Shown here: piece after piece, positions 1-45,522 of the stretch
How the letters are laid out: the number at the start of each line of letters is the position of its first letter
How positions within the stretch are numbered: the first letter of the stretch is position 1
Notes under the pieces: model-generated
The model's input: only the letters and a program-made list of their open reading frames with translations
Told to the model about the DNA's origin: nothing
Database searches by the model: none
Program-made: the position numbers and the translations under genes
Assembly (NCBI GenBank): GCA_003246755.1
Contig: QKDC01000161.1
Location: 1 to 45,522, forward strand
Direction of reading: 5' to 3'
Length of the DNA: 45,522 nt
Origin: Gemmatimonadota bacterium
GTDB taxonomy: Bacteria; Gemmatimonadota; Gemmatimonadetes; Gemmatimonadales; GWC2-71-9

Positions 1-2
1 AC

Positions 3-317
3 GGGATCAGTGTGGTGAACACCATTCCAGGCTTCGCTTACCGGGGTCATGCCGGGGAGACCGCGGTGGGCCAGGGCCAGGGGGGAGTGAGTGGGCCCGC
101 ACTGCTTCCCGTCGGCGTCCTTGCTGTGCGGCGTGTCTTGGAACGAACCGGAGGTATCCCCGTAATCGGGGTTGGTGGGATATCCTCCCCCGAGGACGCG
201 GGACAGTACTTGAGGGCCGGGGCCTCACTCATCGCGATCGGAACTGCGGCACTGGCTGACCCTCGGCTCCCCGTGCGCATCATTGAACGGCTGGGCGAGC
301 ACCCATGGCCGAACTGA
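3..317 (+). CDS. pyrD: Dihydroorotate dehydrogenase, C-terminal part (5' end outside window)
   Basis: Only the last ~104 codons are present, and the frame is already open at the first base. The flavoenzyme oxidises dihydroorotate to orotate in pyrimidine synthesis. The visible part is the end of the TIM barrel. It has the VNTIPG segment (the family's asparagine-threonine stretch), then GGVSGPALLPV, then IPVIGVGGISSPEDA and AGASLIAIGTA, which form the FMN-phosphate binding loops. The IPVIGxGGI block and SGPAL spacing fit the soluble class 1B type better than the membrane class 2 type, but the N-terminus is needed to be sure. The gene overlaps pyrF by 13 bases, so the two are probably translated together. 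No PyrK partner gene is visible, though it would lie upstream of the window. Confidence 0.9.
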   Translation, partial: GISVVNTIPGFAYRGHAGETAVGQGQGGVSGPALLPVGVLAVRRVLERTGGIPVIGVGGISSPEDAGQYLRAGASLIAIGTAALADPRLPVRIIERLGEHPWPN

Positions 318-988
318 TTCTTGCGCTCGATCTTCCAGACGGGGCATCCGCTCTGCGCCTCCTCGATTCGCTTCCCTCGGTCAGGTGGGTCAAGGTCGGC
401 TCCTACCTCATGACCCGCAGTGGGCCTGATCTGGTCGAGCGTCTGTCCAATCGAGGTCTCTCCGTCTTTCTCGACTTGAAATGGCACGACATTCCCCACA
501 CGGTGGCCGGGGCGGTCAGGGCGGCACGGGAATCCGGGGTCCGGCTGGCTACCGTACACACGCTCGGTGGGATGGAGATGATGGCTGCGGCCTCTGAGGC
601 CTCCGGTCCTGATCTGGCAGTGGTAGGCGTCACCGTTCTCACTTCCCATACGGAAGAGTCGTACGCGCGCGCGACCGGCCGAGCGACCGGCATGCGCCTC
701 AGTGAAGAGGTCGTGCGGCAGGGAAGGCATGCAATCGAGGCGGGGTTGAGCGGTGTCGTCGCGTCGGCGGCCGAGGTGTCGCCGCTCCGAGAAGCCTTGG
801 GGGCCCAGCCACTGATCGTGGTTCCCGGGATCCGGCTGCCAGGGGCAACGGCCGACGACCAGAGCCGAGTGGCGAGTCCCGCCACCGCGGTGGCCGCGGG
901 GGCCAGTCACCTGGTGATCGGGAGGGCGGTTCTCCGCGCTCAGGACCCGGCAGCCGCTTGGGCCCAGGTCGAAGCTGAGGCCGGGTGA
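305..988 (+). CDS. pyrF: Orotidine 5'-phosphate decarboxylase
   Basis: This 227-residue enzyme removes CO2 from OMP to give UMP, the last step of de novo pyrimidine synthesis. The catalytic array is visible: Asp9 in LALDLP, Lys30 in WVKVG, and the D57-L-K59-W-H-D62-I63-P64 motif, whose Lys and two Asp residues do the chemistry. The phosphate-binding parts follow near the C-terminus (VVPGIRLPG and ASHLVIGRAVL). The length is normal for the bacterial group of about 230 residues. The ATG lies inside the end of pyrD, which points to translational coupling. The stop overlaps the next ATG by one base. Confidence 0.97.
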   Translation: MAELILALDLPDGASALRLLDSLPSVRWVKVGSYLMTRSGPDLVERLSNRGLSVFLDLKWHDIPHTVAGAVRAARESGVRLATVHTLGGMEMMAAASEASGPDLAVVGVTVLTSHTEESYARATGRATGMRLSEEVVRQGRHAIEAGLSGVVASAAEVSPLREALGAQPLIVVPGIRLPGATADDQSRVASPATAVAAGASHLVIGRAVLRAQDPAAAWAQVEAEAG

Positions 989-1386
989 TGGCCACCCCCC
1001 TCATGTTGATTCTCGCCCTCGCGACCGGACTCGTTCAGCAGATGGAATTGAGGGAGGTGGCCGAAGCGGCGCGTGGGTCGCTCGAAAGGGGGGACCTCAG
1101 CTCGCTCCTCGCGGGGGCGGATCGGGTGCAGCTCTACCTGCCTGGGGCCGAGCCCTCGGGGCCAGTCAGCGCGGCGCAGGCCGTTGCGGCCCTCGAGTCC
1201 GTGCTGGCCGGGGGCCGCGGTCGGGTGCAGGTGGCGCGGTATGGAGAGGTTGGAGAGGGCCAGGGCTACGTCGAGTTGCGGCGGGACGTGAGGGCGCGGG
1301 GGAGGGGGGTCTCCGCACAGCGCGTGTTGCTTGGATTTCGGCTGGACGGGGCTCGTTGGCAGCTGGTGGAGATCAGGGTGAGTTAG
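988..1386 (+). CDS. Small exported protein of unknown function, NTF2/DUF4783-like
   Basis: The predicted protein has 132 residues. The ATG at 988 shares a base with the pyrF stop (TGATG); a GTG three bases upstream is a less likely start. A short hydrophobic N-terminus (PLMLILALATGLVQQ) looks like a signal peptide. The rest alternates predicted helices and strands: AARGSLERGDLSSLL, then a strand with VQLYLPG, then AQAVAALESVLAGG, and a terminal pair RVLLGFRLDG and WQLVEIRV. That order resembles the DUF4783 family and other NTF2-like folds, in which a small cone-shaped domain binds a ligand or partner. The family assignment is an impression from the pattern, not a search result. I do not know its function. 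It probably shares a transcript with pyrD-pyrF. Confidence 0.7.
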   Translation: MATPLMLILALATGLVQQMELREVAEAARGSLERGDLSSLLAGADRVQLYLPGAEPSGPVSAAQAVAALESVLAGGRGRVQVARYGEVGEGQGYVELRRDVRARGRGVSAQRVLLGFRLDGARWQLVEIRVS

Positions 1387-1400
1387 GCGTCCAAGTTCCC

Positions 1401-1429
1401 TTGCGGGAGGTGCGATCGATTGCTATAAT
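1401..1429 (+). promoter_or_regulatory. Sigma-70-type promoter for the rpmJ-rplQ operon
   Basis: TTGCGG (1401-1406), a spacer of exactly 17 bases, then a perfect TATAAT (1424-1429) preceded by TG-C, an extended -10. Transcription would start near 1436, about 34 bases before the rpmJ start codon. The -35 box matches only the first three consensus bases, but the extended -10 compensates. Confidence 0.8.
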
Positions 1430-1469
1430 TGAAAGCTGAGCACAAACTTGGACGATTCAGGAGTGGTCC

Positions 1470-1586
1470 TTGAAGGTACGGTCGAGCGTTAAACCCATCT
1501 GTGAGCATTGCAGGGTCATCCGCCGCGCGGGCGTGGTGCGGGTGATCTGTAAACGCAACCCCAAGCACAAACAGCGACAGGGCTAG
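1470..1586 (+). CDS. rpmJ: Ribosomal protein L36 (bL36), zinc-ribbon form
   Basis: This is a 38-residue basic protein of the large subunit. It begins [14 protein letters not shown] and ends HKQRQG. The four zinc ligands are C11, C14, C27 and H33, so this is the zinc-binding version. The only start giving the conserved MKVR beginning is TTG at 1470, with GGAG six bases upstream as ribosome binding site. A TTG start is rare and may lower its translation. The next gene, rpsM, begins one base after the stop. This is the usual place for L36, directly ahead of S13. Confidence 0.95.
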
Positions 1587-1587
1587 A

Positions 1588-1968
1588 ATGGCGCGTATTG
1601 CTGGCGTCGACCTTCCGCGAGAGAAGCGGGTTGCGGTCGCACTGACATATATCCACGGCATTGGTCGACCCACCAGCGACCGCATCCTCGGCGAGTCCGG
1701 TGTCAGTCCAGCCACCCGGGTGCGTGATCTCTCCGACGCCGAAGTGGCGCGCCTGCGCCAGGTCATCGAGCGTTCCATTCGGGTCGAGGGTGCGCTGCGG
1801 ACTGAAGTTGCCATGAACGTGAAGCGGTTGATGGATATCGGGAGCTACCGGGGCACGCGTCATCGCCGTGGTCTCCCGGTCCGCGGCCAGAGAACTCATA
1901 CCAATGCGCGTACGAAGAAGGGTCCACGGCGCGCCATCGCCGGCAAGAAGAAAGCGACGAAGAAGTAA
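1588..1968 (+). CDS. rpsM: Ribosomal protein S13 (uS13)
   Basis: This 126-residue protein of the small-subunit head contacts tRNA and the 23S rRNA bridge. The start [15 protein letters not shown] is the family signature, followed by [16 protein letters not shown] (helix-hairpin region). The [25 protein letters not shown] block is the rRNA-binding tail, which ends in a lysine-rich extension that reaches into the P site. No Shine-Dalgarno sequence is apparent. The start lies one base after the rpmJ stop, so coupling is likely. Confidence 0.98.
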
Positions 1969-1971
1969 TCC

Positions 1972-2373
1972 ATGACGAGTCCCGTACCAGCACGACCGAC
2001 TGGCGGCAAACGGTCCAAGAAAGTCGTCGAGTCGGAGGGCATCGCCCACATCTCCGCCACCTTCAATAACGTTCTCATCACCATCACCGATCTGCGGGGG
2101 AACACGGTCGTGTGGGGAACGGCGGGCAAGGCCGGATTCAAGGGGTCGAAGAAATCCACTCCCTTCGCGGCAACGGTGGCCGCGGAGAACTGTGCTCGTG
2201 AGGCCTACAACTTGGGCGTCCGGAAGGTGCACGTGTTGGTGCAGGGTCCCGGAAGCGGTCGGGAGTCGGCCATTCAGGCCCTCGCCTCCGGGGGTCTCAA
2301 GGTGGCATCGATCAAAGATGTGACGCCGATTCCCCATAACGGGTGTCGCCCACCCAAGAAGCGCAGGGTCTAG
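1972..2373 (+). CDS. rpsK: Ribosomal protein S11 (uS11)
   Basis: This 133-residue small-subunit platform protein lies near the mRNA exit. Recognisable blocks are [21 protein letters not shown], then [20 protein letters not shown], then [17 protein letters not shown], and the C-terminal [18 protein letters not shown]. The last block is nearly invariant across bacteria and includes the N-G dipeptide known to become isoaspartate in other species. An N-terminal extension of about 15 residues ([14 protein letters not shown]) is basic and is normal for the family. The ATG lies three bases after the S13 stop. Confidence 0.98.
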
Positions 2374-2375
2374 AC

Positions 2376-3011
2376 ATGGCACGATACTCTGGACCCGCCT
2401 GTCGCCTCTGCCGTCGCGAGGGATCGAAGCTCTTCTTGAAGGGGACGCGTTGCCTGACGGAGAAATGCGCCGTCGACCGACGCTCGTATGCTCCTGGCCA
2501 GCATGGCCAGTCGGGTGGGCGAGGTCGCAAGATGTCGGAATACGCGAAGCAGCTTCGCGAGAAGCAGAAGGTCAAGCGGATCTACGGGCTGACCGAAAAG
2601 CAGTTCCGAAACCTCTTCGAGAGCGCATCGCGGGAGCAAGGTGTCAAAGGCACCAACCTGCTCGTCGCTCTTGAATCACGACTCGACAATCTCGTTTACC
2701 GTATGGGGTTCGCCGTCAGTCGCAGCCAAGCCAGGCAACTGGTTGGACATGGTCATATCCAAGTCAACGGCCGACGGGTCGACATCCCCTCCTATCGTGT
2801 CAAGCCGAACGATGAAGTTCGCGTGGCTCCCGGGAGCCGCGAAATCGTGCCGGTCAAGGTCGCTAAGGACAGCGCGGCACGTGGAGTACCCCTGAGTTGG
2901 ATCAGTGTTGACCTTGAAAAGGCGGTTGGTCGCGTGACCGAACGCCCCGGTCGAGACCAGATCCCGGTGGCAGCCCAAGAACAGTTGATTGTCGAGCTCT
3001 ACTCCAAGTGA
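2376..3011 (+). CDS. rpsD: Ribosomal protein S4 (uS4), zinc-binding form
   Basis: This 211-residue protein begins assembly of the 30S body by binding 16S rRNA. I choose the ATG at 2376, two bases after the S11 stop, because it gives the standard [16 protein letters not shown] start; an upstream in-frame codon would run into rpsK. Four cysteines (C9, C12, C26, C31) form the zinc knuckle of the C+ type. An S4 RNA-binding domain follows with [20 protein letters not shown] and [15 protein letters not shown]. In several bacteria S4 represses its own operon. No pseudoknot target can be confirmed by eye here. Placing rpsD between rpsK and rpoA is a common bacterial order. Confidence 0.98.
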
Positions 3012-3021
3012 CGGACGGACG

Positions 3022-4074
3022 ATGACCATCGACCTGACCGGATTGGTACGCCCCCACGTGGTCGAGATGACCAAGCGGGAGGACAACCCGAATCTCGCCG
3101 AGTTCCGGCTGGGGCCACTCGAACGTGGCTTCGGACATACTCTCGGCAACGCTTTGCGGCGCATGTTGCTCTCTTCCATTCGCGGCTCCGCCGTCTGGGC
3201 GTTCCGGATGGACGGGGTGGTGCATGAGCATCAGACGGTTGCAGGCGTACTCGAAGATGTGCACCAGATCATCCAGCGCCTCAAGGCTCTCACGGTCGTG
3301 CTCGACTATGAGGTCGATGATGTCGTGCTCAAGATACGAAAGAGCGCTGCGGGTCCTGTCCTTGCCGGCGACATCGAGCCCAACGCGGCGGTCGCCATCG
3401 TCAATCCCGAGCATCTCCTGTTCACGCTCCAGGATGACCGGGACATCGCGATGGATCTCTACGTGAACAAGGGTCGGGGGTACGTCGAGGCAGAGATGCA
3501 CCCCATCGACCGGTCACTCCCCGTGGACACGGTCCGGATCGACACCATCTACAATCCTGTCGTCCGCGCGAACTTCAGTGTGGCGGAGACTCGCGTAGGA
3601 CAACGGACGGACTACGATCAGTTGGCCGTGATGGTGGAAACTGACGGAACGATGACTCCAGAAGATGCCATCGCCTACGCCGCTGCGTTGGCGCAGGAGC
3701 ATTTCCGTCCCTTCGTCGAGTTCGGGGTCGTACCCCCGGCAAAGCCCGAACCAGACGAACCCGGAGGTATCTCCAGCGGTCTGGGCGATCGCCTGGGCCG
3801 GCTGATCGATGACTTCGGACTTTCGGTGCGATCGCTGAACTCACTCAAGAACTCCAACATCCGCACCCTGCGCGACCTCGTTGAGCTCACGGAGGACGAC
3901 CTGCTCAAGGTCAAGAACGTGGGCGAAAAGGCGCTGTCCGAAATCGGCGACCTGCTGCAGCAAGAAGGCTTGAATTTCGGGATGCTTTTCGAAGAGGTCG
4001 AAGGCGATCTGCGGGTCATGAACCCTGGGACACCGCCCATGGTGACCCCGAGCGGGGCCACGGAGGAGGTCTGA
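3022..4074 (+). CDS. rpoA: RNA polymerase alpha subunit
   Basis: This 350-residue subunit dimerises to start assembly of RNA polymerase and contacts promoter UP elements and activators. The N-terminal domain (about residues 1-240) shows FRLGPLERGFGHTLGNALRRMLLSS, the dimerisation helix, and VVRANFSVAETRVGQRTDYDQL. A linker rich in Pro/Glu/Gly follows. The C-terminal domain (about 265-325) carries LSVRSLNSLKNSNIRTL and VKNVGEKALSEI, the helix-hairpin-helix that touches DNA. A tail of about 20 residues after the CTD is slightly longer than in E. coli (329 residues). The ATG at 3022 is 10 bases after the rpsD stop with GGACGG upstream. Confidence 0.98.
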   Translation: MTIDLTGLVRPHVVEMTKREDNPNLAEFRLGPLERGFGHTLGNALRRMLLSSIRGSAVWAFRMDGVVHEHQTVAGVLEDVHQIIQRLKALTVVLDYEVDDVVLKIRKSAAGPVLAGDIEPNAAVAIVNPEHLLFTLQDDRDIAMDLYVNKGRGYVEAEMHPIDRSLPVDTVRIDTIYNPVVRANFSVAETRVGQRTDYDQLAVMVETDGTMTPEDAIAYAAALAQEHFRPFVEFGVVPPAKPEPDEPGGISSGLGDRLGRLIDDFGLSVRSLNSLKNSNIRTLRDLVELTEDDLLKVKNVGEKALSEIGDLLQQEGLNFGMLFEEVEGDLRVMNPGTPPMVTPSGATEEV

Positions 4075-4075
4075 C

Positions 4076-4432
4076 GTGCGGCATCGTTCCAAAGGTCGTC
4101 AACTCTCGCGGACGTCAAGTCATCGCAAGGCCATGTTGAACAACATGGCAGCGAGTCTGTTTGCCCACGAGGGGATCGTCACGACGACCGCCAAGGCCAA
4201 GGAACTCCGGCCGTTTGCCGAGCGCCTCATTACCCTCGCCCGCCGGGGCGACCTCCACGCCAGGCGCCAGGTCGAACGGCGGATCAAGGATCGCGCGGTC
4301 CAGGCTCGACTCTTTCAGGAGATCGGGCCCCGGTTCGCGGCCCGGCCTGGTGGCTATACCCGAATCCTCAAGCTGGGACACCGAGTCGGCGATGGGGCAG
4401 AAACGGCCCGGATTGAACTACTGCCAGAGTGA
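4076..4432 (+). CDS. rplQ: Ribosomal protein L17 (bL17)
   Basis: This 118-residue large-subunit protein lies near the polypeptide exit tunnel. Its start MRHRSKGRQLSRTSSHRKAM is typical. It continues with LFAHEGIVTTTAKAKELRPFAERLITLAR and ends YTRILKLGHRVGDGAETARIELL. The start is GTG, one base after the rpoA stop. It closes the operon and is followed within 30 bases by a strong hairpin terminator. Confidence 0.98.
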   Translation: MRHRSKGRQLSRTSSHRKAMLNNMAASLFAHEGIVTTTAKAKELRPFAERLITLARRGDLHARRQVERRIKDRAVQARLFQEIGPRFAARPGGYTRILKLGHRVGDGAETARIELLPE

Positions 4433-4460
4433 CGGGACCACTCCCGGTGGCATGGACGTC

Positions 4461-4492
4461 AAAAGGGGACCCGACAGAGGGTCCCCTTTTTT
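4461..4492. terminator. Bidirectional Rho-independent terminator between rplQ and rpmB
   Basis: A perfect 12-base stem (4461-4472 with 4479-4490) has a 6-base loop GACAGA. Its core is GGGGACCC/GGGTCCCC, flanked by A4 on one side and a run of T on the other. Because both flanks have the right tract, it can stop rplQ transcription from the left and rpmB transcription from the right. The two genes converge on it. Confidence 0.95.
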
Positions 4493-4515
4493 CGGTGCAG
4501 TCGCGGTGGGGTGCG

Positions 4516-4707
4516 CTATGGCGCCTTGGTGACCTTGTTGCTACGAATGCAACGCGTGCACACCCGGACACGGCGGGGGGCACCGTCCACCAGGGTCCGA
4601 ACCGACTGGAGGTTGGGGTACCACCGTCGCTTCACTCGGTTGTTGGCGTGACTCACGTGGTTACCCGTCGTGGGTCCTCGCCCGCAAATGGAACAAGTCC
4701 GAGCCAT
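4516..4707 (-). CDS. rpmB: Ribosomal protein L28 (bL28), zinc-binding form
   Basis: This is a 63-residue basic large-subunit protein. The start [20 protein letters not shown] and the block [13 protein letters not shown] are family signatures. C5-x2-C8 and the later C50-x2-C53 form a zinc ribbon, so this is the cysteine-containing type. The ATG at 4707 is preceded on the minus strand by GGAGAA at a proper distance. An in-frame ATG further upstream would add 44 non-conserved residues and is rejected. The gene stands alone with its own promoter, apart from the usual rpmG partner, and it converges on rplQ. Confidence 0.96.
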
Positions 4708-4736
4708 CGTCAGTTCTCCGGTGTAGTCTGTCGGCA

Positions 4737-4753
4737 GCCGGCACTCTGCCGGC
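4737..4753 (-). repeat. Small hairpin at the 5' end of the rpmB transcript
   Basis: GCCGGCA and TGCCGGC (4737-4743 and 4747-4753) are perfect inverted copies around a 3-base loop. On the minus strand the predicted transcription start is near 4756, so the hairpin would begin about three bases into the rpmB mRNA. A hairpin there could protect the mRNA end or be a control site. The function is inferred. Confidence 0.55.
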
Positions 4754-4762
4754 AAGCCTGAA

Positions 4763-4791
4763 AAGATAAGGTATTCCGTACTGTACTTCAA
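4763..4791 (-). promoter_or_regulatory. Promoter for rpmB
   Basis: Read on the minus strand: TTGAAG (4791-4786), a 17-base spacer, then TATCTT (4768-4763). Transcription would start near 4756 and leave a leader of about 50 bases before rpmB. I see no equally good promoter in the other direction for gmd in this 112-base divergent gap. Confidence 0.75.
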
Positions 4792-4819
4792 CCAGAGAGC
4801 GACCGGCGGAGGAGGGTAA

Positions 4820-5785
4820 ATGCCGAAGGCCATGATCACCGGTGTGACCGGTCAAGACGGATCGTATCTGGCCGAGTTCCTGCTCGGGAAGGGGTACGAG
4901 GTCATTGGCGTGGTTCGCCGGACGAGCCACCACAGTTACGAGCGGATCGATCATCTGCTCGATCGGCTCCACATCGTGACCGCCGATCTACTCGACCAGC
5001 ATTCCCTGACGACCGCCGTTCGGGATACGCAACCGGACGAAGTCTACAATCTTGCCGCGCAATCGTACGTCCCGACCTCGTTCGCACAACCGGTGCTCAC
5101 CGGCGAGTTCACCGCCCTCGGCGTCACCAGGATCCTCGAAGCCATCCGCCTGGCATGTCCTACGGCGCGATTCTACCAGGCCAGTTCTTCGGAAATGTTT
5201 GGGAAGGTGAGCGAATCCCCCCAGAATGAGGAGACCGCATTCCATCCACGATCGCCCTACGGGGTGGCGAAGGTCTACGGTCACTGGATCACCGTGAACT
5301 ACCGGGAGGCCTACGGTCTCTACGCCGTGAGCGGCATCCTGTTCAACCATGAGTCTCCTCGGCGAGGTCTCGAGTTCGTGACCCGGAAGGTGAGTCATGC
5401 GGTCGCACGCATCTGTCACGGGACACAGAAGAGGCTCAAACTGGGGAACTTGGAGTCGCGCCGAGACTGGGGCTTCGCCGGCGACTATGTGGACGCGATG
5501 TGGCGGATGCTCCAGCAGCCCGTCCCCCAGGATTACGTCATCGGGTCGGGGTCGACCCATTCGGTCGAAGACCTCGTCCGTATCGCCTTTTCTCACGTTG
5601 GACTCGATTGGCACGACTACGTCGATCTCGATCCCTCCTTACAGCGACCTGCAGAGGTTGACCTCCTTCTGGCCGATCCGCAGCGGGCCGAGCGTGATCT
5701 CGGCTGGAAGGCGACCATGGGGTTTGAAGAGCTCATCCGGATGATGGTTGACGCGGATCTGCAGCGAACGGTTGCCAGTCAATGA
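4820..5785 (+). CDS. gmd: GDP-mannose 4,6-dehydratase
   Basis: This 321-residue short-chain dehydrogenase turns GDP-D-mannose into GDP-4-dehydro-6-deoxy-D-mannose, the branch point to GDP-rhamnose, GDP-fucose and related sugars. The NADP-binding loop is [12 protein letters not shown] (residues 8-19). The catalytic set is in ASSSEMFG (S123/S124, E125) and Y147-x3-K151 (SPYGVAK). The substrate segment [15 protein letters not shown] is diagnostic of Gmd. The strong ribosome binding site GGAGGAGG lies just upstream. The stop overlaps the ATG of the reductase by 4 bases, so the two steps are made together. It is slightly shorter than E. coli Gmd (373) and similar to the Pseudomonas type. Confidence 0.96.
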
Positions 5786-6729
5786 ACGTGCTGGTCACAG
5801 GCGCCAATGGTTTCGTCGGCTCCTGGATGATCCGCGGGTTGCTCGCCGCAGGACACAGCGTCACCGGCGCGGTCGGGCGGGAGGACACGGGGCAGTCGCT
5901 CGACCACCATGAGCATCGGCAGGCGAGGTGGATTCCACTCAATCTGCGCGACTCCCGATCGGTGGGGGCCGTCGCCGCCCATGCCGGAGATGCGGTCATC
6001 CATCTCGCAGGAATTGCATCGGTGAGCGATTCTCTCCGCGACCCCGTGGCGGCCTGGGATGTCAATTGTCTTGGCACCGTCCGGCTGCTCGAAGCCCTCG
6101 TCGAGGGGAGAGCTTCCGGCGGACCCGATCCCAAGGTCCTGGTGATCTCCACCGGAGAGGTGTATGGCACGGGCCGAGGCCTGCCACGACTGGAAACGGA
6201 CCCAATCGAACCCTGCTCGCCATACGCTGAGAGTAAGGCGGCGGCGGAGATCAGTGCTCGAGCCGTGTGGCGACGGACAGGCCTGCGGGTGGTTGTGGTC
6301 CGACCATTCCCGCATACCGGCCCCGGCCAGTCGGCTCGCTTCGTGACGCCCGCCCTGGCGGCTCGGGTGGCCAGTGCCAAGCGCGCAGGTGCCACGACCA
6401 TCCGCTCCGGCAATCTCGACCCGGTGCGTGATCTGCTCGACGTTCGTGATGTGGTGGCCGCTTATCTCGCTTTGCTCGAGGAGGGCTTGCCGGGCGAAGC
6501 CTACAATGTGGCGAGGGGGGAGGGAGTTGCACTGCACCAGCTCCTCGATCACCTCTCGCGTGTCTTCGAGTATCCCGTCACCCCGGAACGCGATCCCTCC
6601 CTGGTTCGCCCGGTGGACATTCCTCACTTGGTCGGTGATTCCTCCAAATTGCGCACCGCAACGGGATGGACCCCTGCCTACACCCTGGACCAGACCCTCC
6701 GGGACCTGATCGATGCCCAAGAGAACTGA
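5782..6729 (+). CDS. rmd: GDP-6-deoxy-D-lyxo-4-hexulose reductase (Rmd-like)
   Basis: This 315-residue extended short-chain dehydrogenase begins [16 protein letters not shown], a Rossmann fold with the GxxGFxG motif. The catalytic Tyr-x3-Lys is in [11 protein letters not shown] and the preceding STGEVYG gives the Ser/Thr. Three blocks, [31 protein letters not shown] and [11 protein letters not shown], match the pattern of Rmd reductases, which make GDP-D-rhamnose from the Gmd product. The 4-base overlap with gmd supports this pairing. GDP-fucose synthase or another 4-ketosugar epimerase is possible but fits these blocks less well. The end overlaps carB by 17 bases. Confidence 0.85.
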
Positions 6730-9700
6730 CCTCAACTCCATCCTCCTCATCGGGTCCGGTCCCATCGTCATCGGCCAGGGTGCGGAGTTCGACTATTCCG
6801 GAACCCAGGCAGTCCGGGCGCTGCGGGAGGAGGGGTATCGGGTGATCCTCGTCAATTCCAACCCCGCGACGATCATGACCGATCCCGAGTTGGCCGACCG
6901 GACGTACATCGAACCGGTGACGCCAGAGTGGGTGGAGAAGATCATCGCTGCCGAGAGGCCCGATGCTCTGCTCCCGACCATGGGGGGCCAGACGGCACTC
7001 AACGTGGCCATGGCCCTCCAGCGAGAAGGGGTGCTGGCCCGATACGGGGTGGAACTGATCGGTGCGGACGAGCGCGCGATCCGGATTGCCGAAGACCGTG
7101 ACGAGTTCACTCAGGCCATGGAACGGATCGGGCTCAAGACCCCGCAAGGCGAGACGGTGGACTCGCTCGAGGCGGGATGGGCTGTGGTCGAGGACGTGGG
7201 ATATCCCGCCATTCTCAGGCCTTCGTTCACGCTCGGGGGCAGTGGTGGAGGAATCGCCTATAACCGCGAGGAGTTCGAGGACATGCTGCGCCGGGGACTC
7301 GACGCCTCTCCCGTGGGTTCGGTTCTCGTGGAGCGGAGTATCGTGGGGTGGAAGGAGTTTGAATTGGAGGTAATGCGTGACGGCGCGGACAACGTCGTGA
7401 TCGTCTGTTCCATCGAAAACCTCGATCCCATGGGTGTCCACACCGGAGATTCCATCACGGTCGCGCCCGCGATGACGCTGACCGACCGTGAGTACCAGGC
7501 CATGCGGGATGCTTCCTGCAAGATCATTCGTGAGGTAGGGGTCGCGGCGGGCGGTTGCAACATCCAGTTTGCCGTTGACCCCGCAACGGGCGAGCAGTTG
7601 GTGATTGAAATGAACCCCCGGGTTTCTCGCTCATCGGCCTTGGCGTCGAAGGCAACCGGTTTTCCGATCGCGCGGATCGGGGCCAAGGTGGCAGTGGGAT
7701 ACCGACTCGATGAACTGACGAACGACATTACCCAAACAACCCCCGCCTCATTCGAGCCGGTGCTCGACTATGTGGTGGTCAAGATACCGCGGTTTGCCTT
7801 CGAGAAATTTCCGACGGCCGACTACCGGCTCACGACCCAGATGAAATCCGTCGGGGAGGTGATGGCCATCGGCCGAACCTTCAAGGAAGCCCTGCAAAAG
7901 GGTTTCAGAGGACTCGAAATCGGGAGACCCGGTTGGGCGATCGGCAGCGATCCGAGTGATGATCGGGTTGACGACGGCAGCGTGGAGAGTATTCGCGGAG
8001 CATTGGGCACGCCCACTCCGGAACGACTCTTCCAGGTGAAGCGTGCCTTGCTGGCCGGCATCGACATCGAGGAGATCAATCGTCGGACACACATCGACCC
8101 ATGGTTTCTTGGGCAACTCGAGGAACTCGTCGAAGCCGAGCGAGATTGGGTCGACGGTCCGACACCCACGGACGAATCCGCTGAGCGCCACCGCCTGCGA
8201 CGGATGAAGCGGATGGGCTTCTCCGATCGGCAACTGGCCGACTTGATGGGAACCGATGAGGGGACGATCCGCGCCCGCCGTTGGGACCTCGGGGTCCGTC
8301 CCGCGTACAAAGTCGTCGACACCTGTGCCGGTGAATTCCCTTCCGCGACGCCCTACTTCTATTCCTCCTACGATGAAGAGGATGAAAGTCCCCGAGACGA
8401 CCGCGAGACCGTGATCATTCTGGGCAGCGGACCGAATCGTATCGGCCAAGGGGTCGAGTTCGACTATTGCTGCGTCAGGGCGGTGCTGGCATTGCGGGAA
8501 ATGGGGTATCGCACGGTGATGGTGAATTCCAACCCGGAGACCGTGTCCACGGATTATGACATCTCGGATACGCTCTATTTCGAACCCCTGACCCTCGAAG
8601 ATGTGCTGGAAATCGTTCACGTCGAGCAACCCCTCGGCGTGATCGTGCAGCTTGGTGGCCAGACCCCCCTGGGTCTGGCACGCGGTCTGGAGCAGGCAGG
8701 TGTTCCGATTCTCGGGACTTCACCCGAGGCCATCGATCTGGCGGAAGACCGAGGACGTTTCGACGCCATCGTCCGAGAACTCGGTGTACGTCTGCCCCCC
8801 GCCGGGACGGCCCGGACCCTCGAGGAGGCGCTCGCCGTGGCGGAGCGGGTGGGGTACCCCGCTCTGATTCGGCCGTCGTACGTTCTGGGGGGACGGGGTA
8901 TGCAGATCGTGTACGACCCGGAATCCCTGGAACGGTTCTTCACACAGGCCGAAGAGGTCACCGCGGGACACCCGGTCCTGATCGATCACTTCCTCGAGGA
9001 TGCCTTCGAAGCCGACGTGGACGCCCTCAGCGATGGCGAGCGATGCGTCATCGGCGGTGTGATGCAACACATCGAGGATGCCGGCATCCATTCCGGGGAC
9101 TCCGCGTGTGTGATGCCACCGTACCTCATCAACGACGAACAGGTCGAGGCGATGAAGTCCTACACACGAGCCTTCGCAAAGCGCCTCGGTGTGGTAGGGC
9201 TCCTCAACGTGCAGTACGCCGTCAAGGACGGTGTCGTCTATGTGCTCGAGGTGAATCCGCGCGCCTCGCGCACGGTGCCGTTCGTATCGAAGACCACGGG
9301 TGTGCCGCTCGCCAAGCTGGCGGCGGCGGTCATGGTTGGTCGGAGCCTCGACGATTTGGCGGTAGCCGATGACATTCTCCACCCCTACGTCGCGGTCAAG
9401 GAAGCGGTCTTCCCGTTCGGGAAGTTCCCGGGCGTCGACCTAATCCTGGGCCCAGAGATGCGTTCCACCGGTGAGGTGATGGGAATCGCCGATTCGTTCG
9501 GGATGGCCTTTGCCAAAGCTCAGGCAAGTGCGGATGGTGCACTCCCGCTTTCCGGAACGGTGTGCGTAACCGTCAATGACCCCGATAAACGGACTGTGCT
9601 GCCAATCGTGCGACGATTCCACGAAATGGGATTCCGGATTCTGGCGACCACCGGAACCGCACGGTACCTCTCCGCACGAGGCGTTCCCACCGATACGGTG

Positions 9701-9976
9701 TTGAAGGTCTATGAAGGCAGACCCAATACCGTAGACCTCGTGGTGTCGGGGGATGTCCAATTGCTGATCAACACGCCTCTCGGCAAACTGACACAGTACG
9801 ATGACTACACCCTGCGGCGGGCCGCGTTACAGCACGGGATACCCTATACCACGACGATGTCCGCCGCCTCCGCCGCCTGCGACGCCATCATCGCCCTCCG
9901 CAGCCGAGTCGGTGAAGTCCGGCCCATCCAGGAGTGGCATAAGCGGGCACGGATGCTCGAGGCGAAGACCGCGTGA
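6713..9976 (+). CDS. carB: Carbamoyl-phosphate synthase, large subunit
   Basis: This 1087-residue enzyme makes carbamoyl phosphate from bicarbonate, ammonia (delivered by CarA) and two ATP, for pyrimidine and arginine synthesis. It begins [21 protein letters not shown], almost identical to well-known CarB. It has two ATP-grasp halves: the carboxy-phosphate half with [13 protein letters not shown] and [15 protein letters not shown], and the carbamoyl-phosphate half with [14 protein letters not shown] and [15 protein letters not shown]. The oligomerisation domain lies between them. The MGS-like allosteric domain is at the end ([21 protein letters not shown]). The length is normal (about 1070). 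It starts inside rmd, an unusual setting; carA is not in the window. Confidence 0.98.
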
Positions 9977-10944
9977 CCACGGCGCGGGATCCCGCCTTCA
10001 CGGAACTTCTCCGGCGGAAGGTGCGGGGTGCGGTTCGAGAGGGAGACCCGCTGGCCCGATATACCTCCTACCGGATTGGCGGACCGGCCACGGTCTTCGA
10101 CCCCGCGGATGCCGAAGACCTGACTGCGGGTCTGATGGTGGCCCGCCGATCGGGAGTCCATACCTTCGTGCTCGGTCTGGGTTCCAACGTGCTCCTGCCT
10201 GACGCGGGGATGGCCGCGCTGGTGATACGCGTGGGGAAGGGGCTGCAACGGAGCGATCACACGGACAGTCTGTGGCGCTTCGGAGCGGGACTTCCCGCAC
10301 CGCTCGTGGCACGGCGAACCGCCGAAGCGGGGTGGTCAGGGCTCGAGATGATGGTTGGTGTCCCGGGAACGGTTGGCGGTGGGGTCTACATGAATGCAGG
10401 GTGCCACGGAGGGCAGTGGGCCGATGTGGTACGACGCGTGTGGGTGGTGGATCGCCAAGGAGAGGTCACGGAACGAGCGGGCGCCGACATCCCGTTTCGG
10501 TATCGACGGAGCGGCCTCGGCGATCTCATCGTGCTCGAGGCCGAAGTCGAGTTGGTGCCGGCCAACCCCGGGGACCTCGCCGATGCGATCGCCCGCCACC
10601 TCGCCTGGCGTCAAGCCGGTACGCCCTTCAACCAGCCTTGCTGCGGGAGTGTCTTCAAGAACCCCATATGGACAGGGGAACCGCCACGACCGAGGGAGCG
10701 CACCGCGGGTCAACTGATAGAGGCCTCGGGGCTCAAGGGGTACCGTATCGGTGGTGTCATGGTGTCACCCATACACGCGAACTACTTCGTCAATACCGGT
10801 GAAGGTACCGCCGCGGACGTTCACGGTCTGATGAAGCACGTGCGACAAACCGTTCTGGACCGGTATGACGTTGTCCTCGAACCTGAGGTCAAGGTCATCG
10901 GGTCCCTTGGGGAATGGCTCGAGGAGGGGGCGACCGATGAGTGA
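9973..10944 (+). CDS. murB: UDP-N-acetylenolpyruvoylglucosamine reductase
   Basis: This 323-residue flavoenzyme uses NADPH to reduce the enolpyruvyl group and gives UDP-MurNAc, the first dedicated peptidoglycan precursor. The FAD-binding part has [10 protein letters not shown] and [11 protein letters not shown] near residues 30-77, then [18 protein letters not shown] (129-146). The proton-donating serine is S226 in CGSVFKNP. The arginine is in FRYRRS and the glutamate in LEPEV near 303-305. It lacks the long tyrosine loop of the E. coli enzyme, so it is type II. The GTG start overlaps the carB stop by 4 bases. MurC and Ddl, frequent neighbours elsewhere, are absent here. Confidence 0.96.
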
Positions 10945-11512
10945 CTTCTATGTGCACGAATCGTCCTTTGTGGACGCAGGGGCGGAGGTCGGCGCGGGGA
11001 CCAAGATCTGGCACTTTTGTCACGTGATGTCAGGGGCCGTCATCGGTTCCCATTGCACACTCGGGCAGAATGTGGTGGTGATGTCCGGGACCCGCATCGG
11101 CAACAACGTCAAGATCCAGAACAACGTCTCGGTGTACGAGGGAGTCGTCTTGGAGGATGATGTCTTTTGCGGCCCGAGTTGTGTCTTCACCAATGTCACA
11201 ACCCCCAGGAGCCACGTCTCCCGGAAGGGGCAGTACGAGAGGACGCTCGTTCGACGGGGAGCTACCATCGGGGCCAACGCCACCGTCGTGTGCGGAACGA
11301 TCCGCGGGGAGTACGCCTTCGTCGGCGCCGGTGCCTTGGTGGCGGCCGACGTCCCGGCCCATGCGTTGGTCGTAGGGGTGCCAGCGCGGCAGGTGGGTTG
11401 GATGTGTCGGTGTGGGGAGAGACTCGAGGTCTCTGAGGGGGTAGGGAGGTGCGCGAATTGTGACCTGGAGTACCGTGAGGAGGCGGGCCGCCTTCGCTCT
11501 GTTGACCCCTGA
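10937..11512 (+). CDS. Left-handed beta-helix sugar N-acetyltransferase, WbpD/WlbB-like, with zinc-ribbon tail
   Basis: The protein has 191 residues. The ATG at 10937 lies inside the end of murB and gives the standard start [19 protein letters not shown]. Hexapeptide repeats build the beta-helix through about residue 135. KIQNNVSVYEGVVLEDDVFCGPS and VFTNVTTPRS match enzymes that acetylate the 3-amino group of UDP-2-acetamido-3-amino-glucuronate, and GVPARQVGWM closes the helix. After it, C157, C159, C172 and C175 form a small zinc ribbon seen in many relatives. The nearby WbpE- and WbpA-like genes fit the same pathway, though a promoter separates them from this gene. The exact substrate is inferred. 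Confidence 0.85.
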   Translation: MSDFYVHESSFVDAGAEVGAGTKIWHFCHVMSGAVIGSHCTLGQNVVVMSGTRIGNNVKIQNNVSVYEGVVLEDDVFCGPSCVFTNVTTPRSHVSRKGQYERTLVRRGATIGANATVVCGTIRGEYAFVGAGALVAADVPAHALVVGVPARQVGWMCRCGERLEVSEGVGRCANCDLEYREEAGRLRSVDP

Positions 11513-11530
11513 GTCTCAGCGTGCTAAGTT
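11502..11530 (+). promoter_or_regulatory. Promoter for the wbpE-like operon
   Basis: TTGACC (11502-11507), a 17-base spacer, then TAAGTT (11525-11530) preceded by TG-C, an extended -10. The -35 lies inside the end of the acetyltransferase gene. Transcription would start near 11537, leaving about 100 bases of leader with a large hairpin. Confidence 0.7.
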
Positions 11531-11552
11531 TTTGAATTCTAAAGGCTTGTGG

Positions 11553-11600
11553 CGCTCGCCCGTCCATCTCGACCCGCTTCGGTCGGGTTGCGGGCGAGCG
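11553..11600 (+). repeat. Large leader hairpin upstream of the wbpE-like gene
   Basis: CGCTCGCCCG (11553-11562) and CGGGCGAGCG (11591-11600) form a perfect 10-bp stem. A second stem of six pairs (11570-11575 with 11585-11590, one G-T) sits inside it. There is no T run after it, so it is not a standard terminator. It lies about 16 bases after the predicted start of transcription and 24 bases before the ribosome binding site. Confidence 0.6.
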
Positions 11601-11635
11601 GCGTTTGGAGCCAGGCGCCCTTCGGAGGAGACCGC

Positions 11636-12757
11636 GTGAACGTCCCCCTGCTCGACCTCACGGCCCAATACCGGACGATCAAGGATGACGTCCTCACGGC
11701 GATGATTTCCGTCGCCGAGAGTCAGCGATTCATCCTGGGCGAGGAAGTGCAGACCTTCGAGAGGGCCATCGCGGCGCTGTCCGGCTCAAAGAAGGGGATC
11801 GGCGTTGCCTCGGGGACCGATGCCCTGCTCTTGCCCCTGAAGCTGCTGGAGCTGCGTCCGGACGATGAGGTGATCGTTCCGTCATTTACCTTCTTCGCCA
11901 GTGCGGGGGCCGTGGTGAACGCGGGTGGGACGCCGGTATTTGTCGACATCGATCCTGGCACCTTCAACGTGACGGCCGAGGCTGTCGAAGCGGCAATTAC
12001 CCCTCGGACCCGTGCCATCATTGTGGTCCATCTGTTCGGGCAGATGGCGCGGATCGAGAAGCTCGCACCCCTTGCCGAGCGACACGGGATACCGCTGATC
12101 GAAGATGCGGCCCAGGCCATCGGTGCCCGGCGGAGGATCGATGGCGAGTGGCGGATGGCCGGCGAGACCGGTTGGGTAGGCACGCTCTCGTTCTTTCCGA
12201 CCAAGAATCTGGGTGGGTACGGTGACGGAGGCATGATCCTGACTCAGGACGAGGGATTGGCGGACCGTCTGGCCCGATACCGCCGGCATGGGGGGGCGAA
12301 GGACTACCATCACGACGAGGTGGGTACCAACAGTCGGCTCGACGCCTTGCAGGCGGCGGTTCTCCTCGCCAAGCTGCCCTCACTGGCATCGTGGAGCGCA
12401 GCTCGCCGAGAGAGGGCGGGAAGGTACAGTGCGAGCCTGGCCGGGATTCCCGGGCTGACACCCCCCGTTGTCGACGAGGGGAATGAGCACATCTTTCATC
12501 AGTACACGATCCGGGCAGTGCGCCGGGATACCCTGAGGGCGTTTCTTGCGGATCGCGAGATTGGGACGGGCCTGTATTATCAGGTCCCACTGCACCGGCA
12601 GCCTTGCTTCGCGGGAATCGTCGAAGGCCGGCCGCCACTCGTTGCGACCGACCAGGCGGCCGGTGAGGTCCTGTCTCTCCCGGTCTATCCGGAACTCACG
12701 GATGCACAGCAGGACTGGGTCATCGAATCGATCCGGACCTTTTACGCCCACCACTGA
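11636..12757 (+). CDS. DegT/DnrJ/EryC1 sugar aminotransferase, WbpE-like
   Basis: This 373-residue PLP enzyme moves an amino group from glutamate to a keto-sugar nucleotide. The start is GTG at 11636 with GGAGGAG (11624-11630) in front; it gives MNVPLLDLTAQYRTIKDDV, typical of the family. PLP is held by Lys190 in SFFPTKNLGGYGDGG and by Asp157 in LIEDAAQAIGA. The ASGTDALLLPL segment binds the phosphate. Family members with VPLLDL starts and neighbours like WbpA and WbpD usually make the 3-amino group of UDP-2-acetamido-3-amino-glucuronate. The missing partner is a WbpB-type oxidoreductase, which is not in this window. Confidence 0.85.
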   Translation: MNVPLLDLTAQYRTIKDDVLTAMISVAESQRFILGEEVQTFERAIAALSGSKKGIGVASGTDALLLPLKLLELRPDDEVIVPSFTFFASAGAVVNAGGTPVFVDIDPGTFNVTAEAVEAAITPRTRAIIVVHLFGQMARIEKLAPLAERHGIPLIEDAAQAIGARRRIDGEWRMAGETGWVGTLSFFPTKNLGGYGDGGMILTQDEGLADRLARYRRHGGAKDYHHDEVGTNSRLDALQAAVLLAKLPSLASWSAARRERAGRYSASLAGIPGLTPPVVDEGNEHIFHQYTIRAVRRDTLRAFLADREIGTGLYYQVPLHRQPCFAGIVEGRPPLVATDQAAGEVLSLPVYPELTDAQQDWVIESIRTFYAHH

Positions 12758-12765
12758 GGCGATTG

Positions 12766-14061
12766 ATGGAAACCAACCTATCACACGCGGACGCGCTCAT
12801 TTCGAAGGCCGAGAACCGCGATCTCTTGTTCGGGGTCATTGGACTCGGGTATGTCGGGCTGCCCCTCGCGATCGAACTTGCGAAGGCAGGCTATCGCGTC
12901 TTGGGGTACGATGTGAACCCCGCGGTCGTCTCGGGTCTGACCCAAGGGCGTTCCCATGTCGAGGACATCTCGGACGAGGAACTTGCGGAGGCCCGGAAGG
13001 GAGACCGTTTCACCACGACGGCCGATGCCTCTCGGCTGGCGGAGGCCGATGCCATCTCGATTTGCGTCCCGACCCCGCTGTCGAAATTCAAAGATCCCGA
13101 TGTGAGCTACATCGTCGCGGCGACGGAGGACGTGAAGAAGTCACTTCGGGTGGGGCAGGCGATCATCCTCGAAAGCACCACCTACCCTGGGACTACTCGC
13201 GAGATCATGCTTCCGGCTCTCGAGAGTACGGGTCTCAAAGTGGGTCGAGAGTTCTTCCTCGCATTCAGTCCGGAACGGGTTGACCCGGGGAATACGGTCT
13301 GGACCACGCGGAACACCCCCAAAGTCGTGGGGGGGATCACCGCCTCCTGCACCCGCGTGGTCGAGGCACTCTACCAGCCAGCCATCGAGCATATCGTTCC
13401 GGTCTCGTCGACCGAGACGGCGGAGCTCGTCAAGCTCCTCGAGAACACCTTTAGAAGCGTCAACATCGGACTGGTCAATGAGATGGCCATCGTTTGTGAC
13501 AAACTCGGGGTCGACGCCTGGGAGGTCATCGAAGCCGCAGCAACAAAGCCCTTCGGGTTCATGAAGTTCCTTCCAGGCCCCGGTCTCGGTGGACACTGTA
13601 TTCCCATCGACCCCCACTACCTCGCGTGGAAGATGCGTGGGTTGAACTACAAGACCCGGTTCATCGATCTCGCCGGGGAAGTGAATACGGAGATGCCGGT
13701 CTTCTGGGTTCGGAAGGTCGCTGATGCCCTGGACAAAAACGGAAAGGCGATGAACGGCGCGAGGATCCTCGTCCTTGGTGTGGCCTATAAGAGAGACGTT
13801 GGAGATGTCCGCGAAAGCCCGGCCCTCGACATCATGCGCTTGCTCGAGAGTCAGGGCGCATTGGTTCAGTATCACGACCCCTTCGTCGATGCGCTCGACC
13901 ATGACGGCCGTCTCCTCAAGTCGCAACCGCTGACCGTCGAGGCCCTGAAGTCTGCTGACTGTGTCATTCTCGTCACGGACCATTCGTCCGTGGACTACGC
14001 TTTGGTGGCAGAAGCTGGGTGCTCGGTCGTTGACACTCGGAACGTGCTGCCCCGGTCATGA
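12766..14061 (+). CDS. UDP-N-acetylglucosamine 6-dehydrogenase (WbpA/TviB-like)
   Basis: This 431-residue NAD enzyme oxidises the C6 alcohol of a UDP-sugar twice to give a uronic acid. The Rossmann start is FGVIGLGYVGLPLAIELAK (from residue 22). The middle domain has ETAELVKLLENTFRSVNI with its Lys and Asn. Cys278 in GPGLGGHCIPIDPHYL is the thiol nucleophile. The C-terminal domain contains LGVAYKRDVGDVRESPA and HDPFVD. The HCIPIDPHYL form and the WbpD/WbpE-like neighbours favour UDP-GlcNAc over UDP-glucose, an inference. I chose the ATG at 12766 over a TTG three bases earlier. GAGG lies upstream. Confidence 0.9.
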   Translation: METNLSHADALISKAENRDLLFGVIGLGYVGLPLAIELAKAGYRVLGYDVNPAVVSGLTQGRSHVEDISDEELAEARKGDRFTTTADASRLAEADAISICVPTPLSKFKDPDVSYIVAATEDVKKSLRVGQAIILESTTYPGTTREIMLPALESTGLKVGREFFLAFSPERVDPGNTVWTTRNTPKVVGGITASCTRVVEALYQPAIEHIVPVSSTETAELVKLLENTFRSVNIGLVNEMAIVCDKLGVDAWEVIEAAATKPFGFMKFLPGPGLGGHCIPIDPHYLAWKMRGLNYKTRFIDLAGEVNTEMPVFWVRKVADALDKNGKAMNGARILVLGVAYKRDVGDVRESPALDIMRLLESQGALVQYHDPFVDALDHDGRLLKSQPLTVEALKSADCVILVTDHSSVDYALVAEAGCSVVDTRNVLPRS

Positions 14062-14127
14062 GCACGGCCAAGAAGGCAACGGCCCGGCCCGCTGGGCGTG
14101 TCCAAAGATGATGCTCGGAGCGCTGGT

Positions 14128-14994
14128 GTGAGAGTCAGTGGATTCACCTTTGTCCGGAACGGGACCTTGTTGGGCTACCCCTTCGTCGAGTCGATCCGCT
14201 CGATCCTGCCGATCGTGGACGAGTTCGTCGTCAACGTTGGGCGAAGCGAAGATGACACCCTCGATCGCGTGCGTCAGATTGGCGACCCCAAGATTCGGAT
14301 CGTCGAGTCGGTCTGGAACGAGGGGATGCGCGACCAGGGGTTCGTGTACGGGCAGCAGAAAATGATTGCGCACTTCAACTGCACCGGTGACTGGGCGTTT
14401 TACCTGGAGGGTGACGAGGTCGTGCATGAGCAGGACCTCCCGACCATCCGACGGGCCATGGAACAGTACCTCGACGACAGCGACATTGAGGCCCTGGCTT
14501 TCGATTACCACCATTTCTATGGGACCCCGGGACAAGTCGTGAACAGCCCGCGCTGGTGCCGCCAGGCGGTCCGGATCGTCCGGAACACCATCCGCGTGAC
14601 TTCTCCCGGTGGGTTGTTCGTCACCGTATTGGACCGCTACCGGAAGGGTCGTTACCCACGGGCGGCGAGGGTCGGCGTTCCCATTTATCACTATGGGCAT
14701 TGTCGATCGGTCACCCAAATGAAGGAAAAAATGCGTCATGTCAGCCGGTACTGGGGCGAAGACCCTCCAGCCTTTGGTGACTACGGGAGGATCGATCCCA
14801 CTGTGTTGCACCGTTTCGAAGGGGTGCACCCCGCAGTGATGGAGCACTGGCTGGCGGAGGTCGCCGAGCAGGACTTCGTGCCTGACCCCAGCTACCGTCC
14901 CACCCGGAAAGAGCGGAAGCACCGGTGGATGCTCCGGGTCGAACGGACCTTTGGATTGGAACTTTCGATGAAGCGTTTCCGACTGGTGAAATAG
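14128..14994 (+). CDS. Family 2-like glycosyltransferase
   Basis: The predicted protein has 288 residues with a GT-A look. It starts RVSGFTFVRNGTLLGYPFVE, then SILPIVDEFVVNVGRSEDDT, the nucleotide-binding half. WAFYLEGDEVVHEQDLP at about residue 100 supplies the acidic pair that binds the metal and sugar nucleotide. Later come FDYHHFYG and VPIYHYGHCRS with conserved aromatics and histidines. I choose GTG 14128 because GGAG lies seven bases before it. A GTG 30 bases further upstream lacks such a site. There is no membrane segment, so it is a cytoplasmic or peripheral enzyme that probably uses the sugars made upstream. Donor and acceptor are unknown. It closes the sugar operon. Confidence 0.8.
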   Translation: MRVSGFTFVRNGTLLGYPFVESIRSILPIVDEFVVNVGRSEDDTLDRVRQIGDPKIRIVESVWNEGMRDQGFVYGQQKMIAHFNCTGDWAFYLEGDEVVHEQDLPTIRRAMEQYLDDSDIEALAFDYHHFYGTPGQVVNSPRWCRQAVRIVRNTIRVTSPGGLFVTVLDRYRKGRYPRAARVGVPIYHYGHCRSVTQMKEKMRHVSRYWGEDPPAFGDYGRIDPTVLHRFEGVHPAVMEHWLAEVAEQDFVPDPSYRPTRKERKHRWMLRVERTFGLELSMKRFRLVK

Positions 14995-15006
14995 GGTGAA
15001 TTCGTG

Positions 15007-15711
15007 ATGGACGTCAGCGTCGATCATCTCCTGACCCAGGCGCGGGACCGCTTTGCCCTGCAAGACTACTACGGAGCGGCCCATCTGCTCGAAGACCTCG
15101 TGACGCAGGGGCTGGCCTTCGCGGACGTGCACCATCTGCTCGGTCTGTGCCGCTCCTTTCTCGGCCAACACGTCGAGGCGCTGCACGAATTCGACCAGGC
15201 GCTCGAATTGAACCAGCGGTACTTGGAAGCCCATATCCACCGGGGGATCGTGCTGACTGAGTTAGGGAGAACTGAGGAGGCACAACAGGCGTTCTCGCGG
15301 GCGGCCAGAGAAGGGCAGGCCACCGTTGGCGGATTCCCTCGATTGGTGGCCGCCCGATTGGCCAACAAACACGCCTCCCTCGGCGACGCGTACGCGGAAG
15401 CCGGTGCGGGCGGGGAGGCCGTCGAGCAACTCCAGCGAGCGGTGGAGCTGGGTCCCACCTTCCACGACCTCCGGTACCGTCTCGCCCGCCTGCTCCTGGA
15501 ATCCGGACGTGCGCTCGAGGCGCGCGAACATCTCGAGCGGATCATCGAGGCGAACCCGGACTTCATTGACGCCCGAGCGGCGCTCGGCCTTGCTCACTAC
15601 CTCTCTGGCGACGCTGAGGCGGCGAAGACTCACTGGGATGAATGCCTGGTCCGTCGTCCGGGTCACGCGCGGGTCACGGCCTATCTGTCGGTCTTGGGTC
15701 GGACGCTATGA
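15007..15711 (+). CDS. TPR repeat protein, soluble
   Basis: This 234-residue protein has no signal peptide and is built almost wholly of tetratricopeptide repeats. They appear as AAHLLEDLVTQGLAFADVHHLLGLC, then HVEALHEFDQALELNQRYLEAHIHRG, TEEAQQAFSRAAREG, and LRYRLARLLLESGRALEAREHLERI. At least five repeats can be traced. Such proteins hold partners together. The ATG at 15007 follows a ribosome-site-like AGGGTGA, and the stop overlaps the next gene by 4 bases (ATGA). It leads a three-gene run of helical-repeat proteins that ends in BamD, so a role in envelope assembly is plausible but unproven. Confidence 0.85.
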   Translation: MDVSVDHLLTQARDRFALQDYYGAAHLLEDLVTQGLAFADVHHLLGLCRSFLGQHVEALHEFDQALELNQRYLEAHIHRGIVLTELGRTEEAQQAFSRAAREGQATVGGFPRLVAARLANKHASLGDAYAEAGAGGEAVEQLQRAVELGPTFHDLRYRLARLLLESGRALEAREHLERIIEANPDFIDARAALGLAHYLSGDAEAAKTHWDECLVRRPGHARVTAYLSVLGRTL

Positions 15712-16640
15712 GTCGGGGGTGGGGAGTTTGGCTGGTCGTTGCCCTCGGGTGTGGTGGGGCCACCGTCGATCATGAGCAATTGGGGGACGAGGCCTATCGT
15801 GAAGGTCGGTTCGAGGCGGCCCTGGCCGAGTATCAGACGGCGCAGCGAGGCGATCCCAACCGCCGTATCTGGGCCAAGGCGGGTGCGGCCGCTCTCCAGG
15901 CCGGAGACCTGGCCGCCGCAGTGGAAGCCTATCTCCGGCTGGGCCAAGACGACCCCACACGCCAGCAGGAAGCTGCGCGAGGGTTGGAACGCGTGGTCAG
16001 GGCCAACACCAAGGCTGGAGGTAGTGAGGTGATCCAGGCGGCAGCCATGGTCGCCCTTCGGAAGGCCGCTCCCGACCGGCCCCTCGGGCGGGCCGTGCTG
16101 CGTCCGACGGACTTTTCGAAACTCGGCAAGGAGGAGGCGGTGAGCATCCTTCCTGCTGCTCTGGGAGCGGCCGATGGGGCGCAGTCGGTCGATCGGTTGC
16201 TGGTGACCTATGGAGCCGCCCTCCGGACCACGACGGCCTGTGACGCCGCGACACGCGCCTATCGTACGGCCCTGCGCAGAACGTCCAGTCCGCAACTGCG
16301 GTCGGAAGCCCAAGCCGGACTCGGATCCTGCGCCCTGCGGCTCGGTCTCGACGCGATGGAGACCGAACAGAACGCCAGGGCTGAGGACTGGTTCATGACG
16401 GCGTTGATTGCCGACACCGTGGGTCCGGTGGCCCACAGGGCTCGGGTGGGCCTGGGAGATGCCAGACTCGCGCAAGGTGACGTACTGGGTGCCGCCATTT
16501 GGTGGGGTGGGATCCTCGCGAGCACCGGCGTGCCCGACTCGCTGGCCGAAATGGCCCGGGACCGTCTCAACGCTCTCGCGGACGCTGCCGCGACACCCTT
16601 ACCCCCGAATACGATCCCTCCGCCAGGCGGAGATCGATGA
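15708..16640 (+). CDS. Probable TPR lipoprotein
   Basis: The protein has 310 residues. The start at 15708 overlaps the preceding stop and gives MSRGWGVWLVVALGC, a short lipoprotein-like signal in which Cys15 would be lipidated. The lipobox A-L-G-C is imperfect, so secretion as a plain protein is also possible. Helical repeats follow: LGDEAYREGRFEAALAEYQTA, then AGAAALQAGDLAAAVEAYLRLG, and more near the C-terminus (AQAGLGSCALRLGLDAM, ARVGLGDARLAQGDVLGAAIWW). The tail is proline-rich. The stop overlaps the bamD ATG. It may be an outer-membrane accessory protein that acts with BamD. Confidence 0.75.
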   Translation: MSRGWGVWLVVALGCGGATVDHEQLGDEAYREGRFEAALAEYQTAQRGDPNRRIWAKAGAAALQAGDLAAAVEAYLRLGQDDPTRQQEAARGLERVVRANTKAGGSEVIQAAAMVALRKAAPDRPLGRAVLRPTDFSKLGKEEAVSILPAALGAADGAQSVDRLLVTYGAALRTTTACDAATRAYRTALRRTSSPQLRSEAQAGLGSCALRLGLDAMETEQNARAEDWFMTALIADTVGPVAHRARVGLGDARLAQGDVLGAAIWWGGILASTGVPDSLAEMARDRLNALADAAATPLPPNTIPPPGGDR

Positions 16641-17428
16641 GGCCATCCAGGATGCGGATCGCGAGTGTACTCCTCCTAGGTCTCCTCGGTGGGTGTCTCT
16701 TCAAGCGAGGGAGCCCCGAGGCGCCTCCGCCTGTGAGCGTGGGCTCGCCTACTGCCGCTCGTGCCGATTCACTCTGGCTGATCGCCGAGGACGCGTTCAG
16801 ACACGGTCGCTGGGACAAGACCCTGGAGACGCTCGACCGGACCCTCTTGCTGCTTGATTTCGCGGATGCCAGGCGCGCGCGCGCGTATTTCATGATCGGC
16901 GAATCGAGGCTCGCCAAGAACCAGAATCTCCAGGCAGTCCGCGAGTTCCGTAGGGTTGCGGACGAGGTGGGCTCGGAAGCTCTCGCACCGGATGCCTTGC
17001 TCCGAGCTGGCGACGCGTACTCGGCCCTGTGGTCTCGGCCGGAGTTGGATCCTTCCTACGGTGAGACCGCTCTCCTGACCTACAACGAAGTCATTGAGCG
17101 GTACCCTGGGACACCTGCGGCGCGGTTGGCCCAGGTGCGCATTCTGGACCTCCGGGAACGCTTCGCCCAGAAGGAGTTTCTCAATGCGATGTTCTACTTC
17201 AAGTTCAAGGCCTATGACTCGGCGATCCTGTCGTTTCGGAGTCTGATCGCCACGTATCCACGGACGTCGGTCGTTCCCACCGCCTTGGAGAAGTTGATCG
17301 AGGCGTACCGCATCAACGGGTATGATGCCGACCTCCGTGAGACCTGCGAGTACGTCGAGCGGTTCTTTCCTCAAGTCGTTCCCTCGGTAGCCCAGGCATG
17401 CACCGTGGGAACGTCCGGCCCGTCCTGA
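16637..17428 (+). CDS. bamD: Outer-membrane assembly lipoprotein BamD
   Basis: This 263-residue lipoprotein of the BAM complex helps insert beta-barrel proteins in the outer membrane. The signal is MRPSRMRIASVLLLGLLGGC, with a clean L-G-G-C lipobox. TPR pairs follow, as in other BamD proteins: ADSLWLIAEDAFRHGRWDKTL, YFMIGESRLAKNQNLQAVREF, YNEVIERYPGTPAARLAQ, and the diagnostic block with QKEFLNAMFYFKFKAYDSAI then YPRTSVVPTALEKLIEAYRI. The length fits the family (about 245-290). The ATG overlaps the previous stop (ATGA). It is followed one base later by nadD. Confidence 0.88.
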   Translation: MRPSRMRIASVLLLGLLGGCLFKRGSPEAPPPVSVGSPTAARADSLWLIAEDAFRHGRWDKTLETLDRTLLLLDFADARRARAYFMIGESRLAKNQNLQAVREFRRVADEVGSEALAPDALLRAGDAYSALWSRPELDPSYGETALLTYNEVIERYPGTPAARLAQVRILDLRERFAQKEFLNAMFYFKFKAYDSAILSFRSLIATYPRTSVVPTALEKLIEAYRINGYDADLRETCEYVERFFPQVVPSVAQACTVGTSGPS

Positions 17429-17429
17429 C

Positions 17430-17999
17430 GTGCAGACGGGAGTGTTTGGGGGCTCTTTCGACCCCATCCATCACGGGCATCTCATCGCGGCGCGCACGCT
17501 GCTCGAGAGCCTATCGCTCGAGCAGGTCCGACTGGTGCCAGCTGGTGCGCAGCCCCTCAAGGGAGGACGTCACCTCGCTCCAGCCGAGGATCGGGCTGCC
17601 ATGGTTGCCCTGGGAGTGGAGGATGAACCCGGGTTGCTGCTCGACCGCATCGAAGTTGAGCGTGCAGGGCCCTCCTACACCATTGACACGCTGCGGTCCC
17701 TGCTTGCGGGTGGTCTGGAACCGGTGCTCTTGATGGGATCGGATGCAGCTGGTGACTTCGCGCGATGGCGCCAAGCGGCCGAGATCCGCAGCCTCGTCGA
17801 GGTGATCGTCTTTACCCGGGCGGGCCAGCCAGCCCCAGCGGGGCTTGGTTTCAAGACAGTGCAAGTACCTTTGGTCGACGTCTCCGCTACCGAGATACGT
17901 GAACGGCGGCGGGCAGGGCGGTCGATTCGCTACCTCGTGCCGGAACGGGTCCTGAGTTACATCGAGACCCATCGGCTCTATCAAAGTGAGACGGGATGA
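17430..17999 (+). CDS. nadD: Nicotinate-nucleotide adenylyltransferase
   Basis: This 189-residue enzyme joins nicotinate mononucleotide and ATP to give deamido-NAD, an essential step of NAD synthesis. The nucleotidyltransferase motif [10 protein letters not shown] is at residues 8-17. The [15 protein letters not shown] block binds the substrate, and [22 protein letters not shown] is the family's second motif (SxTxIR). The only reasonable start is GTG at 17430, one base after the bamD stop. Its end overlaps the secA ATG by 4 bases. The usual downstream rsfS partner is missing here. Confidence 0.95.
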
Positions 18000-20900
18000 T
18001 CAAGAAGGCGTTGGGCGCGGTGCTAGGGAATCGCCACGAGCGAGCCATGAAGCGGTTCAAGCCAATCCTGGAGCAAATCCACCGGGAGGAAGAGCGTCTC
18101 AAGGATCTCTCCGAGGCGGATCTCCAGGCGCAGACGGAGCGATTCCGTGGACTGCTCGATGAGCGGGTCGGGCCGATCCGGCAGGATCTCGCCCGGGTGC
18201 GGGAGGAAAAACACGGGTGTGCCGATCCGGTCGAACGAGTGTCGCTGGAGGACCAGTACCATAAGCTCGAATCGGAGTACCGGGACCAGCTCGCAATCGT
18301 GCTCGACGAGATTCTCCCCGAGGCGTTCGCGACCGTTCGGGAGGCGTGCCGACGCCTGTTGGGGACCACCGTCGTGGTCACCGGTCGCGAGATGGTGTGG
18401 GACATGGTGCCGTATGATGTCCAGCTCCTTGGTGGCATGGTCCTACACCGAGGGCGCATCGCGGAAATGGCCACGGGAGAAGGGAAGACGCTGGTCGCCA
18501 CCCTGCCCCTCTACCTCAACGCGTTGACGGGGCATGGCTGCCACCTGGTGACGGTCAACAACTACCTGGCCCGCCGAGACGCGCAGTGGATGGGGCACAT
18601 TTATCGGTATCTTGGCTTGACCGTGGCCTGTCTCGATGACACCGAGCCATCCACCGCCGAGCGACGCGACGCCTACCGGGCCGACATTACCTACGGTACC
18701 AACAACGAGTTCGGGTTCGACTATCTGCGGGACAATATGGTGTTCGCGTTGGAGCAGCGCGTCCAACGAGAGCACTCGTATGCCATCATCGACGAAGTCG
18801 ACTCCATCCTGATTGATGAGGCTCGTACGCCGCTCATCATCAGTGGCCCGGTCGGCCATGAGGGCGACGACAAGTACGCCCAGTTCAACCGGCAGGTTGC
18901 CGAATTGGTCCGCAAGCAAACCACGGTGGTGAACGCCCTCCTCTCCGAGGCCGAAGGCCTGCTCGCCGATGAAGCCACCCGAGATGAAGCGGGCATCCTG
19001 TTGTACAAGGCGCAGCTTGGGATGCCGAAGAACAAGCGGCTGCTCAAACTCCTCAATGAAACAGGCGTCAAGACCTTGGTCCAGAAGACGGAACTCGCCT
19101 ACATCGCCGATCGTAAACTCCCCGCCCGGCAGCAGCAGTTCCGTGATCTCGAGGAGACGCTCTCCTTCGTACTCGATGAGAAGGGTCACTCGGTTCATCT
19201 CACGGACCGTGGTACGACCGCCATGTCCCCCGACGATCCGTCTCTCTTTCTGGTTCCCGACATCTCCGAAATCGTGCACGAGATTGATCGCGATCCCGAT
19301 CTCGATCCTACGGAGAGGGCGGCCAAGCGAGCGGAGGTCGAAGCGGAGTACGCGGCGAAGAGTGAGAAGCTTCACATCATCCACAAACTTTTGCAGGCCC
19401 ATGCGTTGTATGAAAAAGATGTGGAGTACATCGTGCAGGACAACCAGGTGCTCATCGTCGATGAATTCACCGGTCGTGTCATGGCCGGTCGTCGATGGGC
19501 GGATGGTCTGCATCAGGCCGTTGAGGCCAAGGAGGGTGTCCAGGTCAAGGGCGAGACCCAGACCATGGCCACGATCACCATCCAGAACTATTTCCGGATG
19601 TATCACAAGCTCGCGGGGATGACGGGTACGGCGGAGACGGAAGAGACTGAGTTCTTCACGATCTATGGGCTTGACGTGAACGTGGTGCCCACCAATCGGC
19701 CCATCCGGCGGAACGACAAACCGGATCATATCTATCGGACGCGGCGTGAGAAGTACAATGCCGTCGTGGATGAAGTGGCTCGCCTGAACGAGAGCCGCCT
19801 GCCCGTCCTGATCGGCACCACGTCGGTGGAGGTGTCGGAGACGTTGAGCAAGATGCTCAAACGCCGGGGGCTGAGGCACGAAGTCCTGAACGCCAAACAC
19901 CACCAGCGAGAGGCGGAGATCGTTGCGGCTGCGGGACAACCGGACGCCGTGACGATCGCGACGAACATGGCCGGGCGGGGAACGGATATCAAACTCGGTG
20001 CGCTCGACCTCGAGGCATCCGAAGCAGGGCTCCAGATCATCGGGACCGAACGTCACGAGTCACGGCGCATCGACCGCCAACTCCGGGGTCGAGCGGGACG
20101 GCAGGGTGACCCGGGCGCCTCGCTCTTCTTCCTGTCGCTCGAAGACGACTTGATGCGTCTCTTCGGATCGGATCGTATCGCGCGGTACATGGAGAAGAGT
20201 GGTGCAGAAGAAGGCGAGGTCATCACGGGCAAGCTCGTCACGCGTGCCATCGAGTCGGCCCAGAAACGCGTCGAACTCCAGAACTTCCAGCAGCGGAAGC
20301 GGCTGCTGGAATACGATGACGTCATGAATCAGCAGCGCGAAGTGGTGTACTCGCTTCGCCTGTTCACCTTGGAACGCGGTGAGGAGCTGAAGGCCGAGGC
20401 GAGGCGGATGATCGCCACCGCGCTCGAGACGGCGATCGACAAGTACCTTATCGACAGCGAACGGCCGGAAGATTGGGATCGGCCCGGCCTGCAGACGCAT
20501 CTCTCGATGCGGTTCCTCGTCGTGTGTGACGCGGTACTCGATCCCCAGGTCACGCCCGATCGCGAAGCCCTTCTCGCCGCGGTCCATGAGGAAGGCGAGG
20601 CGTCATTTGCCCGAAAAGTTCAGTTTCTGCAGGACTTCGGGCAGAAACTGAATGTGCCGGATGTTGATCTGCAGGTACTCTCACAGGTCATGCTCTCCGT
20701 TTTGGACGAGAAGTGGAAGGATCACCTGTACGATCTCGATCAACTGCGGAACGCGATTCAGTACCGGGCCTACGGTCAGCGGGATCCCCTCGTCGAGTAC
20801 AAGCGTGAGGCGTTCGAGATGTTTGAAGACCTCATGACCGACATTCAGGCCACCTTCACCGAACGCTATCTCAAGGTGCAGGTCAACGCCGAACCGCCGC

Positions 20901-21169
20901 GCCGTCCGCCGCCGCCGCGGGTTCCAGAACCGGTCCAGAGTGAGGAGGACGCCCTCTTCGCGACACAGGGATCCCGTGGACGATCTGGCGCTGCTCCCCC
21001 GTCCCCACGGGGCGCCCCGGGTACGGCAACCAAAGCGGCACCCACCGCCCTGACGACCTCGTTGGGCCGGGTGCCGTCGGGAGAGCAGGTGCCGGTCGTT
21101 GGCCGCAACGACCCTTGCCCCTGTGGCTCGGGCAAGAAATACAAGAAGTGCCATGGGGGTGCGGCCTAG
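17996..21169 (+). CDS. secA: Preprotein translocase ATPase SecA (long, FCB-like)
   Basis: This 1057-residue motor drives unfolded proteins through SecYEG. NBD1 has Walker A MATGEGKT (158-165) and [18 protein letters not shown]2 has [11 protein letters not shown] and [14 protein letters not shown]. The C-terminal end [15 protein letters not shown] is the zinc site that binds SecB and lipid. It is about 150 residues longer than E. coli SecA (901). One extra stretch lies near residues 50-105. Another lies just before the preprotein cross-linking domain (about 305-480), including [19 protein letters not shown]; it resembles SecA of Bacteroidetes and relatives. The linker before the zinc site is rich in Pro/Arg/Ala and looks disordered. 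Confidence 0.97.
20619..20652 (+). repeat. Perfect 12-bp inverted repeat inside secA
   Basis: TTCAGTTTCTGC (20619-20630) and GCAGAAACTGAA (20641-20652) are exact inverted copies around a 10-base loop. They encode part of the helical scaffold region ([10 protein letters not shown]). In mRNA they would form a stable hairpin far from both gene ends. Confidence 0.7.
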
Positions 21170-21239
21170 CAGGCTTCCGCACCGGTCGATCACACAAACG
21201 TGCCGCTGCCTTCCGGGGTGGCGGTTATCGTGTGGGCCC

Positions 21240-21941
21240 ATGGCCACGTCCGTGATGGAGCGGGAACGCCCGCGCGAGCGTCTCTGGTCACTGGGCCCGT
21301 CAGCCCTGACATCGGTCGAACTCTTGGCCATCGTACTCGGGACCGGCCAAGCGGGTCAGGACGCGGTCTCGGTGGCCCGTCGACTGCTCCAGCCTCTCGA
21401 GGGCTCGCTCCGGAAATTGGTCGCCCGCCCGCCGGCGGAACTCATCCAGGCGGCGGGGATCGGTCCGGCGAAGGCGGCCCGAGTCCTGGCCGCCTTGGAA
21501 CTGGGCCAGCGGTTGGTCACGGAACTTCGCCCCCCGGCAGAACGGATTCAGGGTCCGGAGGATGTGGTACGGTGGGTTGCCCCACGGCTCCGTGACCTGC
21601 CGGTGGAGGAGTTTCATGTGCTCGCCCTCGATCGTCAAAATCACCTTCTGCGCGATATCACTGTTACGCGTGGGATCCTGGACAGTTCGCTGGTTCATCC
21701 CCGTGAGGTTTTTCGTGGAGCCATCGCCGAAGCCGCGGCAGGGGTGATCGTCGTGCACAATCACCCCAGTGGAGACCCCACTCCCTCACCAGAAGACCGG
21801 GCGGTCACCCGACAGCTGGTCGAAGCGGGGCGGCTCCTCGACCTTCCGGTCTACGATCATGTGATCGTGGCTGGAGATCGGTCCGTGAGTTTCGCCTCCC
21901 TAGGGTTAATCGACGGTTTCGCGCCAAGACCCGCGCGTTGA
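21240..21941 (+). CDS. radC: RadC-family JAB domain protein
   Basis: This 233-residue protein begins ERERPRERLWSLGPSALTSVELLAIVLGTG, the N-terminal helix-hairpin-helix region of this family. The JAB/MPN metalloprotease-like motif is in VVHNHPSGDPTPSPED, with H-x-H and an Asp as metal ligands, and Glu in EEFHVLALD. The original link to DNA repair has been withdrawn for RadC in E. coli, and its true role is not known. Both ATG 21240 and ATG 21255 are possible starts; neither has a clear ribosome site. The 70 bases between secA and here hold nothing I can name except a weak -10-like TATCGT at 21226. Confidence 0.85.
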   Translation: MATSVMERERPRERLWSLGPSALTSVELLAIVLGTGQAGQDAVSVARRLLQPLEGSLRKLVARPPAELIQAAGIGPAKAARVLAALELGQRLVTELRPPAERIQGPEDVVRWVAPRLRDLPVEEFHVLALDRQNHLLRDITVTRGILDSSLVHPREVFRGAIAEAAAGVIVVHNHPSGDPTPSPEDRAVTRQLVEAGRLLDLPVYDHVIVAGDRSVSFASLGLIDGFAPRPAR

Positions 21942-21972
21942 CGTCCTCGCTCGCTCACCGCATCCTTGTAGG

Positions 21973-24135
21973 GTGAGCCCAGATACTCTCCTCGCCGTTC
22001 CCTCGGAGTTCCGTGCGGCCCTCGAGCAGCACGCCGATCGCCTGGACCTCGATCTGATCGAGCGGGCGCTCCGGTTCAGCGCCTCCGCACATCGGGGGCA
22101 GCGCCGGATGAGTGGCGAGGACTTCGTCTCCCACAGCATCGCGGTGGCGAACATTCTGCTGGCGCTCCTGGTGGACTCGACGTCGATAGCTGCCGCTCTC
22201 CTGCACGACGTCGTCGAAGATGCTGATGTGCAAAGCGAACACCTCTCTGAGCAGTTTGGGTCGGAAGTCGCTGGGCTGGTCGAGGGGTTGACCAAGATCT
22301 CGCATCTCACCTTTCAGTCGACGACCGAGGCACAAGTCGAGAACTACCGGAAACTCCTCCTCTCGATTGCCAAGGACGCCCGGGTCATCATCATCAAGCT
22401 CGCCGATCGCCTGCACAACATGCGCACCCTGGAGCACTTGCCCGAAGACCGCCGCACCAGGATCGCGTTGGAGACCCGCGAGATCTATGCGCCACTCGCC
22501 CATCGGTTCGGTATGGCGGGGATCAAGGCCGAACTGGAGGATCTGGCCTTCAAGTTCCTGGAACCGAAAGAGTATGAGTCACTCGCCGAACAACTCGCTG
22601 ATCGGCAGGAAGAACGGGCACAGCTGATCCGAACGCTCCGCATCCCTCTGGAGCACGAACTCCGGCGGGCCGGGATCGACGAAGTGGATATCACCGGGCG
22701 CCCCAAACATCTCTGGTCGATCTACCAGAAGATGCAGCGACGGAACACGCAATTCGACCAGATCTACGACATGATGGCCGTTCGGGTCATCGTCCCAAAT
22801 GTCCCCGAGTGCTACCATGTGCTCGGCATCATTCACCATCGCTGGACACCGCTGCAGGAACGGTTCAAGGACTACATCGCCAGCCCCAAGTCCAACGGCT
22901 ATCAGTCACTGCACACGACGATCTTCGGGCCGGGGGGGCATCTCTTCGAGGTGCAGATCCGCACCCGCGAGATGCACCGCACCGCGGAGTACGGCATCGC
23001 AGCGCATTGGTTGTACAAGGCCGATCAACAGCCCGACGAACTCGATCGCCACTTGGGCTGGTTCCGCCAACTGCTGGAGTTGCAACAGGACACCGCGAGC
23101 CCCGAGGAATTCCTCGAGTTCCTCAAGGTCGATCTCTACCAGGACGAGATCTTCGTCTTCACCCCTCAGGGCGATGTCAAGCAGCTCCCCAAGGGTGCCA
23201 CCGCAATCGATTTCGCCTTTCATGTGCACACCGAGGTCGGGCTGCGTTGTCAGGGTGCCAAGGTGAATGGGCGAATTGCGCCGCTCCATCGTGAACTCAA
23301 GAACGGAGATACCGTGGAGATCCTCACTGGGGCGGGCGCGCGCCCCAGCCGGGATTGGCTCAACCATGTGACCACCGCCCGGGCGCGCCACAAGATCCGA
23401 CAGTGGGTCCGGCAGGAAGAGGGGACGATCAGCCTCCAGTTGGGCCGAGAGATTCTGGATCGCGAGGTAAAACGCCGGCGACTGAGTGCCCCGAAGGATG
23501 CTGCCCTCAACGCCGCAGGTGGGGTCCTGGGTTTGGACACCGGTGAGCACCTGCTCGTCGCAATGGGTCGAGGGGATGTGGCGATCGGGCAGGTGATGAA
23601 GGCGATCTATCCTGATGTCCCCGAGGACGAGCTTCGCGCACCCAAGCCCACCGCCTTTGGGCGCGTCATCGATCGCATCCGGCTTGGCCGGGGGATCAAG
23701 ATTCAAGGTGTCGACGGATTGATGGTCCGGTACGCCCAATGCTGCCAGCCCGTGCCCGGCGATACCGTGGTGGGGTACGTAACGCAGGGTCGCGGGATCT
23801 CGATTCACCGGTCCGATTGCCCCAACCTGCTCACCCTCAGTGCCAGCGACCGGCGCGTGGAGATCGACTGGCAAGAGGTGGAGGGCGAGTCGTTCGTGGT
23901 GCGTCTGGTCCTGAACGCCACCGATCGCAGAGGCCTGTATGCTGACGTGATGAGCGCGGTCAGTGGGACGGGGACCAACATTCGGCGGGCCGACCTGCAT
24001 GCGAAAGACGGTGCTGCCTTCGGCACCATTCTCGTCGAGGTCGACAACCTCCCACATCTCGCCAAGGTGCTGAAGGCCGTCAAACGCGTCAAAGGCGTGA
24101 ACAACATCGAACGGCGGGATGCCCCTGTCCAATAG
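21973..24135 (+). CDS. Bifunctional (p)ppGpp synthetase/hydrolase (Rel/Spo homologue)
   Basis: This 720-residue enzyme makes and destroys the alarmone ppGpp. The hydrolase HD domain is intact: H54, H78-D79, and E82-D83 in LLHDVVEDAD. The synthetase domain shows GRPKHLWSIYQKM, IYDMMAVRVIV with its Asp, RFKDYIASPKSNGYQSLH and EVQIRT. TGS follows (DEIFVFTPQGDVKQLPKG), then a helical and zinc-finger part (CCQPVPGD) and the ACT domain (LNATDRRGLYADV). The length is typical. The RFKD motif in the synthetase is the version found in two-way enzymes. The start is GTG at 21973. It could be called rel, relA or spoT; the intact HD domain rules out a synthetase-only RelA. Confidence 0.96.
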   Translation: MSPDTLLAVPSEFRAALEQHADRLDLDLIERALRFSASAHRGQRRMSGEDFVSHSIAVANILLALLVDSTSIAAALLHDVVEDADVQSEHLSEQFGSEVAGLVEGLTKISHLTFQSTTEAQVENYRKLLLSIAKDARVIIIKLADRLHNMRTLEHLPEDRRTRIALETREIYAPLAHRFGMAGIKAELEDLAFKFLEPKEYESLAEQLADRQEERAQLIRTLRIPLEHELRRAGIDEVDITGRPKHLWSIYQKMQRRNTQFDQIYDMMAVRVIVPNVPECYHVLGIIHHRWTPLQERFKDYIASPKSNGYQSLHTTIFGPGGHLFEVQIRTREMHRTAEYGIAAHWLYKADQQPDELDRHLGWFRQLLELQQDTASPEEFLEFLKVDLYQDEIFVFTPQGDVKQLPKGATAIDFAFHVHTEVGLRCQGAKVNGRIAPLHRELKNGDTVEILTGAGARPSRDWLNHVTTARARHKIRQWVRQEEGTISLQLGREILDREVKRRRLSAPKDAALNAAGGVLGLDTGEHLLVAMGRGDVAIGQVMKAIYPDVPEDELRAPKPTAFGRVIDRIRLGRGIKIQGVDGLMVRYAQCCQPVPGDTVVGYVTQGRGISIHRSDCPNLLTLSASDRRVEIDWQEVEGESFVVRLVLNATDRRGLYADVMSAVSGTGTNIRRADLHAKDGAAFGTILVEVDNLPHLAKVLKAVKRVKGVNNIERRDAPVQ

Positions 24136-24144
24136 GATGAGCCC

Positions 24145-24558
24145 ATGGCGAAGCACTGGATTCTGAAGACGGAGCCCGGCACCTATAGTTTCGCCGACTT
24201 GGTGAAGGAGAAGCGGGCGCGGTGGGATGGCGTGGCGAATCCGGTTGCGCTCAAGCACATCCGAAACATGCGGACTGGTGACACGGTCCTGATCTATCAC
24301 ACCGGCTCAGCCCGCGAAGCGGTAGGCATGGCAACGGTCACTTCCGACCCCTATCCCGATCCCAATGCCGACGACCCGAAACACGTCGTCGTGGACCTCG
24401 AGGCGGGGAAGCCCTTGGCCAGTCCCGTTCCTCTCGCCACCATCAAGGCCGATCCGCTCTTCGCATCCCATCCGCTGGTCCGAATCGGACGTCTTTCGGT
24501 GGCTCCCCTGAGTGCGGCGGAATGGAAACGACTGCTCCACCACGGTGGGGTGCGCTGA
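24145..24558 (+). CDS. EVE-domain protein (PUA-like, putative modified-base binder)
   Basis: This 137-residue protein consists only of an EVE domain. It begins [39 protein letters not shown], the family signature (KTEP, W-D-G-V-x-N). Then come [21 protein letters not shown] and the terminal [14 protein letters not shown] domains belong to the PUA superfamily, and some bind modified nucleobases in DNA or RNA. In bacteria they are usually of unknown role. The ATG at 24145 follows AGGATG nine bases after the alarmone gene's stop. Neither the neighbours nor the sequence name its ligand. Confidence 0.93.
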
Positions 24559-24600
24559 TTCCCTCAACGGAAATCCCCGAACAAATCCCGGCAATCCAGC

Positions 24601-24606
24601 TATATT
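24601..24606 (+). promoter_or_regulatory. -10-like element directly before uvrB
   Basis: TATATT ends seven bases before the uvrB ATG, so transcription would begin at or next to the start codon. The matching -35 position (24578-24583, CGAACA) is poor. No Shine-Dalgarno sequence lies before the ATG. Together these suggest a leaderless uvrB mRNA, unproven. Confidence 0.4.
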
Positions 24607-24613
24607 TCCGCAA

Positions 24614-26674
24614 ATGAATGCCCCGTTGTTCCGGGTGGTGGCCCCCTTCAGCCCCGCTGGCGATCAGCCCGAGGCGATCCGTCAGCTGAGCGATGGTCTC
24701 CGCCGCGGCGACGCATATCAGACGCTGCTCGGCGTGACCGGCTCGGGCAAGACGCTGAGCTTGGCGCATGTGATCGCCGAATACGGACGGCCGACCCTGG
24801 TCCTCTCACACAACAAGACGCTCGCAGCTCAACTCTATGGTGAGCTCAAGCAGTTCTTCCCGCAGAACGCTGTCGAGTACTTCGTGTCGTATTACGACTA
24901 CTACCAGCCGGAAGCCTACGTGCCGGCCACGGACGTCTACATCGAGAAGGATGCCTCCATCAACGAGGACATCGAGAGACTCCGCCTGCGTACGACATCG
25001 AGTCTCATGGAGCGGGAAGACGTCGTGGTCGTCTCGACGGTGAGCGCGATCTATGGTCTCGGTGATCCGATGGCGTACCGGAAGCTGATGCTGACACTTG
25101 CGGTGGGGGATGTCCGCGACCGTGATGCGGTGCTGGGCGACCTGGTCGCGATCCAATACCAGCGCAACGATTCGGCATTCGAACCTGGAGTGTTTCGCGT
25201 CCGCGGTGATACGGTGGAGGTCTTTCCCGCCTATGAAGAACAAGCGGTGCGTATCGAACTCTTCGGAAACGAGATCGAGCGAATCAGCAAGATCCACCCG
25301 CTCACGGGTGATGTCATCACCCAATTGCGGCAATGCGCCATCTATCCCGCCACCCATTTCGTGACCGAACGTGCCACCATCGAGCGGGGTGTGGCCCTCA
25401 TCCGGGAGGAGCTGGGTGTCCGCCTCGCCGAACTACGATCCGCCGGAAAACTGCTCGAGGCGCAGCGCCTCGAATCGCGCACAACGTTCGATATCGAAAT
25501 GATGCTCGAGGTGGGCACCTGTCCCGGGATCGAGAATTACTCTCGGCATCTGAGTGGACGCAGGGAGGGGGAGCGTCCGGCCTGCCTCATCGACTACTTC
25601 CCACCCGACTTTCTGATGGTGGCCGATGAGTCACACGTCAGCCTGCCGCAACTCGGCGGGATGTACAATGGCGACCGGGCGCGCAAACTGACTCTGGTCG
25701 AGTACGGCTTCCGGCTTCCTTCCGCGCTGGATAACCGACCCCTGCGGCTCGACGAGTTTCTGGACCTCGTCCCCCGCATGATCAGTGTATCCGCCACGCC
25801 AGGGCCGCTCGAACTGGAACAGTCGGGTGGCGTCATCGTCGAGCAAATCAACCGTCCGACCGGCCTGGTCGATCCGGAGGTGGAAGTGCGGCCCGTCAAG
25901 GGACAAGTCGATGACCTCCTCCATGAAATCCGCCTGCGCGTGGCTCGGCAGGAACGCGTACTGGTGACCACTCTCACCAAGCGGATGTCCGAGGATCTGA
26001 CCGACTATCTCCAGCAAGCGGGGGTACGTGTCAGGTATCTCCACTCCGACATCGATGCCATCGAGCGGGTTGAGATTCTCCGGGGACTGCGCCTGGGAGA
26101 TTTCGATGTGCTGGTGGGGATCAACCTGCTGCGTGAGGGACTCGACCTTCCCGAAGTCTCTCTTGTGGCCATCCTCGATGCCGACCAGGAAGGATTCCTC
26201 CGCTCGGATCGTTCGTTGATTCAGACGGTGGGTCGGGCCGCACGCAACCTCCAGGGCAAGGGCATTCTCTATGCCGATCGTGTCACCGGGTCCATGAAGA
26301 GGGCCCTCGACGAGATGGATCGTCGTCGACGGCTGCAGCGGGAGTACAATGCGGTCCACGGTGTGACTCCCACCTCGATCATCAAGTCGATCGAAGAGAC
26401 TCGACTCAGCACTCGGGTAGCCGATGCGCGCGTCGAGCGGGCGATCCCACGGAAGGAAGGCGCCGCCCCGAACCTGCACGATCCCAAACAACGAGCGGCC
26501 TACATCGCTGCCCTCGAGCGACAGATGCGCGATGCTGCCGCCAACCTGGAATTCGAAGTGGCGGCGATTCTCAGAGACGAAATCAACGACCTCCGCGCGG
26601 CCGATGCTCCATCCGTCAGCCGACCGCAACGCGGTGTCCAGCAACGACGCCCCGCGACCCGATATCGGCGATGA
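24614..26674 (+). CDS. uvrB: Excinuclease ABC subunit B
   Basis: This 686-residue helicase-like protein of nucleotide excision repair receives DNA from UvrA, checks the lesion and recruits UvrC. Walker A is GVTGSGKT (40-47). The beta-hairpin that clamps one strand lies in [21 protein letters not shown]. Motif II is in [16 protein letters not shown], and motif VI is QTVGRAARN. The C-terminal UVR domain ([23 protein letters not shown]) binds UvrC. The length is normal (about 670). I take ATG 24614, which gives [19 protein letters not shown]; a further 34 upstream codons are not conserved. The stop overlaps the tsaE ATG. Confidence 0.97.
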
Positions 26675-27132
26675 TCCCGTTGACCGAGCGTCAGTTGGTT
26701 CAACTTGGCGAAGACCTTGGACGACGGCTCCCCGTCGGGGCGGTAGTCTGGTTGGAAGGCGAACTCGGAGCTGGGAAAACCACACTGGTTCAAGCCATCG
26801 TCGGCGGACGGGGTGGTCCCGGCGCGGAGGTTCGGAGCCCGACCTATACGCTGGTGCACAGGTATGACGGACCCTTCGGGCAAATCGCTCACGTGGATTG
26901 CTACCGCTTCGCGACTCCAGATGAAGGCGCGGAAATCGACTGGGCCGATCTCGCTGCCGGGGATCTCATGCTCGTCGAGTGGCCTACTCTGGGTGGGCAC
27001 TGGGTCCCATCCCCCAATCTCCGAATCCTGCTCAAGCACACTGCCGCGGGAGATCTGCGGGAGGTGGTGTTGTCGGGCGGGCCGCTGCCCGATCTGATCT
27101 CAGGGGGGCCAACAGGTGTGCGAGATGCCTGA
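26671..27132 (+). CDS. tsaE: tRNA threonylcarbamoyladenosine synthesis ATPase TsaE
   Basis: This 153-residue small P-loop protein forms, with TsaB and TsaD, the complex that transfers threonylcarbamoyl to A37 of ANN-decoding tRNAs. Walker A is GELGAGKTT (30-38). The family block [13 protein letters not shown] and HVDCYRF follow, then LVEWPTLGG, which supplies the conserved Glu-Trp. The start at 26671 overlaps the uvrB stop by 4 bases. It overlaps tsaB by a few bases, so three consecutive genes of the locus are coupled. TsaD is not in the window. Confidence 0.95.
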
Positions 27133-27838
27133 GGTTCGACTGGCACTCGACACGGCCTCGGACAGACTCAGTGTGGCGGTCCAGGTCGGTGACGGCCCAG
27201 TGGCTCAGCGTGAGATCAGAGGCGCACGCCAGCACGCCGCTTCGCTGCTCCCCCTCGCGGAGGATGCACTCGCCGAGATCGGGGCGCTTCCTCGCGACAT
27301 CGCCCAGGTGGTGCTCGCCGATGGTCCGGGTAGCTTCACCGGTCTCCGCGTTGGTGCTGCCTTTGCCAAGGCACTCACATCGACCGGGCAGGTCACCCTG
27401 GCGCTGACCCCAAGCCTTCTCGTGAGGGCGGCTGGGAAGGCCACTGGAGCGCAGCGCATCCTGGCCATGAGTCATGCCATGCGAGGAGAGGTGTTTGCAG
27501 GAGTATGGGAGTTCGCACCGGGGAAGGTGACTGAGATCGTGCGCCCCAGGGCCTTCACCATTGATGCCCTGCTCGACCTGCCGCCCGCGGAGATCGTGGT
27601 GGGTGAAGGCCCCGATGCGGTATGGAAGACCTTGCCGGATGTCTGGGGAGCGCGGGTGGAGCAGGCTTGGCCTGAGGCGAAGACCATGTTGGGCCTCCTG
27701 CTCTTGTCCGGTGGGACTCGTCTCGTTGAGAACATCGAAGGGTGGGAGCCCGACTACGGCCGCCCGGCAGAAGCCCAGGCCAGATGGGAACAGGAACATG
27801 GCAGACCCCTTCCGGATTCGCCCGGCCACCCTCGCTGA
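27125..27838 (+). CDS. tsaB: tRNA threonylcarbamoyladenosine synthesis protein TsaB
   Basis: This 237-residue ASKHA-fold protein is the scaffold partner of TsaD and lacks its metal site. It begins VRLALDTASDRLSVAVQV, the first nucleotide-binding-like strand pair. RGARQHAASLLPLAEDAL follows, and then the hallmark ADGPGSFTGLRVGAAFAKAL. I choose ATG 27125, inside the end of tsaE, over GTG 27116. The C-terminal third is more variable, as in other TsaB proteins. It overlaps rimI by 41 bases, a tight arrangement common for this pair. Confidence 0.94.
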   Translation: MPEVRLALDTASDRLSVAVQVGDGPVAQREIRGARQHAASLLPLAEDALAEIGALPRDIAQVVLADGPGSFTGLRVGAAFAKALTSTGQVTLALTPSLLVRAAGKATGAQRILAMSHAMRGEVFAGVWEFAPGKVTEIVRPRAFTIDALLDLPPAEIVVGEGPDAVWKTLPDVWGARVEQAWPEAKTMLGLLLLSGGTRLVENIEGWEPDYGRPAEAQARWEQEHGRPLPDSPGHPR

Positions 27839-28256
27839 CGCCACTCGCCTGGCCGAGTTGGAGCGGTCATGCTTCAGCGATCCCTGGAGCGACTCGGCGA
27901 TCCGTGAGGCGCTGGGGATGCCGGGAGCCCTGGCCCTCGTTGCGGAGGTGTCCGATCGAATCGTGAGTTACTGCCTTTCGCGCCGCGTGTTGGTATCGGC
28001 TGAGGTGCTCACCATTGGGACTGAAGGAGGGGCGAGACGGTTGGGAATCGCGCGCCGGATCATGGAGGAGCTCATTGACCGTTTGGTGGCCGAGGGGGTG
28101 GAGGAGATCTGGCTCGAGGTCAGGGAATCCAACCAGGGGGCGCTGCAGCTCTACCATGCCCTGGGGTTCCGGCCGGCTGGCATGCGCCGTGCTTATTATC
28201 GGTCTCCGACCGAGGATGCTTTGGTCCTCCGGCTCGCTCTTTCGGAGGGTGCGTAG
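27798..28256 (+). CDS. rimI: Ribosomal-protein S18 alanine N-acetyltransferase
   Basis: This 152-residue GNAT acetyltransferase begins FRIRPATLADATRLAELERSCFSDPWS, which is typical of RimI. The acetyl-CoA loop is GGARRLGIARRIMEEL (Q/RxxGxG/A pattern). The LEVRESNQGALQLYHALGFRPAGMRRAYY block is diagnostic of RimI, with the Asn and Tyr that line the active site. It acetylates the N-terminal alanine of S18. Placement after tsaE-tsaB is a well-known bacterial order. The ATG at 27798 has AGGA upstream, and an in-frame frame extends further back into tsaB but is not conserved. Confidence 0.93.
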   Translation: MADPFRIRPATLADATRLAELERSCFSDPWSDSAIREALGMPGALALVAEVSDRIVSYCLSRRVLVSAEVLTIGTEGGARRLGIARRIMEELIDRLVAEGVEEIWLEVRESNQGALQLYHALGFRPAGMRRAYYRSPTEDALVLRLALSEGA

Positions 28257-28282
28257 AACGGCTCCGGATGGCGTATCTTTGG

Positions 28283-28311
28283 TTGACAAAACAACTTACG
28301 GCTCCTATACT
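28283..28311 (+). promoter_or_regulatory. Strong sigma-70-type promoter for ssb
   Basis: TTGACA (28283-28288, perfect), a 17-base spacer and TATACT (28306-28311). It is the best consensus match in the window. Transcription would start near 28318, giving a leader of about 43 bases. Confidence 0.9.
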
Positions 28312-28318
28312 CTGCCGG

Positions 28319-28345
28319 GGTTCATCCCTTTGAACCGCGTTTTTT
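28319..28345 (+). repeat. Hairpin at the 5' end of the ssb transcript with a T run
   Basis: GGTTCA (28319-28324) and TGAACC (28331-28336) form a 6-bp stem with a 6-base loop, followed by GCG and six T bases (28340-28345). The stem starts at or next to the predicted transcription start. It could cap the mRNA or act as a weak attenuator, but the stem is short and three bases separate it from the T run. Confidence 0.5.
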
Positions 28346-28360
28346 ACCCCGGAGGTCACC

Positions 28361-28831
28361 GTGAGCCGAAGCCTGAACAAAGTCATCCTCATTGGCAATT
28401 TGGGGGCTGATCCCGAAGTCCGCAGTACCTCCAGTGGGGCACGGGTGGCCACGATCTCCATCGCCACGAGCCGCACTTGGAATGACAAAGCTGGCGAACG
28501 TCAAGAAAAGACCGAGTGGCACCGGGTCGTTCTGTGGAACAACCGGGCCGGTGGGTTAGCCGACATCGTCGAGCGGTATTGCAAGAAGGGCGACAAAGTG
28601 TACGTCGAGGGCAGCATTGAGTACCGGTCATGGCAGGATCGGGAGGGACAAACGCGTTATACCACCGAAATCAGGGCGCGTGAACTCATCCTGCTCACCG
28701 GTCGATCGGCCGACGGGGCTGATTCCTATCAGGGTTCCAAAGTGGCGCCAGCCGCCACACCCGGGAAGGAAGAGTCCTTCGGCGAATTCCCGGAGGCACT
28801 TGATGGCGAGGAAGACGACCTTCCATTCTAG
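28361..28831 (+). CDS. ssb: Single-stranded DNA-binding protein
   Basis: This 156-residue protein coats single-stranded DNA during replication and repair. It begins SRSLNKVILIGNLGADPEVR, the first OB-fold strands, then WHRVVLWNN and KGDKVYVEGSIEYRSWQD. A disordered linker leads to the acidic tail EEDDLPF, the docking site for partner enzymes. The start is GTG at 28361 with the perfect GGAGGT (28351-28356). It has its own strong promoter. Its 3' end overlaps the LysM gene by 29 bases. Confidence 0.97.
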   Translation: MSRSLNKVILIGNLGADPEVRSTSSGARVATISIATSRTWNDKAGERQEKTEWHRVVLWNNRAGGLADIVERYCKKGDKVYVEGSIEYRSWQDREGQTRYTTEIRARELILLTGRSADGADSYQGSKVAPAATPGKEESFGEFPEALDGEEDDLPF

Positions 28832-29963
28832 ACATGTGATCCTGGGTGCTCTGGCACTCGCGATGGCCGCTTTGCCCGCGAGTGCACAGGTCACCTCTCC
28901 CCGGCCCGCCACACATACCGTCAATCGAGGTGATACCCTCTGGGATCTCGCCAGCAGGTATCTTGGCGACGCCATGCTCTGGCCTCAGTTATACCGACTC
29001 AATACGGGCGTCGTTGAGGATCCTCACTGGATCTATCCTGGCGAGGTGCTGAAACTCACAGCCACGGGTGGGGAGAGTGCGGTGCCAGCCGATGCAAGTG
29101 CCGCCGCCCCACAGACGGAGCAGATGGCGCCGGTCGAAGCGCAGGCCGCTCTACGCCAGGACCCCGGAGAGTATTACGAATACCCGATGCCCGCCTTCGC
29201 GCAGCGACGTCCAGCCGATATCACAGCCGCGCTGACGAGCTACGTCGACCAGACCTATCGTCCGCTTCGGGCAGGGGAGTTCTATTCCTCCGGCTTTCTG
29301 ACCGAAGGGCAGACCTTGCCGTTTGGGCGGTTGCTCGGTGCGGTCACTCCACAGCAGATCCGGAATCTCAGCGAACGCTCCTCTGCCACGCTGTATTCCA
29401 CCGTCGCCGTGCGTCCACCCGAAGGGGGAGCGTATGCCCCAGGCGACAGCCTGCTCGTGGTCCAACTCGGGGACGAGTGGCCTGAGCATGGGAGTGCCGT
29501 CGTTCCCACCGGGTTGGTTCGGATCACCGGTCAGGCGGGCGAGCAGTTCCTTGGCGAGGTCGTCGCCGTGTATGGCCCGATTCGAGACGGACAGCTCATC
29601 CTTCCCGCCGAACGGTTCAGCCCGGGTCCAGCGGAGCGAGCGGTCCCCGTTGATGATGGGCTCGGCGGCACGGTCATCGGCGGACGGGAATTGCGTGAGC
29701 TCAAGCATCCGTTGAACGTGCTCTTCATCGATCGGGGCCGGCAGGATGATGTCCGCCCGGGAGATCTCTTCGAGATTCGGCGCCGTCCGGAAAAGCGGGC
29801 GGGTGCGGCTGATGCGGTCGATGAGTTGATGGCGACGGGTCAGGTCGTTCGTGTGGGGTCCAGCACCTCAACGCTCCTGCTCCTCCACGTGGTTTCGCCC
29901 GACATCAGTCCGGGCACGCCGGTGCGCCACATTGCCAGGCTCCCCGCGGGAGTGGATCGCTAG
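28803..29963 (+). CDS. Exported LysM-domain protein
   Basis: This 386-residue protein has a signal peptide with ILGALALAMAALPASAQ and a type I cut after ASA. One LysM domain follows at about residues 37-85 (THTVNRGDTLWDLASRYLGD, then MLWPQLYRLN and WIYPGEVLKL); this module binds peptidoglycan sugar chains. The remaining 290 residues look like all-beta material with repeated VxxxDSLLVV or GDLFEIRR elements. I cannot name them. ATG 28803 lies inside ssb and is the only start that keeps the signal peptide whole. Its place just before the Tol-Pal operon suggests it works at the cell wall near that system. Confidence 0.88.
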   Translation: MARKTTFHSRHVILGALALAMAALPASAQVTSPRPATHTVNRGDTLWDLASRYLGDAMLWPQLYRLNTGVVEDPHWIYPGEVLKLTATGGESAVPADASAAAPQTEQMAPVEAQAALRQDPGEYYEYPMPAFAQRRPADITAALTSYVDQTYRPLRAGEFYSSGFLTEGQTLPFGRLLGAVTPQQIRNLSERSSATLYSTVAVRPPEGGAYAPGDSLLVVQLGDEWPEHGSAVVPTGLVRITGQAGEQFLGEVVAVYGPIRDGQLILPAERFSPGPAERAVPVDDGLGGTVIGGRELRELKHPLNVLFIDRGRQDDVRPGDLFEIRRRPEKRAGAADAVDELMATGQVVRVGSSTSTLLLLHVVSPDISPGTPVRHIARLPAGVDR

Positions 29964-29980
29964 GGTCGGCCATCCAACCC

Positions 29981-29996
29981 TCGTTCACGTGAACGA
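29981..29996. promoter_or_regulatory. 16-bp perfect palindrome, possible operator
   Basis: TCGTTCACGTGAACGA reads the same on both strands. It lies 18 bases after the LysM gene stop and 133 bases before tolQ. A symmetrical site of this length fits a homodimeric DNA-binding regulator, but no regulator is identified. Confidence 0.5.
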
Positions 29997-30037
29997 ATCC
30001 GTCGGTCGGGCGTCTCCATCCCCAGCCGACGGATTCG
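29994..30037. repeat. 12-bp perfect inverted repeat in the lysM-tolQ gap
   Basis: CGAATCCGTCGG (29994-30005) and CCGACGGATTCG (30026-30037) pair perfectly around a 20-base loop. There is no T run, so it is not a classical terminator. A second, overlapping pair, ATCCCCA (30018-30024) with TGGGGAT (30042-30048), could form instead. Confidence 0.65.
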
Positions 30038-30128
30038 CATTTGGGGATTCCCACTCCAACGTCGTTGCCTCCTGGCCTATGTTTCGTCGGTTCGGCCCGG
30101 CGGCCGATGCCCTTTTCTGGGAGTAGCG

Positions 30129-30836
30129 ATGCTGCAGGCCGAAGCCCCACAACTCACGTCGGTTACCGATCTTATTGCCACCGCCTCGGTCGAAACCAAG
30201 GTCGTGCTGCTGGTCATCGCGCTTCTCTCGGTTGCTTCCTGGTTCATCATCGGATTGAAGTGGTGGTCGTTCCGTCGGATTGGGCAGCAGAGCGAGCGGT
30301 TCTTCGCCGAGGTTGAAGGAACGCCCGGGCTGCGGGAGGCCTACCGGAATGTGATGAAACAACCGCCGTCTCCCTTCAGTCGGCTCTTCCGTGAGGGAAT
30401 CACCTTCTACAGTGAGCTGCGCCCGGGCGCCATCGGGGAGAGTCAGGAGGAGAGTCACAGTCTCTCCGAATCCCAACTCGAAGCACTCAAGATGGTCCTC
30501 ACGAAAGAGATCGCGGAGGAACGGGACGCCGTCGCGCACTACGTTCCGTGGTTGGCCACCATCGGTGCGGTGAGTCCCCTCCTTGGTCTGTTGGGCACCG
30601 TGCTCGGGGTGATGCAGGCTTTCTTTGGGATCGCGTCGAAAGGGTCCGGCAACATCGCTGCGGTCGCCCCCGGAGTTGCCGAGGCATTGATCACCACGGT
30701 CGCTGGATTGGCGGTCGCGATCCCGGCGGTGATGGCGTACAACTTTCTGGCAACGCGCGTCAGCGGTTTTGAGGGAGACCTCGAGGGGTTCGGCGCAGCC
30801 TTGATCGGATGGATGGCACGGGAGCGCTTGCTGTAG
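30129..30836 (+). CDS. tolQ: Tol-Pal system proton-channel protein TolQ
   Basis: This 235-residue inner-membrane protein belongs to the MotA/TolQ/ExbB family. It has three membrane spans: about residues 24-44 (VVLLVIALLSVASWFIIGL), 138-160 (IGAVSPLLGLLGTVLGVMQAF) and 172-200 (GVAEALITTVAGLAVAIPAV). The last two carry the family's conserved small and polar residues that line the proton path. A large cytoplasmic loop lies between spans 1 and 2. With TolR it uses the proton gradient to move TolA. ExbB is the alternative, but the tolR-tolA-tolB-pal order settles it. The gap to the LysM gene is 165 bases and holds palindromes. Confidence 0.95.
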   Translation: MLQAEAPQLTSVTDLIATASVETKVVLLVIALLSVASWFIIGLKWWSFRRIGQQSERFFAEVEGTPGLREAYRNVMKQPPSPFSRLFREGITFYSELRPGAIGESQEESHSLSESQLEALKMVLTKEIAEERDAVAHYVPWLATIGAVSPLLGLLGTVLGVMQAFFGIASKGSGNIAAVAPGVAEALITTVAGLAVAIPAVMAYNFLATRVSGFEGDLEGFGAALIGWMARERLL

Positions 30837-30837
30837 C

Positions 30838-31260
30838 ATGATGGGCACCAAAGCCGGACTCGGTCGGCGGGGGTCACTCCCCTTGACGGCAGACATCAAT
30901 GTCACGTCGCTGATGGATATCGCGTTCGTTCTCCTGATCATCTTCATGATCACCGCCCCGATGCTTCAGGGTGGTGTGGACGTCCAACTGCCCAAGGCGG
31001 TTGCCCGGCCCCTGACCACCAAGGAAGCCCTGATCATCACTGTCGACCGTTCAGGGAGGGTCTTCGTCGATCGTGAGGGAATGACGTTCGACGAATTTCA
31101 GGCAAGCCTCCCGGCCATCGTGGCGAGCCGGAGTCCGACCGGGGCGTACGTTCGGGGGGACAGTCGTGCGGAGTACGGAGCCGTCCTCCGGGTGCTCGCT
31201 GTGTTGCGCGAAGCCGGAATCGCAGACGTGGGTATGGTCGCCGAGGATGAGCGTCGGTGA
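30838..31260 (+). CDS. tolR: Tol-Pal system protein TolR
   Basis: This 140-residue ExbD/TolR-family protein begins with a short cytoplasmic tail and the block TADINVTSLMDIAFVLLIIFMI. That block holds the single membrane helix with the proton-carrying Asp (LMD) right at its start. The periplasmic domain (VDVQLPKA onward) ends with RAEYGAVLRVLAVLREAGIADV, the family's dimerisation part. The ATG lies one base after the tolQ stop; a second ATG three bases on is equally usable. The end overlaps tolA by 4 bases. Confidence 0.95.
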   Translation: MMGTKAGLGRRGSLPLTADINVTSLMDIAFVLLIIFMITAPMLQGGVDVQLPKAVARPLTTKEALIITVDRSGRVFVDREGMTFDEFQASLPAIVASRSPTGAYVRGDSRAEYGAVLRVLAVLREAGIADVGMVAEDERR

Positions 31261-31940
31261 GTCTCGGACTCCGCCACACCAACAGGGAAGAGGTCGTGGC
31301 GGGCCTCACCGGTGCCTTGGCGGCGCACCTGATCCTTGTCGCCATCGTTTTTCTGGCCGTCCGGCAGGTCCCACTGGACGGTACCGTCTATCGCGTCAAC
31401 CTGGTAGCGGCCCCGGCACCAACCCAAGCGCGGCGAGTGGCGCCGGAGGCGACGCCGCGACCGGTTGAACGCACCGCACCGATCGACCCCCCTCGGCCGA
31501 AGCCCGACGTGACCCCGCCACCGACCAAGACCGTACCGCAACCCCGAGTCGAGGCACCGGTCGAGACTGCGAATCCCGCCACGCCAATGCCTGATGAAAC
31601 CCCGTCCACGGGCGCCGACGTCGCAAATGTCAGTACACCAGGGGCCGATTTCCCCTTTCCCGAGTACCTCAGGAATATCGTGAATGAGATCTATCGTCGG
31701 TGGCAGCGGCCCGAGGGTGCTCCGAGCCTCCGCACCGAGATTCGGTTCGTGGTCCTGAGGGATGGGCTCGTGAAAGACATCGCGATCGCCACACGCTCAC
31801 GGAGCTTTTCTTTCGATCTCTCCGCGCAGGGTGCGGTGGAGGCGGCAGCCAACGCCAGCGCCTTCGGGCCTCTGCCTGAAGGGTTCATTGGTGATGCTCT
31901 GGCCATCTCCCTTTGGTTCAGGCCGCGGGGTACACCGTGA
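31257..31940 (+). CDS. tolA: TolA/TonB-type energy-transducing protein
   Basis: This 227-residue protein has one membrane helix near the N-terminus (AGLTGALAAHLILVAIVFLAV). A long proline-, threonine- and lysine-rich periplasmic arm follows (residues 60-125). The C-terminal globular domain is VNEIYRRWQRPEGA then RFVVLRDGLVKDIAI, which is the TonB/TolA C-terminal fold. It spans from TolQR to the outer membrane and links proton flow to TolB-Pal. The short arm (about 70 residues rather than more than 200 in E. coli TolA) looks like TonB, and only the operon context favours TolA. Starts at GTG 31257, overlapping tolR. Confidence 0.85.
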   Translation: MSLGLRHTNREEVVAGLTGALAAHLILVAIVFLAVRQVPLDGTVYRVNLVAAPAPTQARRVAPEATPRPVERTAPIDPPRPKPDVTPPPTKTVPQPRVEAPVETANPATPMPDETPSTGADVANVSTPGADFPFPEYLRNIVNEIYRRWQRPEGAPSLRTEIRFVVLRDGLVKDIAIATRSRSFSFDLSAQGAVEAAANASAFGPLPEGFIGDALAISLWFRPRGTP

Positions 31941-33223
31941 GGCGGGGTCTGCTGCTGGCGGTGGTGATGTGGTTCCCGTCGTTCACGAATGCCGCGGCTC
32001 AGGATACGACCCGGGCCGTCCTGCAACTACTGTACGACAACCCGCAAGTGCGCCCGACCCTGGTAGTCGTGCCGGTGGCGGGCCTCGACTCCGTGCGAAC
32101 CATCGTCGAGCGGGATCTCGATCAGAGTGATCGATTCGAGTTGATCCTGCTGCCGATGGTGAGCCAACCGATCGAACCTGGGGCGCTCAATCTGGCGCCC
32201 TACCGGGCCATGAATGCGGAACTCGCCCTCGAGATGGTACCCGCTGGGGGGGCGCTCGTGACCGTGCGACTCTATGATGTGGCCACGGGGTTGATCCGGA
32301 ATGAAGGCCTCATGGCCGTGGATTACACGGGGACCGGCGAAGGGAGGATGACCATCCATCGCCTGTCGGATGAAGTGGTCCGGTGGGCAACGGGGAAGGT
32401 CGGGATTGCAGCCACCAGGATCCTCTATGTGCTGGACAATCGGGTGTGGCTTGTCGATGCGGATGGCTACGGCCCACGCCCGTTGACCCCAGCCGGGCGG
32501 ACGGCGTATTCCCCTGCGTGGAGTCCCGATGGGCGACGGTTTGCGTATACGGAACTCGCGGATGGGAAGGGGTACGTCGTGCTCCAGAGTCTGACCTCGG
32601 GGAATCGGGTCGTGCTGCCAGGAACCGAGCAGACGATGAACATCACACCGTCCTTCTCGCCCGACGGTACCCATATCGCCTTTTCCAGGGTCATGAACGG
32701 TGCCTACGCGCTGCACAAGGCTGACGTCACCAATCTCTGCTGTGCGGAACGTCTCACCGGTGGTCGGTTTGCAGAAAACCTCTCTCCTACGTATTCTCCC
32801 GACGGACGGCGGATCGCGTTCGTCTCGACTCGCGCGGGCAGCCCCCAGATCTATGTCATGTCGTCGGATGGGACCAATCAGGAACTCCTGGTCCCGTTCG
32901 ATTACGGGATCACCGGGGCGTCGTTTGCACCGGAATGGTCGCCGGACGGCCTCAAACTGGTATTTCACCGATCGATGGGGTCCGGTTTCCAGGTCTTGGT
33001 CTTCGACATCACGAGTGACCGTGTCCGCCAGGTGACCTCCGAGGGCCGAAACGAAGATGCTTCCTGGGCCCCCGATGGTCGACACATTATTTTTACGTCC
33101 AGCCGATCGGGTGGTCGGCAACTGCATGTTCTCGATCTCGAAACCAGCCGGGTTCGGAGAATTCCAACTCCCGGAACTGCTCAACTCGCCACGTGGTCAC
33201 CGCGTTTGAGCGGGGCTCCGTAG
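31937..33223 (+). CDS. tolB: Tol-Pal system protein TolB
   Basis: This 428-residue periplasmic protein has the signal MRRGLLLAVVMWFPSFTNAA, followed by AAQ as cut site. The N-terminal domain (about 30-180) is the part that in other species binds TolA. It is followed by a six-bladed propeller whose blades are marked by repeats such as SPAWSPDGRRFAYTE, TPSFSPDGTHIAFSR, SPTYSPDGRRIAFVS, APEWSPDGLKLVFHR and DASWAPDGRHIIFTS. The propeller binds Pal. I choose GTG 31937, which overlaps the tolA stop, rather than an upstream TTG that would spoil the signal peptide. Confidence 0.95.
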   Translation: MRRGLLLAVVMWFPSFTNAAAQDTTRAVLQLLYDNPQVRPTLVVVPVAGLDSVRTIVERDLDQSDRFELILLPMVSQPIEPGALNLAPYRAMNAELALEMVPAGGALVTVRLYDVATGLIRNEGLMAVDYTGTGEGRMTIHRLSDEVVRWATGKVGIAATRILYVLDNRVWLVDADGYGPRPLTPAGRTAYSPAWSPDGRRFAYTELADGKGYVVLQSLTSGNRVVLPGTEQTMNITPSFSPDGTHIAFSRVMNGAYALHKADVTNLCCAERLTGGRFAENLSPTYSPDGRRIAFVSTRAGSPQIYVMSSDGTNQELLVPFDYGITGASFAPEWSPDGLKLVFHRSMGSGFQVLVFDITSDRVRQVTSEGRNEDASWAPDGRHIIFTSSRSGGRQLHVLDLETSRVRRIPTPGTAQLATWSPRLSGAP

Positions 33224-33247
33224 CAGATCCTTCAAGGAGGCTCAACT

Positions 33248-33814
33248 GTGTCCCTGCGCGCTGCGTTGTTCTCACTGGTCTCTGGTGGACTCCTCGTTGC
33301 CGGGTGTAGCAAGAAAGTGGAACCGGTCGTGACGCCTCCGCCGGTGGAGACCACGACTCCGACCCCGCAACCGCCGCCGCCACCGCCACCACCACCGAGT
33401 ACCGAACCAACCTGTGAGCAGGTGATCACACGGATGGTGTCCGAGTTGGCTGCCTTGGTGCATTTCGACACCGACAAGTTCGACATCCGTCCCGGCGATG
33501 CCACCGTGTTGGATGGCAAGGCCAGCATCCTGCAGTCGCATCCGCAGGTCCGGGTCCGCATCACGGGCCATGCTGACGAGCGGTACACCGCCGAGTACAA
33601 CCTGGTGCTCGGGACCAAGCGGGCCGAATCCGCCAAGAGCTATCTGGTCTCCAAGGGTGTGAGTGGTGGTCGGATGGAGACCGCCAGCCTCGGTGAGACG
33701 GCTCCGCTCGACCCGGGGCATACGGAAGCGGCATGGTCCCGCAATCGTCGAGCGGAAGTCTCGGTGATCGCCGGCCGCAGCACGCTGGCCTCCCATCTCG
33801 CCCGGTGTCAGTGA
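33248..33814 (+). CDS. pal: Peptidoglycan-associated lipoprotein Pal
   Basis: This 188-residue outer-membrane lipoprotein has the signal SLRAALFSLVSGGLLVAGC with lipobox V-A-G-C and lipidated Cys20. A disordered linker follows with a run of nine prolines. The OmpA-like domain at about 65-175 begins VHFDTDKFDIRPGD and contains VRITGHADERYTAEYNLVLGTKRAESAKSYL, the strand and helices that grip diaminopimelate in peptidoglycan, and later WSRNRRAEV. The start is GTG 33248 with AAGGAGG seven bases upstream. The end overlaps cpoB by 4 bases. Confidence 0.97.
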   Translation: MSLRAALFSLVSGGLLVAGCSKKVEPVVTPPPVETTTPTPQPPPPPPPPPSTEPTCEQVITRMVSELAALVHFDTDKFDIRPGDATVLDGKASILQSHPQVRVRITGHADERYTAEYNLVLGTKRAESAKSYLVSKGVSGGRMETASLGETAPLDPGHTEAAWSRNRRAEVSVIAGRSTLASHLARCQ

Positions 33815-34596
33815 CCCGAAACGCGGTCAGTGTGATTGCCACGGCGCTCGTGGTGGCGGGGTGTGCCACCAAGGGCGCCGTGCAGCAAGTACAGACCGAG
33901 CTCGTCGTCTTGCGGACCCAGATGGCCAGACAGGATTCCGCCCGGGCCGCCGAACTCGGTCGCATCATCGCGCTGCAGCAGCGGACCCTCGACTCGCTCG
34001 AATCCACCCGGGAGTCCGTCCGCCAAGCGAGGACCGAACTCCGGGGTGACCACCTCGATATCCAAGCGTCGCTCGTCACCATCCAGGAGCTCACCGGTCA
34101 GAGTCAACGCCGGCTCAGCGAACTCCGCCGCCAGATCGACGACCGACTCGAGCGGATGGCCTCGGACACGTTGGTGACGTCCATTCCAGACTCCGGCGTC
34201 TCCGTTCCCACTCCGTTGACCCCGACTCCCGATCAGCTGTTCCAAGCCTCACTCCAGGAACTGCGGAGAGGGAGCCTCGGGACTGCCCGGGCCGGGTTTC
34301 ACGAGTACCTCCGGTCGTACCCCACTCACGGGCAAGTCCCGGATGCCCTCTACTATCTCGGGGAGACATTCTCGGTTGATGCCGCCGATTCTGCCATGGC
34401 ATACTGGCGGGAGGTCGTCGAGCGTTTTCCCAACACGGCCAGGGCTCCTACTGCGCTGTACAAGACGGGCCTGAGTGCGGAACAGCAGGGCGACCGTGCC
34501 GCCGCCCGGGCTGCCTACCAACGGGTCATCCAGCAGTATCCTCGCTCCGACGAAGCGGATCTCGCCCGGAACCGGCTGGCCTCGCTCCGGCCCTGA
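33811..34596 (+). CDS. cpoB: Cell division coordinator CpoB-like (YbgF) lipoprotein
   Basis: This 261-residue protein links Tol-Pal action to peptidoglycan synthesis at division in other bacteria. The start at GTG 33811 overlaps the pal stop by 4 bases and gives VIATALVVAGC, a lipobox, so it may be lipid-anchored, unlike the soluble E. coli form. A coiled-coil region rich in Gln/Arg/Leu (about 30-130, SQRRLSELRRQIDDRLERM) would trimerise. TPR repeats follow: LFQASLQELRRGSLGTARAGFHEYLRSYP, DALYYLGETFSV and AYQRVIQQYPRSDEAD. That order is the CpoB arrangement. Confidence 0.88.
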   Translation: MTRNAVSVIATALVVAGCATKGAVQQVQTELVVLRTQMARQDSARAAELGRIIALQQRTLDSLESTRESVRQARTELRGDHLDIQASLVTIQELTGQSQRRLSELRRQIDDRLERMASDTLVTSIPDSGVSVPTPLTPTPDQLFQASLQELRRGSLGTARAGFHEYLRSYPTHGQVPDALYYLGETFSVDAADSAMAYWREVVERFPNTARAPTALYKTGLSAEQQGDRAAARAAYQRVIQQYPRSDEADLARNRLASLRP

Positions 34597-34598
34597 GT

Positions 34599-34612
34599 CC
34601 GGCTTGAGCCGG
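34599..34612 (+). repeat. Short hairpin just before the tatC-lptD start
   Basis: CCGGCTTGAGCCGG can fold into a 5-6 bp stem. It ends three bases before the ATG at 34615 and occupies the place where a ribosome binding site should be. It may limit translation of the fusion. The length is modest and its effect is unproven. Confidence 0.4.
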
Positions 34613-34614
34613 TC

Positions 34615-37600
34615 ATGAAGACATCTACCGGTGAAATGCCATTCCTCGATCATCTCGAGGAATTGCGGGTACGCATTCTCCGCTCCCTTATTGCCCTGGT
34701 GGTCGGGGTGGGTCTCGGATTCTGGCTGGTGCAGCGTTTTCGCCTCGTCGCACTCCTCAAGACACCCATTGCTTCGTACCTCCCTGACGGGAAGTTGGTC
34801 GTGCTCAGCCCGACCGACCCCGTGATGATCGTGCTGAAACTCTCGTTCATCGTCGGACTCGTGCTGGTCGCGCCGATTCTGATATGGCAGGTCTGGGCTT
34901 TCCTGACGCCCGCACTCTACGAGAAGGAAAAGAAGACCCTGGTGCCGGCGCTTGGGGTGGGCCTGGTGCTGTTTCTTTTGGGGGCTGCCGGCGCATGGCT
35001 CTTCATCGTGCCCAAAGCGCTCGCCGTCCTGCTCAGCTTCCAGGCTGAGTCGTTCGCCATGATGATCACGTACGAGAAGTACTTCGGGTTCGTGCTGCAG
35101 ATCGTGCTCGCCATGGGGATTTCGGCGGAGCTTCCACTCCTCCTCATCATTCTCACCGCGCTCGGGGTGGTTACCCCCGAGAAACTTGGGCGGTTCCGGC
35201 GGGTCGCAGTGGTGCTCTCCTGTGTCGCGGGCGCCTTCTTGTCCCCAGGGGCAGACATCTTCTCGATGATCTTCATGACCGTGCCCCTGTTGCTACTCTA
35301 CGAAGTCGGCGTGGCGGGATCGATTGTGGTGCATCGTCGTCGGCTCCGGCGGGCCGCGGCCACCGGGTTGATGGTGCTCCTGGCCGGCGGCCTGTTTGCT
35401 GGCGAAGCGGAGGCGCAAGCGACCCAGCCCGGCCAGCTTCCGCCGCAACGCCAGGACACTACTCGTGCCCCGAGACAACTGGACGTGGCGAGTGCAAGGC
35501 GGATGGGTCTCCCGACGGCACCCACGAAGACCTTCCCATCGCCCGACTCGGTGATGGCCGCGCTCTTCGACCGGAAAGGCTTCACGCGAACGCGGTACAT
35601 GGCCGATACCGCGACGATATCCGGGGTCACGCGCCGTCTTCGTCTCACGGGGGATGCCGTGACCGAACGAGGGACCACGATCCTGGAAGCGGAATCGATC
35701 AGTTACTTGGAGGCGAGTTGTGATCTGCTTGCCGATGGGGACCCTCGACTCTTCGATCAGGGCATGATCCTCGTCGGAGGGGGGATCCGATATGACACCT
35801 GTGTCGAGCGCGGCATCGTGGGGGATGCGCTGACCTCCTTTTCCGAGGTGGGCTCCGATTGGTTTCTGCGGGGCAATCTGGGGGTCGACTCCTCCTCCAA
35901 CCGGATCTTTGCCGCGTCGAGTGAGATCACGAGTTGTGACCTTCCCGTCGCCCATTACCATTTTCAGGCCAAGGAGATCAAGTGGGTCTCCTCATCGCTG
36001 ATCGTGGCCCGCCCGGCGGTGCTCTACATCCGCGATGTCCCGGTCGCGTGGTTGCCTTTCATCTTCCAGGAGACCAAACCCGGTCGCCGCTCGGGGATCC
36101 TCGTGCCCCAGTTTGGATTCAATGACATCGTCCGACCCAACCAGGGGTACAGTCGGCAAATCACCGACTTCGGGTATTACTTCGCCATCAGTGATTATCT
36201 CGATGCCGCGGTGCGTGCCGACTGGTATGCCGGTCGCTACTTCCGATGGTCGGCGCGATCGCAATACCGACTGCGCGAGCGGTTCCTCGAGGGGTCGGCG
36301 GAAGTCAGTCGCCAACATGAATCGGGCGGGGCCGTGTCGACCAGTGTCCGCTGGGGTCACCGGCAGAGTTTCGGGTTGACCACGACGCTCTCGATGAACG
36401 TGAATTTCAGCACCAACACCAGTGTGGTCGCGAACAACGCCGTCGATCCCTTCCTGAGTACCCAACAGTTGGCCAGTGACATGAACCTCACCAAGCGCTT
36501 TCGGTGGGGAACCCTCTCGTTGGGTGGTCGGCGGCGGCAGACCCTGGGTGACGACCAGGTCTCACAGCAGTTTCCTGCGTTGGCTCTCACGCCGAAACCC
36601 CTGGCGATCTCCCAGTGGGCCACGTGGTCGCCGACGGTCCGGTTCTCAAACGATGTCGCGAGTCAGGCCAAGAAGTTCCTCGCGATCCCGCGGCCGACGG
36701 GGGGGATTGATTCGGTCGAAGTCACGCCCCGAACCCGGAACTCGGTTTTCAATCTCGACACCCCGCTGCGGTTCGGCAGCTTCAACTGGCGCAACACGGT
36801 TTCGATTCGGGATGCCGAGGCAACGTCTTCCGCCACCATTACCACCAAGGTGCCCAACGAGGCGACCCTGGATCCCACGGATTCGATCGCGGTAACCCGC
36901 CTGGTCGCGGGCACCTTTTCGACGACGCTCAACTGGGACACCGGGATCAACCTCCCGCTCTTCGCCAGGAGCACCTGGAAGATCACGCCCACCATCGGCA
37001 TTACCAACACGACATCGGGTGAGTTCGCGATCCGTAACGAAAGGACCGGGGGGGCCTGGGTCACCCAAGGGAAACGATTCACCTTTGGCCTCTCTGCGGC
37101 GCCCTCGCTCTTCGCCTTTCTGCCGGGGATCGGGCCCATCGAGCGTATCCGGCACACGGTTTCGCCCCTGATCATCTGGGAGTATGCGCCGGCTGCCACG
37201 GTCCCGGAGGAATACGCCAATGCGTTGGCCGCGAACACCGGGACCGTGGCACAACTGGAAAGTCCCGCACGGCAGCGGATCAGCATCTCGCTGTCGCAGA
37301 ACTTCGAGGCCAAAGAGAAGCGGGCCCCGGGGGATACATCCAGCACCACCCAGCAGCGGAAGTACCGACTCCTGGGCATCAATACGAGCGCCTTGTCCTA
37401 TGATTTCGAGCAGGCCAAGGAAGAGGGGCGGACGGGCTGGCAGGATCCGACAATCACCAACACCATCCAGAGTGATCTCCTCCCAGGGTTCAATCTCTCG
37501 GTGAGCCACAGCCTCTGGGATGGGGTCGTGGGCACCGACGAGGCGAAGTTCGATCCCTTCCTGCAATCGGTCAACACGAGTTTCTCGGTTTCGGGTTCGA

Positions 37601-38103
37601 CTCTCCGATCCATCGGACGTCTCTTCGGTCTGTCCAGTGCCCCCGAACCACCGGCGCGGGGCCGGGCGACGCAGGACTCCCGGGGGGCACCGAGCTCCTA
37701 CATCAACGATCCACGAAACCAGATGCAGCAGCGAACGCTGATGGCGACGAATCAACTCACTGGTGCGCGACGACCGTTCAACATGAACATCAATTTTTCC
37801 ATGAACCGGCTGCGTCCGTTGGCGGGATCGGAAGATGGGCCCGTGACCAAGAGCAACATCGGGTTCAACACGAGCTTCTCGCCAACGGCTTTTTGGGGTG
37901 TGTCGTGGACCACGCAATTCAATGTCACCGAGAAGGCGTTCGAGGCACACATCATCCGACTCGAGCGTGATCTTCACGATTGGCGGGCTGGATTCAATTT
38001 CGTCAAGAATCCCAATGGGAACTTTGCGTTCTACTTTTCGGTCCATCTGGTAGATCTCCCAGATCTCAAAGTGGACTACAACCAGACATCGATCAGCCGA
38101 TAA
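34615..38103 (+). CDS. tatC-lptD: TatC-LptD fusion: Tat translocase subunit joined to LPS-assembly outer-membrane protein
   Basis: One open frame of 1162 codons. Residues 1-240 are a complete TatC: FLDHLEELRVRI at the N-terminus, six membrane spans, LTPALYEKEKK with Glu103, and the last span near 220-236. TatC binds twin-arginine signals. Residues 241-267 (RRRLRRAAATGLMVLLAGG, then LFAGEAEA) look like a signal peptide: positive start, hydrophobic core, and A-E-A before Q268. Residues 268-1162 are LptD: an OstA-like domain (about 330-470), the SSLIVARPAVLYIRDVPVAW and FQETKPGRRSGILVP blocks that mark LptD, then a long beta-barrel rich in alternating strands. There is no stop or frameshift between. 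An internal GTG at 35326 (with GGCGGGA upstream) could give a separate LptD. Usual lengths are about 250 for TatC and 780-900 for LptD, so both are whole. Confidence 0.92.
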   Translation: MKTSTGEMPFLDHLEELRVRILRSLIALVVGVGLGFWLVQRFRLVALLKTPIASYLPDGKLVVLSPTDPVMIVLKLSFIVGLVLVAPILIWQVWAFLTPALYEKEKKTLVPALGVGLVLFLLGAAGAWLFIVPKALAVLLSFQAESFAMMITYEKYFGFVLQIVLAMGISAELPLLLIILTALGVVTPEKLGRFRRVAVVLSCVAGAFLSPGADIFSMIFMTVPLLLLYEVGVAGSIVVHRRRLRRAAATGLMVLLAGGLFAGEAEAQATQPGQLPPQRQDTTRAPRQLDVASARRMGLPTAPTKTFPSPDSVMAALFDRKGFTRTRYMADTATISGVTRRLRLTGDAVTERGTTILEAESISYLEASCDLLADGDPRLFDQGMILVGGGIRYDTCVERGIVGDALTSFSEVGSDWFLRGNLGVDSSSNRIFAASSEITSCDLPVAHYHFQAKEIKWVSSSLIVARPAVLYIRDVPVAWLPFIFQETKPGRRSGILVPQFGFNDIVRPNQGYSRQITDFGYYFAISDYLDAAVRADWYAGRYFRWSARSQYRLRERFLEGSAEVSRQHESGGAVSTSVRWGHRQSFGLTTTLSMNVNFSTNTSVVANNAVDPFLSTQQLASDMNLTKRFRWGTLSLGGRRRQTLGDDQVSQQFPALALTPKPLAISQWATWSPTVRFSNDVASQAKKFLAIPRPTGGIDSVEVTPRTRNSVFNLDTPLRFGSFNWRNTVSIRDAEATSSATITTKVPNEATLDPTDSIAVTRLVAGTFSTTLNWDTGINLPLFARSTWKITPTIGITNTTSGEFAIRNERTGGAWVTQGKRFTFGLSAAPSLFAFLPGIGPIERIRHTVSPLIIWEYAPAATVPEEYANALAANTGTVAQLESPARQRISISLSQNFEAKEKRAPGDTSSTTQQRKYRLLGINTSALSYDFEQAKEEGRTGWQDPTITNTIQSDLLPGFNLSVSHSLWDGVVGTDEAKFDPFLQSVNTSFSVSGSTLRSIGRLFGLSSAPEPPARGRATQDSRGAPSSYINDPRNQMQQRTLMATNQLTGARRPFNMNINFSMNRLRPLAGSEDGPVTKSNIGFNTSFSPTAFWGVSWTTQFNVTEKAFEAHIIRLERDLHDWRAGFNFVKNPNGNFAFYFSVHLVDLPDLKVDYNQTSISR

Positions 38104-38117
38104 TGGGGGATTCTGGC

Positions 38118-39644
38118 ATGACCATCCGTCTCGATGGCCGGAGTTTGAGCATCACGGACCTCGTCCGGGTGGCGCGAGAGAAGGCCGCCGTCGAGGTCGA
38201 CCCGGCATCCCTCACGGGCCTGGCCGCGAGCCGTGAGACGATCGAGAGGGTCATGGCTGGCGACGACGCGGTGTACGGGATCAATACCGGTTTCGGAAAA
38301 CTGGCCAACGTACGCATTGGCCGTGACGACCTCGGTCAGTTGCAGCTCAACTTGATCCGAAGTCACGCTGCTGGAGTCGGGCCCCTCCTCTCGTCGGAAA
38401 TCGTCCGTGCGATGATGGTGTTGCGGGCCAACGTCCTGCTCCGACCCACGAGCGGCGTGCGCCCCGAACTGGTGAACGCTCTGGTGGCCCTCCTGAATTC
38501 CGGGGTCAACCCGGCCGTTCCCTCGCAGGGGAGTGTCGGTGCGAGCGGGGATCTCGCTCCCCTCAGCCACTTGGCACTCGTCCTCATGGGTGAAGGTGAG
38601 GTGGTTGGTCCCGACGGGACGCGTCGGCCCGCCCGGGAGCCAATGGCATCGGCCGGGCTGGCCCCGGTGCGGTTTGCCCCGAAGGAGGGGCTCGCGTTCA
38701 TCAATGGAACCCAGGCCCAAACGGCGACGCTGGCGTTGCTGGTTCATGACGCCTGGGTGCTCTGGCGCTCGGCGATCGGGGCGGCTGCCATGAGTCTGGA
38801 AGCCCTCCAAGGCACCCCGACCCCACTCGATGCACGGATTCACGAGGCCCGGCCGCACCCCGGCCAACGTAAGGCCGCCGATCTCATGCGCAGTCTGCTG
38901 ACGGCGAGCGAGATTCGGGAATCGCACCGAGAGGACGACGCCCGGGTGCAGGATGCCTATAGCCTCCGGTGCACGCCGCAGGTGCTCGGTGCGGTAGCCG
39001 ACGCGATCGAGTTCGCCGACCGAACCGCGCAGATCGAACTCAACGCTTCGACAGACAATCCCCTCGTCTTTGGGGACGAGATCCTCTCCGGCGGCAACTT
39101 TCACGGTCAACCGGTGGCCCAGGCCCTCGATATCCTCGCCATGGCGCTCACCACCCTCCAGGCGATTTCCGAACGTCGGGTCGAGCGCCTCGTCAACCCT
39201 GATCTCTCGGTCGGACTCCCGGCGTTCCTCACCAGCGACCCCGGACTCTCCTCGGGATTCATGATGGTCCAGATCACGGCGGCCGCCCTCGTGGCGGAGT
39301 CTCGCACCCTAGCCATGCCGGCGAGCATTGGCTCTATCCCGACCGATGCCAACCAGGAAGACTTTGTGCCCATGGGGATGGCGGCCGCGTACAAGGCAAC
39401 ACGGATCCTGGAGAACGCCCGCCGGGTCGTCGCCTGCGAATTCTGTTGTGCCCTCCAAGGTCTCGAGTTTCTCGCGCCCCTCGAGCCCGGAAAGGGAGTG
39501 GCCGACTTGAGGAGTCGCCTCCGGACGATGCCCGACCCGGTCCGGCCCCTGCAGGATGATCGTCCGCCCGCTGTCGATTTGGAACGAATCGCGCAGGCGT
39601 TGGCCGATGGACTGCTGGACCCCTCCCCTCCTATCACTGCTTGA
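38118..39644 (+). CDS. hutH: Histidine ammonia-lyase
   Basis: This 508-residue enzyme converts histidine to urocanate and ammonia. The MIO cofactor forms from A142-S143-G144 in GSVGASGDLAPLSH, and Tyr53 lies in VYGINTGFGKL. SHAAGVG at 82-88, with His83, fits histidine lyase rather than phenylalanine lyase; tyrosine lyase also has a His there, so a tyrosine role is not wholly excluded. Later blocks ELNASTDNPLVF and QEDFVPMGMAAA are conserved in the family. ATG 38118 is preceded by GGGGGA. No other hut genes are in the window, so it may be a solitary gene, possibly cotranscribed with tatC-lptD. Confidence 0.93.
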   Translation: MTIRLDGRSLSITDLVRVAREKAAVEVDPASLTGLAASRETIERVMAGDDAVYGINTGFGKLANVRIGRDDLGQLQLNLIRSHAAGVGPLLSSEIVRAMMVLRANVLLRPTSGVRPELVNALVALLNSGVNPAVPSQGSVGASGDLAPLSHLALVLMGEGEVVGPDGTRRPAREPMASAGLAPVRFAPKEGLAFINGTQAQTATLALLVHDAWVLWRSAIGAAAMSLEALQGTPTPLDARIHEARPHPGQRKAADLMRSLLTASEIRESHREDDARVQDAYSLRCTPQVLGAVADAIEFADRTAQIELNASTDNPLVFGDEILSGGNFHGQPVAQALDILAMALTTLQAISERRVERLVNPDLSVGLPAFLTSDPGLSSGFMMVQITAAALVAESRTLAMPASIGSIPTDANQEDFVPMGMAAAYKATRILENARRVVACEFCCALQGLEFLAPLEPGKGVADLRSRLRTMPDPVRPLQDDRPPAVDLERIAQALADGLLDPSPPITA

Positions 39645-39669
39645 TCCGGGTGAACGTGAGTCCTATCTT
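39641..39669 (+). promoter_or_regulatory. Promoter for the TPR-polyprenyl synthase-tatA operon
   Basis: TTGATC (39641-39646), a 17-base spacer, then TATCTT (39664-39669). The -35 overlaps the hutH stop codon. Transcription would start near 39676, about 42 bases before the next start codon. The -10 equals that of rpmB. Confidence 0.75.
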
Positions 39670-39717
39670 GTTGTGTTACAAGGCATTCGGCCCTTCTCCC
39701 TCAAGACGTCGAGCCGT

Positions 39718-41496
39718 ATGAACCTCGACAAGCTCAAGGAAACCGCCCGCCGCCACGAGCTGCGTGAAGAGTGGCGGAAAGCCATCGACACCTACCGGAC
39801 CGCCGCCTCAAGGCTCGACCAGGCAGGGGAGGCCCAGGATCCTTCCTTGTTCAATCGGGTCGGTGACCTGGAGTTGAAGGCGGGCAACCAGTCCGCAGCC
39901 GTCGAAGCCTACGAGCGGGCCGCTCATATTTATGCCGATCAAGGGTTTCTCAACAACGCCATCGCCTTGTGCGGCAAGATTTTACGGGTCGAACCCCGGC
40001 GCACGGAAGTCTACCTGCACCTCGCCGAGTTGCACGCGGAGAAGAACGTCATCGCCGAAGCGATCCGCAACGCGACGGAGTATTTCCGTCGGATGCAGGG
40101 GGAGGATCGCATCGATGACGGAGTCTCGACGCTCCGGAGGTACGCCGCCCGGTTTGCCGGGAGCGCTGAGTTGCGAGCCGCTGTTTCGTCGCTGCTCGGG
40201 GAGACAGCTGGGCAAGGCGAAGATTCAAGTGACGAGTACGGCGACTCGGACGAGACACCCTACCAAACCGGCGATTCTGGCCCCGAGGTTCTGACGCCGG
40301 GGCGATCCAGCGCTTCAAGCAACGGTCTCGTGTTCATCGACACCGGGATGAGCCCGGTCGTTGATGCCGGTGACACCGATATTCCCCCCGTGATGGCCCC
40401 GGAGGAGCCTGGTTCGGGTCGGATTAGTGGGTTCGAGCCGACACTCCTCGACTCCGGTCTCGAGGTCTCTGACGATTTCTCCTTGACGCTCGAATCGCCC
40501 GAACTCGAACTCCTCGAAATCGAGGGCGTCGACTCGGCATCCGAGGTGGGAAGGTCTTCAGCTGGCGAGCCGGTGTTCGAGTCAGTCGCCGACGAGTCCG
40601 GAAGGAGTCACGACATCGTCGGGGGGAGGATTGCGAAGCTGGAGGCGAGGCTGGGTGCCTTCGAGGCGGAGGCGCGTTGGCAGGAAGCCTACACCATAGC
40701 GGTGGAGCTTTCTCAACTCGAACCTGATCGTGTCTTCCGACATCAGAAGATTGTCGAGGTAGCCTACCAAACGGGGCGGAGAGATCTTCTCGTGAGCTCG
40801 TATCTGGGCCTCGCCGACGCACTGAGAGACTTGGGGGCACGGACCAACGCAGCCGTGGTTTACCAGAGAGTGCTCGAGCACGATCCCGAGAACGCCCGCG
40901 CGCTTGCGGCACTCGAGGATACTGCGCCAGGCCCGCGGCCAGTGGCTGAATCGCCCCAGGAATCGGATTTTGTCGATCTCGGTGCCCTCATCCTCGACAA
41001 CGAGCCCTCGCGTGACACCAGGATGCGAGTAGAGCAGGGGGAGCCAGTGGGGGACGAGGACCAGGATTTTCTCGCGACCTTGGCGCAATTCAAGGAAGGG
41101 TTGGCTGCCAACGTGGAGGCCACAGACTTCCAAACCCACTATGATCTCGGCATCGCATTCAAGGAGATGGGGTTACTGGATGAGGCCATCGCCCAATTCC
41201 AAAAGGCGCTCAAGGCACCTGGTGGGCATCTCCGGAGCGCGGAGGCCCTGGGAACCATCTTCTTCGAGAAGGGGCAGTTTGGGATCGCTGAAGCCGTGCT
41301 CAAGAGGGCCATTGATACCCTGGCCGATGTGGAGGGTGAGAAGATCGGACTGCTCTATTGGATCGGGCGTGCCGTTGAGGCGCAGGGACGTCCTGAACAC
41401 GCCGTTCGCTGGTATGAGCGAGCCATGGCGGTCGACATCACCTTCAGCGACGTGAACGACCGATTGCGACGCTTGTTGGAGACCACAGGCTCGTGA
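39718..41496 (+). CDS. Large TPR protein of unknown function
   Basis: The protein has 592 residues and no signal peptide. Start ATG 39718 gives NLDKLKETARRHELREEWRKAI; no good ribosome site is seen. The first 150 residues carry TPR-like helices: YRTAASRLDQAGEAQD, FNRVGDLELKAGNQSAAVEAYERA, and EVYLHLAELHAEKNVIAEAI. An acidic, low-complexity stretch (about 165-300; many Asp/Glu/Ser/Pro) follows and is probably disordered. More repeats return near 310-430 and again near 490-590, with DLGIAFKEMGLLDEAIAQFQKAL and YWIGRAVEAQGRPEHAVRWYERA. I do not recognise its function. It overlaps the polyprenyl synthase start by 4 bases, so it is made with that enzyme, TatA and a DUF4321-like protein. Confidence 0.85.
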   Translation: MNLDKLKETARRHELREEWRKAIDTYRTAASRLDQAGEAQDPSLFNRVGDLELKAGNQSAAVEAYERAAHIYADQGFLNNAIALCGKILRVEPRRTEVYLHLAELHAEKNVIAEAIRNATEYFRRMQGEDRIDDGVSTLRRYAARFAGSAELRAAVSSLLGETAGQGEDSSDEYGDSDETPYQTGDSGPEVLTPGRSSASSNGLVFIDTGMSPVVDAGDTDIPPVMAPEEPGSGRISGFEPTLLDSGLEVSDDFSLTLESPELELLEIEGVDSASEVGRSSAGEPVFESVADESGRSHDIVGGRIAKLEARLGAFEAEARWQEAYTIAVELSQLEPDRVFRHQKIVEVAYQTGRRDLLVSSYLGLADALRDLGARTNAAVVYQRVLEHDPENARALAALEDTAPGPRPVAESPQESDFVDLGALILDNEPSRDTRMRVEQGEPVGDEDQDFLATLAQFKEGLAANVEATDFQTHYDLGIAFKEMGLLDEAIAQFQKALKAPGGHLRSAEALGTIFFEKGQFGIAEAVLKRAIDTLADVEGEKIGLLYWIGRAVEAQGRPEHAVRWYERAMAVDITFSDVNDRLRRLLETTGS

Positions 41497-42482
41497 TCTC
41501 CGACACCGGAGCGGTCAGCCTCTTTCAACTGCAGGCCGGGCTGGAGGACCGGCTCGATGAGGTCCACGACCGCGTTCGCCACTTCATCGTGGCAGACGTG
41601 GAGATGATCGAGGCAGTCAATCAGCATCTCATGCAGATGCGAGGGAAGATGTTTCGTCCCACCCTGTTGCTGCTGGTGCACGCAGCGACCGACGTGAAGG
41701 ATCCACGGGTCATCGACCTTGCCGCGGTCGTCGAACTGATTCACCTCGCGACATTGGTGCACGACGACTCGGTCGATCACTCGGTGCTCCGACGAGGCAT
41801 GCCAACCATCAACTCACTGTTCAGTCATCAGGTGTCCGTGATCATGGGTGATTACCTCTATTCACGGGCAGTGATCGAACTCGTTCACCTCGCCGACCTC
41901 GATCCCCTTCGGGTCCTTGCCCGCGTGACGAACGAAATGACGATGGGAGAAATGCGGCAGTTGCTCGCGCACGACCGACTCAGGTTCACCGAGGAGGAGT
42001 ACGCATTACTGATCAGATCGAAGACCGCCTCGCTGTTGTCTGGTGCAGCGGAATGTGGGGCTCTCAACGCCGATCCCTCGATTCGCCAAGCCATGGCGTC
42101 CTTCGGGGAGTACTTGGGGATGGCCTTTCAGATTGTTGATGACCTTCTCGACTTCACCGAAGCAGAGAGCGTGACCGGGAAGCCATCAGGACTCGATCTG
42201 AGGGAGCATAAGGTGACACTACCGTTGATCCATGCGCTGCCGCGCATGTCCCCCTCGCAGCGACAGGACGTCTCGCGGTTGATGGACACGCCGGATCCCA
42301 CCGATGGCCAGATCGCCGGGGTGGTGGCGGCCGTCACCGAAGCGGGGGGACTCGACTATGCCCGGGAGCAGGCACAACGATACGCCACACGTGCAGAAGC
42401 GGAGCTCCAAGTCCTCCCTCCCTCCGACGCGCGGGAGATGCTACGAAGCAGCCTCACCTACGTCCTCGAACGGAGACACTGA
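41493..42482 (+). CDS. Trans long-chain polyprenyl diphosphate synthase
   Basis: This 329-residue enzyme adds isopentenyl units to an allylic diphosphate, giving the tail of quinones. The first Asp-rich motif is DDSVD (91-95) in LATLVHDDSVDHS, and the second is DDLLD (216-220). K-x-x-x-R in RGKMFRPTLLLL binds diphosphate. The residue five places before the first motif is Ala86, a small side chain, which in this family allows long products (C35 or longer). The start is GTG 41493, overlapping the TPR stop. Octaprenyl, nonaprenyl or heptaprenyl product cannot be decided by sequence alone. A product for menaquinone is likely in this kind of organism. Confidence 0.92.
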   Translation: MISDTGAVSLFQLQAGLEDRLDEVHDRVRHFIVADVEMIEAVNQHLMQMRGKMFRPTLLLLVHAATDVKDPRVIDLAAVVELIHLATLVHDDSVDHSVLRRGMPTINSLFSHQVSVIMGDYLYSRAVIELVHLADLDPLRVLARVTNEMTMGEMRQLLAHDRLRFTEEEYALLIRSKTASLLSGAAECGALNADPSIRQAMASFGEYLGMAFQIVDDLLDFTEAESVTGKPSGLDLREHKVTLPLIHALPRMSPSQRQDVSRLMDTPDPTDGQIAGVVAAVTEAGGLDYAREQAQRYATRAEAELQVLPPSDAREMLRSSLTYVLERRH

Positions 42483-42754
42483 TGCGTACGGGACCTCGCC
42501 GCCCCCTGTTCTACCTCGGTGTCCTGACCGGCGGGTTTTTTCTCGGTGGGTTCCTGACGGCCCTGTTGCGGCGCTTCCTGCCTGAGAGTCCGACCAAGGA
42601 TTTCTTTACGTTTGCCGTGACTCCATCCTTTGGACCTGCCACGGTGGACCTTCTGGTGGTAAACTTCACCATCGGGCCGATCGGGGTTGATGTGTCCCTG
42701 CTCGCGGTGGTGGGTGTCGTTCTTGCCTATCTCCTTGCGCGATCACTCTTCTGA
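42482..42754 (+). CDS. DUF4321-like small membrane protein
   Basis: This 90-residue protein has two membrane helices: LFYLGVLTGGFFLGGFLTALL near 9-29, and VDVSLLAVVGVVLAYLLARSL at the end. Between them a hydrophilic-amphipathic stretch contains PSFGPATVDLLVVNFTIGP. That pattern (two spans, leading G-x-x-x-G, ending in a Leu/Val helix) resembles the DUF4321 family found in several phyla; the match is by eye. ATG 42482 shares a base with the preceding stop. The role is unknown. The short gap to tatA (22 bases) suggests a shared transcript. Confidence 0.75.
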   Translation: MRTGPRRPLFYLGVLTGGFFLGGFLTALLRRFLPESPTKDFFTFAVTPSFGPATVDLLVVNFTIGPIGVDVSLLAVVGVVLAYLLARSLF

Positions 42755-42776
42755 GCTGCTGCCCACGGAGCGCCCT

Positions 42777-43028
42777 ATGTTTGGGAATCTCGGTTTCGGC
42801 GAAATCCTCGTCATCATGCTGGTTGTGCTCGTCGTGTTCGGGGCACGACGTCTTCCGGAAATCGGTGCCTCGATGGGGAAGGGGATCCGCGAGTTCAAGC
42901 GCAGCATCACCGAAGTGACCGACTCGGTCTCGGAAGTACCACCTGAGAATCGATCCCCAGGACGGCAACTCGACGGAACGCCGGAGACCACTTCAACCAC
43001 GGGCGAGCCCAAGCGGCTCTCACAGTAG
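42777..43028 (+). CDS. tatA: Sec-independent translocase subunit TatA
   Basis: This 83-residue protein begins FGNLGFGEILVIMLVVLVVFG, the short N-terminal membrane helix. The hinge is ARRLPEIGASMGKGIREFKRSITE, the amphipathic helix whose F-G-x-x-x-L/P-E-I and G-K-x-x-x-x-F-K patterns are diagnostic of TatA. A short disordered polar tail follows. TatA forms the pore through which folded proteins pass after TatC picks them. GGAG lies eight bases upstream of ATG 42777. No TatB is in the window, so a two-part TatA-TatC system is possible. A terminator follows within 30 bases. Confidence 0.95.
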   Translation: MFGNLGFGEILVIMLVVLVVFGARRLPEIGASMGKGIREFKRSITEVTDSVSEVPPENRSPGRQLDGTPETTSTTGEPKRLSQ

Positions 43029-43050
43029 AAGACACAGGCTACCAACGACG

Positions 43051-43076
43051 AGGGCGCCCAGGAGACTGGGCGCCCT
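43051..43076. terminator. Bidirectional hairpin terminator between tatA and ppiD
   Basis: AGGGCGCCCA (43051-43060) and TGGGCGCCCT (43067-43076) form a perfect 10-bp stem with a 6-base loop GGAGAC, followed by only TTT. The tatA gene and the minus-strand chaperone gene converge here. Confidence 0.8.
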
Positions 43077-43109
43077 TTCCTGTCATGGGCCCGAAGAGGA
43101 GAAGGTCGA

Positions 43110-44930
43110 CTACGGGAGCGTGGGATCGCTCGCGGCAATCTGGGCCGCGGTGCGGTAGATCAGATCCCGGTTGTCAACGATCCGGGCCGATTTGCGCAAT
43201 TCGGCGAAGTATTGCTGGAGCAATGCCTGGCGAGCGCTGCCGATCGCCTGGTCTCGGAGGGTCGCAAGCTGGGTGGTGAACACCGAACTGTCCGCCGGAA
43301 TACGATTCAGTAACTCGAGTACCCAAAAACCGTCCCCCCACTCGATCGGGCCTGCCCGTTCACCTGACGAGAGTGCCATCGCCGCACCCAGGGCCATCCC
43401 ACCGAACTCGGGTGAGGTCACCGGCGCGAAAGGCCCGATCACTCGGTATTCAAGGCCCAGAGGTTCAGCCGCGGTCGCGAGGGGTTTTCCGTCCTCGGCC
43501 TGGGTGACCATTTCCTGGGCGAGAATCCGGGCCTCGACCTTTTGCTTTTCTGCGCGGAGGCGGGCCTCGATCTGCTGGCGTGCCTGGTCGAGGGATGGAA
43601 TGCCTGCCTCACGGATGCTATCGACCCGAAAGACGTGGAAGGTCTCTCGCGTCTCGATGACCGGGCTGTGCTCTCCGACTTCAGCCTGCGTCGACCACAC
43701 CGCGGCATCGGGCAGGACGGCCGGCGGCCCGTTCTCCACCACCGGACCACTCTGGGCGATGGACAGACCGAGCGCGCTTGCCGCCGTGTCCAGGGCTGCG
43801 GGATCCAGTCGATCGGCCGCGAGCGCCTCGAGGCTGTCTGCCCGGGCATCGACTGCGCTCCTGTGATCCCCGACCAGCTCGATGGGGATCAGAATGTGGG
43901 CACCCGTGACCTGGTCTCCTGAGCGCTGGGAGATCTGGATGAGGTGATAACCGAATTGACTCAGGACCGGCTCGGAGAGGGTGCCGATCGGGAGCGAGAA
44001 GGCAGCGGAATCGAAGGCCGGGTCCATTCGTCCCCGAGTCCACTCACCCAGGTTTCCGCCATTGAAACCCGAAACCGTGTCTGCGGATTCCCGCAACGCG
44101 ACTTCCGCGAACGGGACACCGCCCTCGATCTCACTCCGGAGGGTGAGGGCGCGACGGTAGGCCGCGGCCGTATCGGACGCGTCGGGCCGTCGGTCGACCG
44201 TCACGAAACTCAGCCATGCCGTCCTCTCACGCCGCAGTTCCTCTCGCCGCGTTCGATAGAAGGATTCGATCTCCGAGGCCGTCACGGAAACCGCCTCATC
44301 GGTGAGGACCGAGAAGGGAACTTTGATGGCCCCAACGGTCAGCAACTCATTCTGGTCACGAAAGCGCTGCCAAAGTTCCGGGTCGGAGACATACACTGGT
44401 GCTGCGAGGTGCCGGGCAAGCTTCGATTGCAGAATCTGGTTCCGGTAATCCTGCTCGAGGAGGGGGATGTAGCCCTGACCGGTCGCAGATCTCAGCCACA
44501 GTTCGTACTTGGCCTGGTCGAACTGACCATCCGTTTGGAAATCGGGCGTCGTCCGGAACTCTTGGGGCGGGGACACCCTGATAACCTCGGCTATCTCCGC
44601 CGCAGACACGGAGATACCCCATTTCTTGTATTCCTGGTCCAGAATAGTCTCCTGGATGAACTGCTCCCAGACTTGGTCCCGAATTTGCGCAAGTTCAGCT
44701 AAACCAAGGGGTTCAGCGGACTGTTGCTGACGCTGCTCGGTGAAGCGGGAAACCGCTTCCTGAAAGAGCCTGGACTCGATGCTGTGCCCGTTGACCTTGC
44801 CCACGCTGGTCGTGGTCAGGAGGCCTGACCCCCCGGTGAGGCCGCTGAGGTCGAAGACGAGCCATGCAAAAAACGAGATGGCGACGATCGTGATGATCGG
44901 TTTGGCGCTGTTTCGGAATGCCTGCATCAT
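43110..44930 (-). CDS. ppiD: Periplasmic peptidyl-prolyl isomerase/chaperone PpiD-like
   Basis: This 606-residue protein is held in the inner membrane by an N-terminal helix (KPIITIVAISFFAWLVFDLSG, about 9-29). The SurA/PpiD N-terminal chaperone part follows (GKVNGHSIESRLFQEAVSRF onward) and reaches about 240. A parvulin-type isomerase domain lies at about 255-345, with GGVPFAEVALRESAD, GGNLGEWTRGRMDPAFDSAAFSLPIGTLS and FGYHLIQI. A second, degenerate domain seems to lie near 345-470. The C-terminal part matches the PpiD tail. It helps newly exported proteins at the Sec exit and is near secA in this genome. The ATG at 44930 has a second ATG directly after. Confidence 0.9.
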   Translation of the reverse strand: MMQAFRNSAKPIITIVAISFFAWLVFDLSGLTGGSGLLTTTSVGKVNGHSIESRLFQEAVSRFTEQRQQQSAEPLGLAELAQIRDQVWEQFIQETILDQEYKKWGISVSAAEIAEVIRVSPPQEFRTTPDFQTDGQFDQAKYELWLRSATGQGYIPLLEQDYRNQILQSKLARHLAAPVYVSDPELWQRFRDQNELLTVGAIKVPFSVLTDEAVSVTASEIESFYRTRREELRRERTAWLSFVTVDRRPDASDTAAAYRRALTLRSEIEGGVPFAEVALRESADTVSGFNGGNLGEWTRGRMDPAFDSAAFSLPIGTLSEPVLSQFGYHLIQISQRSGDQVTGAHILIPIELVGDHRSAVDARADSLEALAADRLDPAALDTAASALGLSIAQSGPVVENGPPAVLPDAAVWSTQAEVGEHSPVIETRETFHVFRVDSIREAGIPSLDQARQQIEARLRAEKQKVEARILAQEMVTQAEDGKPLATAAEPLGLEYRVIGPFAPVTSPEFGGMALGAAMALSSGERAGPIEWGDGFWVLELLNRIPADSSVFTTQLATLRDQAIGSARQALLQQYFAELRKSARIVDNRDLIYRTAAQIAASDPTLP

Positions 44931-44969
44931 GGCTGGGAATGCCCTAACGAAATCGTGAAAGAGGGCTGA

Positions 44970-44998
44970 AGTGTAGATGGGATAGGGAATAAGCTCAA
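44970..44998 (-). promoter_or_regulatory. Promoter for ppiD
   Basis: On the minus strand: TTGAGC (44998-44993), a 17-base spacer, TACACT (44975-44970). Transcription would begin near 44963, about 33 bases before the ppiD ATG. It is back to back with the promoter of the TPR gene; the two -35 boxes are about 23 bases apart. Confidence 0.7.
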
Positions 44999-45021
44999 GC
45001 GGGGAACCGTTTTGGCGACGT

Positions 45022-45050
45022 TTGACACCCCCGGAGCCGCGGGATAGTGT
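45022..45050 (+). promoter_or_regulatory. Promoter for the terminal TPR gene
   Basis: A perfect TTGACA (45022-45027), a 17-base spacer, then TAGTGT (45045-45050). It gives a leader of about 34 bases. Confidence 0.75.
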
Positions 45051-45090
45051 TAGCCCAGTCGCCGCAATGACTTAGACAATGGGAGTTCGT

Positions 45091-45522
45091 ATGCCGATCT
45101 CTGGCGATATCGAGAAACTCGAGCGGCGCTGGCTGGAAAACCCGACGGGGCTGATGTTTGCTCCCCTCGCGGAGGCCTACCGGAAAGCCGGGGACCATGT
45201 TCGAGCGCTGGAGATCCTCGAGGCTGGACTCATCGAGCATCCCGATTACGTGCCAGCGCTGATCGTTCGGGGTCGGTGCCACCTCAATGCGTCCCCACCT
45301 CTCCTCAGCGACGCTGAGGCGTCGTTCACACACGCACTCGAGCGCGATCCCGTCAATCCGATTGCCCTCAGAGGGATCGCCGAGGTCTACGAGCTGACCG
45401 GCCGGATCGCCGAGGCAGTCGCGCGACTGGAATTACTGGTCGAAGTCGATCGTGGTGACCATGAAGCCCGAGAGGCCCTGGAGCGAATCCGGGGGCTCCA
45501 AGAGCGAGAGACGGTCGAGGTC
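45091..45522 (+). CDS. TPR protein, N-terminal part (3' end outside window)
   Basis: The first 144 codons are visible and the frame is open at the window edge. It begins MPISGDIEKLERRWLENPTG, with GGGAG (45081-45085) ahead of ATG 45091. Three or more TPR units follow: MFAPLAEAYRKAGDHVRALEILEAGL, then ALIVRGRCHLNA and AEASFTHALERDP, then ALRGIAEVYELTGRIAEAVARLELL. No signal peptide is seen. Divergent from ppiD, with which it shares a 160-base control region. The function is unknown. Confidence 0.88.
   Translation, partial: MPISGDIEKLERRWLENPTGLMFAPLAEAYRKAGDHVRALEILEAGLIEHPDYVPALIVRGRCHLNASPPLLSDAEASFTHALERDPVNPIALRGIAEVYELTGRIAEAVARLELLVEVDRGDHEAREALERIRGLQERETVEV

Follow-up and report, generated by a model that had tools for sequence, protein, structure and literature searches.

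TatC, the inner-membrane receptor subunit of the Tat translocase, and LptD, an outer-membrane barrel, are encoded by one uninterrupted frame in a Gemmatimonadota genome. The frame lies in the window, a stretch of 45,522 nucleotides that makes up positions 1 to 45,522 of contig QKDC01000161.1. Its product is very likely a polyprotein from a fused tatC/lptD pair, which signal peptidase I would cut into an inner-membrane TatC and a periplasmic LptD. The fused frame is conserved among the relatives of this bacterium, and its junction keeps the layout of a signal peptide.

The fused frame and its two domains

The frame runs on the forward strand from ATG to TAA, with 1162 codons and no internal stops (Table 1). 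Its first part is a full-length TatC. The Pfam model PF00902 (TatC) matches residues 12-224 over its entire length (profile positions 1-208 of 208, E=5e-57), and TIGR00945, the NCBIfam TatC equivalog, scores 194.7 bits against a cut-off of 132.7. The PDB TatC 4b4a aligns with residues 8-234 (E=4e-47). Foldseek recovers the six-helix TatC fold of 4hts with a TM-score of 0.79 over 230 columns at 36% identity. The TatC-family invariant residues E105, F96, and P99 are present in A1, an independent alignment of 29 sequences.

The second part is LptD. PF19838 (LptD_2) matches residues 463-932 (E=1e-39, 137 bits against a cut-off of 22.5), and an LptD model match is seen in all 29 fused members tested. 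A profile of 29 fused proteins finds the PDB LptD 7omm with E=3e-9, and the same profile also finds TatC PDB entries. The best Foldseek matches for this part are LptD structures, including 8h1s with E=5e-25. In the AlphaFold2 model (mean pLDDT 72), the TatC helical bundle is followed by a disordered stretch at residues 250-298 and then by a beta domain and a barrel. The mature LptD would thus consist of a disordered Pro-rich linker, a periplasmic beta domain at about residues 326-486, and a barrel at about 499-1145. TatC and LptD are modeled as two independent domains with the disordered stretch between them. A separate seventh membrane helix is absent from the model. TM6 is extended there with low confidence, and the model is uninformative on the topology of residues 240-267.

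The first-pass annotation of this DNA had described an intact TatC (residues 1-240) running into an intact LptD (from about residue 268) with no stop or frameshift. The single frame and the matches to both domain models bear this out, and its boundaries agree with the domain analysis and with the junction analysis below.

Table 1. Features of the fused locus and its surroundings (window coordinates)
Feature	Position	Strand	Basis or remark
TatC-LptD precursor frame	34615..38103	+	1162 aa; fused in 78/85 informative genomes of the family
TatC part, residues 1-239, six-span Tat receptor subunit	34615..35331	+	PF00902, PDB 4b4a, Foldseek 4hts
Basic TatC C-tail HRRRLRR, residues 240-246, putatively doubling as n-region	35332..35352	+	basic residues in fused junctions
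Putative hydrophobic h-region AAATGLMVLLAGGLFAG, residues 247-263	35353..35403	+	hydropathy peak
Predicted signal peptidase I site EAEA/Q, cut A267/Q268	35404..35418	+	residues at -1 and -3, Q268 invariance
Predicted mature LptD, residues 268-1162	35416..38100	+	PF19838, PDB 7omm, AlphaFold2, Foldseek 8h1s
CpoB/YbgF-like gene, end of tol-pal cluster, directly upstream of the fusion	33733..34596	+	domain match
TolR; TonB_2-domain protein; TolB; Pal	30838; 31257; 31913; 33248		tol-pal cluster upstream of the fusion
TatA domain	42789..42923	+	PF02416, E=2e-16; sole TatA/B found in genome

The junction as a probable retained signal peptide

Judged from its sequence, the join at residues 240-268, HRRRLRRAAATGLMVLLAGGLFAGEAEA/Q (the slash marks the predicted cut), is likely a retained Sec signal peptide. 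After the last TatC span, which ends at about residue 239, the sequence reads HRRRLRR-AAATGLMVLLAGGLFAG-EAEA/QATQ. The order of TM6, basic tail, hydrophobic stretch, small residue, and Gln recurs in every complete fused junction examined, and other junctions show it with different letters, e.g., SRRRARRIAAATMVVLVLGLGGASLHA/QNP and HKRRTRAAAAAASALLILWLLLPAPLAA/QQP. The n-region is basic in all 78 scored fused junctions; it carries at least three basic residues in 77 of them, mostly four to six Arg or Lys. The peak hydropathy of the h-region over 12 residues has a mean of 2.53 and a minimum of 1.88 in the 78 fused proteins. Ala occupies position -1 in 71 of these junctions, and position -3 holds Leu, Ala, or Val in 72. 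Gln at +1 is present in this set by construction because the scoring pattern demanded [AGST]Q. In the independent alignment A1, Q268 is invariant.

TatC shows a pairwise identity of 57%, and LptD and its barrel about 50%. The n-region reaches 41%, and the h-region has the lowest value, 30%. The low value in the h-region is explained if hydrophobicity alone is selected there, as is typical for signal peptides. A profile built from the signal peptides of separate LptDs in other members of the phylum matches best at the junction in 61 of 79 full-length fused proteins; this profile is small, its scores are weak, and it is used as supporting evidence alone. The same type of signal peptidase I site is found in 37 of 50 separate LptDs outside the family.

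The junction also bears on the idea of an uncut product, in which a Pro-rich linker would act as a tether between an inner-membrane TatC and an outer-membrane LptD. Downstream of the predicted cut lies a long, disordered linker rich in Pro, and by a rough estimate, about 50 extended residues could reach across a good part of the periplasm. However, all junctions retain the signal peptidase I signature, conservation is lowest in the h-region, and four lineages have re-split the two genes without obvious loss, which makes a tether very improbable. The first-pass annotation had pointed to a paradox of two membranes. It is right that a single fusion cannot sit in both and that the product must be cut or made as two pieces, but the likely solution, a join that itself forms a signal peptide ending in a signal peptidase I site, was missed.

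In this phylum, Gln tends to be the residue that cleavage at predicted signal peptidase I sites would expose. Examples in the window are the fused junction (35416), TolB at 31913 (NAAA/QDTT), and a LysM-like protein at 28617 (LPASA/QVTS). Exposure of Gln after signal peptidase I cleavage, called the Q-rule, has been reported as Bacteroidetes-specific (PMC5837995). The fusion resembles the proteins that follow this rule in having Gln at the mature N-terminus after the predicted cut. The text of that paper does not mention Gemmatimonadota.

Distribution among relatives

TatC was scanned in 395 genomes of the phylum and in 102 genomes of the window's family (f1). Throughout f1, TatC sits in frames of about 1170-1400 codons. 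TatC and LptD share one frame in the window and in 78 of the 85 informative f1 genomes. The remainder comprises six genomes with separate adjacent genes and one without lptD beside tatC, and three more loci end at a contig edge. The carriers are metagenome-assembled genomes (MAGs) of Gemmatimonadales/Gemmatimonadota from many projects, nearly all uncultured, and the family is one of soil and water bacteria. The fused frame is also found in single-contig assemblies, such as G415 (probably CP070716.1, a complete chromosome).

The ancestral genes overlap by a few bases, and one indel in sequencing or assembly that deleted the tatC stop could join the frames. The comparative data refute an assembly error of this kind and leave it a practically negligible probability, since 78 family genomes, sequenced in many projects by many laboratories, carry the same open frame, and the phylogeny is consistent. 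The spread through f1 also rules out a fusion limited to one genus or strain. The fusion is a trait of a lineage, as had been suggested from the sequence of the window.

Outside f1, the listed TatC frames end after about 255-530 codons, with the exception of genus g35, where one TatC frame has 1272 codons, another has 1436, and that of G385 reaches the contig end. A search of Gemmatimonadota for TatC and LptD in one protein, as proposed in the first-pass annotation, thus finds it throughout f1 and again in g35. At 50 loci from outside the family that were read in detail, the lptD start adjoins the tatC stop, and the two often overlap (...GTGATG). Relatives with separate genes and a stop between them, which that annotation had raised as an objection to the fusion, therefore exist outside f1, and the fusion within f1 is unaffected by them.

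Two genomes depart from these arrangements. At the tatC locus of G043 (L265), no lptD follows directly, which breaks with the pairing seen across the phylum. In G018 (L066, L160), an f1 member, TatC groups with family f2, and lptD stands alone elsewhere, apparently beside a hutH-like gene. Probably tatC was replaced through transfer in this genome, or the contig was mis-binned.

Evolutionary history

Comparison of the loci suggests that tatC and lptD ancestrally adjoined, usually with an overlap, in an envelope-biogenesis cluster. Since lptD lies directly downstream of tatC almost always at the loci examined outside f1, the fusion would have joined two long-standing neighbors. On a tree of 94 concatenated TatC and LptD sequences, the fused and separate states require five changes. 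In 500 shuffles the mean was 17.6 changes, and none was as low as the observed value. The history is most simply read as one fusion near the base of f1 followed by four re-splits.

The re-splits are nested within the fused clade, in g29 (G271, G400), g26 (G198, G405), g19 (G120), and in G041 of the otherwise fused g11. The re-split genes abut or overlap, and in all four cases lptD begins just before the same signal peptide. An independent second fusion is found in g35, a genus of family f2, which belongs to the same order. In a second tree with more f2 genomes, the fused G028 and G170 are together sister to G248 and G290, which have separate genes. G385, also of g35, shows the same fused junction up to the contig end. 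The loci of the second fusion are L249, L250, and L251 (G028, G170, and G385, respectively), together with L243 and L245, the last from a DeepCast 50 m MAG. The junction in G028, G170, and G385 reads VHRRR[IM]RR..AQ. The second fusion has VHRRRIRRIGVAAVVLLLGGGMPMRLDA/QPP at the join and the same signal-peptide layout.

Internal translation starts

LptD could also be made with its own signal peptide by internal initiation at a GTG, TTG, or ATG in the junction, the continuous frame then being incidental. We counted, for each fused genome, the in-frame ATG, GTG, and TTG codons from which LptD would still start with a usable signal peptide. The best Shine-Dalgarno duplex was also recorded. As a control, the same protein was encoded with codons redrawn from the gene's own usage. 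Usable starts number 0.90 per genome against 0.94 after randomization in the 78 fused genomes, and they are absent from 26 of these (33%, with 33% expected). The duplex energy is -3.5, compared with an expected -3.1. An apparent enrichment of a Shine-Dalgarno sequence at the junction came mostly from Arg- and Val-rich codons, and the randomization removed most of the signal. No conserved internal start at the junction was found across the 78 fused genomes.

Some features do favor internal initiation. In the window, in-frame GTG codons that could serve as starts lie just before HRRR (near residues 238-239), with a duplex energy of -5.3. The four re-split lineages start lptD in the junction region, and separate genes elsewhere overlap in a similar way. 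However, usable starts are no commoner than in the controls, the Shine-Dalgarno signal is not clearly enriched, and initiation of this kind would leave stops free to arise between the two genes, yet the frame is open in 78 of 85 genomes. Overall, internal initiation is an unlikely source of LptD, although one with some real chance of being correct. It does not appear to be a conserved feature, and in this genome it may possibly occur from the GTG before HRRR.

Genomic context

The genome is 3.15 Mb in size and about 96% complete. Neither a second TatC nor a second LptD was found in it; the fused frame is therefore the sole source found for both. A signal peptidase I is present. The TatC part, the sole TatC found, would putatively function in Tat export, and a TatA is encoded in the same window.

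Of the LPS transport components, LptF/G are present. No match in the genome was obtained with the LptA/LptD_N model (PF03968) or with the LptE model (PF04390), which matches just 3 of 14 control genomes. While LptD, LptF, and LptG are present, other components of this bridge may be divergent or missing.

The tol-pal-cpoB cluster (30838-34596) lies immediately upstream of the fused frame. A CpoB-like gene precedes tatC at 85 of 88 family loci and at 29 of 32 other loci in a sample of the phylum. The earlier statement that Tat and LPS export have no known link is to be amended for this phylum, where at the loci examined outside f1 lptD follows tatC almost always, downstream of tol-pal-cpoB.

Proposed biogenesis of the two proteins

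Both ends of TatC are cytoplasmic, and a basic stretch with one hydrophobic segment places the next part of a chain in the periplasm. Signal peptidase I acts in the periplasm. In the route that we favor, processing of a polyprotein, the tatC stop was lost near the base of f1 and the neighboring genes became one, which would now be translated as a single chain. The TatC part would insert through SecYEG, its two ends remaining cytoplasmic, and its basic C-tail would serve as the n-region of the retained LptD signal peptide. The hydrophobic segment would then cross the membrane once more, and LptD would be threaded into the periplasm as a C-terminal passenger. Signal peptidase I would cut after A267, leaving TatC with a short seventh segment, and the freed LptD would be delivered to the outer membrane. 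In E. coli, a fused periplasmic enzyme was released from engineered constructs in which a multi-span protein carried a signal peptidase I site behind its final span (PMC5449189).

A putative shared precursor would plausibly supply TatC and LptD in equal amounts. Any benefit may lie in this fixed dosage or in the targeting of LptD to the membrane. It is a long shot that the fusion stays partly or wholly uncut and couples the Tat translocase, across the periplasm, to LPS export, or that regulated cleavage makes the output of LptD to the outer membrane depend on TatC assembly.

Implications

The fused frame appears to encode a naturally occurring polyprotein of bacteria, a single chain that would supply an inner-membrane translocase subunit and the sole LptD found by search. 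The fusion seems to have been fixed in a whole family, to have arisen twice in the phylum, and to have been reversed four times. As a natural experiment, it may show whether co-translational delivery to SecYEG in a membrane-anchored form is tolerated by LptD, and how signal peptidase handles a signal located behind six membrane spans. The fusion is also a pitfall for annotation. When such a frame is named TatC, the organism may be reported as being without LptD, which affects claims about its outer membrane.

Comparison with known systems

A published TatC-LptD fusion was not found in the literature searched, which was largely that of open-access journals. Compared with the TatC family (PF00902, TIGR00945), the free cytoplasmic C-tail is shortened in the fusion and runs into the signal peptide. 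Like known LptDs (PF19838; 7omm, 8h1s, 4q35), the second part has a periplasmic beta domain, a large barrel, and a signal peptide with a signal peptidase I site. However, the signal peptide is internal in the fusion, whereas it is N-terminal in the usual LptD.

The closest known parallel appears to be FbcH of Bradyrhizobium japonicum. FbcH is a precursor of cytochrome b and cytochrome c1 that is cut by signal peptidase at an internal signal sequence. In both cases, a polytopic inner-membrane protein and an exported protein share one frame with a retained internal signal peptide, the cut being a predicted one in the TatC-LptD fusion. The halves of FbcH belong to one complex in one membrane. In contrast, TatC and LptD would go to different membranes and serve unrelated pathways, and one of them is an outer-membrane barrel. 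What appears new relative to fusions of the FbcH type is this separation of the halves by membrane and pathway, together with the double origin of the fusion and its repeated reversal.

Follow-up and report, generated by a model that had tools for sequence, protein, structure and literature searches.

A fused tatC–lptD gene of Gemmatimonadota that probably encodes a polyprotein with an internal signal peptide

The tatC–lptD gene and its distribution

The window considered here is the whole 45,522-nucleotide stretch of DNA that was analysed, from a Gemmatimonadota bacterium. On its forward strand, one open frame runs from ATG 34615 to a stop ending at 38103. The 1162 codons cover both TatC and LptD with no stop between them, and Pfam domains of both families match within the same frame (TatC at residues 12–224, 5e-57; LptD_2 at residues 463–932, 1e-39). 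The genome contains no other TatC or LptD that could be found. It has one signal peptidase I and one TatA, the latter in the same window as tatC–lptD.

The TatC part (34615..35331, + strand; residues 1–239) extends to the end of the sixth membrane span. The family match is full length over the six spans (PF00902 positions 1–208 of 208), the NCBIfam model TIGR00945 scores above its cut-off, and the predicted structure matches the TatC structures 4b4a, 4hts, and 9dzz, with a fold match to 4b4a. The predicted mature LptD (35416..38100, +; residues 268–1162) starts with some 20 residues of disordered linker and has the periplasmic N-terminal domain and large C-terminal barrel of an LptD, with PF19838 (LptD_2) above its cut-off. 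Its identity was checked independently with a profile built from 41 relatives, which matches the LptD structure 7omm (2.8e-8) and also 8h1r. The best matches of its predicted model are LptDE structures (E 9e-25), and the top 36 Foldseek matches are all LptD; with a mean pLDDT of 77.5, the model was used solely to confirm the fold. The mature part is thus predicted to be a complete outer-membrane LptD.

Directly upstream of tatC–lptD (31913–34596, +) are tolB, an OmpA/Pal-like gene, and a cpoB/ybgF-like gene. The genome's TatA gene is found 4.7 kb downstream of tatC–lptD (42777–43028, +). A large open frame on the reverse strand (43110–44930) resembles, by eye, a membrane-anchored peptidyl-prolyl isomerase of the SurA/PpiD kind and may encode a folding helper for outer-membrane proteins, LptD for example.

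The fusion is the rule in the window's family. TatC was found in 54 of 61 family genomes, exactly once in each, and 49 of these 54 carry the fusion, with a separate tatC in the other five. In 43 of the 54, TatC lies inside an open frame of 1168–1331 amino acids, and in six more the frame continues from TatC into the joint and ends at or near a contig end. Among named loci in the genome collection, 67 of 80 are fused. In a 298-genome sample of the phylum, the TatC open frames from outside the family among the matches listed are about 250–460 amino acids long, far below the fused lengths; more fused genomes may exist beyond the family. Nearly all of the genomes are draft metagenome assemblies, which is the one reason to suspect an artefact of sequencing, assembly, or annotation. 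Against this, dozens of genera from independent projects share the same in-frame junction, free of stops and with codons evolving as in a protein (pN/pS 0.44 at the joint). The fused loci also include record CP070716.1, titled as a chromosome. The breadth of occurrence refutes an artefact, and we give that explanation practically no weight.

The joint between TatC and LptD

The joint resembles a signal peptide in each of its parts: a basic n-region, an uncharged hydrophobic core, a small or aliphatic residue at −3, and a small residue at −1. The basic stretch RRRLRR (35335..35352, +; residues 241–246) belongs to the TatC tail and would double as the n-region. The hydrophobic core, or h-region, follows at approximately residues 247–263 (35353..35403, +), with a best 10-residue mean hydropathy of 2.5. 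The c-region and predicted signal peptidase I site, E-A-E-A/Q, occupy 35404..35418 (+), with A265-E266-A267 at 35407–35415 and Gln268 at 35416–35418, which places the predicted cut between Ala267 and Gln268. The joint reads YEVGVAGSIVVHRRRLRRAAATGLMVLLAGGLFAGEAEA up to the cut and QATQPG after it.

The sequence-only reading had proposed a signal peptide with a cut site here, and the proposal has held up. A signal-peptide profile trained solely on 21 signal peptides of unfused LptD proteins from other families scored Gln268 best of all positions in the window's frame (20.7, with 6.8 the next best outside the joint); true signal peptides that were held out score between 1.9 and 28.1, a range that includes 20.7. 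The same profile ranks the joint first in 43 of 49 whole fused frames, the window's included. That reading had also named in advance what would count against it, a failure of the A-E-A site to be conserved in related fusions. The site is in fact conserved in all 74 distinct fused joints, each of which has a basic tail, a hydrophobic core, and the pattern small/aliphatic-X-small followed by Gln.

The residues at the predicted site are strongly constrained. At −1 the 74 joints have Ala (67), Gly (4), Thr (2), or Ser (1). At −3, Leu (37), Ala (24), and Val (8) account for 69 joints, with other small residues in the remaining five; the frequent Leu is acceptable, yet the classical residue is Ala, which is a point against a cut polyprotein. 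The site search over the 74 joints demanded Gln at +1, and every joint still passed; in an earlier pass, where Gln was preferred without being required, 48 of 49 joints had it. In a first alignment of 16 fused proteins, no position between Glu230 and Asp290 except Gln268 was invariant throughout. The basic stretch has 3–10 Lys or Arg residues in every one of the 74 joints, and charged residues make up 13 of 1104 positions in the core versus 350 of 1480 in the 20-residue linker that follows.

Two other kinds of export signal were considered and rejected. A Tat-type signal at RRRLRR was set aside by inspection, as no hydrophobic pair stands in the expected register after the twin arginines; LptD barrels are exported unfolded, and this was also counted against a Tat-type signal. 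A lipoprotein signal was rejected since no Cys follows the core.

Release of LptD

The fused frame, its conservation, the likeness of the joint to the signal peptides of unfused LptD proteins, and the cut-site pattern are all direct observations. Judged from these sequences, it is likely that the tatC–lptD product is a polyprotein with an internal signal peptide that is cut by signal peptidase I. The C terminus of TatC is cytoplasmic and basic, which suits the N-terminal side of a signal peptide. The course of Sec insertion, cutting, and release, as well as the fate of the TatC extension, we infer to be as follows. The six spans of TatC would insert and leave the basic tail in the cytoplasm, where it would serve also as the n-region of the LptD signal peptide. 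The core would then enter SecYEG behind span 6 as a seventh segment, carrying LptD into the periplasm. Signal peptidase I would cut after A265-E266-A267 and free an LptD with N-terminal Gln268 for the BAM machinery. The sequence-only reading expected this cut to leave TatC whole, which needs amending: a cut at A267/Q268 would leave the signal peptide on TatC as a C-terminal extension, unless another protease trims the core. The predicted mature LptD would have QATQPGQLPPQR as its semi-tryptic N-terminal peptide (often as pyro-Glu), and the joint-spanning peptide of an uncut chain would be AAATGLMVLLAGGLFAGEAEAQATQPGQLPPQR.

If the chain stayed uncut, the core would lastingly form a seventh span and keep LptD attached to TatC in the inner membrane. 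The hydrophobicity of the core is sufficient for a span, and an AlphaFold model of TatC plus the joint (residues 1–328) draws span 6 and the core as a single helix (215–260) with no hairpin, confident up to residue 260. The model leaves residues 261–290 poorly defined, and as a prediction it is uninformative on the choice between a span and a signal peptide. However, a permanent span has no use for the conserved pattern at −3, −1, and +1, the prediction for the mature part is a complete outer-membrane LptD, and in unfused relatives this site closes an ordinary signal peptide. A permanently tethered LptD therefore seems very improbable.

It is also conceivable that LptD is made from a start of its own within the joint. 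Two adjacent GTG codons (35326..35331, +; Val238–Val239, the second at 35329) are in frame with ATG 34615, and a weak Shine–Dalgarno-like match, GGCGGGA (35313..35319, +), lies six bases upstream of the first. The sequence-only reading had the coordinates of the joint, the in-frame position of GTG 35326 at codon 238, and the GGCGGGA spacing all correct, and had offered this GTG as a separate start for LptD. Some candidate start is present in 48 of the 74 joints, the window's included, and 16S rRNA pairing upstream of the candidates is slightly better than background (mean −4.55 versus −3.63 in a matched null with a 1% quantile of −4.67), although their ribosome-binding energies are weaker than those at unfused lptD starts. 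For GGCGGGA itself the duplex energy is −5.3 kcal/mol, which places it near the 25th percentile (−5.1) for arbitrary internal start codons; the mean at unfused lptD starts is −6.1.

A separate start for LptD predicts that a start codon leaving a basic n-region should persist, and the counts show no such maintenance. Usable starts were defined as ATG, GTG, or TTG codons that retain a charged n-region, and the null expectation came from resampling each gene's own synonymous codons. The second product has no usable start in 26 of the 74 joints, equal to the chance expectation (26.1 ± 3.4), and the total number of start codons, 63, is likewise close to the expected 67.6 ± 5.3. One joint (locus L005) has no ATG, GTG, or TTG at all between the end of TatC and the cut site. 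The share of GTG among Val codons is the same at the joint (31 of 62) as elsewhere (1130 of 2144). Candidates appear and vanish among close relatives: they are present in one member and absent in the other of the pairs L009/L076, L069/L118, L074/L125, and L041/L164, and the window's candidate is missing from its nearest relatives on the tree, L010 and L079. No reduction of synonymous differences was found at the joint, where pS is 0.386, between TatC (0.338) and LptD (0.425). Across start counts, Shine–Dalgarno energies, synonymous rates, and conservation in close pairs, no selection for an internal start was detectable. In addition, where lptD has become a separate gene again, the intact copies all have ATG. 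A separate start at GTG 35326 thus finds no support as a general mechanism, and synthesis of LptD also or mainly from GTG 35326 or 35329, with full-length read-through only minor, is unlikely. Because the ribosome-binding energies of the candidates are slightly better than the matched background, a minor internal start is possible in some species, judging by sequence, and the window's may be one of them.

Gain and loss of the fusion, and known precedents

In related families, tatC and lptD are mostly separate and usually overlapping genes. On a tree of 77 genomes, for which the root and the direction of change are inferred, seven changes between fused and separate states are needed. Read most simply, tatC and lptD would have fused once at the base of the family and come apart again five times, with a further, independent fusion in another family. 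This gives at least two fusion origins on the tree, probably three in all, and about five cases where separate genes evolved again; one genome (G080) was scored as separate solely through a frame change near a G-rich run that is possibly an error.

The second fused group consists of three genomes (G054, G205, and G324) whose sister species have the usual layout, in which TatC has its tail and the two genes meet at GTGA or TGATG. In the fused members, the old tail of TatC, the lptD start, and its n-region have all been lost, so that the RRR stretch of TatC directly abuts the LptD core. Gemmatimonadaceae MGR_bin21 probably holds a third fusion, built differently (L158; JACCRL010000193.1, match 1677–5420). 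There, a long charged TatC tail has been kept and is followed by the LptD signal peptide. A GTG is still available ahead of that signal peptide.

Each of the re-split lptD genes (in G002, G020, G074, and G004) begins with ATG and encodes a basic residue and a signal peptide whose end is A-x-A-Q or similar. As far as sequence can tell, this suggests that the joint still encodes a workable signal peptide. In G004, lptD stands alone with its ATG, and tatC is on a different contig (loci L033 = G004:C20 and L034 = G004:C47); the tatC tail there is longer than in other members of the family, and this tatC is possibly a replacement. At L081 (G080:C35), and also at L152, the frame shared by TatC and LptD is broken after a G-rich run immediately downstream of the TatC part; either the sequence contains an error there or a fused gene has recently shifted frame.

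It is likely that LptD, an outer-membrane protein, is produced throughout the family solely as the C-terminal half of a polyprotein that starts with TatC. Export would then be cotranslational behind a membrane protein, with one LptD made per TatC, and TatC would gain a seventh segment derived from a signal peptide, in an arrangement with two to three origins and repeated reversals. If so, the gains and losses form a natural series from gene overlap to polyprotein and back, and their repeated occurrence beside overlapping gene pairs makes the origin of a polyprotein testable. If the cut is real, dozens of genera deliver an outer-membrane protein at the tail end of an inner-membrane one, and two unrelated machines are forced into equal synthesis. 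To our knowledge, bacterial polyproteins with products for two different membranes are rare. There is also a consequence for annotation, as automated pipelines may annotate one unusual protein and list LptD or TatC as absent.

A literature search for a described TatC–LptD fusion or for FbcH returned nothing relevant. Among Gemmatimonadota, the unfused tatC–lptD pairs of two other families (f2 and f3) have the same gene order and an LptD signal peptide of the same kind. They differ in that the two genes are in another frame or separated by a stop, most often with a GTGA overlap, and in that LptD has its own start and n-region and TatC its own, usually longer, tail. Long additional stretches may also occur in other TatC proteins. 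The Myxococcus xanthus TatC chain (PDB 9e03 chain A, 377 residues), which aligns with the model of the window's TatC plus joint over 374 columns, is possibly also longer than the six-span core; neither an LptD nor a cut site is claimed for it.

By mode of action, the closest known precedent would be FbcH of Bradyrhizobium japonicum, reportedly a polyprotein of cytochrome b and cytochrome c1 with an internal signal peptide, at which signal peptidase cuts once the chain has been inserted. Both chains begin with a multi-span inner-membrane protein whose end is cytoplasmic and continue with an internal signal peptide, predicted in the case of TatC–LptD, that leads into an exported protein. The halves of FbcH belong to one complex in one membrane, whereas those of TatC–LptD have unrelated roles in two membranes. 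Also in contrast to FbcH, the second product of TatC–LptD is an outer-membrane barrel and the fusion has been gained and lost repeatedly; the likeness is one of mode of action, and no homology is claimed.
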